Below are positions 1 to 64,000 of a DNA stretch of 64,000 bases, piece after piece. A program made the position numbers and the translations under genes. The number at the start of each line of letters is the position of its first letter. Within the stretch, counting starts at the first letter, position 1. The notes below the pieces were generated by a model. The model worked only from the letters and a program-made list of their open reading frames with translations. It had not been told where the DNA came from and ran no database searches. Source of the DNA: Tipula vernalis (Eukaryota > Arthropoda > Insecta > Diptera > Tipulidae). The DNA lies in NCBI GenBank assembly GCA_958295665.1, contig OY282559.1:256743545-256807544 (forward strand), read 5' to 3'.

Positions 1-3000
1 AATTCAGTTAAAACAAAAAAGATGTTGTTGTTACTTTCTAAAATATTTATTATTTTATATAAACGGACTAATTCATTATAATTTGGTTTTTCCTTTAGTA
101 CGAAGAATTCCTTTTTGTAATGAAAATCACTCTCAAAGTAAGACAAACTATATATAAGGGTAGCTAAAAAATCAATGCATTGGTAGGTTGATTTGAAGAC
201 AACTTTCTTTCCTTTTCTAATGTTCGGTTCAAAAATGGATTTCGACCAAACACTGGACATCATCTGTTGGTGGCGTTTAGCAAATGTCTGACAGATATTT
301 ATGAAGTTTTGTGTTAAATTTCTAGTAAAATATCTATGCTTGCTCTCATAACGCATGGTCCACATATGAATTACAGGGCCATTTCACGGATTATTCTTGT
401 GTAGTGCAACATAAAATGTTGTTTAGGAGTAAAATGTTTGTTAAAAAGGTTCTTAATTATTTCCAAATGTAAAGTAATATTTTTTTCTAAATTACTAATA
501 TCTTCATTTCTTAATTCATTTCGAAGCAGCAGATTTATTATTTCAATTATGATTAAAACTGCATCCCATTGAGCCTGGTGATTCTTACTATAAAATTTAC
601 CAAATATTAATGGAAAGTGTGTTGCTAAACATAAGATTTGAATTGCATTTTGACCTAAATTACTTCTTTCAATGCTAATAGTCGATGGTTTGTTTTTTCG
701 GTCAACAAAGCCAAAGTTATAGGCCGAAATGCAATCATTTATTTTGTGAATATCTTGAAAAATCTTATTTTCAATAAAAAATTCGAATTGATATTTAATC
801 GCCAAAACTACAAAACCCTCTAAACCATCATGGAGAAAATCAACACTATAATTTTTTATTGTATGAAAATATCTTAAATCGTTTAAAACTGAGTAACGGT
901 TAACACCTTTAGTTTCCATTATATTGATTTTTTTTAAAGAAGGCTGGTTATCTAAAATTGAATAGCATTCAACTTTTCTTAATAAGTTTTCATCTTCAGA
1001 AGTTGGTGGTTTGGCGTCTATTGGAGGGGGGGGGATCAAAGTTGAGTAGATTAATCTACCAGCTCCGTAACCTTCCAGTAGGGTGCGCATCACGTGAGCT
1101 GTTCTGGTCTTGTCATTAGGCAGCTGCGTGATGGGTACAATTGTGTAAGGGGTAACCTGTGCACAATTCGCAAGTGTACGTACTGCCTCCTCGTGGCAAC
1201 CACTGGTAACTAAGGCCACTTGGCACATTTTAGGCCATTTGGCACAGGCCAAAGTACGGCGCTAAAGGAGAAAACCTTGACAAAAAACCCTAATCTAAGG
1301 TGGAACAGCATATGCCGAAAGATGAATGGCTGATAGGTTAATCAGCCCAAAATATGCGGACTCTGGATACCAGGCACCCTCCAGTTTTATTTTTAGCCTT
1401 CCTGTAGTAAAGCTGGGTGACCTACAGGTGACTTGCAATTCCCAGCAACTCGTAAGAGTAAAATCAAACGGAATACGGGGCAGGAGTAGGAATATACGGG
1501 AGTGGCACAACCCTCTCGAGGTCCTTGAGCTCCATTGCTACCGTCTTTCTAGCGGAACTACATGCTGTAGTAAACATCTAGGAGGGAGAGCAATATGCCC
1601 AGATAGTATGTATCACTTACCGGGAGGCAGTATTGTCAGGTTCATTAAGAACCTGAATATTGACTGGACGGATAATTAAGCAGGGGCCAGCACAATAGAT
1701 CTTTTAGGTCGCAGTGCGAAGTGGCTGATCGCCCGCATGGCCCCCCCAATAATAATAATAATAATAATCTTCAGAAGTTGATTTTTTCGTAAATTCACTA
1801 GACATTTCGCAAAATTTACAAAAATACTTAGCAGAAAATGATTTGGTAAAACCAATCAAATCATTTGCCGCTAGGTTATCATGCGATAAAGAAATAATAG
1901 TTGCAAAAGTCAAACCAAGGTTTTCTATAAATAAACCATCATTTTCAAGAATTCTAATATTATCAATAATTGGCTTTAGAATAAAATTCAAATTAAATTT
2001 GTTATGTAGATCGTTAACATAAAAGAGACTTACTAAAAATATATTATGAAGATGAGAATTGAGTTGAATGGGGCAGTTTTTTATAGTAAAATAAATAGCT
2101 CCAACTTTGTGTATAATTGTCTTGCTGCCAAGTACCCTGGCGACCTCAAAATCATCATAATATAACTGAATTAAAATTTTATGGTTATTTTGAAAATTGG
2201 TTTTAAATGACTGAAAGCGTTTACCACAACAAACCGATTTGTAAATCCTTTCTTCGCAAATGTGCGATAAATTAAATTGTTTAAATAAGCGTAAGAAACT
2301 AGAATTTTTAAAAATTGATATTAATGAATTGGAAATTGGAATAAATTGAAAAAAATGTTGTACCAGTTTTTTGGAATAACTTGAAGTATCTGGATTAAAA
2401 AGGCTTTTCCACCTAAATCCGATGGGAATTTTTTGTGGTTGCACGTAAAAATCATTTTCTGTGAAAATTTTTATTCTTTTATATTTGGAACAAAAGTTGT
2501 TAAGTGTCTCAGATATTTTTGATTTATTAAACGACATACATGTAGGTTCCATTGGGTGAGATATAATATTAATGGCATATTCAACTACACTTTTTGTTTC
2601 ACAAAATATTTCTGTAATTGTTTGCTCCGGGACCCCTAAATGATTTAGTTTGATACATAAGTTTTCCACATATTTCTCAAAACCTGTACAAGTTGGAGTA
2701 TTATTTACGTTTGAATCAGAAATTTTGATTATATTATAGCTACTAGGTACTGATTCAGATTTGTTACCAATATTTGTAGTATATATGGAATCAACTTTTG
2801 AATAATTTATTTCATTAATATCATCATGAACTTTACTAACATGTTTTCTTAAAGCAAAAAAAGTTTGAAAATTATTTGGGCAATTCTTATCTTTAACACA
2901 TCTAATTTTGTTTTGTGATTTTTCTTTTACGAATTCCTGATATTTAAAATGCAATATTATTTTACCAATATCTTTGAAGGCGCAGTTACAAATATAACAG

Positions 3001-3020
3001 AAAAACATTTTACATATCAA
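1..3020 (-). pseudogene. C2H2-finger protein of an uncharacterised multi-copy animal family; split by an insertion, runs past the left edge
   Basis: Read leftwards from the ATG at 3020. It opens with MICKMFFCYICNC, a zinc-finger-like start, and a second finger follows ending FFALRKHVSKVH. The middle is long and lacks a domain I can name. It then reaches LSHDNLAANDLIGFTKSF and YFCKFCEMSSEF, a second Cys pair. A non-LTR insertion (1006-1766) splits the gene just after this. The frame resumes on the other side with YFHTIKNYSVDFLHDGLEG and KQHFMLHYTRIIREM. One base appears to be missing near 380. In the shifted frame the protein continues with MWTMRYESKHRYFTRNL and stays open to position 1, so the C-terminus is outside the window. 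I recall this block order from unannotated repetitive genes of insects, cnidarians and fish; that is recollection, and the function is unknown. It may be a transposon gene rather than a host gene. No introns are visible, unlike its neighbour. Confidence 0.6.
1006..1766 (+). mobile_element. 5'-truncated non-LTR retrotransposon insertion with a (TAA)n tail
   Basis: The segment is flanked by an exact 14-bp direct repeat, ATCTTCAGAAGTTG, at 992-1005 and 1767-1780. It therefore sits as an insertion within the Thr-Ser-Glu-Asp codons of the finger gene. Its right end is a run of AAT/TAA triplets (about 1748-1766), the kind of 3' tail seen in I- and Loa-type elements, so the element reads on the plus strand and is truncated at its 5' end. 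The open frame at 1326-1679 shows no recognisable motif, so this is probably 3' untranslated sequence. The clade is not certain. Base composition is much more GC-rich than the flanks, as expected for a foreign insert. Confidence 0.7.
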
Positions 3021-3139
3021 AATAATATAATAAAATATGAAAATAAATTTAAATTACACTTCAATATAAAGAGCAAAATTGAAAATATATTGTAAAATTA
3101 AACGGTGTAAGATTATAAAATATTATCGTAGAAAACCTT

Positions 3140-4738
3140 TCAACCTTGGTTTTCTAATTTTTGGTCCAACTTACTGGCGATTTCCTTGATACGACTGGTA
3201 AGTTTTTCTTCTTCTAGCCCGTAAAAATAATAAGATATGAAGGTCCAGAACGTTTTTAAATGATTTTCAAAGTGTTGCCCGAAAACGTAGTGAGCTTTAA
3301 AAAGTATATCCATTGAATCGATAAATGAAATATTATTTGAGAAAATAATTATTTCCTTTTCAATTGATAAATAATATGTTGAAATCGCACATTTGTTGGA
3401 TCCTTCGGCAATTATATATGGATGTGATGAACCGGCTTCCAATAACTCTGCTATGGTTAAATTAGGCTATAAAAATACGGAAAAATAAAGTTCATTATAA
3501 AATATGTAAGGCAACTTAATAGATACGAAAATAATAAAGGCAACTTTAGAGCTTCATTAATTTATAAGTTAATTTACAATCCTACACATACTGGTCCATA
3601 AAACACACTTAAATTAGCATAAAAACTTGCACTACAATTTAGAAATAAAAAACAAAGTTAGTTAATATTTACCGGTTTGAATGTAATTATTTTATTTATT
3701 ATTGAAGAAAATGGTTCTCTTTGAATATTGGTTGATGCCTTGCCAGATACCACTTGTGGCAAAATATTTAAAAGGTATAAAAAAACTTTCGTTGATGGAA
3801 GGAAACCTGGAGGAGATAAAGAGAATTAAATTAATTTTAGACTGTCAACAATGTTATTTACATTTGTTTTTACCGTCTATCTCAGGTAAATCTTTATAAT
3901 TGATCCCCTTGGTCTCCCGGGACACACAGAAAATGAATGATGAACAAAGCTTCCATTTATCGATGAAACTAGAATGATTTGGGTACCGGAGCTCAAAATC
4001 AAACAAAATCTGAAAAGATAATTAAACAAATAAGATAATATATATAAAGATAATAAGTAATATTTAAACAAAAAATATATTTTGCTCACCAGATCAGGTG
4101 ACGTAAAAAAAAGGAAAATATTCCGAAAATTTAGAAATTGTTTGTGATGATGATGGTTTAAATATATGTATTCGTTGATTAAAGGTTTCTTCTAATTTTT
4201 GCTTAATAAGCTCTTTTTGTGTAGACGTATTTACATTTTTTAAAATTAAAAAATTTTCGTCATTGTCAATTTCATTGATAAAGTTTGTGCTGTCTTTCAA
4301 AATTCGGACGCCCGCTACGTTTTGCTTCCTGCTTGAGCTTCCAGAACCTTTTTCTATGCTGTACAGCTTTTGCCGAACTCTGTTTAGCCGGGAAATGATA
4401 CAACCTCTATTTTTTTTTTTGATCATACAGTGCATCCTGTAATTAAAAAAAATTATTTTATCAATAATTTACGCCCTAATATATTTTATCCTCACTATGC
4501 CATCGTGTTCTTTGTTAGACGTTTTGAGCTGTGGAAAAAGGGTTATTGCTGCTAATGCTAACGCACTGATATGGTTTGACTCAGGGTGGTGTGAATATTT
4601 CTCGGTTAAGAAATCCACACAATCTCTAACGATCGCTCGTCTTTCCAAATCCGACAAAGGTTGTAATTTTTCGGTATCCTTATGCTTTTTGCATAGTATA
4701 AAAGAATTTTTGTTTTTCATCATGTAGTTTTCCAAATT
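3140..4738 (-). pseudogene. Five-exon companion gene of the finger gene (uncharacterised family), with two homopolymer frameshifts
   Basis: Exons read right to left, with GT-AG borders visible at each junction: 4738-4496, 4436-4090, 4009-3874, 3806-3673 and 3466-3140 (stop). Phases agree between exons 1 and 2, 2 and 3, 3 and 4, and 4 and 5. Landmarks are LERRAIVRDCVDFLTEKY in exon 1, RGCIISRLNRVRQKL in exon 2, LFDFELRYPNHSSF in exon 3 and MDILFKAHYVFGQHFENHL in exon 5. Two one-base shifts are needed inside exon 2, one in an A11 tract (4411-4421) and one in a T8 tract (4103-4110). They may be real decay or homopolymer assembly errors. Exon 1 begins at an acceptor, so at least one upstream exon is missing from this model. 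The order of blocks resembles, from memory, long unnamed proteins that accompany the finger protein in other animals. The gene ends only 120 bp before the finger gene starts, which suggests the two travel together. Function unknown. Confidence 0.5.
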
Positions 4739-5516
4739 CTAAAATATTTTTTTTTTTAAATATGATATTTTTAACTAATTAATTGAAAATTACTTCTACA
4801 CTTATGAACATATCTAATCACATCCGGCAGTTCTGGCGGCTCAGTGGTTGTATTTCAGTTACTGCTAATAAGAGATGGTTATTAAATTACTCCAATGAGT
4901 ATCAGATGAATGTTTACAAAATGGCTAGATTTAACCTTACATTAAAAAAAAATAATATGATTGCTTAAGAAAATAATGATTCGTGCACAAAAAATATATA
5001 ATTCATGCATAAAAAGCACCAGTAAAAAGAACAAGTTCAGAAAAAAAAAAACTTTGCATATTAAAATAATAAAGTGTTAGGTGTTTGTATGACCATTTGA
5101 CTATTTTTTTGCAAATTCCGTTTATCCTTTTCAATTTCTCCCTTTTCAAAATCACGCAATATGGCAATTTTTAATTTTGAAAAACACATTAAAGAATTGA
5201 CTTACGTAAGATTAAAAATATTAAAAAGCGAAATTATTTTGTCTTTAGCAACGTGGTATTTTTATTTGGCAGGATTTTACAAAGGCAGCATTTTGAAAAG
5301 CGGGATATTGTTAAGACCTTTTGGAAGTATTTTTTCTCTGAACAAAATTGTAAACAAAAATTTTATTTTTTGATGGTAAAATTTAACGCAAGATTTATAA
5401 TTTTTATATACACAGTAAAAAATACTGAACAATAAATTATTTTCATGGTAAAATTTGGTAGGCAATTTATTTATTAAAAATACAGTTAATAATATCCCTT
5501 AATAAATTAATCTCAC
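4739..5516. other. No gene seen; AT-rich, probable intron or intergenic sequence
   Basis: Short frames at 4783-4968 and 5161-5435 have no motif, and their composition is that of AT-rich non-coding DNA. If the candidate exon to the right belongs to the companion gene, this would be its first intron. Confidence 0.4.
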
Positions 5517-5672
5517 CGGATTTGTTATTTTTTAAAACCATTTTCAAATAAAATTCTGGGTGGTTCTTATAAAGATTAAAAACGTCCAAGAATTCGTCTT
5601 CCGGAATTCTTACGTCCAGCGAATCTGTAAAGTAGTCAATATCTAAACAGGAAATATCGGCATACATAGATG
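5517..5672 (-). other. Possible upstream exon of the companion gene
   Basis: An open stretch with coding-like composition begins after an acceptor (TTGCAG ending at 5673) and ends at a donor-like GTGAGA at 5516. It includes MYADISCLDIDYFTDSLD and PEDEFLDVFNLYKNH. The phase at its end (one base over) does not fit the acceptor of the exon at 4738, so either another exon lies between, a different donor is used, or it is unrelated. Unrecognised. Confidence 0.25.
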
Positions 5673-6295
5673 CTGCAATGTAGAAATTAAAAAAAATATA
5701 TTTAAATGGGCCTAAGTAAAATTATTTTTAAAATGGGATAAGTTAGATCACCACCGGTGTCAACGAAACAATTCCTTACATAAATATTAACAGCAAATAA
5801 TTGTTTTTATAGCAATTTTCAATTTAATTCCAATTATTTTTTAACTCAAAACTACTTTTGTAACGATTTAAAAAATGATACGAGACCCATTGATCTCGAG
5901 GTACCTTCGCTTTAAAATTTTAATAAAGTTCTGGCGCACCTAAGATAACAAATAAGTTAAATTATATTTCACTTTAATGATTACAATTTAAATACATCTT
6001 GCGCACCTCGCTATTATAAACCCTGATTTGTATAAAAAGATTAATAAGTGGGAAAATTCGTTTTCCATTGTTTCTCTTTTTATAAAAATCAGCTTGGCCC
6101 GCTAAAATTTATAAAATATTTAGAACACGAATTGAACGTTACCCGCTGTTGAAGAAGGTTTAATATTAAAAATAATTATTTTCTAATAAAATCGCCCAAT
6201 TTTCATATAAACAATTTTTTGTGCTCACAAACATAGCGGCTTAGTTTTTCACTTTTACCACCCACGATCTAATGCATTGTTGCATCACACAGGGT
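5673..6295. other. No feature seen
   Basis: AT-rich sequence without a supported frame, RNA gene or clear repeat. The right end, TTGCATCACACAGGG, lies directly beside the poly(T) that marks the 3' end of the next element. Confidence 0.3.
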
Positions 6296-6339
6296 TTTTT
6301 TTTTATTTATGATGCAATTTTGTATCACATATGAAAAAA

Positions 6340-7134
6340 TTATACTGCAGTATTGGCAATTTTAACACAATTTGCGGAGCAATTAAGCTCCAAATAATCT
6401 TCAGAATGACTAGTTACATTAGAAAATTGAGGTGATATTTTCTTGAAGGAATTAAAAAACATAAGTTTGAATTTATCGTTTAACACTAATTGATGAATAT
6501 CAAGCAATTTTCTAATTACAACTAAATCTTCGATCATTGATGGGGATTGAGGGACTTCACAGTCATAACACAGAAAATCATTACAAATACCATTAGTATG
6601 TACTTGCGGTTTTCTATTGCTGAGATAACCCCTGAACAATTCAAGCACGATACCTATTACTCCAAGCCTATTCAGTTTGCTTAATAGAATAACATGTTCA
6701 ACTAAATCAAATGCTTTTCTAAGATCTAGAAATAAGACTCCTATTTTTTTATTTACATTTAGCCCATCGATGATATTGCCGCATAACTGATTTATGACAT
6801 CTTCATTACTCCGACCTTTTCTGAATGCATATTGTTCCGCATTTAAAAGCTTATTTTTATCTAAAAAATCAAGCAAACGCCCCTTAATAAGTTTTTTTAG
6901 TACTTTCGAAAAGACAGAAAGCAGAGATATAGGGCGATAATTAGTCATGACTTGTGGCTCACCTCCTTTAAATAAATACAAAACAGAAGATATTTTCGAT
7001 AGATCTAGAAAGATGCCTTGCATCAGACAAAGATTAATAATGTACGTCAAAGGCTTACTTAAATACTGACTCCTTACCATAATTCTTGAATACCTTATGA
7101 GAAACTCTGTTTTAAATTTATTAAAATCTTCCAA
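6340..7134 (-). pseudogene. Reverse transcriptase fragment, catalytic block deleted
   Basis: The RT fingers and palm are plain: NYRPISLLSVFSKVLKKLI, AEQYAFRKGRSNEDVI and the first catalytic aspartate in LFLDLRKAFDLVEHVILL. The sequence continues to CEVPQS, the start of the usual G-P-Q-G-S block, and then jumps directly to a thumb-side segment (VLNDKFKLMFFNSF). The YINDL and FADD motifs between them are missing. The enzyme is therefore dead. The frame closes about 40 bp before the poly(A) tail. Confidence 0.75.
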
Positions 7135-7248
7135 GCATCTGTTTCGGTAGCTAAACTAAAAAACAAGATTTATATTCATTTTGATTATTAAACATAAAAT
7201 ATAATTTATCATCATTAGAAAAATTTAAACCACTCGAATTCAAAGTTT

Positions 7249-7659
7249 TCAAATGCTTAGCAATATTCCAAAAAATGATTTAAACAGGTTAGATAATAGT
7301 ATAATTTCACTTATTGGGTTGCCATTTTGATCTTGAATATTATTATACATTAATTTAGGTTTATTACCCTTGCCAATTGGTCCATTGTTTCCTGACACCA
7401 ATCCACTATTATAACAAATTTTATCATAATAATTAGTTTTAGCAGTTTCAATTTCCTTTACGACAAGCCTACGATATGACAAATATTTACGTTTAAGATG
7501 TAAATTATTCAGATATTTAGCGTATTTGCTCCCTATATTATTTTTAATTTTAATTATTTTCATTAAACTAGGTGTTATGCAAGCTTTTAGGAATTGATCT
7601 CTTTTACGAATTATTTTAATTTTTTCACTAGACTTCACAATATTTAAGAAGGTATGCAA
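7249..7659 (-). pseudogene. Endonuclease-RT linker of the same non-LTR element
   Basis: The frame contains ITPSLMKIIKIKNN, RKYLSYRRLVVKEIETAK and NYYDKIC. This is the basic, helical linker seen between the APE endonuclease and the RT of many insect non-LTR elements (typically W-I-T-P-x-L-x-K). It is separated from the RT by a short out-of-frame stretch at 7135-7248. The endonuclease expected to the right of 7659 is not present. Confidence 0.55.
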
Positions 7660-7793
7660 AAAATTATGTTAAACAAAAAAGACAAAAAAGAAGAACTTAG
7701 GAATTATACTTATATTTTTAAATTATCAAAATCAGAATAAGAAGATAGATCTTACAAATAAAACTTGGGAATCATTCGCTTTTCTAAGACGAG

Positions 7794-8600
7794 TTACACC
7801 ATTGTAACCCAACAAACCTTAAATTGATTGATATTCTTAAACTGCTGGCATCGGTTTAATAATTCAGGTTTATAAAGTGATAAGTTCTCACGAATAAAAA
7901 TTTGTTTACCTGCCGTACAATTTAAACCACCATTGGTCAAAAGCAAATTTCCTTTTGTTTTACAACTAGCTAAAATTTTTTTAGCATGTTCTGCTAACTT
8001 TAAATCCACAATTACAATTTTACTGTTTGATGACCCATTTTTTTTTTAGAGTTAAAACGCGTAATTTTATTAACAGCATCATCCGGTAGTTGACAGGCAA
8101 TATATGGTATGTAAAAATATCGGTAACTTGTTTATTTATGTTACTATCAGAAGTTTCAAGACCAAAAATAATAATTTCGGATGAATTCATCACATTAATA
8201 GAACGTTGCAAAATTTCCTCAATGTTGTTTAAACGAGACGATACTCTTGACAAGCAATCCTCCAAGGTTGTCACTCTAGATTTAAGCTTATTGTTTTCAT
8301 CCAATAAACGGTTAACCGTTGATATAAAATCGTCATATTTTTGACACAGGAATTCTAAACACTTTTTCGTTTCCGCTATAAGACCAATGCCGTCATTATG
8401 GTTTGGCAAATCAATTTGATTAGATTGTGTGCTATTATTAATGTTATTAGCAGCCTTTCTGGAACTCAAAAATTTATTTTGGCATTCAATTCAACAAAAC
8501 CAATTTTCCAATTTACTGGAACTATTGATGTTTTTGCGAAAAAAAATTTTACACTTCGCATGATAACTGCCTTCATAAAAATCGCAAACAAATAACGGCT
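7794..8600 (-). pseudogene. Non-LTR ORF1 with PHD-like finger remnant and coiled coil
   Basis: From right to left, a Cys/His remnant (CDFYEGSYHAKC and a later C-x2-C) can be read at about 8590-8475, resembling the PHD-like finger of several CR1/Jockey-group ORF1 proteins. A coiled coil follows with heptad-like FISTVNRLLDENNKLKSRV and LSRVSSRLNNIEEILQRS. After a poly(T) frameshift near 8041 comes the C-terminal domain (AEHAKKILASCKTKGNL, YKPELLNRCQQFK). ORF1 proteins bind element RNA as chaperones. The start codon and the first zinc ligands are lost. Confidence 0.55.
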
Positions 8601-8616
8601 GATTTCGTAGAATCAA

Positions 8617-8835
8617 TTGAAAATTTCGGACCTTCAGATTTTTAGAGATTTATCTGTTTTGAGGTCCCCTGAGTCCAAAAAAGTGGGTTCGAAATGGTGT
8701 CTGCCTATCAGTCTGTGTCCTCTCTACAGCCCAGATGGTTTAACCAATCGAACTGAAACTTCAGATTTAAGCTTTTTTGATAAATTGGGAGGTCCCAGTG
8801 AATTTTATTCCAAATCGGCTAATAGGAAGTAGCCA
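8617..8835. repeat. Dispersed repeat copy 1 (partner at 16258-16440)
   Basis: Shared landmarks with 16258-16440 in the same orientation include a GTCTGTGTCCTCT-like stretch, AACCAATCGAACTGAA and TTAAGCTTTTTT. The copies are clearly diverged. A second short match, CGTAAAAGAAA followed by a TCGTGT motif, lies at 8957-8996 here but before the repeat (16213-16252) at the other site. Both copies lie just upstream of a non-LTR ORF1. Confidence 0.55.
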
Positions 8836-9299
8836 ATCCCTTGGTCCAGCAAATTTATTTTGCAAATATCTTAAAAAGTATAAGGTTTACAAAAAACTAC
8901 ATAATACAAAAAATAAAATGAAAAAAAAAAAAATAAAATTACTCAAAATTCTCTGTTCGTAAAAGAAAGTCGTGTCTTGACCACACCTCCATTTTTTTAA
9001 TTTACTACAATTTATTGAGTTTTATTTTTGATGACTTTACTTTTTCGCATCCATAATCAGAATGCAATATTTTATTTTAAAATTAAATCAACAAACTTGC
9101 TGTGTAATCCACAAGACCCTAAATTGTGGTCATTACCTAAACTAGCCATTTCACTTAGGTACTTAAGGTCAACATTTTGATTACTAGGATTCCTAATTTC
9201 TATACATGTCTTGATTGTTCGATGTTTTAAAATTGTATAAGTTAAGACTTTTAATTGCCATTCGTAGATATCTTGGATTTTATCATAACCAGAGGACAT
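8836..9299. other. No confident gene; short unrecognised frame on the minus strand at 9072-9308
   Basis: The minus frame at 9072-9308 includes KVLTYTILKHRTIKTCIEIR and is unrecognised. It abuts the degenerate remnant to its right and could be its tail. The rest is AT-rich. Confidence 0.25.
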
Positions 9300-9960
9300 A
9301 AACAACAACGCAATAATACCATTAATTCATTTTTGACTACACTTGAAATATCTACCGACATTTTGCGCTGTGACATTGGTCACCCACTTGTGTGTAAGGG
9401 CCAATTATTCACTGATATCCATTCGATTGAAAGCATGCGGTCCACCGAAAGAAAAATAATTATTTTCCAAAATATTTCGATACATATTGTATATAACCAA
9501 CTCCCAATTGTGACCATTGAATGGTTAGAACTGATCATGTCAGTAATGAGAAACAGTGTTGCGGAATCAAATGTATTTACTTTAGCAGCTTTATAAGAAC
9601 AAAATAATTTTTACAATTCTTCTATAGTGCTTTTGTAAGGCTGCCTGTGGCATCTAAGTTAACTGAATGTCCTTTATTTGGATGATAATGTAAAATGGTC
9701 GATAACTTGTCAGGTGTAAATACGGATGATTACCATTTGATTTGTTCTTTTCATCACGTCAACAAAAACATTTGGTGCATTACCGTTCATTTTTAAAGCT
9801 TCCGATGTAATTTTTCGTAGGACGTCATGGGTTTCACATTTGGAAAGTTATTTATGCTCATGACGAAATCTAGATCCTCTTCATCAACTAAACTTTCAAC
9901 AACCATTCTTACTGAGCTAGTAATTAATTTTTGCTTGTAAACCTTTTATAGAGATCATTG
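9300..9960 (-). pseudogene. Degenerate remnant of an unnamed multi-copy, possibly transposase-like, protein family
   Basis: Reading right to left in changing frames gives VDEEDLDFVMSINNFPNV, then VNLDATGSL, then a segment with ISSNHSMVTIGSWLYTICIE. I recall the sequence of an acidic residue in an L-D-A-T-G-S motif followed by an I-S-S-N/A-H block from large, unannotated repetitive families in arthropods and cnidarians that look transposase-like. That is memory, not a search. Several frameshifts and stops separate the blocks, so the copy is dead. It could also be chance similarity in the shorter blocks. Confidence 0.35.
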
Positions 9961-11880
9961 ATTCGACAAACTGTACTACACACTTTAAAAATAACGCACG
10001 TTATATTTGAATAAATTGATTGTCAGTACAACATTAATGGCTCACTGATTACGGTATATTAATTGTACGACATACCCAATACGCAACTAGCTTTTTGTCC
10101 TTAATGGAGTAAGTTTGTCTGGTCATTTAAAATCAAAATCATTCCCATTAGTGTCTGCATTCTTTTCAGCCGCAAAATCAGAAGAAACCGTTTGTTCTGC
10201 ATTAAAATCGAGAATATTATATGGCTGCTTTATTTTCATCTACTTATTCTACATTACAAGATCTAAACAATTGTCTTTTGCCCAATTTAAATGGCCATAC
10301 ATTTTTTTAGCACATATCTCCGTGTGAAAAAATTTAAAATAGATTGCGAATAATTGCAAAGCTAATTATTTGAGATCGCACAGTTATATTATTTGATAAA
10401 ATATACTATTTGATAAAATTCAGAAACGAAATATATAAAACAAATACTTTCACCGGCTTAGTTTAATGTTTTCATTAAGGCTATCTATTTTTCAGGCGAT
10501 TCAACGGGTTACTTCAACCACCAGATCAGAGTCACACTCAGAATAATGTTATAGAATATTATTTTTAGAGAAATTATTGTCAATTCTAAGCTATTCAAAG
10601 TTTTTATAATTGCTTATCTGAGGTCCTAAAGTTGTTTTTCTAAATCATTATCATCCAAATCATTTATGTTATTCGTTCTTGCATCATAATAAGGAAATAC
10701 ATTTATGGCATGTTATCTTTAGATTATCGATAAAAAAAATTGCATACTCATGCCCAAACTTCATTCCGCTTATTCAATATTGTGAATGAACAATGAATCA
10801 GTTGCCAAATTTATGAAAAGCATTATATTGTTTTATTCATCGTCTTGCATGCTAAAGCAATTTTAATAAATTGTACGTACTAATACGTTTTAGAAGTATA
10901 TACATTGCATTACCAACTACATAAATTGCATGAAGTACCGCGGAAACCACAACATGATATTGTTTTATAAATACAAAATAACTTGTAGCGTCTGCATGTT
11001 GAAAACAAACAAAGGTGAAATTATAGGTTTTTAATAACATTTTTATAAAATTAATTTACTATTTACCACCTAATTCGAAATTGACACCATTCTTTGAAAA
11101 TGTACTTGAGAAATTATTGTTGAAAGAAATATTTTTTATATTGGGTCAGGGATTTCTGTTACATACCTTTTTAAAGATTTTCTTTGGATTAAAATGAACT
11201 TGAACAACATAAAAGGTTCATCAACGAACGTTCAATGTAAAAGCACGGAAAACCAATACTGTCCAAACGTTTGTTGTAATTATTTTATTGTAGCATTTTT
11301 CAAAATATAAATTCAATTATTGTCTATAAATGGAAACTAATTTGACATCAAGTCTGCCCTTATACCTAGCCATAATAATTAGAAAAAGTATTTTTTGCAT
11401 TTAAAATGTAGCTTTTAATAAAAAGCTAGTTTTCATTATATTTACCTAAAGCTTAAATTATTTATTTTAAATTAATAGTAGCAATTGTAAATAAATTTCT
11501 TTTAAAACAATTTATGTAACCAAATAATTTAATTATATTGAATCACTTCCAAAATTTTCAAACATATGAATTTAACGTCACTTGGAGATATTTGACCCCA
11601 CTCATCATCAAGGACCCTACAGGCGAGTTGGTTGAGGGCAGTTTTACAAACTGGCCGGTTTTGAACTCACAGGGTCCATAACACGTTACTGTTAAATATC
11701 TGACTGTGTTAATAATATTTAAACATTACCTTCAAAAAACCAAGAACCTTGTAAGATGATCATATTCTATCCTAATAGAACTTAACATAAAACATCTATA
11801 CTGAATCCTAGTAAATTATCAAGTAATTTGGAACAATTTTTTATAATATATCAACAAATCTTCTCGAATCTGCAAAATCA
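9961..11880. other. No gene seen
   Basis: AT-rich sequence with only short frames (for example 10115-10327 plus and 10852-11040 minus), none with a motif. From about 11,860 the sequence grades into a TCGAA-rich repeat field. Confidence 0.35.
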
Positions 11881-12660
11881 CAAAACATCTAAGAATTACC
11901 ATCAACATAATCAAACATTTTGAATTAACTGTAAACATCATGCGAGTAACATCAACGAGCAGGTAAATTCGAAAATCTCAAAAATTTCGAATTATATTTA
12001 ATGTTAATCTCGAAAATGTCGAATAATCTCGATGTACCAAGCAACCCAATTCGCCCGTTCAAATTCACAATATCCGGAATAATTCAAAATTATTTGAAGG
12101 AACTCGAATACTCTCAAATATTCTCAAAAAATGTCACTTTTGTAATCCAATATCCTCCAAAATTATCTTAACTTTAAATAACTCGATGCTAAGCAGATCA
12201 TAAATTCTGTAACAGGTAGCAACCCCATCGCTTGCAAATTTCGAGGAATATCGGAAACACAAATAACCTCGAAAAATTCGAATAATTTGAGAATTCTAGA
12301 CAAAAAATTTCGAATTTTTCGAGAAACTCGAATAAACTCAGGATCCTGAGATAATCTTCCAAGGAATCACTTAGAATCTCGAATAATCTTAAAAATACTA
12401 TATTATGCAGACATCTCACAAATAATATGGAAAATATTGAATAATGTCGATATTTTCGAATAACGTCGGTGCCAAGCGATTTCGCAAAATTAAAAAAAAT
12501 CGGAAAAGGTATCAAATCCTTAATAATATCTGTTACATCAAACTCAGTGAGAGAAACTCGATTAAACTCGAATAATCTCGAAAACCTCGATAGTCTTGAT
12601 ATTCTCGAGAAATTCCAAATTTTTACAAAGATCTCGAATAAATTTTGTAGATAAATATTG
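11880..12660. repeat. Degenerate TCGAATAAT-rich simple repeat field, left part
   Basis: Short degenerate words such as CTCGAATAATCTCGAAA recur dozens of times at irregular spacing, separated by related AATTCGAAA words. The long minus frame over 12198-12752 (rich in SRLSRFSRL-type repeats) is a translation of this repeat and of the adjoining MITE arm, not a gene. The field resumes after the MITE at about 12990. Confidence 0.6.
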
Positions 12661-12676
12661 AGCCAGTAATTGTGTA

Positions 12677-12972
12677 TGATTAAAAATTCTTTTATTGGTT
12701 TTAAGCTCGATTTATTTCTTTTCTTATTTTTTGCTTGAGCTTTCGGACTCAATTTAAGTCCATTTTCAATAGCGTTTCACAATTGGGATTTTCTTTTTAT
12801 GTACAAAAGCCAAAGCAAACTTGCTGAGGTTTGCTTTCGTTTTTGTACATAAAGAGAAAATTCCATTTATGAAACGATTTTGAAAATGGACTTGAATTGA
12901 GTCCGAAAGCTCAAGCAAAAAATAAAAAAAGAAATAAATCGAGCCTAAAACCAATAAAAACTTGTTTAATCA
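12677..12972. mobile_element. Foldback MITE, 296 bp, TA target duplication
   Basis: Two arms of about 145 bp are inverted copies of each other around a loop near 12823-12830 (TTGCTGAG). Matching landmarks are ATTCTTTTATTGGTTTTAAG against the complement of the CTAAAACCAATAAAAAC end, and GAGCTTTCGGACTCAATTTA against its inverted partner near 12896-12915. The element is flanked by TA at 12675-12676 and 12973-12974, consistent with a Tc1/mariner-type non-autonomous element. It has no coding capacity. It lies inside the TCGAATAAT field, which continues on both sides. Confidence 0.8.
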
Positions 12973-12989
12973 TATTTAATCCCGAATAA

Positions 12990-13290
12990 AATTAGAATTT
13001 TATAATAATCTTGAAAAATCATTAAATCACTAACAATTTGTAATAAAAAGACATCTCAAAAGCACAAAAAACATCTTTCTCGGAAAAAAAAACTAAAAGA
13101 GGTTGGGTAATCTCGACAATATCAAATAATTTCGATATCAAAACACTTAACGCTAGTCAGCCCCGGAAATCTAAGTTAATCCAAACATCTCAGAATTTCG
13201 GATTTCAAGAATCTCGCCTAGCCCAATGCTAAACGCTTATAAAATCTTGAATAATCTACCTAATTAATACAAACTCGAATCATTATGATT
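12990..13290. repeat. Degenerate TCGAATAAT-rich repeat field, right part
   Basis: The same word family (AATCTCGACAATATC, AATAATTTCGATATC, CTTGAATAATCTACC) continues to the right of the MITE, which is why the MITE is read as an insertion into a pre-existing repeat. Confidence 0.5.
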
Positions 13291-13890
13291 CTTATTTATC
13301 AGGGTCAATCAACCATTGCATTAACATATTTCGAGCAAATCTTAGAATCGGCTAAAAAAATGTGTAACCAACAATACCGATAAATAAGGTATGCCAATAA
13401 CAAAGTAGAGAATAGAGGTTATACTAATGATTTAATTAAGTGTAGCAATCAAATTGATGACGCCTCCACAAAATTAATTTCGCGACATCGCAGCAGGAAG
13501 CAAACAAAAAAAAGATATTTGTTAAAAAAGAAAAACTGAAAGAAACTTTTAAAATTTCTTTCATTCGAATAATAAGCGAGTATCAATCTCGAAAAAATAC
13601 TTACGATTTCCAAAATCCTTATGTACATGTAATTTGGTAACATGACGCAAATCAACGTCAAAAGCCGAGAAACCGGAATAATCCTTGTAAAGGCAATTCT
13701 TATAAAATTAAATTTATGTGAAAAATCGAATCACGATTCGACATCCTACTGAAAATCGGTTAATAGTGAATCGGTTAACCGAGAAGTTGAAAATAATCGA
13801 CCAGCCCATAACCCGTTTTGATTTCCCTACCAGATATGTCTTCAGCTGCTGCCGCTATCTCTATACAACCTTTGTTATATTTTCAAATAA
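13291..13890. other. No gene seen
   Basis: Short frames at 13449-13661 (minus) and 13718-13921 (plus) carry no motif. The stretch ends where a non-LTR fragment begins. Confidence 0.3.
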
Positions 13891-14136
13891 TTTCTTTGTA
13901 GCGTTGTACAGTTATAGCTAACTAAAAACAAATTAGAAGTGAAACTACTTGTAGCATTATAATCTGGAAGAGGAAAGACAACCGATTTGTTAGGTATGTT
14001 GCAAAAATAAGAATTTGCTACAGCGGAGTCCATGTCAACTAAAACATCAGATCTACTTTCCCCTATGCCAATCGTATTAATATTTCTCCAAATTCTGGCC
14101 ATAGATAGCTTATGGTTACGAAAATAATAATTTTGT

Positions 14137-15080
14137 TTAGCGGCTCTGATATATTTTGCGGTACTTTATATCGGAAGTTTTCTGAAATTTAGAAAAGGCC
14201 TGATCCCGAAGTAACACTCTATGAGCAATTTCAAAATTAAACCAAGGAGCTGCAGATTGGCCATCCAGTACCCGTTTTACCGGGACACAGTTGTCATGAA
14301 TAGAGTATAAGCACTCATAAAACAAGTGAAACATAGAATTAATGTTATCGCTCGAATACATCCGACCCCGATCAGCGCTTAAAAGGCAAGAAGAAATTGC
14401 TGCATTATCTATGTTACTAGAGTCGTAAATTAGCTTGTTCCGAATTTTGACCCGTTTAGACTTCACTTTATAGGAGATGAGTAGAAAATCATGATCGGAT
14501 ATATGTGGCATAGTGTATTGATTGAACCCCAATATTCTGGCCTGTTCCGGATTAGAAACAATAAACTGATCTAGCCACGATGGACCACGAGTTGGCGAAA
14601 AATGAACTGAGAAAAGGTTATTGGATTTTAATAGATCATGGAATATATGCGACCTGTCAAGGATATTAAAATTGAAGTCACCACTTATTACGAAATTACC
14701 ATATCGTAATACAAAGAAGTTAGTATTTTCTGGAAATCATCCAGGTCAGTTTTTATAACAGGTGGATGATTGTAACAAACTACTATTAGAATTGTCATGA
14801 AAGGAAGTTTCATTTCACTCAATATAACTTCAGTTTTACCATATGTTCCTGAATGAATTCTCTTGAATTTGTAAAATTTTCTGTAGTTTATACAGACCCC
14901 ACCACCATTTTGGTGTGTTCTGTCGTACCGTAGAATATCATAGCCATTTATGGCAACAGATTGATCATTGATCTTACACGTAAGCCAGGATTCTGCTACG
15001 CAAAAAAGATCAATGTTATTAAAATTAATAAAAATTCGAATTTGATCTATATGGCAAAATAGACTGCGAGCATTAAGAAA
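14137..15080 (-). pseudogene. APE-type endonuclease of a non-LTR retrotransposon
   Basis: All the APE landmarks are present in order: KIGFLNARSL (N), FCVAESWLT (catalytic E), NGGGVCINYRKF, then after a frameshift near 14700 SGDFNFNI (D and N), and finally PHISDHDFLLISYKV (the S-D-H motif with the catalytic H). The enzyme would nick target DNA to prime reverse transcription. At least one frame break makes it non-functional. Downstream residues pass straight into the linker domain. Confidence 0.75.
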
Positions 15081-15283
15081 TCCAATCTTTAAACATGAAA
15101 AGTATTTCGTCAGAGGTATTGTGTATATGCCGATAGAGAAGGCTGAAATGTGAAAACCTAAAATACAAAAAAATATTAAAAATCAATTTAAAAAAATCAT
15201 AAAAACTAGAATAAAGTACATAACTTTTACAATTACGATGACCGTGTTGAATGACCGACAAATAATTACTATTAATAAGTTCA

Positions 15284-15790
15284 TTACTGCAATGCTGCTG
15301 TGGCAGGAAATTTCTTTTGACGTCTTACATTAATAAATAGTTTAATGGCACACTGCAGTGGCCAAATACTACCATCATAAGCCTTGTTGTATATTGTGGA
15401 CTCCAACCCAACTTTAAACGAAATAAAGTTTAGCAAACTTCTATCAACATTTTTTGGAACAAGTTCGTGACATTCGATTTCAGCCACTGAAATATTTAGC
15501 TTATGACTAAGATATTTTTTAATATCCTCACTAGTTATGGTTGGTTTAAAATTTGAGACGTGCAGGTAATTTTTTGGTTTCACCATTTCCAATTCGGGGT
15601 TGACTTCAGTTCCAGTTTTGACATTTTGCGAGCTCAATTTGTTAATGCTGTTAGTGTTGTCGACGTTATTGTTGATTGATTGCTCAGACAAGGTTGTTTT
15701 TTCTCCGTTTGAAAATTATTAAACATATTAGTCAGCCATTTGCTAACATCACTTAATTGAGACATCAATGCTTGGATTTATTGCTGCTGA
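15284..15790 (-). pseudogene. Non-LTR ORF1, C-terminal half
   Basis: The frame reads YLHVSNFKPTITSEDIKKYL, IECHELVPKNVDRSLLNF, ISFKVGLESTIYNKAYDGS and IWPLQCAIKLF. This is the alpha/beta, RNA-binding-like C-terminal domain of insect CR1/Jockey-group ORF1 proteins, usually followed by a short basic tail as here. A shifted frame to the right adds MSQLSDVSKWLTNMFNNF, so the start lies beyond a frameshift near 15695. Its role would be coating element RNA. Confidence 0.6.
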
Positions 15791-15830
15791 TTGTTATGAT
15801 CACAATTTTTAAAATCACAATTTTTGTTGT

Positions 15831-16257
15831 CACAGGTTAAAAAAAACACGTCTATTCACTTTGACTGTTTGATTGTTTTCTTTTCAATGTTCTCTAATAA
15901 AAATTAGAATTTAAATATATTATGAAATAAAACACGAATTTATCCAGTTTACCATTAGTCGTTCTAGGAAATTGATCATGATAACTTCACATTAAAATTT
16001 GAACATCGTGCTTACCAATCGATTTCCGCTAAACAGTTTTATGTTTTTTAAATGAAATGTGATAAATAGAATAATACCTGAAGTTACTTTATAAACAAAA
16101 TGGAATTATTATTCGACTGGTTATCTGCCAAAATACTCAGCAAGAAAAATAAGAATAAAAGAAATACAAATAACGAAAAAAAATTCGAACACATCCGCGT
16201 TAGCCTTCCCCGTTCGTAAAAGAAACTCGTGTGTTGGCCACTCCCCAGTTTCTATTA
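15831..16257. other. No gene seen; short repeat word at 16213-16252
   Basis: AT-rich. The CGTAAAAGAAACTCGTG word at 16213 onward matches 8957 onward near the other non-LTR fragment. Confidence 0.3.
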
Positions 16258-16440
16258 CATTAGTAACTTTTAATTTTGGGATCCCATGAATCCAAAAAAT
16301 TTGGTGGTGTCTGTCGGTCTATCTGTCTTTGTCCTCTATACAGCACAGACTGTTTAATCTTTAACCAATCGAACTGAAGTTTCAGTATTTAAGCTTTTTT
16401 ATTAAATTGACAGGTTCTGGGAGTTTGAACGAGATTGAAC
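16258..16440. repeat. Dispersed repeat copy 2 (partner at 8617-8835)
   Basis: Same-orientation diverged copy: TCCAAAAAATTTGG, GTCTGTCGGTCTATCTGTC, AACCAATCGAACTGAAG and TTAAGCTTTTTTATTAAATT. No coding potential. It could be a SINE- or MITE-type dispersed repeat or part of a non-LTR 5' region; the ends are not defined. Confidence 0.5.
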
Positions 16441-17358
16441 AGGTTTTCTTAGCTATGTAGTGCGGTGCAAGAGGTATCACTTTTTAATGTTTTTTTAAAC
16501 GCTTTGAGCTTGCAAATGTGCAAAAACTCAACTTAATGTTTGGTAAATTAAATAATTTTCTGAATGGAATTTGAATAAGCTTGATTGAATCTTGTTTTTT
16601 TTTTGTAATTTTCGGTTTTTCGTGAGTGTATTTTATTCTATAGTTGTGTGTTGAACGAAATTACAAGATTGCATAACTTCAAAAGAGAATAAACTGACTT
16701 GTCTAATACGATAGAGGTCATAAATCTCTTACTTAACTGTTTTATCGTTACGGTACTGAAAATTAATCTTAGAGGATGAAATTGACCTTTACTGCGTCTC
16801 TATTGAGTACTTTCGAACCGTACTTATAACGAAATTGGTAAACGCTGTAGACGGTTAGCCCAACGAACTTTTTTACAACCAATTGTTTTTAATGTCTGCC
16901 GAACCATCTTTTAATTATTTAAATTTTTGGTCACTGTCGAGAATCGAACGCAAGACTGCATAAAAGTAAGCAACTATCTTAACCACTGTATGTTTTACAA
17001 CTTATGACAATATATGAATCGAATTTCCTTTTTATTTTAGAGTTGTGCCGTACAACGGAGTCAAAAACTAACGAAACATTATAATTAACCAATGGTTGAT
17101 CAGAAAAATATATTATTTAAAACTAAGATGTGGTTTTCCCACTTACATACATTGAAATTGACCTTTTCCTTCAGTCTATGGAATAATGTTTAAAGATCAG
17201 CTTCGGCTGTGTAATTGGAAAATGACTTGTGAAAAAAGACAAAGATTTATGTAGATTTACGTACGCACAATCAATAATTAATTTTTTGATGTCATATATG
17301 TATGTAGGTATCGTTTATCATATTGGAAAAGCAGCTTAAAAATGGAAATATACTAGTC
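16441..17358. other. No gene seen
   Basis: Unique-looking AT-rich DNA with no frame above noise. A 17-bp word at its right end (17359-17375) is the left target duplication of the Penelope-like insertion. Confidence 0.35.
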
Positions 17359-17375
17359 TTAAGATAACCCAAAAC

Positions 17376-17834
17376 TCAAATTACAATTCAAAAATAACAG
17401 AATATATCAACAACAACAACATACAACAATTAAATCATGACCCCACCAAAATATACCTGAAAAACATCAATAACATCATAAATAAATCAACCAATATATT
17501 AAATAAACACCAAATATACTTCAATAAAATGATTAAACCTGAAGCACCAAAACTAACTGGACTTCCAAAACTACACAAACTAAATATACCAATACGGCCC
17601 TTAGTAAATTATACAACATCTCCTACATATAAAATAGCAAAATATCTAAACCAATGGCTCACAAAAAACATTAAAATAGAGAACGATCAATCCGTAAAAA
17701 ACAATCTGGAATTAATTGACAAAATAAGATCAATAAATATCCCAAATAATGCAAAATTAGCATCATTTGACGTTACAAATATGTACACAAATATACCATT
17801 CACGGAAACATTACAAATAACCCAAGATCTATTA

Positions 17835-17871
<37 letters not shown>

Positions 17872-19040
17872 ATATAGAAAAAAGAAAAATCACAGAAGCA
17901 ATAAACCTATTACAAGAAATAACCAAACAAAACTATTTCCAACACAATAACGATTTTTTCACACAAAACGACGGTTTGGCAATGGGGAATCCATTATCAG
18001 GGACGCTAGCTAACATATATTTAAACCATATAGAAAAAACATATATAAATAATAATAAAAACAAATTTATGAAGAATATAATATACTGGTACAGATATGT
18101 CGACGACATAATAATTTTATTCAACGGCACGAATAGACAACTTGACATTTTTCACTAATATATAAACAGTATACACCAAAACATTAAATTTACATTAGAG
18201 ATAGAAACAACAAAATGCATAAATTTTTTAGACTTAACAATTCAAAATATAAACCAACAACACCATTTCAAAATATACAGGAAAGAAACACAAACAGATC
18301 ATACCATACATAATACGTCAAACCATCCATACCAACAAAAAATATCTGCATTTAACCATATGATTGACCGCCTAAACCGCATACCCATGAACAACAATAA
18401 TTATAAAGAAGAACTAAACACGATCATACACATCGCAATAGAAAATGGATACCAAGAAAACTTAATACATCGACTCAACTATAAAATCAAAAATAAAATA
18501 CACCAACAAAACTTAACGTCACTAAATATAAACAAAAATGAAGAAAACACGAAAAAGTACATATCTGTTACATACAATAATAATACCAGTAATACGATGA
18601 ATAAAATATTAAACAGATATGGATAAACAACAGCACACAAAACCAACCATAAATTACAACAACAATTAAAAATACATAAAAATAATGAACTTGAATGCGG
18701 AATATATAAACTATCATGTAACAATTGCACAAAATTTTACATAGGCCAAACTGGAAGAAGTTTCGAAAAACGTTTCCAAGAACACATCCAGGAATTGAAC
18801 AACAATCATCCAAAAAACAATTTTAAATCAAACTACGCACAACATTTATATAACGAGAAACACTCATATACAGATATGCAAACTAACCTACAAATTTTAT
18901 ACAAAATGAAAAAAGGAAAAATAATGGACAGAATTGAAGAACTAGAAATATACAAAGAAAGAAGCAACCTACTAATACTCAACGATAAATTAAACACAAG
19001 AACAAACAAAACCTACGAAATGATTCTAAAATTAAACTAA
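17376..19040 (+). pseudogene. Penelope-type polyprotein: reverse transcriptase plus GIY-YIG endonuclease
   Basis: One frame runs from the left border to TAA at 19038-19040, broken only by TAA at 18156-18158 and at 18624-18626. RT landmarks: LTGLPKLHKLNIPIRPLV, the first catalytic Asp in ASFDVTNMYTNIPF, NDGLAMGNPLSGTLANIYL and YWYRYVDDIIILF with the catalytic DD. A run of 33 A residues (17837-17869) adds 11 lysines between the second and third blocks without changing frame. The endonuclease reads GIYKLSCNNC, then FYIGQTGRSFEKRFQEH, with the G-I-Y, Y-I-G and conserved Arg all present, and a downstream region with EELEIYKERSNLLILND. In the Cys-bearing GIY-YIG subtype, C-x2-C lies between the two signature halves, as here. 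RT and endonuclease would act together in target-primed integration. The two stops make this copy inactive unless they are read through. Confidence 0.85.
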
Positions 19041-19113
19041 GCAAACACAAAAAACAAACATTAGATATTGTTTACAAAACGAAAAAATTTGACAAGCCAA
19101 TAGAAGAAAAATA

Positions 19114-19142
19114 CTGAAGAAGGAAGAAGCTCCGAAACCGGT
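19114..19142 (+). ncRNA. Candidate degenerate hammerhead-ribozyme core in the Penelope 3' region
   Basis: CTGAAGA (19114-19120), a short GGA/TCC stem, then GAAAC (19134-19138) followed by CGGTAT. This follows the order CUGAUGA - stem II - GAAA known for hammerhead motifs reported in Penelope-like elements, but the core has A where U is expected in CUGAUGA. Stem I and the cleavage site are not clear. It is either a decayed ribozyme or chance. Confidence 0.3.
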
Positions 19143-19270
19143 ATATTAAAAAATATATATCAAGAATTATCACCAAATAGAAAGAAATCTATTTTAAATA
19201 AATAAAATAAAAATCAATAATTAAATTAAAAAAAAAATTTTTAATTATATATAATTAAGATAACCAAAAC

Positions 19271-19629
19271 AGAACCAGAAGTTGGTTTTAACTTAAAACT
19301 ATCTTCTTTTGTTGGGGAAACTGCGATGTTATGAAACAAATTAAAAAATTCTCCAATATTAAGTTTACAAATAATTGATAATACCTAAGTCGAATGCGAG
19401 TGAAATATTTTCTAGATTAATCCTGAATATAAAAATAATGTTTAGGAATGGTTTATAGGAAAAATTTCATACGGCAGAGGTCGGCAAGGATGAAAAATTT
19501 CATAAATGATTGCTGAAATAAAATCGGTTTGTTTGCATTTGTAGAAACTAAATTTTAATAGAACATATGTATAAACATTTAGGCGTAATATCGTTTAATA
19601 AATTTTTGAATTAATTTTAATTCAAATTA
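19271..19629. other. No gene seen
   Basis: AT-rich flank of the Penelope insertion with no supported frame. Confidence 0.3.
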
Positions 19630-20035
19630 AATGCAACTCCAGATTTTGCCAGGTAAACTACTCACGATTTTTTTTTTTAGATTTTCGTCATTAAATTGGC
19701 CTTGAAGCATATTACTCACATATACATATATAACTTGATTTTAGTAATCCCAGGTTTTACGAGGTGGAGGATTCTTTTCTGTTAGCCCATCAATCGCCAG
19801 TGCTCATGAATTTTTTCAGATTTTTCTGATTTTTCTGCAATGGCCAAAATTCGCCCCTCAACGTATGATCTCACATACGTTTATCTTGATTTTAGTAATT
19901 TAACGGAATGTAACTCCTCTCTGTGAGTCCTATCAATTCGCAAAACTCACAAATTTTTCCAGATTTTTGTCATTGTTCGGGAATGGTCAAAACTAGCCAT
20001 GAAACATACGACTCATACATGTATGTGAGGTGGGC
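19630..20035. repeat. Imperfect tandem repeat, about 150 bp x 2.7
   Basis: Three diverged copies share CAGATTTTT(C/G)TCATT, AATGGCCAAAATT or GAATGGTCAAAACT, ACTCACATA or CATACGACTCATACAT, and TTGATTTTAGTAAT. Copies begin near 19636 (partial), 19746 and 19896. No coding sequence. Confidence 0.5.
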
Positions 20036-20789
20036 ATCGATACCGTTATTTTTCCTGAGTATTTACATTTGAATTTGTCTTAACGAAGACTTTAGTTATT
20101 ACTGATATTAGCAATTACATTCGTTTGAAGCTCTTCTGATATTAGGTTTAAACCACTCTGCCACATCAAAGCTGTAATCATAGGGGAGTTCCTTATCGTT
20201 GGTTTTTATTTTAAAAATTAACAAAACTGAGGAATGGAATGTACTAGTTTTGCATAAGTGTCTTTTCTTTACTTTTACGCAACGACAAAATTTGCATAAA
20301 TGGTCAAATTTCGGCACTACTTACGTTATAAGTAACATGAATTTCACACAAGCACTGCAGTCCGAACAATGTACTGTTGTTTGTTTTAAGAAGATGCGAA
20401 TGGTCGTTGCCATTTTTGGAATGAATATTCTGTCTATGGTTGTTAATTGAGGTTAATTTGAAAGGAATATGTCACTTATGTGCGAAAACTCTCACTTTCT
20501 TCATTCCATGCTGTTTTTAATACATTTGCGAAATGGTACGTCTTCTTAATTAACGATATTAGCTTTCGCTCAAATGATTTTTTTCTGTAGATCGATTATT
20601 ATCAACACAAAATTGTTGTTTTCGCAATGAGGAATGTAAATTCTGAGTTTATGTTTTCAAAGTGGTATTCCCGAATATTTTTTTCTTGAGAGACAACTTT
20701 TCTGAATATTTGTGTCAAATTCGCTTTTTTCTGTGATAGGTGATAAACGTAGAGGTGAGATTTGCAATTTCAGTGGTAATTTACGTTTT
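20036..20789. other. No confident gene
   Basis: Short overlapping frames at 20108-20317 (minus) and 20199-20450 (plus) have several Cys and Lys residues but no recognisable domain. The minus frame (FDHLCKFCRCVKVKKRHLC) might be a fragment of a Cys-rich protein; I cannot support it further. Confidence 0.25.
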
Positions 20790-21931
20790 ATTTTTTTTTT
20801 AAATCAAATGTAGAGGAAGTTCAATTGAACTAAAATATCGCTTTGTGAAAAATTCTATGAAATCCTTACAATAACAATCATTTAATAAGTTATCAAGGTT
20901 TTCAGATATTTCACTGTTTCTTAAAATATTTTGTAAAATATCATTGAGATCCTTATCATGAGTTCCGGTGGAGTGGAAATTGTTTCTCCACCTTAATTTG
21001 CTCACTCTGGAATGTATCCTAGAAGCCAGAAAATGATAATTGATAATTTCTTATTGGAAGTGCATGGATCGGTTACTGATATTTCTTCAATTTGAGCGTT
21101 TGACCTGTCTTTGTTTAAAATCTCATCGATTAATTTCCAACTTTGTTTAATGTTAGTTACCATTGACAGCGTGAAACTTATTATTAAAATAATTAGCTTT
21201 GGCAAAAAATATTTCCGGTTTAACAGCTTTAATTAGTGCCTTAACTCGGTTTGTAAAGACCGAATCATTCAAGTTATTAATAAGCTTTTTCGAAAGTTTA
21301 TTTTTATACCTAATTTTCCTAAGAAGGGCAGCCTTTATCAAAGGCTTAATAATTCTATCTTTCGCTTTAAAATCCACCAATGAAGTATTTCCATTAACAT
21401 AAAGTTTTAAAAGATTTATGAAATAGCTATAAGCGCTCATCACATCAGTTTGAGAGAGTAGACAGAAGAACTTTTTTCATTTAAAACTTTAAATAAATTC
21501 GAATAATTAATAATTTTGGTATTCCATTTCGATTCGGATGAGTAAGAATTAGACCCATAAATAGGTACAAATATAATACTGGTCATACAATGGTCAGTGA
21601 TACTTAAATTTCGAATGTCAGTTTCGTCGCTAAACTCAAACATCGGTAAATGCCTAAAAAACAAGTGATTAATGCAGATGGAGGAATTGCTTGCAATACG
21701 GGTTGGCCCATCTATCAACGACTTAAGGCTGTGAGAGGCCATAATGAGCATGTAACCAACTGAGGATGGTGGAAATTTAAAAATATTTAAGTTCATGTCA
21801 CCAAAAACAAAGATACGCACGCACAGAATGTAAGCCTCCATTCCGGCTGTAGTTTCGCCCCAAAAAAATCTTTTTTTCTGCAATTTGAGGCAATAAAAAT
21901 AATCTATAACACGAAAACACGTCTTACTCAA
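20790..21931 (-). mobile_element. Non-LTR retrotransposon fragment: endonuclease C-terminus and linker
   Basis: On the minus strand the C-terminal half of an APE endonuclease is readable: VFGDMNLNIFKF, DGPTRIASNSSICINHLF and LSITDHCMTSIIF, with GD-x-N and T-D-H in place of the commoner S-D-H. The linker follows: KPLIKAALLRKIRYKNKLSK, then FTNRVKALIKAVK and SWKLIDEILNK in a shifted frame. No RT follows. The left end touches an oligo(T) (about 20789-20800), which read on the minus strand could be a poly(A) tail, implying an internal deletion that removed the RT. The oligo(T) could also be unrelated. Confidence 0.6.
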
Positions 21932-22554
21932 GGCACAACAATGAAACTCATGAGGCTTACGACAAATTATTTGGACATTTGAGATTGTAATGTACGTTAT
22001 TAACTATAAACGCTATAATATACTATGTCAACCAACTCTATCTGTCGTTTAAATTGGAAAACAAAAATTATGAAAAATTGAGGTTACACCCTATTAGCAA
22101 TAAGCCATCGATTGGTAAGACACTCTTTGAAATCATGTTCTGAATTAGGATGCTCTGTTTCGAAGAACTAAATATTTCTGAAGACATAGATGAAGCTGCG
22201 ATCGCTGTCTTTAATAAAGAACAAAATGAGATGAGAGAGGGAGAGAACAAAACAGAATATTCTTAAAGTACAGCAAGAAAGTACATCGCAATTCAATCAA
22301 ACACGACGGAAAGCGCCAAGGTACCAATTAAATGATTTGGTAATATTTAATTAAGCGTAATCAATAAAGCAGCCAAAAAGAATCTCAGTAAAAAAGTTTG
22401 GACTGGAATGCCTCATGTTTTTAGTTTTTTTAATTGAACTACCTTCTGAAAAGGCAATTCAATCTAAAACTGTTTTGACCGAGTTACCTTTTAATTTTTG
22501 ACCGAAACTCCGATCCTTTTTTGACTGAAATGTTTTTCACTGGTATTTCCGGAG
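21932..22554. other. No gene seen
   Basis: AT-rich. A minus frame at 22068-22250 is Ser-rich and unrecognised. The word CCAAGATGTCTT at 22555-22566 is the left target duplication of the Jockey element. Confidence 0.35.
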
Positions 22555-22699
22555 CCAAGATGTCTTTTTTTTTTTTTATTTAATATTACAACTGATTTAC
22601 AAATCATTTAGTAATTTATCTTCCTTAAATGAAGATTCACATTTGACGGGCAGTAACCCAATGGTTACTCCCGTTTGAATTTACTTAGTAATTATTTTT

Positions 22700-25361
22700 C
22701 TCTAACCTAATTAAATACAACTGCCCAATTCCAAAGGTTTCTGCCTTTGAAGTCTTCTTACTGCATTGGTGGTATCCAAAAAACTTCGTATGTCTGCATT
22801 TTGGTGCCGAGATATCCGCTGAATGTGTTTCTTTGCATTATTTTGTATTTCTTCGCATGCATATTCCATGTTTAAGTCCCTATGGGGGTTATCATTTCTA
22901 ATGTACCATGGTGCGTTTACAATGCCATGCAGCACTTTGTTTTGAAAACATTGTATCATTTGTACATTTGTCTTCTTGGTACAACCCCAAAGTTGAATAC
23001 CGTAGGTCCATACTTGCATAAGTATTTGCTGATATAATAGCAGTTTGTTATGTATTGTAAGCTCAGAGTTTCTACCTATTAGCCAATACATTTTCCTATA
23101 TTTGATGTTCAATTTTCTTTTTCCTTTTTAACATGCTTTTTCCATCTAAGCTTGCAATCGAGAGTCATGCCGAGGTATTTGGCTGTATTTGCATTTGGAA
23201 CCGGCCTTGAATTAAGTTTCACTGGAATCCAGTTAACTTTCTGGTTTGTGAAGTTTATGTGAACCGACTTTGCTTCATTTAGGCTAATGCGCCATTTCTT
23301 TGTCCAACTACGCGGTAGCTTTTTGAAGTTTGGTCGTTGCTTCTGATATACACTTTTCAGTTGCCAGAATAGCTGTATCGTCTGCAAATGTTGCTATTGT
23401 GGCACCTTCTGTATTTGGTATATCTCTGGTGTACAGGATGTACAATATAGGATCCAGTATGCTACCTTGTGGTATGCCTGCTGATATTCTCTTTAGTTCA
23501 GAGTACTCTCCGTTATATTTTACACGGAAATGTCGGTCTGCGATATAAGATTTAAGAATTTGATAGAACCGCTTAGGTAGATCTCGATGCAATTTAAATT
23601 CAAGTCCTTGGTGCCAAACTTTGTCGAAAGCTTGTGCTACATCTAAGAAGATGCTGGAGCATATCTTGTTACTCTCAAGTGCGTTTTCGATTATATCCAT
23701 TATTCTGTGAACTTGTTCTATCGGAGAGTGATTTTCTCTAAATCCAAATTGGTGTGGTGGAATCAAATTTCTCTCTTCTTTTATTGGCTTGAGTCTCTTG
23801 AGCAGTAATTTTTCAAATAATTTTGAAATTACAGGAAAAAGTGACATCGGTCTGTACGACTTTTTATCGTTCACTGGTTTGCCTGGTTTGGGGATCATAA
23901 TTACTTCTGCAACCTTCCATTGTCGTGGAACATAATTTAGTTTGAAGACAGCATTGATAATTTGAACCAATTTTCGTAGTCCCTTCTCGGGAATGGCTTT
24001 TAAGACTGGTCCAGTAATTAAATCATATCCTAGAGCTTTATTTGCGTTCAAATTACACTTGATCTCATCTTTTAATTCGTGTAATGTTACACATCGAATA
24101 TTATTTTCATCAATTTTGCTAACTGTTATTATGTTTTCATCTGCTGTTTGCCTAGGTAACGGTTGAAAGGTGGCTCCCAGGTGAGCGGCAAATAAAATAA
24201 GCTTTTTGCTTGTCGCTTTTGGCCCAGGTTCCCTCCCCATTTTTAATAGGCGGCACATTCATTTTGGTTCTTTTTAATCCCTTTGTTGCTTTCCAAAGAG
24301 AGTAATCAGTATGTTTATGTTTGGTGAGACCATTTAAGTATGTACTTGTTAATAGTTTCGTTCTTAATTTCTTTTATAAGTTGTTTTAGTTTATTGCATA
24401 GAAAATGGCGGATTTTTTTGTTTTCCGAGGCGCGTGTCCTTTGCCAGGTCTTTCTTGCCTTCCGTTTCTTTCTAACTAACTCCCTGACCTCAATAGGATA
24501 ATTTTGATTCCTACGGGATTCGGTGTGACTAGCAGGAGAACTTTCCCATGCTGCTTGTCGAATAGTACTGTTAAATACCTCTAGTTCTTCTTGCAACTGT
24601 ACCGGTGTTTTAATCGGCACTCGTAGATTTATTTGCATTTCAATTAATTCTTGGAATAGGTCGCAGTTAGTTCTATTATTTGTTAATATAGGCAGGTTAT
24701 CCTTATTAATTATCATTTTGTTGAGAGTCATGATAACAGGTGTATGATCGGAATATATTCCTTCGCTTTTTCGACGCACATGTAATCCTCGAAGATCCCT
24801 TTTGTTACATAGAAATCAATGAGATCTGGTATTTTATTTATATCAGCAGGCCAGTATGTTAGTTTACCTCCAGAGTGGAACTCGCAGTTATTTATTTGTC
24901 CGGCTTCGAATAGCTCTTGATCCCCGATAGGTGTTTTTTGTGTTAAAGTCACCACCAATAATAAAATTGGATCCTAGTGATCTAAAGAGTCTATTATAAT
25001 CTTCTTTGTTTAGATTATAGCGTGGAGGGCAGTAGATAGAGGAAATACTGTATTCATTATTATTGTTAGTTTCAACTTTTATGGTTTTAACTTGCATACT
25101 TTCTTCTTCTATACTAGGTTCTTCATAGTGTTTGAGATTCTTTTCCACTATTACTGTTGATCCTCCTCTGGGTTTTCCTCCTGGGTGAACAGCATGGTAA
25201 CATTCATAATAACGTATTTTAATAAATGATGTTTTTGTCAAATGGCTCTCCGATGTAAGGCATATATCTATTTTTTCTAAATTTAGAAAAATTTCTAACT
25301 CTGGAACATGGTGCGCTAGTCCGTCTGCGTTCCAGGTGACAATTCTTAATGTTCTGCTCAT
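22700..25361 (-). pseudogene. Jockey ORF2: APE endonuclease, reverse transcriptase and C-terminal region
   Basis: Endonuclease (25361-24720): LRIVTWNADGL (N), CLTSESHLT (catalytic E), GGDFNTKN (D, N) and YSDHTPVIMTL (S-D-H). Linker: EVRELVRKKRKARKTWQR. RT (24200-23330): MSLFPVISKLFEKLL, HQFGFRENHSPIEQVHRIM, SIFLDVAQAFDKVWHQGL (first catalytic D), AGIPQGSILDPILYILY and ATFADDTAILA (catalytic DD). These are Jockey-clade signatures. The C-terminal part includes KSVHINFTNQK, AKYLGMTLDCKLRWKKHV, LLLYQQILMQVWTYGIQLW and IVNAPWYIRN. All catalytic residues survive, but the coding sequence is spread over at least five overlapping frames, so four or more small indels have accumulated. ORF2 would nick target DNA and copy element RNA by target-primed reverse transcription. 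Confidence 0.85.
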
Positions 25362-25726
25362 TTTAGTAAATGAGGGCTGTTGCCTCGTTCATAGTTTAAT
25401 GCATATCTAGACGCTTATTTAATATAAAGCTTCTAGACCACGTTCTTGTTTTGCTAGCCGTATATATATGGCTTCTATGCTTCGACATATCCTTTCAAGG
25501 GGGTTATCATTCATAGCATTAGATGATTGCTGTACAATTTGTGAAATAACTTTTCCGCTCTGTACCAATCCCTGGTGGTTTTGGCTCCGCTTGTGTTTTA
25601 GTTGGTTTCTCTCTGATAACCTTAAGGTATTGAGTTCTTAGAAAGATCTTTGGCTACTTCTCAGCCTCTATAATTTGCAGGATGATGCCCTTTACAGTTT
25701 ATACAATTTGCAGGGGTGTTTCTACT

Positions 25727-26696
25727 TTATGTACACTCTTTCGCGTTGTATTTTCCAGCACATTTTACGCATCTTGGCTCCCGTCTGCAATATTTTTGCG
25801 TGTGGTTAAAACTTTGGCATTTTTTGCATTGAGGTATTAGCCTCGTGTTTTTCTTTAGCGGTTCTATTTTAACCCTCATATTGAGAATTGCTTTGATGTT
25901 CAAGATATTTACAACTTTCTCCTTTTTGTTAAAAGTAAGCATGAAGAGTGGAAGCCCCCTTTTTTTGACTTGATTGTTCTCATCTCTCTCTAGGTTTAGG
26001 ATGTTTACTGCTTCTTCTATTTGCAGATCTTTTGCCTTTAGGTCCTCAATTATGTCCTCCTTCTTACACGTTGGATGAAGGCCTCTGGCTATAACCTTAA
26101 TTGCGCGTTCGTTTTTATCTTCGTATGTGAACCATTCTTTACCTTCCGCATTGAGCTATGTTGCCAGAACTCTATATGTATCGGAATCTGGTGTATTGAT
26201 TTTCCACACGTTATTGATTAGTGACAATACTCTATATTCATTAGTGGTTACTGATTTCATTATAGATTGTATACTAGCAAATTCTGTTATACCGATTACA
26301 TTAATTGGCGGAGTAAGCTTTATAACTGGTGTGAGTACTTGCTTCATTATAACAAGTTAGCGGGTTTTCAGAAATCTCCACTGGTTTGAGCTTCTTCAAT
26401 TCTTCATTTTCTTTTTTTAGTTTTTCAATTTCGCTTCTTTGTTGGGTTAAAAGTACATCTACTTCACTGAGTTTTCGACAGAGTTCAGCGTTTTCGTCTT
26501 TCTGCCGATTTGCATAGTTAGTATGATTGTTTAATGATCTTGACAACATTGAACTTCTTTCCAATGGGTTTAGCAATGATTGGCTCACCCCAGAATCCAT
26601 TGGGCCAGTCTCGTAAGAGGGTGGATTAGCCAACTGGGTAGTTGGTTTACCACCAGGGGTATTTTCTCCTTTTTGTCTTGTATTCATTGCTTAAAA
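25727..26696 (-). pseudogene. Jockey ORF1 (Gag-like, zinc knuckles)
   Basis: The N-terminal part (26687-26301) begins MNTRQKGENTPGGKPTTQL and has a coiled coil around LSEVDVLLTQQRSEIEKLKK. After frameshifts the C-terminal part (25942-25727) has the Cys-rich block CKKCQSFNHTQKYC then CVKCAGKYNAKEC, the CCHC knuckles of Jockey ORF1. The protein would bind element RNA. The middle (25950-26300) is out of frame. The ATG at 26687 is about 200 bp from the element's 5' end, which is reasonable for the 5' leader. Confidence 0.75.
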
Positions 26697-26902
26697 CTGG
26701 TTATGTATCAACTACCAACCTAACCAGTACAAGTGGGTAGTGGGTCATTGAAGAGAACATTATTTGCTATGTTCTCCGTGGTCGGTTATTCCGCCGTATC
26801 TCGGTCGCCAGAGCCTCGTTAGTTAATTGGCAGGAAGTACATTTGTTCTAGTATATTAAGACCATCTAAACCGGCGCCCCCTTATTCCCCCCAAGATGTC
26901 TT

Positions 26903-29900
26903 ATTGTGAAATAGACCAATTTGGTCGTCACATCTGAAAAAAAAAATTGTTACATATCATGAATGGTATTACCAACTGCTTTTAAAAGACACCTGATTTG
27001 GCTGTGTACCTTATTGTTTTTTAAAAACGAGAGCATCCGCTTCAAATCTTATTTTATGATTGAAGTCGCTTATTGTTTTCTGCTAGAAATTTATGTTTTC
27101 GTATTACTACTTTTTGAACAAAAGTGAATGACCCCCCGAATTTTCTTATTATAATACACTAGACATAAACCGAGCTTAGACCAATTCAGAGAAGGATCAT
27201 CCAAACATATGCTACATATTATCGTTTAAGCTAAGGTAAAGGTTCAATGTGTGTTATTTTTGAAGGTAGGTTCTTTGTATTGTTTAATACATTATCCAAA
27301 ATACAAAGGCCCAAAATTTGTTTATTATTACTTGATAAAAGCTTTTCTCATACATAAAAGGAAAATTAATATACTAATGCTTATTTAAACATAAATTAAT
27401 ACAGTTAGCATATACGTATATAATAGTCCAATTTAATTTGTTGAAAACATTCTAAAAATCAATGTGTATTCTTAATACGTAATTTTTTAATTTTCTCCCA
27501 AATGAAATTTTCACTTCAGCGAATCGTTTTAGAAATTACAAATGCTTATACAGTCTAGACACATTCCAGGTGAAAAAAAAATATATATATGTATTTTTTT
27601 TACCTTTGTTTCTGAAAATTAATTCTTTGATCATGTTTAACCATTTTTATTTAAGCCATGAAATGCCTTAAAGTTTTAGATTAGATACATCGTAAGCTAA
27701 ATTTATTCTAGTTTAAATTTGTTGGTGTATACGAAATGCCAAAATCATACTAAAATAACAATTATACAATTACTAAACCAAACTAAAAAAGTTTCAGTTT
27801 GTAAATAAAAACAAAATTTTACAAAAGTTCCGTTTAAGGTTATTTCTTTACATAAACTTGGAAAAGTTGTAATAAAATATTTAAAAAAACAAAAAACAAA
27901 AAATAATAATTTTTTACTGTGCAGTACTTAGTTTAAAAGTCATAATAGTAATAACAATATTTGTACAGTTTTGAATTAAGTTAAAAGAAAACTTTATGAT
28001 TGAATTGATAACACGGGTAGTTAGGTTTAAAATTGTAAGTGATGAGAAAATTTTATGTTCTTTACGTTCATCTTTAAGAAACATCTTCAAATCGTTTATT
28101 TTCTTTTTCTAAAAAAAACTGTTTTTTATTCTTGTTTATTACATCAGGTTTTTGTATTCTAGGAAAAACAAAATGAATATTTCATTTTGTCTGATTTTTT
28201 TTTTTTTCACTTTTTGCTTAAAGTTTTATGAAGCTGAATATGAAAGAGACTACATTTACGGAGCCAGAATGATAAAATTATGTATTAGGAAAACACACAG
28301 AAAGTTAGTATCTCTCCATATTTCAATTATTTTTTTTGTTCTCCGAAATTTGATGATACACATGATGAGGAAGATTGTTGTAGTTTATTTTGATTAAAAT
28401 TCAAAGAGTTTTTTTTAGGTTGTTTGTCATGTTGTTTTTTTGGTGTAGTTATCCCCAAAGGGGGGATGAAGCCTATTTTAACACTTTGTTCGTCGTGTTA
28501 CCTCCGATTCAATTTTCTTGATGAATGTATTTTAAAAATAATGATTCTAAGAATAACATAAGTTTTGTTTCTGTTTATTAATAATTTCAAAACATAAAAA
28601 ATGTATTACGTTGTTTGTTCTACTTTACTTTGGATCTGTATTCTACCTAAAATGTATAATCCTAGTAATACCTAGCTATATTTGTTACGAAATTTTGTTT
28701 TCCTTATATTTAATCCGCTTATTAGGTATATGAAAATGTATATAATACACATTTCACTAATATATCTGCCCATATCAAATGATGAGGGATAATAGAAAAA
28801 CAGATACATCAATTATGTGAATACAACCTAGATCCATTCCATCAGCATCCTTTATATGTATATTAAAATATACGCATATTACAAACATTAATTGGTCTAA
28901 ATATACATAAATATATGTGTACCCAGAAGGACATGGAACCCTATAAAATAAATTTACGGTAAATTACCTCAGCATCCTATTTTTATATGCTCCAAGGAGA
29001 CTAAACAACGCAAACAAATAAACAAAACAAAAAAACTATACGTTTGGTAACCTAAAATAACATTTTAGTTCGTCTTCTAGAAAAACGAACCAAAACTAAC
29101 AGACAAAAAGAAAACAACAAAAAGCACACATAATAATAATAAGATTTAAAAACGAGAAAAATGTCTGAACTTCTGAAAGTTTATATGTGAAATAAATAAG
29201 AAAATAATTTAATTTAAATTTTCTGTGAAAGTTCCAAGTTGTTTGATAAGAAATAAAGATGATATTAATTTTTTGTGTTCGTGTGTGTAGGTACTCGTAT
29301 ATGTATAGTATGCAAACATAAATTGCAGTTATAGTTGAAACATTGATTTTTTGGTTTGTACATCGAACCAAATTACGGTTAGCGACCATTGCCAAACAAC
29401 AAAGGAATTCAAAATTTTGTTTTTTTTTTGGTTGCAAATTGTGCTTTCTGGTTGAGATAATTTGATGGGTCCCCCTACTCAATAATATCAAAACGTACTA
29501 TTAATTTACAGTATTACTGTTTATTCAGATTTTTCTGACATTATTTATACAATTGTATCGTTGGATTTTATTGATGTTTTTACAAATGGTATAAATGAAA
29601 CGTAAGTCTAAAAGCTTAATACAAAATGTGTATTTTAAAATGGAAAATTTGATTAAATCTTAATCAACGCATAAATTTAATATAAGTTCGCGTGTCATTA
29701 TACATTATTATGATTATTATTTACCTCTTATAAATGTTTGTAGCGCGCAACAAAAACGTTTGCGAGAAAGTTAATTAAAATTTTTGGTGAAAAAAAATTG
29801 ATTGTGTTTTTTTTTTAATCGGAAATTGCATGTATTTTATTAATAGAAATGTTTCGATAAAATTCAACAGACATTTTTTCTAAACTTTATTAGCATTTTG

Positions 29901-30304
29901 TAGAGTTTAGCTAAGACTTTTTAATGAAACCTTAAATCATTTAAATTTCGGTAGAATTCTCAAAACCAAAAGTTCAAAAGGCTAAGGCGAGTTTTAACCA
30001 AACAAGCGTATTTTGAATGCTCATTGTTATTAACACAGTAATGCTGTCAGTCCTGAAAGTCTTGTACTTTACAAAACGCTTTAATTTTATTGGAAAACAA
30101 AAATTTGAAAAAACAACTGGATCTGTTAAAAAAAATAGCAGTCAGCAAATTAGTATCACCAGTAAATTGGAAATAGAAGCAGATAAACCAAAATAGCGTG
30201 AGCTAATAAACAATCAGCATAAACAGATAGCGCAGCAAAAATAATTACCGAGAACATTATCAAAGCTCTTGAAGCCGATGTCAGCTTGGAAGAAGTCGAA
30301 AGCA
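26903..30304. other. Long stretch without a recognised gene
   Basis: AT-rich DNA with no domain on either strand. The frame 28152-28397 (plus) begins with a hydrophobic segment after an internal Met (MNISFCLIFFFFTFCL) that resembles a signal peptide, but the rest has no motif and the composition is non-coding-like. The frame 29096-29491 (minus) is likewise unsupported. A short open stretch near 30250-30300 (IIKALEADVSLEEVESR) looks codon-like but cannot be extended. Confidence 0.35.
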
Positions 30305-30426
30305 GGGTGGCTATTAGATTCCTATTTGAATTGAATCAGATTCATTCGTTTCTTATTTAAATCAAATATGAATCTTTTTCATCGAAGACTCGATCACGTT
30401 CGAATCGAATTACCGAATAGCCCCCC
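30305..30426. mobile_element. Short TIR MITE, copy A
   Basis: A 122-bp element starts GGGTGGCTATT and ends in the complement of GGGGGGCTATT. It shares its interior (GATTCCTATTTGAATT, GAATCAGATTCATTCGTTTC, CGAAGACTCGATCACGTTCG) with copy B at 36379-36523, but the core is inverted relative to the shared right end. No target duplication is clear. Confidence 0.6.
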
Positions 30427-30504
30427 TGTATATACATACCTATATTGAACAAAAGAATTTTTTGAACAACTCAACTGAGCAAAATGGTAGAAGTGAAAGC
30501 AGTT

Positions 30505-30695
30505 GTTGAAGTTGGTGCACTAATTGGGTTACTTTCATGTGATTATCAAAAATAAAACTAATTGACTCTACTTTAAATTATAAATTTATTTTACTATAAG
30601 TTGATTAAAATTTATTTAGAATTTGTTGATTTAGCATATCTTTTCTAATGTCCATCGTACAAAATTTGGAAACGGACTGCCGATTAAAACAAATG
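30505..30695 (-). repeat. Candidate 3' LTR (or LTR part) of the Gypsy element
   Basis: A 191-bp segment is a close direct repeat of 35891-36084; the copies differ at only a few positions. Both run from GTTGAAGTTG to GATTAAAACAAATG. Their position on either side of the gag-pol body and the same orientation fit LTRs. The minus-strand start offers TGTTTTAATC for a TG end, but a matching CA end and a primer-binding site were not found, so these may be only pieces of longer LTRs. Confidence 0.5.
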
Positions 30696-33480
30696 TTGTA
30701 TTCAATTTCCTGATGTTGAAGATTTTACAAACGTTTGAAAATACTTTGCTCATAAAATTTGTGCCTTGATCCGTTAGATCTCTGGCGATCCGTATTTGCA
30801 TATAAAATGTTCCACAAATGCTCGTGCTACTGTCTCAGTGTCTGCAATCGGAATTGGTACGGCAATCGAAAATTTGGTGAGATCATCTTGCATAGTTAAA
30901 ATGTACTTGTTGTTCGAAGCTAGGTGGATCAAATAACCCGACAATATCTAACAATATTTTCTGAAAAGGAACCGATGATGTATCTGTAATTTTCATTTCG
31001 CATTTCGTAGACTGGCCAACTTTATTTATCTGACAATTTTTGCCTTTTTTAATCAAATGTTTAATTCAACTATACATTGCAAGAAAGTAATAGTATGATT
31101 TAATCCGGTTAAAAGTACGAAGAATACCCATGTGACCACCTAATGGACTAACATGATATTCATTAATAATTTGATTAATCTGATTTTCGTCCGTCAAATA
31201 AATAATTTTGGAAGTATTATCAGATTTATTTGAATTTTCTGGTACAATTTTTGTCACAGTAGAGTTACTAGATCCGTCTGGTACGAAGCCATCATTAGCT
31301 GATGTGTTCGCGTGTACCAAAGAACTGTCCTGATTTGTAGAATTTTGAATTTTCGTTTTAGACCTCGTTATAACCTTGACTTCAGAATTCGGTATGGCGA
31401 CTCGACTGAGACCATCGGCATTAGCATTGGACTTTCCCGATTCGTACTCAATTCTCGCATCATAATCATCCATCAAAAGTTTTCATCGAGTGATTCGTCT
31501 GGTAGGATTTGTGCTTTTCCCTAGCCGAACTAATGGTTTATGGTCTGTTCGGATTATAAAACTTCAGCCAAAATCTTTCCACAGCGTAAATAATCGCGAG
31601 CATCTCCTTCTCCACTGTTGAGTAGTTTTGCTCGGCTTTATTGAGAACGCGACTAGCGTATCCAATCGGTAAATCATTATTTTCTTTTCCTTGTGATAAT
31701 ACTGCTCCTAAAGAAATGTCACTGGCATCTGTCGTAATAATAAATGCCTTGGAAAAGTCCGAATACTGCAAAATCGGAGGATCTTTTAGATGTTCTTTTA
31801 AAATACGAAAAGACTCGTCGCAAAATGCATCCCAAATAAACGAAAGATTTTTTGTAGTTAATCTGCGAGTTTAGAACAATTACTTACAAACCTTCTATAA
31901 TATCCGCACAAGCCAAGAAATGCCTTTACGTCTTTAACGGTTTTAGGAATAGGAAAATATTTGATTGCATTAGTTTTTGACTCGTCATTCTTTATGCCTT
32001 CTGGGGTAATGATATGTCCGAGATATACTATCTCGCGGCGTAAAAAGTTACATTTTTCAAGATTTAATTTGAGACTATATTGTCGAAATCTATTGAACAC
32101 ATCAATTATTTTTTTATTATGATCATCTAGATCATATCCGTACACAACAACATCATCCATGTACACAAAACATCGTAACCCAGTAAGTCCTGACAGAGCA
32201 TTATTCATAAGTCGTTGAAACGTACATGGTGTACCTTTTAAACCAAACGGCATGCGATTAAAGTGAAAATGTCCTGCGTCTGTACTAAACGCGGTTTTAC
32301 ATTTATCTGCTGGATTCATTGGCACTTGATGATATCCATCAGCAAGATCTAACGTCGAAAAATAATTAGCTTTCCCCAACTGGTCTAATATATCGACTAT
32401 ATTAGGCAGTGGGTACATTTCGCTTAATGTGATCTCGTTAAGACGCCGAAAATCCACGACAACTCTAAATTTCTTATGGCCATCCGCTGATGATTTCTTA
32501 GGAACCACAAGAAGAGGAGAATTCCATCCACTTTTACTGTGTTCGATTGTTCCATCTTTCAGCATCTTATCGATTTGCTTGTTAATTTCTTCTTTTGCAG
32601 AAAATGGTCGGCGATAAGGCTTGACATTGACTACGTTTGAGTTAGCTAATAAAGGAATTGAATGTTCGCAAGCGCTGGTGACTGATAAACTATCACCAGG
32701 AAGGTAGAAAATATCGTTAAATTCACGACATATTTTCAAGATTGAAGATTTTTCTTCAAAATTTAGATTTTTTACTTTGATTGACTTTTCGATAACGTTA
32801 AGGCGATCATTGATATAAATTTCAGTTTTCGGATTAGATAATACATCAAACTTAATAATATTTTCAGCTTCAAAATCAAAATTAGAAACTTTAATTGGAT
32901 AATTATTTGCATTCATTAGACAAATTTGGGCTTTAGAATCAGAAATTCTTGTGATAGTATTTCCAATAAACAATCCAGGCTGGATTTCTTTAGATTTAAT
33001 TAGTAATTCCGACCCTTCTGTAAAATTAACAATTTTACTCACAACTCTTTCAGTTCTAGCTGGAATTTCTATTCTATTATAATCGGACGACGATAAATTT
33101 ACAGAAACTGGCGAATTTGATGGTTTGATTTCTAAAATTTGTTGATCATAATTAATTTTACATTTATATTGTTCGAAAAAATCTTTGCCTAATATTCCTT
33201 GCCCTTCAATTGGAAAAGAATCGGCAACAATATGAAAATTATGAGCCACGTTTTGATAGTTTGGTAGAAGAATGTTTGCTTTACAAGTAGCCAATGTGTT
33301 AACTTTCTCACTGGTTATTCCTATGATCGAACATTTCAGCAAAGGGTTACATTCAGTGTTATCGTATATAAAACATTTTTTTATTACCGAAATGTCCGCC
33401 CCTGTATCTACCAGGAATTTGGCGCTTTAAGCTTATATTTTCAATCTTGAAAATATGTCGTGAATTTAACGATATTTTCT
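30696..33480 (-). pseudogene. Gypsy pol: protease, reverse transcriptase, RNase H, partial integrase
   Basis: Protease active site LVDTGADIS lies near 33400. RT (about 32650-31900): SGWNSPLLVVPKKS, FRVVVDFRRLNEIT, YFSTLDLADGYHQVP (first catalytic D), NRMPFGLKGTPCTFQRLMN, FVYMDDVVVYG (catalytic DD) and LGLCGYYRRFV. RNase H (31771-31540): ITTDASDISLGAVLSQG, IGYASRVLNKAEQNYST and EKEMLAIIYAVE. The integrase zinc-binding domain has EYHVSPLGGHMGILRTFNRI. Its core has LTDQGTNFM but breaks after an N-T-T at 30696. The long frame 31858-33342 is intact for PR-RT; frame breaks lie before the protease, after RT and within integrase. Pol would copy and integrate the element. Not active. Confidence 0.82.
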
Positions 33481-35158
33481 ACCTTCCTGGTGATAGTTTA
33501 TCAATCACCAGCGCTTGCGAACATTCAATTCCTTTATCAAGACTTAAATTGACATATTTATTAGAATCCGAATTTGGCTCATTCAAAGTATTTATTGAAT
33601 ATAGAGTGGCAAAATTTTGATCGATTAACTCTGAATGAGTATCACAATTTTCTGAAGATGACATTGTGACTTGTATTGTTGAACACGGTGCTTTTAAATA
33701 TCGCTCACTCGAAACGGCGTGTTCGGTTTTGAATCGAGAGGGTTGGAGTTTTCCGAGTTTGAATTCTGCTCATTTGGTGATGAGTTATCCGAAGGTTTTC
33801 TTCGCGCTTCATTAAATATGCGTTTTCTACAATCTCTAATATAATGACCGATTTTTTTGCAGTAATTACATGTTGCTTTAACTGTGTTAAGTGATTTATC
33901 AGACATATTAGAATTTTGAAATAACCTATTTTTAAATAAATTATAACTGGTATTTTGAAATGAATTATTCGATTTCGAACTACCGGATGAATTGGTATTT
34001 GAAAAATTATTTGATTGCGCTTGGTTTTCACTAAATGTACGATTTTTCCGATTTTCAGGTAAACTAAAACACTTGTCGGCTTGATGACCTATTTTTCGAC
34101 AAAGTTGACAACGAATAATTTTATATGGGCTTGTGTCATTTGCAGAATTGTGAAGCATTTCTTCTTCTATTGCTTTATTCATATAATCGATATAATTACT
34201 AAAACGACACGCCTTTACAATCAGTTTAATAGGTTCCTTCAAACCTTCTTGGAATGATCGCAGAGCTGTTGATGCGTTTAATGCCTTGATCTCTTCTGTG
34301 CAACCGACCCTTTTACGCAGAGAACATGCGTTATTTAAATCGCTTAACACCTGATCAACACGGTTTGCATACGTCCTCATTTTTCCTATGTTGAATTTTA
34401 ACAAGTTCTGTTTGTAATTGTTCAACAGAACGCTGTTCGCCGAATTGTTTTTTCAAAGCTGTTTCGAAATCGACGTAGTTTGTAAATGTTTGCGAACTTG
34501 TGTAATTATACGCTTTGCCTTTTAATTTAGTTACAGCTAATCTAATAGCAAAAGATTTGTCTTCTTCATCCTTACCAGCATCGTGACAAAGTTTAACATT
34601 TGAGAGAAATCGATTTAATTCCGACGAGTTACCATCGAATTCGGGAATTATTTTAAGCATTTGATCCAGAGTAAATGACATTGTTAATATACTATTGTCA
34701 TAAAAATGTTTAGTATCAACAAAATTTTTAAAATCACCCGAAATATTCGATGATAAATTATCCTCGTCTTGATTATCGGACCAACTATTATTACTAGAAT
34801 TATCTAAAAAGTCTATTGACTTATTTTGTGTTGAGGAGGAACTTTCATTTAGAGAGCTATTGTTACTAGAAATTGTAATAATTGAAAATTCACTTGACTC
34901 AAGAGTAGGGATAGTATGATTTGATTTTTCAAAATAATCTGATTGACAAGAGTTATCGGTACTTATTAATTGTGTTTCACTATTACCCGTAGATACCGGA
35001 TTTAAACAATCGTTCGGAAATGAAATTGGATCACTACTTACATTTATCTTGATTTTGTCGAAATTCTTCACAACTTTCCTTGTTCTCAATGACAAATTAT
35101 CTGCCTCTGTGTCTGCGTCTTCACCCTTATTATCATCCGTCAAATTACTTGTATTCAT
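33479..35158 (-). pseudogene. Gypsy gag with two CCHC zinc knuckles
   Basis: The first frame (35158-34355) begins MNTSNLTDDNKGEDADTEA with a Ser/Asn/Asp-rich N-terminus, then the capsid-like region MLKIIPEFDGNSSELNRFL and FETALKKQFGEQRSVEQLQ. A frameshift near 34370-34420 leads to the second frame (34425-33694) with two knuckles, CQLCRKIGHQADKC and CNYCKKIGHYIRDC, both perfect C-x2-C-x4-H-x4-C. A further frame (33664-33479) bridges to the protease. Gag would form the particle and bind RNA. The N-terminal disordered acidic region is unusually long. Confidence 0.75.
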
Positions 35159-35890
35159 AAATAACTAAAAATAAATATTTTGCAAAGACAAACAATATTA
35201 GAATATGGCAAAAAAAAAATCAAATAATTGGAACAATGCTAACCTAACTATAAATACTTTTAGGATGAAAAGATCTTTTGCGAAAATTTTCGGTGTAAGA
35301 AATTAAATTTTCTTCGAATTGATTTACAATGTACAAACACAAGATGATTAGATGACCTTCAGCTGACTCGTTTTGTTGAAAATAATAATCCGTATAATCC
35401 GTTGATCATGACTTCAAAATTGGTTGATACTCGTCCCCGTTATTCAAAATTGATTATTCGATATAAACAATTAAATCGAAGAGTCTCGAAAATTAGAAGC
35501 ATGTTGCTGGAATAGCATTTACGATTTTTCGTTGTATTTCTGCTTTCTGTTTTACACATACATATGTTTTACTATGTACTGCTTACAGCTTCTAAATATA
35601 GAAACGACGGATGGAAATTCGATAAAAACTCGACAAATTCAAGTAGTCGACACGAAAAATATAAAAAAAAAAATTTTTTTTTGTGTGAATTTTATTCTGG
35701 TATCGTAAACAACGCCAAAATACTTGCAGTTTTTTTTTTAATATTGAACTCAGCAACCAATAAACAACAATTGTTCGTTATACTGTATACATTTTCCGCT
35801 AATCAAATAAATAACACCAATCACTTTTTCTCAAATAAATAACACCAATTAAAATTATGCCCATATCACTGTAATTACGCTGTCAGCAAT
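35159..35890 (-). other. Gypsy 5' leader or remainder of the 5' LTR
   Basis: Between the gag start and the right-hand repeat. It contains two short repeats of TTATTTATTTGA (near 35805-35840) and homopolymer runs. No primer-binding site was recognised. The plus frame at 35564-35842 is not supported as a gene. Confidence 0.35.
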
Positions 35891-36084
35891 GTTGAAGTTG
35901 ATAGTGCACTAATTGGGTTACTTTCATGTGATTATCAAAAATAAAACTAATTGATTGTACTTTAAATTATAAATTTATTTTAATAAAAGTTGATTAAAAT
36001 TTATTTAGAATTTGTTGATTTAACATATCTTTTCTAATGTCGATCGTACAAAATTTGGAAACGGACTGCCGATTAAAACAAATG
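35891..36084 (-). repeat. Candidate 5' LTR (or LTR part) of the Gypsy element
   Basis: Direct-repeat partner of 30505-30695, 194 bp, with a small ATA insertion near its left end. It ends in the same GATTAAAACAAATG, after which the two flanks diverge (CATCGACC here, TTGTATTC at the integrase junction). Confidence 0.5.
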
Positions 36085-36378
36085 CATCGACCATCGTCCA
36101 GCGATTCTTCAACATTATGCCATACACACACTTATACAATATAATTTGTGCAACAAAATACATTACAGTAATTTAACTTATATAAATATTACACGACAAT
36201 ATACAATACACATATATAAACATATAATATAATTAAATAGGGTAGAACTTCGCACAGGGTGTGCAGGCTCACAACACAGTGCAGTTTTCCTACTGGTGAA
36301 ATTCAAAACAGCACCATCCAGAAACAACATACTGACCAATCGAAAAGAGAAAAAATATGTATTTACCGATAAGCATCT

Positions 36379-36523
36379 GGGGGCCTATTTGGGAATCGAG
36401 TCTTCGTTGTATAAGATTCATATTGGATTTAACTAAGAAACGAATAAATCTGATTAAATTCAAATAGGAATCTAACTCATCGAAGACACAGTCACGTTCG
36501 AATTGAATTCCCAAAATAGCCCC
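36379..36523. mobile_element. Short TIR MITE, copy B
   Basis: Starts GGGGGCCTATTTGGGAATC and ends ATTCCCAAAATAGCCCC, giving inverted ends of about 18 bp with one indel. The inverted similarity extends further inward (GAGTCTTCG against CGAAGAC). The interior matches copy A. No coding capacity and no clear target duplication. Confidence 0.7.
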
Positions 36524-36661
36524 GCAGGTTTATTTGAGATGAAGTTATTCCGAGATGTCTCTACCTAAACAAGTCACTAAAATTTAAGCATATTTGGATT
36601 AAAGATGCCATCATTCGCCTTAGGAAATATAACACAACCAATTCTATTTTATTGAGACCCC

Positions 36662-36742
36662 ATAATCTTATTGATACAAATGTCTGCTGCATTAAGTTCG
36701 AGAAGAATCTAATGCAGCAGACATTTTTATCAATAAGATTAT
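36662..36742. repeat. Near-perfect hairpin: 33-bp arms, 15-base loop
   Basis: The left arm 36662-36694 (begins ATAATCTTATTGATAC, ends CTGCTGCATTA) is the reverse complement of 36710-36742 with a single mismatch. The loop is 36695-36709. This is far beyond chance. It could be a decayed foldback element or a transcribed hairpin (miRNA- or hpRNA-like); no element ends were recognised around it. Confidence 0.75.
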
Positions 36743-37156
36743 TTCGGCTTTTTATAGACAAAATATATTAACAATAATGGCATTCACAACATTTTTCGAT
36801 TGGTTAATCAGAAAAAAAATGAAGAGGCCAATCATTTAAAATATATCTACCAAAAAAGTTGAAACATTAGTTAGGCCGTATAGTTTGAATTTTTTCTATG
36901 CTTATCAATAAGGATTTAAGGAAGGTGCAGGTGCGGAGGCGGCTGGTTGGACATATTAGTATTTTTGCAAATGATACTGTAGTTATCTATGAAACAGAAT
37001 ATCCTTACAAAATTTGCTTTTCTTATAAGAAATTTTATTTTTACAAATACAAATTTTTCTTTTATTAATTTTAAATTATTTTTAATTTTTTTGTTAAAAA
37101 CTTATAAAATAAAATTGAATATTTCTTAATAAAATACATTTTAAATGTATTCTAAA
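36743..37156. other. No gene seen; left flank of the piggyBac element
   Basis: AT-rich. The four bases before the piggyBac left end are TAAA (37153-37156), where TTAA would be expected. Confidence 0.35.
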
Positions 37157-39738
37157 CCTTCATGTGACTGAATATCAAAATACCTTTAGCAGACTGGAAT
37201 GGGAACAAATGTACCCAAGTAAAAATATTAATAGAGAAATTGACTAAAAAAATATTAAAATTATTTCTGTTTGAAGAGAAAATGAAATATGTAAAAATTA
37301 TCAATAAACAAACCTAAACTATAAAAAGGACGGCAAAAAAACGAAAAAATAACGGAAGAAAACAGTTATAAAACGTATACAAACTATCATTTTTTCGAGT
37401 TTATGTTATTTTCTTGTGTGATTTATAGTGCAAACCGATTAGTGAAAGACGGGTTAATTTTTATTTTGTAAAATCAATACATACATACATATTACTATGT
37501 CAAAATTCGGATTTGTGTTTGAGGCTGGGCCAAGTGGTGTTTTTGCTACAAGACGCCGTGTATCCGCGTAAGTTTTTATTCAATATATATACATATCTGT
37601 TTAATTTATTGGTTGTTGTTTGGGTTGAATGTTTTTTTATAGGTTGACACCTGCTGAAATACAGGCTATATTAGAGGAAGACTCTGAAGAAGAGCCATTT
37701 GTGCCTTCTGATGATGAAGAGTACATTCCGGAAACAGTAGTTCTTGCTTCAGAAGAATCTGATGCTGAGCACGACGCTGTTGTCGAACGAGAGGAATATG
37801 TTTCTGATGAAAGCGATGATGACGAAGAAACGCAGTTGCCAGATACAAATAATTTGACGGCTAAAGATGGCACAACTTGGAGTGCCTCTCCTCTCGTACA
37901 AACACAAACGTTGAGTCGTAATATTATGCGCGAAAGAGGAGGAGAAGCGAACTTCAGCAAAATATTTACTGCGAAAGAAACGTTTCGATCCATTATTTCA
38001 AATGAAATGATTGACATTATTCTACGTGAAACCAATCGTAAAGGTCAACGAATTACTGACAGTCTCAACAGCCAATTATTTGAAAAGTATCCTGATCCGG
38101 CTAAACGACCAATTAAAAAAAATTCATACCATTCACAGAAGAGGAGTTCGATTGTTTTTTGGGAATCCTAATTGAAGCAGGGTCCACAAATCGAACAATG
38201 AGCATGTCTCAGAATTATGGAGGACAGATTTTTCGCCCCTTATTCGAGCATCAATGTCTCGTGATCGCTTCAAGATGATGCAACGATTCATACGCTTTGA
38301 TAACGAATATACTTGTGCTGACCGTGCAAGAAGTGATAAGGCTGCTCCAATACAGGACATATGGCAGATGCTGAATTGCAATTTACAAAAGGGGTACAAA
38401 CCATATGAATGTATTACTGTGGATGAGCAATTGTTTCCGTATAGAGGACACACAAAATTTACTCAGTATATTCCGTCCAAGCCAGCCAAGTATGGCATCA
38501 AAGTTTTCTGGGCTTGTGATGCTTCAAATGCGTATCCTCTAAAAGGTGAAGTTTATACGGGAAAGCCTCCTGATGGTGAACGTCAAAAAAACGTCGGCAA
38601 ACGTATTGTTTTAGATCTGGTAGCTGCTTACAAAGGATCAGGAAGGAATATAACCACAGATAATTTCTTTACCTCAATGGAATTAGCTCGTGTGCTTAAA
38701 TCGTGGAACATGACTTTAGTAGGAACTGTCAGAAAAAACAAAAAATATTTGCCTCCGAACATGAAACCATCCAAATATAGAGATGTATTTTCGACAAATT
38801 TCGGATTCAATAGAGATGCCACTGTATGTTCCTATGTTCCGAAAAAAAATAAATCAGTGATCCTTTTGTCGACGATGCATGTGACTAATGATCTTTCTAA
38901 TACTGCAACTGCAAAACCAGAAATTATAAATTATTATAATAAAACAAAAGGTGGCGTAGACGCAGCCGATAAAATGTTGATGGCATACACAGTGAAGCGC
39001 AGAACTAATCGCTGGCCACTTGCGATGTTTTACAATATGATAGATGTCGCCGCTTTAGCTGCATATGTTATATATATGGAACATAATAGGCATTTCAAAA
39101 AAACAGACCGGCGTAGACAATTTTTGAAGGATCTTTCAAAAGAGTTATGCTTGAATTCAGTAGAATCACGTTCAATCAAACCTCATGTGATTGGAAACCA
39201 TTTCACACGGAATTCAATCGAATTAGTCCTTGGACGCGTAATTTCTCCACAATCAGTTACACCAGGAGGTAGTGTTGCCACTCGACAGAATTCTGGACCA
39301 GCTGCTGTTGTTGGGCGTTGCTATATTTGCACTGAAGGAAATCGAAAAGATAGAAAACACGGAAAAGTTGCTTTACATGTGGCAAACCTGTTTGCGCTGA
39401 ACATTCGGTAAATAAACCAACATGTAATAAATGTAACTGAATAAAATTAGTATTTCTTACAATTTTTCTTAATTTTCATTAAAAAAAACTGAACATTCCC
39501 TTATAAAATACTATGGGTACAAAAGTACCCATTCGAGCCTGCTAAGGGTGTAAAAACTTTGGGTCACATGTTCACATGGAAAACGTGGAAATTTGTTGTT
39601 GAATTTTTCAATACATAAAGATGTTGAAACAGTTTAAGATGTCGGGAAGTTTCAGGCACCTACGAATTCTGGATCATACAAAAATATATAGTCAAAAGTG
39701 CATTTGGGTACAATTGTACCCATCCAGTCACATAAAGG
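37157..39738 (+). mobile_element. piggyBac-superfamily DNA transposon, 2.58 kb
   Basis: The left end CCTTCATGTGACTGAAT and the complement of the right end, CCTTTATGTGACTGGAT, form terminal inverted repeats with two mismatches over 17 bp. The right end is followed by TTAA (39739-39742), the piggyBac target; the left side has TAAA, probably a mutated TTAA. Subterminal palindromic sites of the form GGGTAC-N4-GTACCC occur at 39515-39530 (GGGTACAAAAGTACCC) and 39707-39722 (perfect palindrome GGGTACAATTGTACCC), with a diverged version GGGAACAAATGTACCC near 37200-37215. The element encloses one transposase gene. Confidence 0.85.
37497..39440 (+). pseudogene. piggyBac transposase, one intron, three one-base frameshifts
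   Basis: Exon 1 (37497-37567) encodes MSKFGFVFEAGPSGVFATR and ends at a GTAAGT donor. Exon 2 starts after the TTTTTTATAG acceptor at 37643 with the acidic LTPAEIQAILEEDSEEEPF. The transposase core follows: MSRDRFKMMQRFIRFDNE, TVDEQLFPYRG (first Asp), NITTDNFFTSMELA (second Asp), KGGVDAADKMLMAYTVKRR (later Asp pair) and RRTNRWPLAMFYNMID. A C-terminal Cys-rich domain begins CYIC and, after a frame change near 39363, continues with SCFTCGKPVCAEH and a final C-x2-C before TGA at 39438-39440. Two other single-base shifts lie at the A8 run near 38116-38123 and at the GGG near 38180. All the core aspartates remain, so decay is recent. A piggyBac transposase excises and inserts at TTAA. Confidence 0.88.
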
Positions 39739-39742
39739 TTAA

Positions 39743-41144
39743 ACATAAACAGAAAAATATTATTTATTAATACAACCACTTCGCAAATGCGATATCCGAC
39801 TGCTATTGAGTAAAATAGGAAATGCGATATCGCATGAAAATACGAAATCGCATTTTTTTTTTTCATAATAGGTCCCCTAGGAGATAATACTATTTTATAT
39901 CCCGCGTTTTAATTATACAAAAATTATCAGGCAGTAATTCGACTAGTATTTGGTAGCCTACATTCAGGTGAACTTCGTATTTATACTGTTAGGTTCCGAC
40001 CAGAGTACGCGCGATGAGCGATGTGAGGCGAGAAGCGATCACGTGCACACGTATATTTAAATAGCAGTTTTTGCATTGTTGTATAATTCATTTTTTTTTA
40101 TTATTTTGAAAGTTTTCGAGAAGATTTACTAATATTAATAAATATTAATAACAATAATAATATTAATAATAGATAATTAAACAAAAAATTAATAGATAGT
40201 CGAAGTTAATATTTTGTAAACTAAAAAGTTTTTATATCGATATTTAAAATCTACTTATTAAATAAACGTCGAAATAGAAACATATTAAATAATTAAAATA
40301 CAAATCCAAGGCATAGAAATTCAAAATAGTTTCATACTAAAAAACTCAACTAGAAACTAAAAATTCAACTTTAAAAATCGCTTCTGTTACTTTGGACAGC
40401 ACTCGCTTCTTGCCTCGCATCGCTTATACTCTGGCCGCAATCTGAGTGTTATGATTCTTGCTAGAACATTTAGGAGAATAATTGATAAGGAATATTCGTG
40501 ATGAGAAGAGTCTCTTTTAATATGGTAGAAAATATTTTGTATATTCAAAATGATTATGTAATTCAAACACAAAAAAGTTAAAAGATAGTAAAAGGTGTAT
40601 TAAGACAAAGCCTGCGGTATGAATAAAAGCCTCCAGTATCAACTGTATTTTTTATTAATTTTTAGCCTATTGGAAAACCTTCTTAGAAAACAAGGTATTT
40701 TTGAAATTAAAAAAAATGTTGTGTTGTAATATATATCAAAACTCAAATACAATAATCATATTTTTCATGACCTCTATTCAAATTTGAATTCGAATATCTT
40801 TCTATTGATATGAATTTTTCGATTTTCGAAACCTGGGGTGGGATGTTGTAACATCACTTTCGATTGGATTCGATAGAGTTTATGTCTCGTTTCATGAATA
40901 AAATTGTATTCTAATTCGCTTTTTAATTACGTTTTTTCTATTGCGATCTCTGTTTGTTGCGTACTTTTCCTTACTTTCACATCGATAAAGTATCAGAAAC
41001 AAAAATTTAGGTGATAAAGAATCATGAATGTAAGTAGAGGCCGTAGCGGCGAAAAAGCATAACTGAAAAGCGAAATAGAGTAAAATTATATTCTTGAAAG
41101 AAGAGGCAAAACTCTATCGAATTCGATTCGAAAGTTTTCGTTCG
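39743..41144. other. No gene seen
   Basis: AT-rich, with CATAAAGGTTAAAC directly after the piggyBac end. Local AATATTAATAA runs occur at 40125-40180. Short frames (40387-40572) have no motif. Confidence 0.35.
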
Positions 41145-41383
41145 ATGTTGAAAGGCCGAATGTCGGAAGGCCGAATTTTGAAAGGCCGAACGCCGAATGG
41201 GTCGGAAGGCCGAATATCGAAAGGCCGAATGTCGTATGGCAGAATGTGTTGAAAGACTGAATAGCTAAAGGCCGAATCGGTCGAAAGGCCTCCAAATAGG
41301 TCGAAGAGCCGCTGAATGTCGAAAGGCCGAATGGCTCGAATAACCAAACGTGTGGAAGGGCCGACTAACTCGAAAGGCCGAAT
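41145..41383. repeat. Degenerate GGCCGAA minisatellite
   Basis: A word of about 13-17 bp, TCGAAAGGCCGAAT with variants, recurs about 14 times in 240 bp. Spacing and sequence are irregular. The minus frames across it (repeats of IRPFDIRPF or FGLSTFGLP) are translations of the repeat, not evidence for a gene. Confidence 0.75.
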
Positions 41384-41860
41384 TTTCATTAAATTTTCCT
41401 TCACTTAATTAATTGAAATCAATATATAAAACCATTGAAGCTATTTTTTAATGTAAAATGATTTAAATAATTTGAAAACACATGCTAATAAATCCTTTGT
41501 ATGTGTACACATATGTGTGATCAAATTTGTTCGGAAAAAAATGTATTTATTTTTCTTTTCTTATTATAATTAATCAATTTTTAATTATATGACAAAGAAA
41601 ACGTAAGAAGATTTTAATATTTAAGGTAATTAACTATAAAAAAAATGTATACACAAATTTTGATAAAAATATAAATTTTTTTTTTTCATAAAAAGATGAA
41701 AAGGCCTTTTGGCCCTATTCCTTTATTTTTGTATTATAATTTTTTCTACTTGGCTCGCTTGTGTGGCTACATCTTTGCATGTACGCAGAGTAGTTGAATA
41801 ATATAAGGGGTGCATTTGAATTGGAAAACCAAAAAAGATATAACGAGAACCGTTATAATT
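41384..41860. other. No gene seen
   Basis: AT-rich. A palindromic-looking AAAAGGCCTTTTGG lies near 41699-41712. It leads into a decayed Gypsy fragment. Confidence 0.3.
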
Positions 41861-41879
41861 TTTAAAATAATAACCCTGT

Positions 41880-42118
41880 GCATCAGACAAAATATTCGCT
41901 GAAGCGCATTACATGAGCTGAATGGCATGACACGAAACTGATACAAAGGTCTTCCTTGAACTAAAGAATCGGTTTATTGCCTGGACTTTTCGTCTGAAGG
42001 AATTAGCCCAAAAGCTGTATTTTAGATCAATACTAGAAATAAATCTAGTTTGATCTAGTACTCCCAATAATCCCTCGATGAGTGACATGCGATGCACATC
42101 TTTTACGTTTCTAAGCAT
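41880..42118 (-). pseudogene. Gypsy RT fragment
   Basis: Contains IEGLLGVLDQTRFISSIDL and, after a frameshift near 42000, a segment equivalent to the M-P-F-G-L block (here VMPFSSCNALQ). The YxDD active site is not present, so the fragment ends mid-domain at its left side. Its wording differs from the RT of the first Gypsy (YFSTLDLADGYHQ), so it is a different lineage. Confidence 0.65.
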
Positions 42119-42259
42119 TTTGATTTAATTTTTCTTCGATTACACCAATAACGAGCTCTTCGAGAATAAATAGATACTTTAGGTAGTGTTCCAGAAGAAA
42201 TAGTGAAACTAGCGTTGGAAATAAAGTTGTAAGAACTACGTACTATGATCTCTTGGCTA

Positions 42260-43760
42260 ATTATCGTGTCTGAAATTTCGCTCCATCTGATTCGAGATCT
42301 AATTCGTACTGTTCGATCTGAGTTGTATTGGTCTTTGGAAAAGCGTTAGCCCAGTCAATCGGATTTCCTGCGGCAAGTTTCTGTATAGGAACGATGGAGC
42401 AATCTTGGTAACGATGCTCTACGTCGTGACAACTCCAAAAGACCAACAGATTATACAGGCCAGTACATATAGCTTTATTTTTTCTTGACGAACAATCGTT
42501 TTGGCAGTGAACCCTGACCTAAAAGTGTCAAAAAGCGTTTTTTGTCACTTTTGTACTGGTACGGTTGTTCAATAAAATAAAAAAATGTTTACCCTTTTTT
42601 TGAAGGCCTGTGTTCTTCGGGTTCTCTATAACGTCTATCTTTGTGGCTTTAAAAGTTTTAATCGGCACATCCGTATATTTTGGTTCCACAGTCGAATGAT
42701 TATTCAAGGCTATTCTATTATTTTTTGAAGTATTAAATGCTTCAATGACACTGTCATTTTTCTCCTCCACTGATGAGTCTTCCGGTTAATGAAACGTTCC
42801 AAGTTTGTGAATATATTTCTTATAAGGTTGTAGAAAACTTTTGGAGCAATATCCATTTCGATCCCATGTGTGCTCCCAACCAAGACATAACGCAATCTGC
42901 TGATCTATGAAATTATTTTTTTTTCTTGGTTATTTGCAAGTGGAATTGTAATCCTGGTCGCATATTTTTTTTTTTTTTTTTTTTTTGACATATTTAAGTA
43001 GATTATCTTCAGGAATGATGGGAGGAGGTTTCATTGCAATTTTTAACGAGGCACTATAAAAATCATATAATGATTAGTTAGGTACCCGCTTTGTACGATT
43101 AGCCATTTCTTGTAGAATATCGTCTTCTGTCTAAGGCTGTTGAAATCATCGAATCAATTCGGCACGTAATTGTACCGACGTAACGGAACCGTTACGCTCC
43201 AAAAACAGCCAGTACCTCGACCAAACTAATTTGCGACATATTCAATACTGGACAGTCGACCGTTGCACTCCATATAAGAACCGTTCGACATCGGTTTTTT
43301 TCCGATGAGGAATCATCAAAATGTAGACTCCATTTGTGCACCAACCCAGCAGAAGAATTCAAACCTTTAAAATCATCCAGAGTCGATATCGGTATTTTAA
43401 ACCATAATATTTGTGTGACTATATCCGTGAGAGAGACTAGGTGTGAGATGTGGCTGAGTGGGAGGTTAATCGCTAGTAGGTTCATGTGAGCTACTTCTCC
43501 TTGTAAGTATATTTACTTGTGTATCTATAAACGGATTACCAAATTTTTCCATGCGTTCGGTTATAAGTTGAACTAGATTGTCCAACTGGTCTGCCTCAAT
43601 ACTTGGGTATCATAGTCGATTTAGCCAGAACACTCGATCGAAGACGCAGGATTCACGGAGCTTTCCGTTGAACTTCTGTTAGGTGCAAGAGTAGTTAATG
43701 CTACCCGCGCAATTGAAGTTAGGGTAGGTTGTGCCTTTTTTAATTTTTTTTTGTAATAAA
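42260..43760 (-). pseudogene. Gypsy gag remnants
   Basis: A series of short frames with CWSC-like and CHDVEHRYQDC knuckle traces and segments such as PIKTFKATKIDVIENPK and NSSAGLVHKWSLHFDD. Each segment is separated from the next by stops or shifts. The order, right to left before an RT of the same strand, supports gag. The frame at 43731-44021 (plus) is an antisense shadow. Confidence 0.4.
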
Positions 43761-45765
43761 TCGGATTTTGAATCTAAATTGTCTTCTGCCGGGCCTTCAA
43801 TGGGTATGTCCAATAAGGTTTTATTAAGGGTAAAGTTGTCAGCATTAGTAAAACTATCGGATCATCATTTATTTAGACACGATACTAATATTCTGCAATT
43901 TAGCCTTACACTAAGCGATCTCACGTTTGGGATTTTTGCGAGCAGCAACGTGGGTACGATTTGGAATCAATACGATTTCCGCAACCAACCACCTTTCTTT
44001 CTGAGTAGAAAAAAAATATGATATAAAGAATAAAAAGAAAAGTGGCTGGTATGAGCAACCTGCAACATCATTTCTGGCTTTTGAATCACATTACATAAGG
44101 TCGGTTTAATCCAGACTCATACCAAACAAACTTATCTGTGCTGATGTTACTTAATATTCTGAATACATGTCTAATCGTCACATACTATTTATTGCCCTAC
44201 CACAAGTAATTTAAATAGGATGTTAATATCAGCTCATCCACTTACATGCTCTCCAACGGTGTACGGGGTGTGTGTTATCCGTAGTTCGATATACCGTTAA
44301 CGAACCTTGACTTTCCTCGGTGTATTGGTGTTTATACTCGTTAGGCGTTCACTAGGGTTCGCCACCCGCATGTGAATCCTCTTTAAGTTGCACTAATCTT
44401 CACTAATCTTCTCTCAATCTTTACAGACCCATGCACCAACAATTTTAATTATTTGCGTCAAATAGCAAATCAGCCGGGAAAACTCACGTGTTGTTTTCTA
44501 TATGTCAATTGATGAAAGAAAGTACCCTAGATTTGTTTATTTTTTCTTTTGAATACTAAATTAACAAATATTACAATACGAATCGAAAATGTGTGGGAAA
44601 ATGGAAATTTGTCCTTGATCCCCAAATATTAGTTAATTTAAAAAATCAAATTTTTCATATTATTTTACAGTCACTTTTATTCATTTTAATAATTTTTTTT
44701 TTAATTCATCTATTACAAATTTTTAAAGGATAGACAACTATGTCCATTTATTTTTTTTAATCATTATTTGGTAGCACAGATTTTTAACGAACTTTTTTTT
44801 TTGATGTAATTCTTATCCAGTTCAAAAAATTCCTTAACTGACCAAAAAAACTCTCGTACGATTTTCATCATCATCCATCTCATCCCATTTTAATATTTTT
44901 TTTTGTATTGTTCTCATTTTCATTCCATTCATTAAAAAAGATTTGTTCTGTTAATTTTTATACGACTGGTCAATTTTTCCCGCCAAATAACTTATATACA
45001 TCAAGGCAATAAAATCTAAAATATAGGTAATTGAATAGTTGTTCATCGTAATGCAAGACATGCAACATGAGTGTAGTCGACTCAAATAACTCATACTTTC
45101 AAACTGCCCCAAAATCCAAACCAAACCATAAAACACTGTCATGTATTAAAAATACGGCAAAGAAAGATTGTAAGGAAGTCTTTGAATAGTTGTAAATATT
45201 TGTTTATTTCCTATAAGTTTTGAAAAGTAGGGTGAAAATTTGTGAACTTTTCAAATTTTTTCTCAAGAGCACCTCAGGATTGTCCAAGCCAAACCACAAT
45301 TATTTTTTTTAAACACGACACAGACGGGACAGTGCAGAATAAAAAAGCTTGTGGCTTCTGAATAGCGGTTTATTGTTGATTTAGTTTCGTTTTCAACAAA
45401 TTATCTTTTTATGATTTGACACTTTACGTAGTCCTACGCAAAGCCTTGCGGCTGAATGTTGTTCTAGCCTACCATTTTTTTTACCATTGGCTTACAATGT
45501 GGATAAATGATGACGTCATTAAATTAATTTTATTCATATCCTCTTATTAATACAAATTTTTATTGCTATAGAACGTTTTTTAAAACTTGAGCATCTGTGC
45601 TTTAATTAAGCTGGACATTGAGTTATTTATTAGCGATAAAAAAAATTATTTAATTGGATTTAATTTTTTTAATTGATATCTTTTCATCAAGCGATGAAAA
45701 ACTGCGTCGTTTCAAACAAAGTCTAAGAAAATCAAATAAAATTAATAACTTTCTATGGCCCTTCC
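43761..45765. other. No gene seen
   Basis: The left part (to about 44450) is less AT-rich and may be the leader or LTR of the decayed Gypsy, but no repeat partner or primer site was found. The rest is AT-rich with oligo(T) and oligo(A) runs and no motif. Confidence 0.3.
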
Positions 45766-45766
45766 G

Positions 45767-47014
45767 TCAAGATGTCTGATTAAGTGAGCCATTGCAACAT
45801 TTTTGTGAAGTAAATATTTTACAAAATTTACAAAAAGAAAAAGAAAAACCATGCGGGACGAATACTGTTGCTAGATGAGCAGCAAAAGCATTGGCTTTTT
45901 GTTCATCACTTCTCGCCCAGTTTCCAGTTGGTAGTTTAATCGGTGGATTCGAATTTGTTGGCCTTTTTAAATTTTTTGTTGCCTTCCACAAAGAATAATC
46001 TGCCCTCTCGGTTGACGAGAGATCACTGGAGTAGTTCTTTAGGCGCTGGTTTTCTTCTTCGCTCAAAGCAAATCTTAGGGCCTTAATAGCTCGATTTAAT
46101 TTCCACCTCAATAACGGTGATTTTGTTTGCTGCCATTGACGGCGAATTTTTCGCTTTTCCTGGATTAGTTCCTGTATATTATGTGACAGTTTATTAATTT
46201 TTTCCAAACTACTTATGCCGGGTGTAGCCCTTTTAGCAGATAATGTCATGACATCTTTTAGATTTTCTGCCGCCGCATCAATATCAGCTGGTGTGATCAG
46301 AGGAATATTAAGTAGACACGTTTGTTCGACTAGCCTCCTATATTGATCCCAATTAGTTTGCTTGCTTGTAAGACGGTTCGATATTTCGTTCCTTAGGACA
46401 TCAGTACTCAATGTTACTATTACCGATGAGTGATCAGAATGCCCTTAGTTACACAAAAGTCAATTAGATCAGGAATTTTCTTTTTATCTGTGGGCCAGTA
46501 AGTTGGGTTACCGGCAGATAAATAATCCAGGGACTGTTCCTCTATAGCAACATAAAGTAGTTTGCCTTTCGGCGATGTTAATCTGGAACCCCAATGAGTA
46601 TGTTTAGCGTTGTAATCACTGCCCGCAAGAAATTTATTACCCAGCTGGCTGAAATAATCCAAGAACTGGAGTTTTTTTATAGCATGTTTTGGAGGGCGTT
46701 TTGGAGCGTTTTATAGCATGTTTTGGAGGGCGACAGATGCTCGTTGATTGTATATGTTCTTTCTCATATTTCGTAAGCTCGTAGTGTTTTAATCTTCGCT
46801 TAATCAATACAGCAGTGCCTCCATGTGCTTTACCATCTGGGTGCTTGGTGTCATAAATAGAGTATCCATTAATTTTGAAATAGCTGTTTTTGGTGAAGCG
46901 TGTTTCTGATATTAACATTATGTCAATGTTGTGCTCAGTGAGAAATGCATATACCTTTGCTTTATGTTGTGCTAGGCCGTTTGCATTCCATATGGCTATT
47001 TTGATGATGGTCAT
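45767..47014 (-). pseudogene. Jockey ORF2 fragment: endonuclease and linker
   Basis: Frames 47014-46637, 46662-46420 and 46411-45767. Endonuclease: IAIWNANGLAQHKAKVY (N), DIMLISETRFTK (catalytic E), LAGSDYNAKHTHWGSRL (GxD/N region, here SDYN in place of GDFN) and, in the 46411 frame region, the S-D-H trace near 46425. Linker: IQELIQEKRKIRRQWQQTK, ADYSLWKATKNLKRPTN and ANAFAAHLATVF. The sequence then diverges into low-complexity Phe/Cys residues. RT absent. At least two frame breaks. Confidence 0.7.
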
Positions 47015-47148
47015 TTCTGGCTTTTTACGACTATCTGCATCAGCGTGCTCATATTCTGCATCATTAGATCCATGGTTCTCTCCATCATCGCCATGAAGCT
47101 TTGCATCATATTAGCCAATTTATTTAAAGCTGTAGAGATGTTTCCCTC

Positions 47149-48564
47149 TTAACTTGCTTGAACTTTAGGAGCGGTACCTTTAAGAACACTTGCATATGAA
47201 ACCCCTTGGTGCACGCTGCCGTTTACATTTGCATACTGTTTTCCATTTTGGGCGTTTGTGTTTAGAATTTCTGGTCGTGCTTCTTTTCTAGCTGAAGAAT
47301 GAAGATTAAGGATTCGTTGTTCTGCTCGCTGCTTTGGATTGACTCTCCTTTTCAATTCTAGATAAATTGGGCACCCTCTAAAATTAGCTGTGTGATTTCC
47401 ATCGCAGTTGCTGCATTTTCTCACTGATGCTTCCTTTTTTGCTTTATTGCAAACCTTTGAATTATGGAGTTCACCACATATAACACACACATCGTTCAAA
47501 GTGCAATATGCTCTAGTGTGCTCATATTCGTGGCACTTAACGCACTGTACCGGCCCATTTCTTTTCCTGGGTTCCTCGATGGTAACCCTTCTGTGCAGTA
47601 GATATTTTAGGTCAAATATTGCATGGTTGCCTTTAAGCTTTTTATTGTCTGGTTTTAATTCCAGACGAAACAATGGCTGAGGAATTTTCTCCCGATTAAA
47701 AATATTGGTAATAGTTTTGCACTGAAAACCTTTTTCAGCGAAAGCAGCTTGAATTTCGTTTGCATCCACGTAACTCTCTATTCCTTTTAAGATAACAACC
47801 AATCCTTTTTGGCTCTTAAGTTGATAAGTATAGTAATGTTTACCAACTTGGTCAAAATGTTTAATTAATGATCTGTCAGCATCAATATTGAGCGGTTGAA
47901 TTTTTGTTTTTTTTATATCTCCTCTTGTGATCCCGGAAATATAAAATGCACCTTCAGTAATTAACTCGATCGTTTTAGCAAGTTCTCTCTTTGATTCTTC
48001 CCTCAAATAGATTGGTGGTGGCTTCTCAGCTTTTGAAATTTTTTCGGGCGTCGGCTCGTCAACAACCAAGCAAGGTCTATTACCACGCGTTAATTCAATG
48101 CTAGCTAGCTTAGTGAATTTATTTGCACTTGCACTGGCCGCTGATCTAAGGCTTCTTCTTCGTTTTGATCGGACAGTAATATACCGGTCTATTCCCGTTT
48201 GCACTAAACACTGACCTACATCACTATTTATTTTATTGTCATCTGATGTCGATGCACTGTCATTGTTTGTTGTATCATCAATATTTGGCGACGATGCACT
48301 TTTAGTTTTGTTTCGGTTAAACACACCAATGTTATTTAAATTAATAATTTCACTTTGATTTAAATTGCCTGGTAAGGTAATTTTTTGAACATTTAAAATT
48401 TGCTGTCGCTTTGGACTATGCTGCACTTTTGTATTTTTATTGAAAATATCTGAGATCGTGACGTTCGGTGGCAAATCGCTTGTGGACATCGCTGTCTGCT
48501 GATTTGGTCCAGCCTTTTTTACTTGAGGCGGAGGTGAGGACATCATTTTAAAAAAGAAATACAA
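47149..48564 (-). CDS. Jockey ORF1 (Gag-like), intact 471-residue frame
   Basis: The frame is uninterrupted. The likely start is Met7 (MMSSPPPQVKKAG, ATG at about 48546), because the upstream six codons are in low-complexity leader. Order: disordered Ser/Asn-rich N-terminus (to about 150), a central domain with LITEGAFYISGITRGDIKK, QLKSQKGLVVILKGIESYV and HAIFDLKYLLHRRVTIEEP (about 205-345), then a CCHC series CVKCHEYEHTRAYC, CVICGELHNSKVC and CSNCDGNHTANFRGCP (about 350-420), and a basic tail. This matches the pre-zinc plus triple-knuckle layout of Jockey ORF1. The protein would bind element RNA. Intact although its ORF2 is broken. Confidence 0.85.
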   Translation of the reverse strand: MYFFFKMMSSPPPQVKKAGPNQQTAMSTSDLPPNVTISDIFNKNTKVQHSPKRQQILNVQKITLPGNLNQSEIINLNNIGVFNRNKTKSASSPNIDDTTNNDSASTSDDNKINSDVGQCLVQTGIDRYITVRSKRRRSLRSAASASANKFTKLASIELTRGNRPCLVVDEPTPEKISKAEKPPPIYLREESKRELAKTIELITEGAFYISGITRGDIKKTKIQPLNIDADRSLIKHFDQVGKHYYTYQLKSQKGLVVILKGIESYVDANEIQAAFAEKGFQCKTITNIFNREKIPQPLFRLELKPDNKKLKGNHAIFDLKYLLHRRVTIEEPRKRNGPVQCVKCHEYEHTRAYCTLNDVCVICGELHNSKVCNKAKKEASVRKCSNCDGNHTANFRGCPIYLELKRRVNPKQRAEQRILNLHSSARKEARPEILNTNAQNGKQYANVNGSVHQGVSYASVLKGTAPKVQAS

Positions 48565-48728
48565 AAAAATATTTAAACTGCTGATTCAACTTTTCACACA
48601 AGTAATAAGTAAATTATTTAAATGTTTACACGGTGGTAGTAAAATTGCAAATTCGCGAAGATTGAGCACTTTTCTGTTTGATGACGTCAAAGTCGCGGAA
48701 GTGTTAAGATCAACTGATTTACGAAACA

Positions 48729-49338
48729 TTGAAGATTCCCTGCGAACATTTCGTGCATTTGAAGCCCAATTTAGTACTGGCTTATTTTGAAAAGACTTCA
48801 ACCTCTGCTTTTAAGGTTGTGTTTCTGGATACACGGTTCCGTGGTTGCTATTTTCATGTGGGCCAAATTATTGGGCGCCGCGTTCAAGAAAGAAGGTTTC
48901 ACAAGTATTTGCGGTACAAATGAAACTGTAGCACTTAATATTCGAATGATCCAGCCCTTAGCGTTCATTCATCCCGACGAAATTCCAGCCTTTTTTAAAG
49001 AACGTTTAAATCACGTTGATGCACTCACGCGAAACATTGCTGTCTGGTTTGGAAATAACTATGTTCTACCTGACAAGCGAACCAACAAATCTTCTTGCTA
49101 TGCACCACATTTTTGGTCTGTGTATGATCAAACTTGTGAAGGTCTGCCGCGGACCATTAACAACGCCGAAGCGTGGGATCGACGACTTCAGGTAATTACT
49201 GGAAAATCACACGTCGGAACATACTGCCTAATTGGGCACCTGCAGAAAGAATACATGTATGCTACATTTGAGGTTACAAGCACGCAGCTGGTCATACTTG
49301 GCCAACGAAATGGACTACCTGCGCTCAATCGCATATAA
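48729..49338 (+). pseudogene. Mutator-like (MULE) transposase, C-terminal remnant
   Basis: Two overlapping frames share one domain. The first (48729-48923) gives FRGCYFHVGQIIGRRVQE, the G-C-x-F-H-x-x-Q signature of MULE transposases. The second (48787-49338) continues NIRMIQPLAFIHPDEIPAFF, then APHFWSVYDQTCEGLPRT and INNAEAWDRRLQVI, the W-x-x-Y plus T-x-N-x-x-E-x-W block typical of insect MULEs. A frameshift near 48920 joins them. The N-terminal DDE residues are not recovered to the left, where the Jockey leader lies. The relic ends 130 bp before the outer end of the large inverted satellite. Confidence 0.65.
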
Positions 49339-49469
49339 TTTGTCAGTGTATTAGTTTGATTAATTGTCATTTTAGTTGAATTTTAAAATTATAATAAATT
49401 TAAATGGAATTAAATGTAATAATATATGTTTGAATTTCAAATAATAAACCATATTTTCTCTGACCAAAT
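49339..49469. other. Short AT-rich gap between the MULE relic and the satellite structure
   Basis: No feature seen. It could be the 3' sequence of the MULE, but no inverted repeat was assigned. Confidence 0.3.
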
Positions 49470-49957
49470 ATAATACATGGATGTGAAGTTTTCCACAAAT
49501 TCCACAGATTCTATATATGTATTAGTTTCACACTGCTAAACTGAATTCCAATTGGAAAATTTACGATTCATATTGAAATATTTAGTACTAAATATGTAAT
49601 TTCATTACAAAATCTTTCGAATAAAAGTGATTTCCTGGTAAAGTAAGACCATTCAGAGGCAATATTAGTGGAATTTAGTCAAAATAATATATGGACCATA
49701 AAAAAAAGAATCCAAACCATTGGCAAGTGGCATAAATGAGATTTAACAATTTTTAGTCTTAATCGCCAAAAAAAAAATGTCCAGTTTAAATTAATTCTTG
49801 GTTTTAAAAATAGTTATTCGGTATAATGGACAACAATTTTAAGCAGCCACTCCATGTACTATCGGATCCCTTGTTCAAATATCAAGTAGTAGGTATTAAC
49901 GGTCAATGAACGATTTCAGACCAAATTTCAATTGGTACTTAAAGTTTCCAGACTAAT
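49470..49957. repeat. Left edge of the inverted satellite structure
   Basis: 49590-49957 is an inverted, diverged copy of 59740-60090. Landmarks are ATATTAGTGGAATTT, AATATATGGACCATAA, TTTTTAGTCTTAATCGCC and GGACAACAATTTTAAGCAGC. The outermost part has GGATGTGAAGTTTTCCACA at 49479-49497, whose inverted partner is at 61162-61182. From about 49720 inward the sequence can be aligned as degenerate 167-bp monomers that become regular near 49958. Confidence 0.75.
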
Positions 49958-52900
49958 TTATTCCCCTGGATAGGGGTGAGTTTTTGGGCTCGATGGATGT
50001 AGTAGTAGGCCATCTACTACATCTACTATCAGAAAGTGAATTCAAATCTCTGGCAAGTGGTGCTAAGGCCGATTTATCAGTTTCAGCTAAAATATCAACA
50101 CCTAAAGCTTCCAAAGTAATTTATTCCCCTGGATAGGGGTGAGTTTTTGGGCTCGATGGATGAAGTAGTAGGCCGTCTACTACATGTACTATCCGGAAGT
50201 GAATTCAAATCTCTGGCAAGGGGTGCTAAGCCGATTTATCAGTTTCAGCTAAAATCTCAATTGTTAGAAAAAGTTTCCAGGCTAATTTATTCCCCTGGAT
50301 AGGGGTGAGTTTTTGGGCTCGATGGATGTAGTAGTAGGCCGTCTACTACATGTACTATCCGGAAGTGAATTCAAATCTCTGGCAAGGGGTGCTAAGGCCC
50401 ATTTATCAGTTTCAGCTAAAATCTCAATTGTTAGAAAATGTTTCCAGGCTAATTTATTCCCCTGCATAGGGGTGAGTTTTTGGGCTCGATGGATAAAGTA
50501 ATAGGCCGTCTACTACATGTACTATCCGAAAGTGAATTCAAATCTCTGGCAAGGTGTGCTAAGGCCCATTTATCAGTTTCAGCTAAAATCTCAATTGTTA
50601 GAAAAAGTTTCCAGGCTAATTTATTCCCCTGGATAGGAGTGAGTTTTTGAGCTCGATGGATGGAGTAGTAGGCCGTCTACTACATGTACTATCCGGAAGT
50701 GAATTCAAATCTCTGGCAAGGGGTGCTAAGGCCCATTTATCAGTTTCAGCTAAAATCTCAATTGTTAGAAAAAGTTTCCAGGCTAATTTATTCCCCTGGA
50801 TAGGGGTGAGTTTTTGGGCTCAATGGATGTAGTAGTAGGCCATCTACTACATGTACTATCCGAAAGTGAATTCAAATCTCTGGCAAATAGTGCTAAGGCC
50901 GATTTATCAGTTTCAGCTAAAATATCAACACCTAAAGTTTCCAAAATAATTTATTCCCCTGGATAGGGGTGAGTTTTTGGGCTCGGTGAATGTAGTAGTA
51001 GGCCAACTACTACATGTACTCTCCGGAAGTGAATTCAAATCTCTGGCAAGGGGTGCTAAGGCCCATTTATCAGTTTCAGCTAAAATCTCAATTGTTAGAA
51101 AAAGTTTCCTGGCTAATTTATTCCCCTAGATAAGGGTAAGTTTTTGGGCTCGATGGATGAAGTAGTAGGCCGTCTACTACATGTACTATCCGGAAGTGAA
51201 TTCAAATCTCTGGCAAGGGGTGCTAAGGCCCATTTATCAGTTTCAGCTAAAATCTCAATTGTTAGAAAAAGTTTCCAGGCTAATTTATTCCCCTGGATAG
51301 GGGTGAGTTTTTGAGCTCAAAGGATGAAGTAGTAGGCCGTCTACTACATGTACTATCCGGAAGTGAATTCAAATCTCTGGCAAGGGGTGCTAAGGCCGAT
51401 TTATCAGTTTCAGCTAAAATCTCAATTGTTACAAAAAGTTTCCAGGCTAATTTATTCCCCTGGATAGGGGTGAGTTTTTGAGCTCGATGGATGAAGTAGT
51501 AGGCCGTCTACTACATGTACTATCCGGAAGTGAATTCAAATCTCTGGCAAGGGGTGCTAAGGCCCATTTATCAGTTTCAGCTAAAATCTCAATTGTTAGA
51601 AAAAGTTTCCAGGCTAATTTATTCCCCTGGATAGGGGTGAGTTTTTGGGCTCAATGGATGTTGTAGTAGGCCATCTACTACATGTACTATCCGAAAGTGA
51701 ATTCAAATCTCTGGCAAGTGGTGCTAAGGCCGATTTATCAGTTTCAGCTAAAATATCAACACCTAAAGCTTCCAAAGTAATTTATTCCCCTGGATAGGGG
51801 TTAGTTTTTGGGCTCGATGGATGAAGTAGTAGGCCGTCTACTACATGTACTATCCGGAAGTAAATTCAAATCTCTGGCAAGGGGTGCTAAGGCCCATTTA
51901 TCAGTTTCAGCTAAAATCTCAATTGTTAGAAAAAGTTTCCAGGATAATTTATTCCCCTGGATAGGGGGTAGTTTTTGCGCTCAATAGATGTAGTAGTAGG
52001 CCATCTACTACATCTACTATCAGAAAGTGAATTCAAATCTCTGGCAAATGGTGCTAAGGCCGATTTATCAGTTTCAGCTAAAATATCAACACCTAAAGTT
52101 TCCAAAATAATTTATTCCCCTGGATAGGGGTGAGTTTTTGGGCTCGGTGAATGTAGTAGTAGGCCAAATACTACATGTACTATCCGGAAGTGAATTCAAA
52201 TCTCTGGCAAGGGGTGCTAAGGCCCATTTATCAGTTTCAGTTAAAATCTCAATTGTTAGAAAATTTTCCAGGATAATTTATTCCCCTGGATAGGAGTGAG
52301 TTTTTGAGCTCGATGGATGGAGTAGTAGGCCATCTACTACATGTACTATCAGAAAGTGAATTCAAATCTCTGGCAAGTGGTGCTAAGGCCGATTTATCAG
52401 TTTCAGCTAAAATATCAATACCTAAAGCTTCCAAAGTAATTTATTCCCCTGGATAGGGGTGAGTTTTAGGGCTCGATGGATGGAGTAGTAGGCCGTCTAC
52501 TACATGTACTATCCGGAAGTAAATTCAAATCTCTGGCAAGAGGTGCTAAGGCCCATTTATCAGTTTCAGCTAAAATCTCAATTGTTAGAAAAAGTTTCCA
52601 GGCTAATTTATTCCCCTGGATAGGGGTGAGTTTTTGGGCTCGATGGATGAAGTAGTAGGCCATATTTTACATGTACTATCCGCAAGTGAATTCAAATCTC
52701 TGGCAAGAGGCGCTAAGGCCGATTTATCAGTTTCAGCTAAAATCTCAATTGTTATAAAAAGTTTCCAGGCTAATTTATTCCCCTGGATAGGGGTGAGTTT
52801 TTGAGCTCGATGGATGGAGTAGTAGGCCGTCTACTACATGTACTATCCGGAAGTGAATTCAAATCTCTGGCAAGGGGTGCTAAGGCCGATTTATCAGTTT

Positions 52901-55900
52901 CAGCTAAAATCTCAATTGTTAGAAAAAGTTTCCAGGCTAATTTATTCCCCTGGATAGGGGTGAGTTTTTGGGCTCGATGGATGAAGTAGTAGGCCGTCTA
53001 CTACATGTACTATCCGGAAGTGAATTCAAATCTCTGGCAAGGGGTGCTAAGGCCCATTTATCAGTTTCAGCTAAAATCTCAATTGTTAAAAAATATTCCA
53101 GGCTAATTTAGTAGGCCATCTACTACATGTACTATCAGAAAGTGAATTCAAATCTCTGGCAAGTGGTGCTAAGGCCGATTTATCAGTTTCAGCTAAAATA
53201 TCAACACCTAAAGCTTCCAAAGTAATTTATTCCCCTGGATAGGGGTGAGTTTTTGGGCTCAATGGATGAAGTAGTAGGCCGTCTACTACATGTACTATCC
53301 GGAAGTGAATTCAAATCCCTGGCAAGGGGTGCTAAGGCCGATTTATCAGTTTCAGCTAAAATCTCAATTGTTAGAAAAAGTTTCCAGGATAATTTACTCC
53401 CCTGGATAGGGGGTAGTTTTTGGGCTCAATAGATGTAGTAGTAGGCCATCTACTACATCTACTATCAGAAAGTGAATTCAAATCTCTGGCAAATGGTGCT
53501 AAGGCCGATTTATCAGTTTCAGCTAAAATATCAACACCTAAAGTTTCCAAAATAATTTATTCCCCTGGATAGGGGTGAGTTTTTGGGCTCGATGGATGGA
53601 GTAGTAGGCCGTTTACTACATGTACTATCCGGAAGTAAATTCAAATCTCTGGCAAGAGGTGCTAAGGCCCATTTATCAGTTTCAGCTAAAATCTCAATTG
53701 TTAGAAAAAGTTTCCAGGCTAATTTATTCCCCTGGCTAAGCGTAAGTTTTTGGGCTCGGTAAATAAAGTAGTAGGCCGTCTACTACATGTACTATCCGGA
53801 AGTGAATTCAAATCTCTGGCAAGGGGTGCTAAGGCCCATTTATCAGTTTCAGCTAAAATCTCAATTGTTAAAAAAGTTTCCAGGCTAATTTATTCCCCTG
53901 GATAGGGGGTAGTTTTTGGGCTCAATAGATGTAGTAGTAGGCCATCTACTACATCTACTATCAGAAAGTGAATTCAAATCTCTGGCAAATGGTGCTAAGG
54001 CCGATTTATCAGTTTCAGCTAAAATATCAACACCTAAAGTTTCCAAAGTAATTTATTCCCCTGGATAGGGGTGAGTTTTTGGGCTCGATGGATGGAGTAG
54101 TAGGCCGTCTACTACATGTACTATCCGGAAGCGAATTCAAATCTCTGGCAAGAGGTGCTAAGGCCCATTTATCAGTTTCAGCTAAAATCTCAATTGTTAT
54201 AAAAAGTTTCCAGGCTAATTTATTCCCCTGGATAGGGGTGAGTTTTTGAGCTCGATGGATGAAGTAGTAGGCCGTCTACTACATGTACTATCCGGAAGTG
54301 AATTCAAATCTCTGGCAAGGGGTGCTAAGGCCCATTTATCAGTTTCAGCTAAAATCTCAATTGCTAGAAAAAGTTTCCAGGCTAATTTATTCCCCTGGAT
54401 AGGGGTGAGTTTTTGGGCTCGATAAAGAGAGTAGTAGCCCGTCTACTACATGTACTATCCGGAAGTGAATTCAAATCTCTGGCAAGGGGTGCTAAGGCCC
54501 ATTTATCAGTTTCAGCTAAAATCTCAATTGTTAGAAAAAGTTTCCAGGCTAATTTATTCCCCTGGATAGGGGTGAGATTTTGGGCTCGATAGATGGAGTA
54601 ATAGGCCGTCTACTACATGTACTATCCGGAAGTGAATTCAAATCTCTGGCAAGAGGCGCTAAGGCCGATTTATCAGTTTCAGCTAAAATCTCAATTGTTA
54701 AAAAATATTCCAGGCTAATTTATTCCCCTGGATAGGGGTGAGTTTTTGGGCTCGATGGATGTAGTAGTAGGCCATCTACTACATGTACTATCAGAAAGTG
54801 AATTCAAATCTCTGGCAAGTGGTGCTAAGGCCGATTTATCAGTTTCAGCTAAAATATCAACACCTAAAGCTTCCAAAGTAATTTATTCCCCTGGATAGGG
54901 GTGAGTTTTTGGGCTCGATGGATGAAGTAGTAGGCCGTCTACTACATGTACTATCCGGAAGTGAATTCAAATCTCTGGCAAGGGGTGCTAAGGCCCATTT
55001 ATCAGTTTCAGCTAAAATCTCAATTGTTAGAAAAAGTTTCCAGGATAATTTACTCCCCTGGATAGGGGGTAGTTTTTGGGCTCAATAGATGTAGTAGTAG
55101 GCCATCTACTACATCTACTATCAGAAAGTGAATTCAAAACTCTGGCAAATGGTGCTAAGGCCGATTTATCAGTTTCAGCTAAAATATCAACACCTAAAGT
55201 TTCCAAAATAATTTATTCCCCTGGATAGAGGTGAGTTTTTGGGCTCGATGGATGGAGTAGTTGGCCGTATACTACATGTACTATCCGGAAGTGAATTCAA
55301 ATCTCTGGCAAGAGGTGCTAAGGCCCATTTATCAGTTTCAGCTAAAATCTCAATTGTTAGAAAAAGTTTCCAGGCTAATTTGTTCCCCTGGCTAAGCGTG
55401 AGTTTTTCGGCTCGATAAATAGAGTAGTGGGCCGTCTACTACATGTACTATCCGGAAGTGAATTCAAATCTCTGGCAAGGGGTGCTAAGGCCCATTTATC
55501 AGTTTCAGCTAAAATCTCAATTGTTAGATAAAGTTTCCAGGCTAATTTATTCCCCTGGATAGGGGGTAGTTTTTGGGCTCAATAGATGTAGTAGTAGGCC
55601 ATCTACTACATCTACTATCAGAAAGTGAATTCAAATCTCTGGCAAATGGTGCTAAGGCCGATTTATCAGTTTCAGCTAAAATCTCAATTGTTAGAAAAAG
55701 TTTCCAGGCTAATTTATTCCCCTGGATAGGGGTGAGTTTTTGGGCTCGATGGATGTAGTAGTAGGCCATCTACTACATGTATGATAAGAAAGTGAATTCA
55801 AATCTCTGGCAAGTGGTGCTAAGGCCCATTTATCAGTTTCTGCTAAAATATCAATACCTAAAGCTTCCAAAGTAATTTATTCCCCTGGATATCGGTGAGT

Positions 55901-56668
55901 TTTAGGGCTCGATGAATGAAGTAGTAGGCCAACTACTACATGTACTCTCCGAAAGTGAATTCAAATCTCTGGCAAGGGGTGCTAAGGCCCATTTATCAGT
56001 TTCAGCTAAAATCTCAATTGTTAGAAAAAGTTTCCAGGCTAATTTATTCCCCTGGATAGGGGTGAGTTTTTGGGCTCGATGGATGAAGTAGTAGGCCGTC
56101 TACTACATGTACTATCCGGAAGTGAATTCAAATCTCTGGCAAGGGGTGCTAAGGCCCATTTATCAGTTTCAGCTAAAATCTCAATTGTTAGAAAAAGTTT
56201 CCAGGCTAATTTATTCCCCTGGATAGGGGTGAGTTTTTGGGCTCGATGGATGAAGTAGTAGGCCGTTTACTACATGTACTATCCGGAAGTGAATTCAAAT
56301 CTCTGGCAAAGGGTGCTTAGACCGATTTATCAATTTCAGCTTAAATCTAACTACCTAAAGTTTCCAAACTAATTTATTCCCCTGGATAGGGGGTAGTTTT
56401 TGGGCTCGATAGATGGAGTAGTAGGCCATCTACTACACGTACTATCCGGAAGTGAATTCAAATCTCTGGCAAGAGGCGCTAAGGACGATTTATCAGTTTC
56501 AGCTAAAATCTCAATTGTTATAAAAAGTTTTCAGGCTAATTTATTCCCCTGGAAGGGGGTGAGTTTTTGGGCTCGATGGATGTAGTAGTAGGTCAGCTAC
56601 TACATGTACTATCGGAAAGTGAATTCAAATCTCTGGCAAGGAGTGCTAAGGCCAATTTATCAGTTTCA
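49958..56668 (+). repeat. 167-bp satellite array, about 40 monomers, forward orientation
   Basis: Successive GCTAATTTATTCCCCTGG anchors are 167 bp apart (for example 50281, 50448, 50615, 50782). Each monomer has a hairpin GTAGTAGGCCGTCTACTAC, then TGTACTATCCGGAAGTG, TTCAAATCTCTGGCAAGG, GCTAAGGCCCATTTATCAG and TTTCAGCTAAAATCTCAA. A second subtype has TAAAATATCAACACCTAAAG and GGCCATCTACTACATCTACT, is a few bases shorter, and is interspersed irregularly (near 50090, 50925, 51743, 52087, 52412, 53193, 53528, 54028, 54858, 55188 and 55850). One monomer is truncated at 53100-53112. The frames of about 62 codons on both strands are by-products of the repeat; 167 is not a multiple of 3, so they stop after one monomer. 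Confidence 0.95.
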
Positions 56669-57137
56669 AATCCACATTCATCAATAAATATTTTTCTTTT
56701 CTAATTAGAATAAAATTGTATCACAGACACAATTTAAGTAATGAACTTTAGTACATGGAATGTTGTATATACCGTGTTTTAGTACTTTAGCTTCACATAC
56801 ATTTTAGCAAGAGGTGCTAGTCCGTGTACAAAATTGTTTGTTTACATTTTTTTCATATGGAGTTTCGATTAAAACATGTCCATTAAAATTGCAAAATTGT
56901 GAAATAAATTTATCTTGAAAAAACATTGAAGGTTACATTAAAAATTTAATATACTGTTTAACATATTTTATTAAAACTAAATAATCGGTTGAGGCTTTAA
57001 TATCTAAGAAAACTACAAATAAAAATGTACTAACTTTTCATATTTTATGAGGTTATGTCCATTGTTTTGAAAATTTATTATCTCATATTTTAGATTTGAG
57101 CAAAATTTTGTATTAAATTTGGACTCATTTTTTTCTT
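56669..57137. other. Central spacer between the opposed arrays
   Basis: The forward array breaks within a monomer (after CAGTTTCA) and the spacer runs to CTTCCGGATAGTACG, where the inverted array begins. No gene. About 280 bp of it (56840-57120) is a direct, diverged copy of 60246-60525, sharing AAAATTGCAAAA, ATTTATCTTGAAAAAAC, TAACATATTTTATT and TTTGAGCAAAATTTTGTAT. Confidence 0.8.
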
Positions 57138-59740
57138 CCGGATAGTACGTGTAGTAGTTGGCCTACTACTACATTCATCGAGCCCAAAAACTCACCCCTA
57201 TCCAGGGGAATAAATTAGCCTGGAAACTTTTTCTAACAATTGAGATTTTAGCTGAAACTGATAAATGGGCCTTAGCACCCCTTGCCAGAGATTTGAATTC
57301 ACTTCCGGATAGTACATGTAGTAAACGGCCTATTACTCCATCCATCGAGCCCAAAAACTCACCCCTATCCAGGGGAATAAATTAGCCTGGAAACTTTTTC
57401 TAACAATTGAGATTTTAGCTGAAACTGATAAATGGGCCTTAGCACCCCTTGCCAGAGATTTGAATTCACTTCCGGATAGTACATGTAGTAAACGGCCTAT
57501 TACTCCATCCATCGAGCCCAAAAACTCACCCCTATCCAGGGGAATAAATTAGCCTGGAAACTTTTTCTAACAATTGATATTTTAGCTGAAACTGATAAAT
57601 GGGCCTTAGCACCCCTTGCCAGAGATTTGAATTCACTTCCGGATAGTACATGTAGTAGACGGCCTACTATTTCATCCATCGAGCTCAAAAACTTACCCGT
57701 ATCCAGGGGAATAAATTAGCCTGGAAACTTTTTCTAACAATTGAGATTTTAGCTGAAACTGATAAATGAGCCTTAGCACCCCTTGCCAGAGATTTGAATT
57801 CACTTCCGGATAGTACATGTAGTAGACGGCCTACTACTACATTCACCGAGCCCAAAAACTCACCTCTATCCAGGGGAATTAATTATTTTGGAAACTTTAG
57901 GTGTTGATATTTTAGCTGAAACTGATAAATCGGCCTTAGCACCATTTGCCAGAGATTTGAATTCACTTTCTGATAGTAGATGTAGTAGATGGCCTACTAC
58001 TACAACCATCGAGCCCAAAAACTACCCCCTATCCAGGGGAATAAATTAGCCTGGAAACTTTTTCTAACAATTGAGATTTTAGCTGAAACTGATAAATGGG
58101 CCTTAGCACCCCTTGCCAGAGATTTGAATTCACTTCCGGATAGTACATGTAGTAGACGACCTACTATTTCATCCATCGAGCTCAAAAACTTACCCGTATC
58201 CAGGGGAATAAATTAGCCTGGAAACTTTTTCTAACAATTGAGATTTTAGCTGAAACTGATAAATGGGCCTTAGCACCCCTTGCCAGAGATTTGAATTCAC
58301 TTCCGGATAGCACATGTAGTAGACGGCCTACTACTACATTCACCGAGCCCAAAAACTCACCTCTATCCAGGGGAATTAATTATTTTGGAAACTTTAGGTG
58401 TTGATATTTTAGCTGAAACTGATAAATCGGCCTTAGCACCATTTGCCAGAGATTTGAATTCACTTTCTGATAGTAGATGTAGTAGATGGCCTACTACTAC
58501 ATCCATCGAGCCCAAAAACTACCCCCTATCCGGGGGAATAAATTAGCCTGGAAACTTTTTCTAACAATTGAGATTTTAGCTGAAACTGATAAATAAGCCT
58601 TAGCACCCCTTGCCAGAGATTTGAATTCACTTCCGGATAGTACATGTAGTAGCTGACCTACTACTACATTTATTGAGCCCAAAAACTCACCCCTATCCAG
58701 GGGAATAAATTAGCCTGGAAACTTTTTCTAACAATTGATATTTTAGCTGAAACTGATAAATCGCCCTTAGCGCCTCTTGCCAGATATTTAAATTCACTTC
58801 CGGATAGTACATGTAGTAGCTGGCCTACTACTCCATCTATCGAGCCTAAAAACTACCCCCTATCCAGGGGAATAAATTAGCCTGGAAACTTTTTCTAACA
58901 ATTGAGATTTTAGCTGAAACTGATAAATGGGCCTTAGCACCCCTTGCCAGATATTTGAATTCACTTCCGGATAGTACATGTAGTAGACGGCCTACTACTT
59001 CATCCATCGAGCCCAAAAGCTCACCCCTATCCAAGGGAATAAATTAGTCTGGAAACTTTTTATAACAATTGATATTTTAGCTGAAACTGATAAATGGGCC
59101 TTAGCATCCCTTGCCAGAGATTTGAATTCACTTCCGGATAGTACATGTAGTAGATGGCCTACTACTTCATCCAGCGAGCCCAAAAACTCACCCCTATCCA
59201 GAGGAATAAATTAGCCTGGAAACTTTTTCTAACAATTGAGATTTTAGCTGAAACTGATAAATGGGCCCTAGCGCCTCTTGCCAGAGATTTGAATTCACTT
59301 CCGCATAGTACATGTAGTAGATGGCCTACTACTTTATTCATCGAGCTCAAAAACTCACCCCTATCCAGGGGAATAAATTAGCCTGGAAACTTTTTCTAAC
59401 AATTGAGATTTTAGCTGAAACTGATAAATGGGCCTTAGTACCCCTTGCTAGATATTTGAATTCACTTCCGGATAGTACATGTAGTAGACGGCCTACTACT
59501 TGATCCATCGAGCCCAAAAGCTTACCCCTATCCAGGGGAATAAATTAGCCTGGAAACTTTTTATAACAATTGATATTTTAGCTGAAACTGATAAATGGGC
59601 CTTAGCACCCCTTGCCAGAGATTTGAATTCACTTTCGGATAGTACATGTAGTGCTAGCTGTGTAGCTGACGTACTTCGCTGTCCATCGATTCTAAAAAGT
59701 ACCCCCTACCCAGGGGAATAAATTAGCCTGGAAACTTTTC
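57138..59740 (-). repeat. 167-bp satellite array, about 16 monomers, inverted orientation
   Basis: The same monomer reads on the minus strand, with anchors such as CCAGGGGAATAAATTAGCC every 167 bp or so. Both subtypes occur; the second is near 57897 and 58397, exactly 500 bp apart. The last monomers (from about 59640) degrade, with TAGTGCTAGCTGTGTAGC inserted in the hairpin. The array is less than half the length of the forward one, so the palindrome is strongly asymmetric. Confidence 0.95.
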
Positions 59741-61191
59741 GTACCAATTGAGATTTTATCTGACATCGTTCATTGACCGTTTACACATACTTCTAGATAT
59801 TTGAACTAAGGATGCGATAGTACATGTAGTAGCTGCTTAAAATTGTTGTCCATTATCTCTATTAACTATTTCTTATATCAAGAATTAATTTAAACTGGAT
59901 ATTTTTTCTGGCGATTAAGACTAAAAATTGTTAAATGTCATTTACTCCACTTGCCAGTGATTTGGATTCATTTTCTTATGGTCCATATATTATTTTGAAT
60001 AAATTCCACTAATATTGCCTCGGAATGATCTTATTTTCCCACGAAATCACTTTTATTCGAATGATTTTTTAAAGAAATTACATTTTGAATGCAGTATATT
60101 TGAATTCCAATTGGAACCAAATAATAAATATGTTGAACTAAAACTATTTGATATTTTTGTGGTTTGTAACTTTGGTTTCTAGTTTTAGAACTTCGATGTT
60201 TGATTGAACAAGCTTAACTGGTAGCAGAAAGCTATAGATCGTTCTTGATTACATTTTTTTATATGAAATACCAGTCCAATAAAATTGCAAAAATGTTAAT
60301 TAAAATTATCTTGAAGAAACGCTGAAGGTTATAATAAAAATCTGAAATACGATTTAACATATTTTATTTAAATTAAATAATCCGCTGACCCTTTATAATC
60401 AAAGAAAATTGCAAATAAAATGAGGTCATTTTTCGTTTTTTATGAAATTATGTCTGTTGTGTTTGAAATTTATTAGCAAACAAAATATGAGATTTGAGCA
60501 AAATTTTGTATTTAACAGAAAATAAAGAAAACGTTTGTTTGTAAGTTGCATCGAAAAATATAGATTTAATAATAAGTTTAGTTGATAAATCAGCTATAAA
60601 GGTGTTAGAATTGGCTGTTTTATTTCATCGTTTTCCTGGATATTAAAGGGTTATGGATTATTCCCTTTTCAAAATACATGACACCAATCTATTGTAAATT
60701 ATTATTATTACTTTAAACTTCATATCGTGGCATTTGTTTTTAGCAAAACTTCATATAAAACAAAATAAATAAACGTTTTTGTATACTGACTAGCGGATAT
60801 AAACGAACTGGCGTTAAATAAATTCAATTAAATTAGTTTAACATTCCGTTACTACTGTGCTTAAAAACTGTTTTTATTATATAATTGAGAATAAACAATT
60901 CACCGTTGTATAGTAATATCAAATACTAAATATCGTTATCTCAAATTAAATTAGTTTTACGTATTGTATTAATAATAATTTATTTGAACAAAAATTATAT
61001 TGCATTGATTTTATTCGGTTTTTTAAATCGAAATTTAGTAAAATTATATTATACGGATTCTTAACAGTGTACAATCGCACCAACACATGAAAAACTAGTT
61101 AGAATCCAATACGATTTGTTTTTTTCCAATATGATTTGTATACGTATTACTGTGGAAAAAAGTGTGGAAAACTTCACATCCATATATAATA
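59741..61191. repeat. Right edge of the inverted satellite structure
   Basis: 59741-60090 is the inverted counterpart of the left edge. 60246-60525 is the direct copy of the central spacer. 60526-61149 has no partner on the left. The outer end 61150-61191 holds TGTGGAAAACTTCACATCC, the inverted match of the left outer end. No gene is supported; the frame at 61116-61325 crosses the Tc1 border and is not real. Confidence 0.7.
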
Positions 61192-61199
61192 CATACCTA

Positions 61200-62842
61200 C
61201 ACTGTATCAAAAAATTGTCCGTACAGCACTCGGTTAAGAAAACATTGATAAATAAAACAATTACAAATCAAACAAAAAATTCAGTTTTAATTTTTTTAAA
61301 ACTCAAATTACATTTAAGAACCTGAAAAAAATAATAATCATGATATAAATTAAGTAACTTTCACATTTGATAAGATTTACTATTTAAACTGCCTAAAATG
61401 ATCTCAAATAATTGTCCGTACACACAAAGAAGTTGAGGGAATTTGGTAAAAAAAGTTAGGTCTAATATTTGGTTTTGTAACCTATCCATGAAATTACACT
61501 TTGCAACCTTCTTTTCATTGAGAAAGCCAACTTCCGAGTTATTTCGGGGGGAATTTTTGGCCCATTCCTCCATACTGACCCGTTTTAATTGTTCCTTGGC
61601 GCTAATTTGGTGTTCACGGATCTTTCGCTCCAAATAATGGCATAAATTATCAATAAGGTTGTGATCTGGTGGCTGGGGAGGATGAGGAAGTATTGACTTT
61701 ACATTGTACAATAACCATTCCTTTATCAGCTTTGACGAATGTTTCGGGTCATTGTCATGTGCGGAGCGAAAATCTTGCCAAGTCCCATTTTCTCAGCACT
61801 TATTAACAAATTACCCTTCAAAATATCCAATTAATTAAACCGGTTCATTATGAAGGTCAAATGTCCTACGCCCCTTCAGCTAAAAGCTTTTCCAACCATT
61901 AAACTTCCGCCACCATGTTTTACTTAGGTTCAGTGTTGGGTTTCCGCCACACCATAACTCGCCCATCTGAACCAAAAATGTTATATTTCCTTCCGTCTGA
62001 GGGAATAACATTTTCACAGAACTCTTTGGGCTCACTCACATATCCCAATGCATATTCCAAGCGCTTTTAAATTTTGTTTTTGTCGATAAATACATTTCTT
62101 GCGTGTCGCACATCATCGATACTCTTGTTTATGGAAAATATTGCGTATTGTCTGAGGTTCTATCGCTCCTTTTCAGCGTTGATAAACTTTGGCTGCGATC
62201 GTTGGAGCGATAAGCTTTCGATTCTGTTTTATTGCCTTCTCTATTAGATGTATTTGAGGTGTGTTCAGCTTTCAGTTGCGACCACGCTCAACAACCATCT
62301 CTAGTGATTTGGTTTTTTGGGAGTTCTGGATGATATATTGAATCGAAGGTCGCGGGCAATTAGTTATTTTGAAAATTTCTGTAAACTTTTACCTTCACTC
62401 TCCAATTTAATGATCAATTTTTTTAATTTCTACACGATTTTTGGTACGAGAATAACAAATTTTTAATTAACTGGACAATATTTAATTCCCCATGAAAAAA
62501 GTACGACTAATTAAATTTTACGCAAAAAAAAAGTTCGTAATTTACGGTTAGTTAAAAATAGGAGTACAACAAATAAGAAATTATTAATGTGCTAGTGTTA
62601 ATTTTCACAAAAGTGCAAGTGTACGGACAATTATTTGAGATCGTTTTAGGATGTTTAAATAGTAAATCATATGAAACGTAAAAGTAAATTAATTTGCTTC
62701 ATGATAATTATTATTTTCAGGTTGTTAAATGTAATTTGAGTTTAAAAAAAATAAAAACTGAATTTTTTGTTGGTTTTGTAATAGTTTTTTTCATCAATTT
62801 TTCTTTAACCGAGGGGTGTACGGACAATTTTTTGAGACAGTG
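61200..62842 (-). mobile_element. Complete Tc1/mariner element with IR/DR-type ends
   Basis: TA at 61198-61199 and 62843-62844 flank inverted ends of about 225 bp. Each end carries two direct sites: the outer CAAAAAATTGTCCGTACA (at 61208-61225 and complementary at 62818-62835) and the inner CAAATAATTGTCCGTACAC (at 61403-61421 and complementary at 62622-62640). Two transposase-binding-like sites per end in a long inverted repeat is the IR/DR layout of Sleeping Beauty-type Tc1 elements. Length 1,643 bp is normal. The transposase inside (minus) is broken. It is inserted a few bases outside the right end of the satellite structure. Confidence 0.88.
61440..62440 (-). pseudogene. Tc1-family transposase, dead
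   Basis: On the minus strand the N-terminal helix-turn-helix region has KLESEGKSLQKFSK and a later EKAIKQNRKLIAPTIAAKVY. The catalytic core follows: YNIFGSDGRVMVWRKPN (the block normally containing D-E-S-K-F and G-S-D-G, with DES altered to DGR) and, near 61660, PPDHNLIDNLCHYLERKIR, where the family has S-P-D-L-N-P-I-E-N-L-W. The catalytic Glu of that block reads Asp here. The C-terminal EQLKRVSMEEWAKNSP is also typical. Several frameshifts and stops separate the blocks. A Tc1 transposase would cut and insert at TA. Confidence 0.8.
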
Positions 62843-62889
62843 TATATATTAAATTTTTGAATAATTGACGATTGGGGTTATGAGTTTGA

Positions 62890-63000
62890 GTAAATGGCTT
62901 TTTGGGAAAACGCGTTTTGGGGAAAGGCTTTTTGGGGAAGTGTTTTTTGGGATTTTTTTTTTAATATGTTTTGGGGAAAAGAATTTTGGGTAAACATATC
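62890..63000. repeat. Degenerate TTTTTGGGGAA repeat
   Basis: Words such as TTTTTGGGAAAACG, TTTTGGGGAAAGGC and TTTTTGGGGAAG recur about eight times over 110 bp. It follows directly after the end of a non-LTR ORF1 fragment. Irregular spacing argues against a telomeric array. Confidence 0.55.
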
Positions 63001-63442
63001 TCTCCCCTGAATATGATGAACAAACAACTCGTTTGATTTTCGTAGGTAAATTTTGCCATCCTTACACCACAAGAACTGGAATCCAAATGCAGCTTTTAAG
63101 TTTAGCCTCGTTGTATAACCATGACTGGTATTTGGTGAGATGGTGCATTAAATAAATCTTCCCCAATTCCTGTGATTCAGCCGACATTCGTTTTTTGTAA
63201 AACTCAGATATTAAATTATTTTTCGTAATGTTGGATTTCAACTGTATAACAAAAGAATTTTCCAAACGAGTTTTTGATTTACTTTGCAGTTCCATTTTTA
63301 TAATCGAGGAAACATCTTCAGTTTTAATACTATTATCGATTAGGGAAATTTTATTTATAATTAACTTAGACAAATCATCCTCATTCACCGTATTGCTAAC
63401 CGTAAGTTCACCAATAACAATGTTATTACGCACCTCTTTCAT
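62995..63442 (-). pseudogene. Non-LTR ORF1, C-terminal half
   Basis: Frame 63442-63062 reads RNNIVIGELTVSNTVNEDDL and KMELQSKSKTRLENSFVIQL, then LTKYQSWLYNEAKLK. A frameshift near 63085 connects to FLWCKDGKIYLRKSNELF. The R-N-N-I-V-I start and the D-G-K-I-x-L-R-K-S end are the hallmarks of the C-terminal domain of non-LTR ORF1 proteins. The start and ORF2 are absent. It is a separate copy from those at 8 kb and 15 kb. Confidence 0.6.
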
Positions 63443-64000
63443 ACAATTTTTTCAGCTTGGGTATGTGCATTCGTACAAAAATTCACTTCACCTAGCAATA
63501 CTTTTTACAACCTACATATGTACATAACGACGATTCCAGTCGTTATTTGAAATGTTAAAATGAATATTTAAGGGTTTATTTTTAGAAACAACCTTTATTT
63601 TAATAAAACCAAACTTTAAGTATTTATGCCATACAAAAAAAAAAAAAAAAAAAAAATGGCCTAAGGAGCACAATAAAAAAAACTTGCTTAAAAATCGGCC
63701 TACGAAAAAATAAAAGTATAAAACAGGTAAAAGGAAAAATACTTGGAATTTGTCTAGACAGGCGAAATTTATTTCTAAAATATGTGTTCCTATTCTAGCA
63801 TTCATTCAACGGTATAAAATTTGTTTACGAATTTTCTTGGAACTAAAAATAGCCTTTGCAAGAGATATTAAACGGTATTGGCGCGGAAGATACCACACCC
63901 TACCAAATATTAATTTTCGGAAAATAGTGAAGCATTCATTTTTGGTACCTAATGAAATATGAAAAATTGTCAAACGGTTCGGAAGTGTTTTTCTAACAGT
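63443..64000. other. No gene seen; A22 run at 63635-63656
   Basis: Frames at 63512-63805 (minus) and 63750-63962 (plus) are low-complexity or unrecognised. The A22 tract might be the poly(A) tail of a plus-strand retroelement, but no coding sequence supports this. Confidence 0.3.

Follow-up and report, generated by a model that had tools for sequence, protein, structure and literature searches.

Local unequal exchange is the usual explanation of satellite DNA, and how satellites come to be dispersed through a genome is difficult to explain. In the window (i.e., the whole stretch of 64,000 nucleotides that was analyzed), two opposed satellite arrays lie between ends that resemble those of a mobile element. 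How did they come to be there? A preliminary description of the sequence proposed either a very large foldback-type transposon or a satellite captured by one. Our analysis favors the first proposal: with a probability of about 0.88, the locus is a nonautonomous copy from a young family of foldback-type cut-and-paste DNA transposons, probably Mutator-like (MULE).

The element occupies positions 49477 to 61183 of the window (11,707 bp) and has inverted tips, two opposed arrays, a middle, and unequal ends, with a duplication on either side, as follows.

49468..49476, no strand: left target-site duplication, ATATAATAC, an exact direct repeat abutting the tip
49477..49497, plus strand: 21-bp tip of the left terminal inverted repeat, an exact inverted match
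49477..49923, plus strand: left flanking domain; inner part inverted-homologous to the right edge, with diverged monomer sequence inside
49924..56668, plus strand: forward satellite array, 39 full monomers of 163-167 bp and partial ones
56669..57134, plus strand: middle/inner domain (spacer), 466 bp; many other copies have a longer middle
57135..59763, minus strand: inverted satellite array, 15 full monomers and partial ones
59764..60105, minus strand: right edge, homologous to the left edge in inverted orientation, with diverged monomer sequence inside
60106..61183, minus strand: right terminal domain, lacking a full counterpart at the left end
61163..61183, minus strand: 21-bp tip of the right terminal inverted repeat, an inverted match to the left tip
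61184..61192, no strand: right target-site duplication, ATATAATAC

These counts agree with the ~40 forward monomers, 470-bp spacer, and ~16 inverted monomers estimated previously. The 19-bp inverted match reported for the outer ends was exact, and its left start (49479) was correct; the right copy begins at 61163 rather than 61162 (49479-49497 against 61163-61181; two matches occurred in 0 of 100 shuffles, with up to 3 mismatches allowed). In full, the inverted tips measure 21 bp (ATGGATGTGAAGTTTTCCACA), with their outermost bases at 49477 and 61183; the tip is also denoted ATGGATGTGAAG. Both tips are abutted by the exact 9-bp direct repeat ATATAATAC, which the preliminary description did not mention. 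The chance of such a repeat was 3.75e-5 at random window positions and 3.3e-4 for AT-rich 9-mers. The inverted homologous edges, placed earlier at 49590-49957 and 59741-60090, aligned at 49572-49938 against 60105-59741 (86.4% identity over 367 columns). The two ends are asymmetric, the right one being ~1 kb longer (60106-61183), and part of this extension (60245-60515) is a direct but diverged repeat of spacer positions 56838-57117 (76%). Local matches of ~70-72% over ~115 bp were found between the left flanking domain and the monomers. The monomer local score was 49 in the right edge (shuffle maximum, 27) and 26 in the left edge, not above its shuffle maximum of 26.

The left end was used to search the same genome (1.27 Gb), and 40 of the 734 candidates obtained were scored (41 rows). 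At least 40 close copies showed 92-100% identity along almost the entire query. Twenty-five of 40 matches began exactly at 49477, and the other 15, including the window, began at query bases 1-6 or 10. At the seven plus-strand loci in a set of 20 (the other 13 being on the minus strand), the flanks next to the same tip visibly differed. The ten best left-end matches and the window (n = 11) were read inward, and the sample is therefore biased toward young copies; three of these (e03, e06, and e11) were read short of the right end. In all ten copies other than the window, the left edge was followed by an array. Eight of the 11 copies, window included, were followed to both ends, and every one of these was bounded by an exact duplication of 8 or 9 bp (four copies each) that differed in sequence between copies: ATATAATAC (11.7 kb, the copy in the window), TTGGCTTTG (21.0 kb), TACAAGAT (9.0 kb), GCTTTTCA (13.0 kb), AATTTTGA (17.9 kb), TCAGAAAT (9.3 kb), CCATTGACC (6.7 kb), and AAAGTTACT (25.4 kb). 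For the first seven in this order, from 11.7 to 6.7 kb, the ends were 98-100% identical between copies.

A common plan is recognizable, consisting of a left domain, an array, an inner domain, a variable middle, an inverted array, a right edge, and a right terminal domain. The last was common to all eight copies with the right end read, window included, and both opposed arrays were present in seven of these eight, with e09 lacking the inverted array. In the window, 450 bp of the spacer matched the inner domain of e04, e06, e10, and e11 at 98-99%, and the boundary between array and inner domain was identical in e01, e03, e04, e06, e08, e10, and e11. Array length varied from 1.5 to 9.3 kb per arm between copies. 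The family has the traits of foldback elements: inverted arms made of tandem repeats (both arms in 7/8 copies), duplications in 8/8 copies, and dispersed copies with different flanks. The preliminary description had named, as the outcome that would count against it, a failure to find the edges next to the array at any other locus; edge and array occur together elsewhere, so that outcome did not arise. Its very large foldback-type transposon is supported by the shared edge-array form at 10/10 other copies, by both arrays in 6/7 other two-ended copies, and by duplications in 7/7 of the latter. The same recurrence makes an assembly or library artefact, i.e., a palindromic chimera, exceedingly unlikely. 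As argued previously, the arms in the window are of unequal length and the edges differ (by 14%); the arms are also unlike in sequence. Moreover, the opposed arrays in those six copies have different lengths and duplications and lie on three chromosomes. We rejected this explanation.

The other early proposal, a captured satellite, was evaluated using the monomers in a fuller form: a host satellite of separate origin would have entered a smaller transposon, by capture or invasion, and passenger arrays would have expanded after each insertion. Some observations suit it: array length is strongly variable, with one arm absent in e09, and the window's arms draw on a single monomer pool (no consensus difference at any of 167 positions and 0 fixed differences). 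The window gave no sign of arm-specific monomers (within-minus-between identity, 0.0013; permutation, 0.16; reached by 4/54 rotations). The order of monomers in the window's forward array was also only weakly shared with other copies (94.0 versus 93.7 shuffled for e07F and 95.0 versus 94.3 for e02F, with one shuffle per pair). Across same-arm pairs between copies, however, alignment of monomer order exceeded that of one shuffle in 10/10 cases, by 0.3 to 3.7 points, the strongest examples being e04R/e02R (98.1 versus 94.3) and e07F/e11F (98.4 versus 96.0). Opposite arms of one element had no clear common order (95.4/95.2, 94.7/95.3, and 95.8/95.4; one shuffle each); for the window's two arms, one test gave a permutation value of 0.0028 and another gave 95.4 versus 95.2. 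The outer 500 bp of the forward arrays were 95-99.8% alike in 19 copy pairs, whereas the arms of one element were 89-90% alike (6 elements). The inner 500 bp were less distinctive (91-99% between copies and 92-96% between arms of one element).

The monomer order partly common to copies suggests that the arrays are carried along with the element. This common order, together with the diverged monomer sequence within the shared edges (not above shuffles in the left edge), makes capture improbable, and the constant array/inner-domain boundary and the similarity of the outer 500 bp likewise stand against it. Two further searches were negative: the monomer can form a hairpin, but not beyond shuffles (z = -0.97), and no Rfam match to a structured RNA was found in the element at E values up to 0.5.

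A candidate transposase was found within the family. The complete 21.0-kb copy e02 carries pieces of a broken transposase-like gene between its arrays. Two 100% matches over 443 aa were to 1039-aa open frames, ~25 kb inward of the left end of e06 and ~32 kb inward of that of L012, both in the same orientation. In e06, an unbroken frame of 1035 aa spans 23.5-26.6 kb from the left end, with 19.8-22.8 kb unread and the right end beyond the stretch read. In L012, the first ~2 kb of the sequence between left end and gene were read. A DDE-like triad (D of DATG, D of VVDW, and E of ENWF/ELWF) was invariant in 5/5 paralogs. In the C-terminal domain, C, H, and D at the Cys and His boxes were likewise invariant in 5/5; we take these to be the catalytic boxes of C19/C98 hydrolases. 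A five-member profile of this domain matched ubiquitin hydrolases in 10/10 PDB matches (E = 0.005 to 1.2), the best of which is confined to 33 positions at the His box. In Pfam, Peptidase_C98 was matched by 4/5 paralogs (best, 7.8e-4) and UCH by 3/5 (best, 0.02), neither by this family's own member. The domain thus appears weakly ubiquitin-hydrolase-like. Elsewhere in the window, a decayed MULE fragment is present to the left of the element; it was dropped as the element's transposase because it lies outside the target duplications. A piggyBac protein is also encoded in the window.

The superfamily was considered separately. hAT and P elements duplicate 8 bp, and Galileo duplicates 7 bp. The catalytic core had no convincing match in Pfam or PDB, Pfam MULE included, so the MULE assignment rests on the duplications (8 bp in four copies and 9 bp in four, within the 8-10 bp of MULEs) and on the DDE-like pattern. 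The missing Pfam MULE match and the 8-bp duplications in half of the copies could also fit a foldback-type element of another superfamily (hAT or P, for example). We consider this unlikely, though with a modest share of the probability, given that 8 and 9 bp both occur in one family, as they do among Aedes aegypti MULEs (PMC5225508). On these sequence features, Mutator-like membership is probable.

For such a Mutator-like family, movement could proceed as follows. The product of an unbroken gene copy would bind the tips, excise the element whole, arrays included, and reinsert it elsewhere. The arrays would afterwards grow or shrink through unequal exchange or slippage, and loss of the middle by internal deletion would yield nonautonomous copies, such as that of the window, that are moved in trans. 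The tip 7-mer is present in 30/54 window monomers, in the arm's own orientation, and on this basis the arrays may, as a prediction, also serve as repeated binding sites. A more specific reading is tentative, and we would not call it probable: the family would move satellite in bulk, with autonomous copies of ~30 kb or more, array arms of several kilobases, and a 1035-aa transposase fused to a deubiquitinase-like domain mobilizing derivatives that have array arms and reach 25 kb, the arrays being functional parts of the ends. If this is true, a transposase with a ubiquitin-hydrolase-like end would have a possible extra route to act on host factors.

The complete elements with exact duplications suggest that array-scale satellite DNA was inserted as part of a transposon. 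The efficiency of DNA transposition is described as falling significantly above 6 kb of cargo (PMC6431247), and this limit, like its relief, becomes testable with copies that measure 6.7-25.4 kb and have exact duplications. Four DNA patterns from the element had no matches in viral_contigs, nor had two patterns in genome_contigs, and the piggyBac protein of the window likewise had no relatives in viral_contigs. Four sequence strings taken from the element were absent from the papers searched.

The closest known systems are Tetris, Foldback, and Mutator-like elements, compared here as the respective reports describe them. Galileo, of the P superfamily, has a P-type transposase and terminal inverted repeats (TIRs) of up to ~1.26 kb (PMC3573991). 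It resembles the present family in its long TIRs with internal tandem repeats that are unequal in number between arms, for which sequence exchange between copies was proposed (PMC3573991). Unlike Galileo, the 1035-aa protein had no P-type transposase or THAP match in Pfam at E values up to 10. Tm1 of Meloidogyne, a 2,593-bp member of the Mutator/Foldback family with a 496-aa protein and ~14-bp repeats, shares duplications of 8-10 bp and tandem repeats within its TIRs (PMC3169594). Among arthropod MULEs, Muta1 of A. aegypti is a type 2 Foldback element of 3,198 bp with a 504-aa protein and 12-bp repeats, and MULEs of that species have duplications of 8 or 9 bp (PMC5225508). A survey of 4268 genomes described complete arthropod MULEs of 1.4-10.0 kb with transposases of 313-1136 aa, and the longest TIR is 1193 bp in its text and 1527 bp in one table row (PMC13359780). 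The present family is like these MULEs in its 8- or 9-bp duplications, complex TIRs, and subterminal tandem repeats (PMC5225508, PMC13359780), and its longest copies exceed those of the survey (up to 25.4 kb versus 10.0 kb). Tetris, of Drosophila virilis and D. americana, has a foldback plan with ~220-bp tandem repeats and 8-10 bp duplications (PMC4079207). Its arm repeats expand to long arrays, which in fiber-FISH were flanked by two flanking domains; Tetris-type arrays elsewhere in the assembly reach 66 repeats, and the three structurally complete sequenced copies have TIRs of up to 1,735 bp, with no transposase found (PMC4079207). By description rather than by sequence, both families have a flanking domain, tandem repeats, an inner domain, and a variable middle. 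Unlike Tetris as so described, the family reported here includes a gene-bearing copy and has arms of 1.5-9.3 kb in complete copies of 6.7-25.4 kb with duplications.

Two opposed arrays of a 163- to 167-bp monomer around a short spacer, the core of the preliminary description, were recovered with Tandem Repeats Finder and wrap-around alignment, with 466 bp between the arrays. The element and its neighbours in the window are listed below.

38176-39411, + strand: open frame of 411 aa encoding a piggyBac-type transposase domain (DDE_Tnp_1_7, PF13843, 2.7e-58)
48726-49338, + strand: decayed remnant of the C-terminal part of a probable MULE-type transposase, immediately to the left of the element
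49477-61183: whole element, 11,707 bp
49924-56668: forward array, 39 full monomers
57135-59763: inverted array, 15 full monomers
61198-62844: element with 226-bp inverted ends (87.6% identity) and broken frames between, lying a few bases beyond the right target duplication

The left and right edges were, as first described, inverted homologues (86.4% over 367 columns). The 19-bp inverted match seen at the outer ends proved real, since two matches were reached in none of 100 shuffles, and it runs on to 21 bp; ATATAATAC abuts both tips, one copy on each side. The ends are unequal, with the right end about 1 kb longer. Both edges matched monomers locally at about 70 to 77% (BLAST); the local score of the right edge (49; shuffle maximum, 27) was above all 200 shuffles, and that of the left edge (26; shuffle maximum, 26) was not beyond its 200 shuffles. 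A diverged direct copy (76%) of spacer part 56838-57117 is held in the right terminal domain (60245-60515). The fragment at 48726-49338, read through one frameshift, gave a subthreshold Pfam MULE score (13.8 bits versus a cutoff of 27.6), and a protein search returned no homologue at an E value of 0.001. The right-hand neighbour is probably Tc1-like, judged by its look rather than by a database match. Neighbouring elements of insect type, together with the sources of 86 relatives of an adjacent ORF, only two of which are named and both of which are insects, indicate an arthropod genome.

A search of the 1.27-Gb genome (three largest contigs seen, 464, 412, and 371 Mb) with a 490-bp left-end query gave 41 rows, 40 of them at 92 to 100% identity across nearly the full query (40 of 734 candidates scored); in 25 of these 40, the match started exactly at 49477. 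Because 40 of 734 candidates were scored, the family may be larger than the copies considered here. For the ten best copies besides that of the window (e01), 20 kb was taken inward from the left end, with extra sequence for two copies (2.0 and 6.8 kb) and pieces for a third. The left domain was followed by a forward array in all ten, so edge plus array recurs at other loci. Eight of the 11 copies, window included, were read to both ends (all but e03, e06, and e11), with lengths of 11,707, 21,035, 8,962, 13,029, 17,934, 9,336, 6,693, and 25,440 bp. An exact target duplication flanked each of the eight, 9 bp long in four copies and 8 bp long in the other four, and in the first seven listed, the ends were 98 to 100% identical between copies.

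The family plan comprises a left domain, forward array, inner domain, middle, inverted inner domain (where kept), inverted array, right edge, and right terminal domain. Both arrays were present in seven of the eight two-ended copies, e09 being without the inverted one. In e07 (loci L031 and L032), a 7.4-kb array of about 44 monomers abuts an 8.7-kb array of about 52 in head-to-head arrangement with hardly any spacer, and the two together form a 16-kb inverted repeat. Middles ranged from none (e07 and e09) to >10 kb (e10). Over 450 bp, the window middle is 98 to 99% identical to the inner domain of e04, e06, e10, and e11, which suggests that the window copy is an internally deleted derivative.

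Forward arrays were 95 to 99.8% identical between copies over their outer 500 bp (19 pairs compared), whereas there the two arms of one element were 89 to 90% identical (6 elements). The inner 500 bp was less telling (91 to 99% between copies and 92 to 96% between arms). Monomer order was evaluated by alignment with monomer-size gaps against one shuffle of monomer order per pair. All 10 same-arm pairs from different copies scored above their shuffle, including the inverted arrays of e04 and e02 (98.1 versus 94.3) and the forward arrays of e07 and e11 (98.4 versus 96.0) and of e06 and e07 (98.5 versus 96.4); the weakest were the forward pairs e01/e02 (95.0/94.3), e09/e07 (96.5/96.1), and e01/e07 (94.0/93.7). 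Opposite-arm pairs within one element (n = 3) gave real/shuffled values of 95.4/95.2, 94.7/95.3, and 95.8/95.4. From same-arm order and outer-array identity, it seems that copies at different sites inherited parts of their arrays, with monomers gained and lost since; for the window's own array, such inheritance is weakly indicated. The consensus sequences of the two window arms agree at all 167 positions. Minor variants found two or more times number 50 in the forward arm and 42 in the inverted arm, and the arms share 33 of them, even though the edges show a 14% difference. This common monomer pool between diverged edges would be accounted for by exchange between arms or copies.

Of the 54 full monomers of the window, 30 contain the tip 7-mer ATGGATG, always in the arm's own tip orientation (forward array, 25 on + and 0 on -; inverted array, 0 on + and 6 on -); on that strand, it is present in 0.9% of 5,000 shuffled consensus monomers. 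These candidate extra binding sites, a pattern spotted after the fact, are only suggestive.

The sequence between the arrays of e02 contains one reading frame, split into three consecutive pieces and bearing two in-frame stops. Searched against the genome, the largest piece had 97 match rows (93 of 2,216 candidates scored): besides e02 itself, two matches were 100% identical over 443 aa and had 1,039-aa open frames, and the others ranged from 32 to 94%. One of these frames lies about 25 kb inward of the e06 left end and the other about 32 kb inward of L012 (another left end), both in the same orientation; the L012 frame was placed by distance and orientation. Over the stretches of e06 that were read, 0 to 19.8 and 22.8 to 29.3 kb inward, neither an inverted array nor a right tip was met. 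Parts of the e02 middle match e06 at 93 to 99%, and the gene region does so over 2,572 bp at 99.5%. Many of the 97 rows have open frames of >1,000 aa (e.g., loci L045 to L048), so the wider family of transposase proteins seems to have expanded and to be intact in part.

The e06 protein (1,035 aa from the first Met) was aligned with open frames of four paralogs (772 to 806 aa, 36 to 41% identical to it). In all five, the D of DATG, the D of VVDW, and the E of ENWF/ELWF were invariant, as were C, H, and D in the C-terminal domain. The core had no convincing match in Pfam or PDB; cores of this kind are presumably found in insect NOF-like MULE proteins. The C-terminal domain weakly resembles ubiquitin hydrolases: all 10 of its PDB profile matches were to these enzymes (best E value, 0.005 over 33 positions), and Pfam C98 and UCH were matched in four and three of the five proteins, respectively, neither in the family's own member.

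Tetris shares the plan seen here and also has expanded arrays (PMC4079207), and for Muta1, a mosquito MULE, 8/9-bp duplications and foldback ends are reported (PMC5225508). Complete MULEs of 1.4 to 10.0 kb are given in an arthropod survey (PMC13359780). Among open-licence papers dealing with satellite-bearing foldback elements, NOF, long inverted repeats, or ubiquitin-protease domains, none of the titles and abstracts listed described complete array-armed elements of such size or a transposase with a fused domain of this sort.
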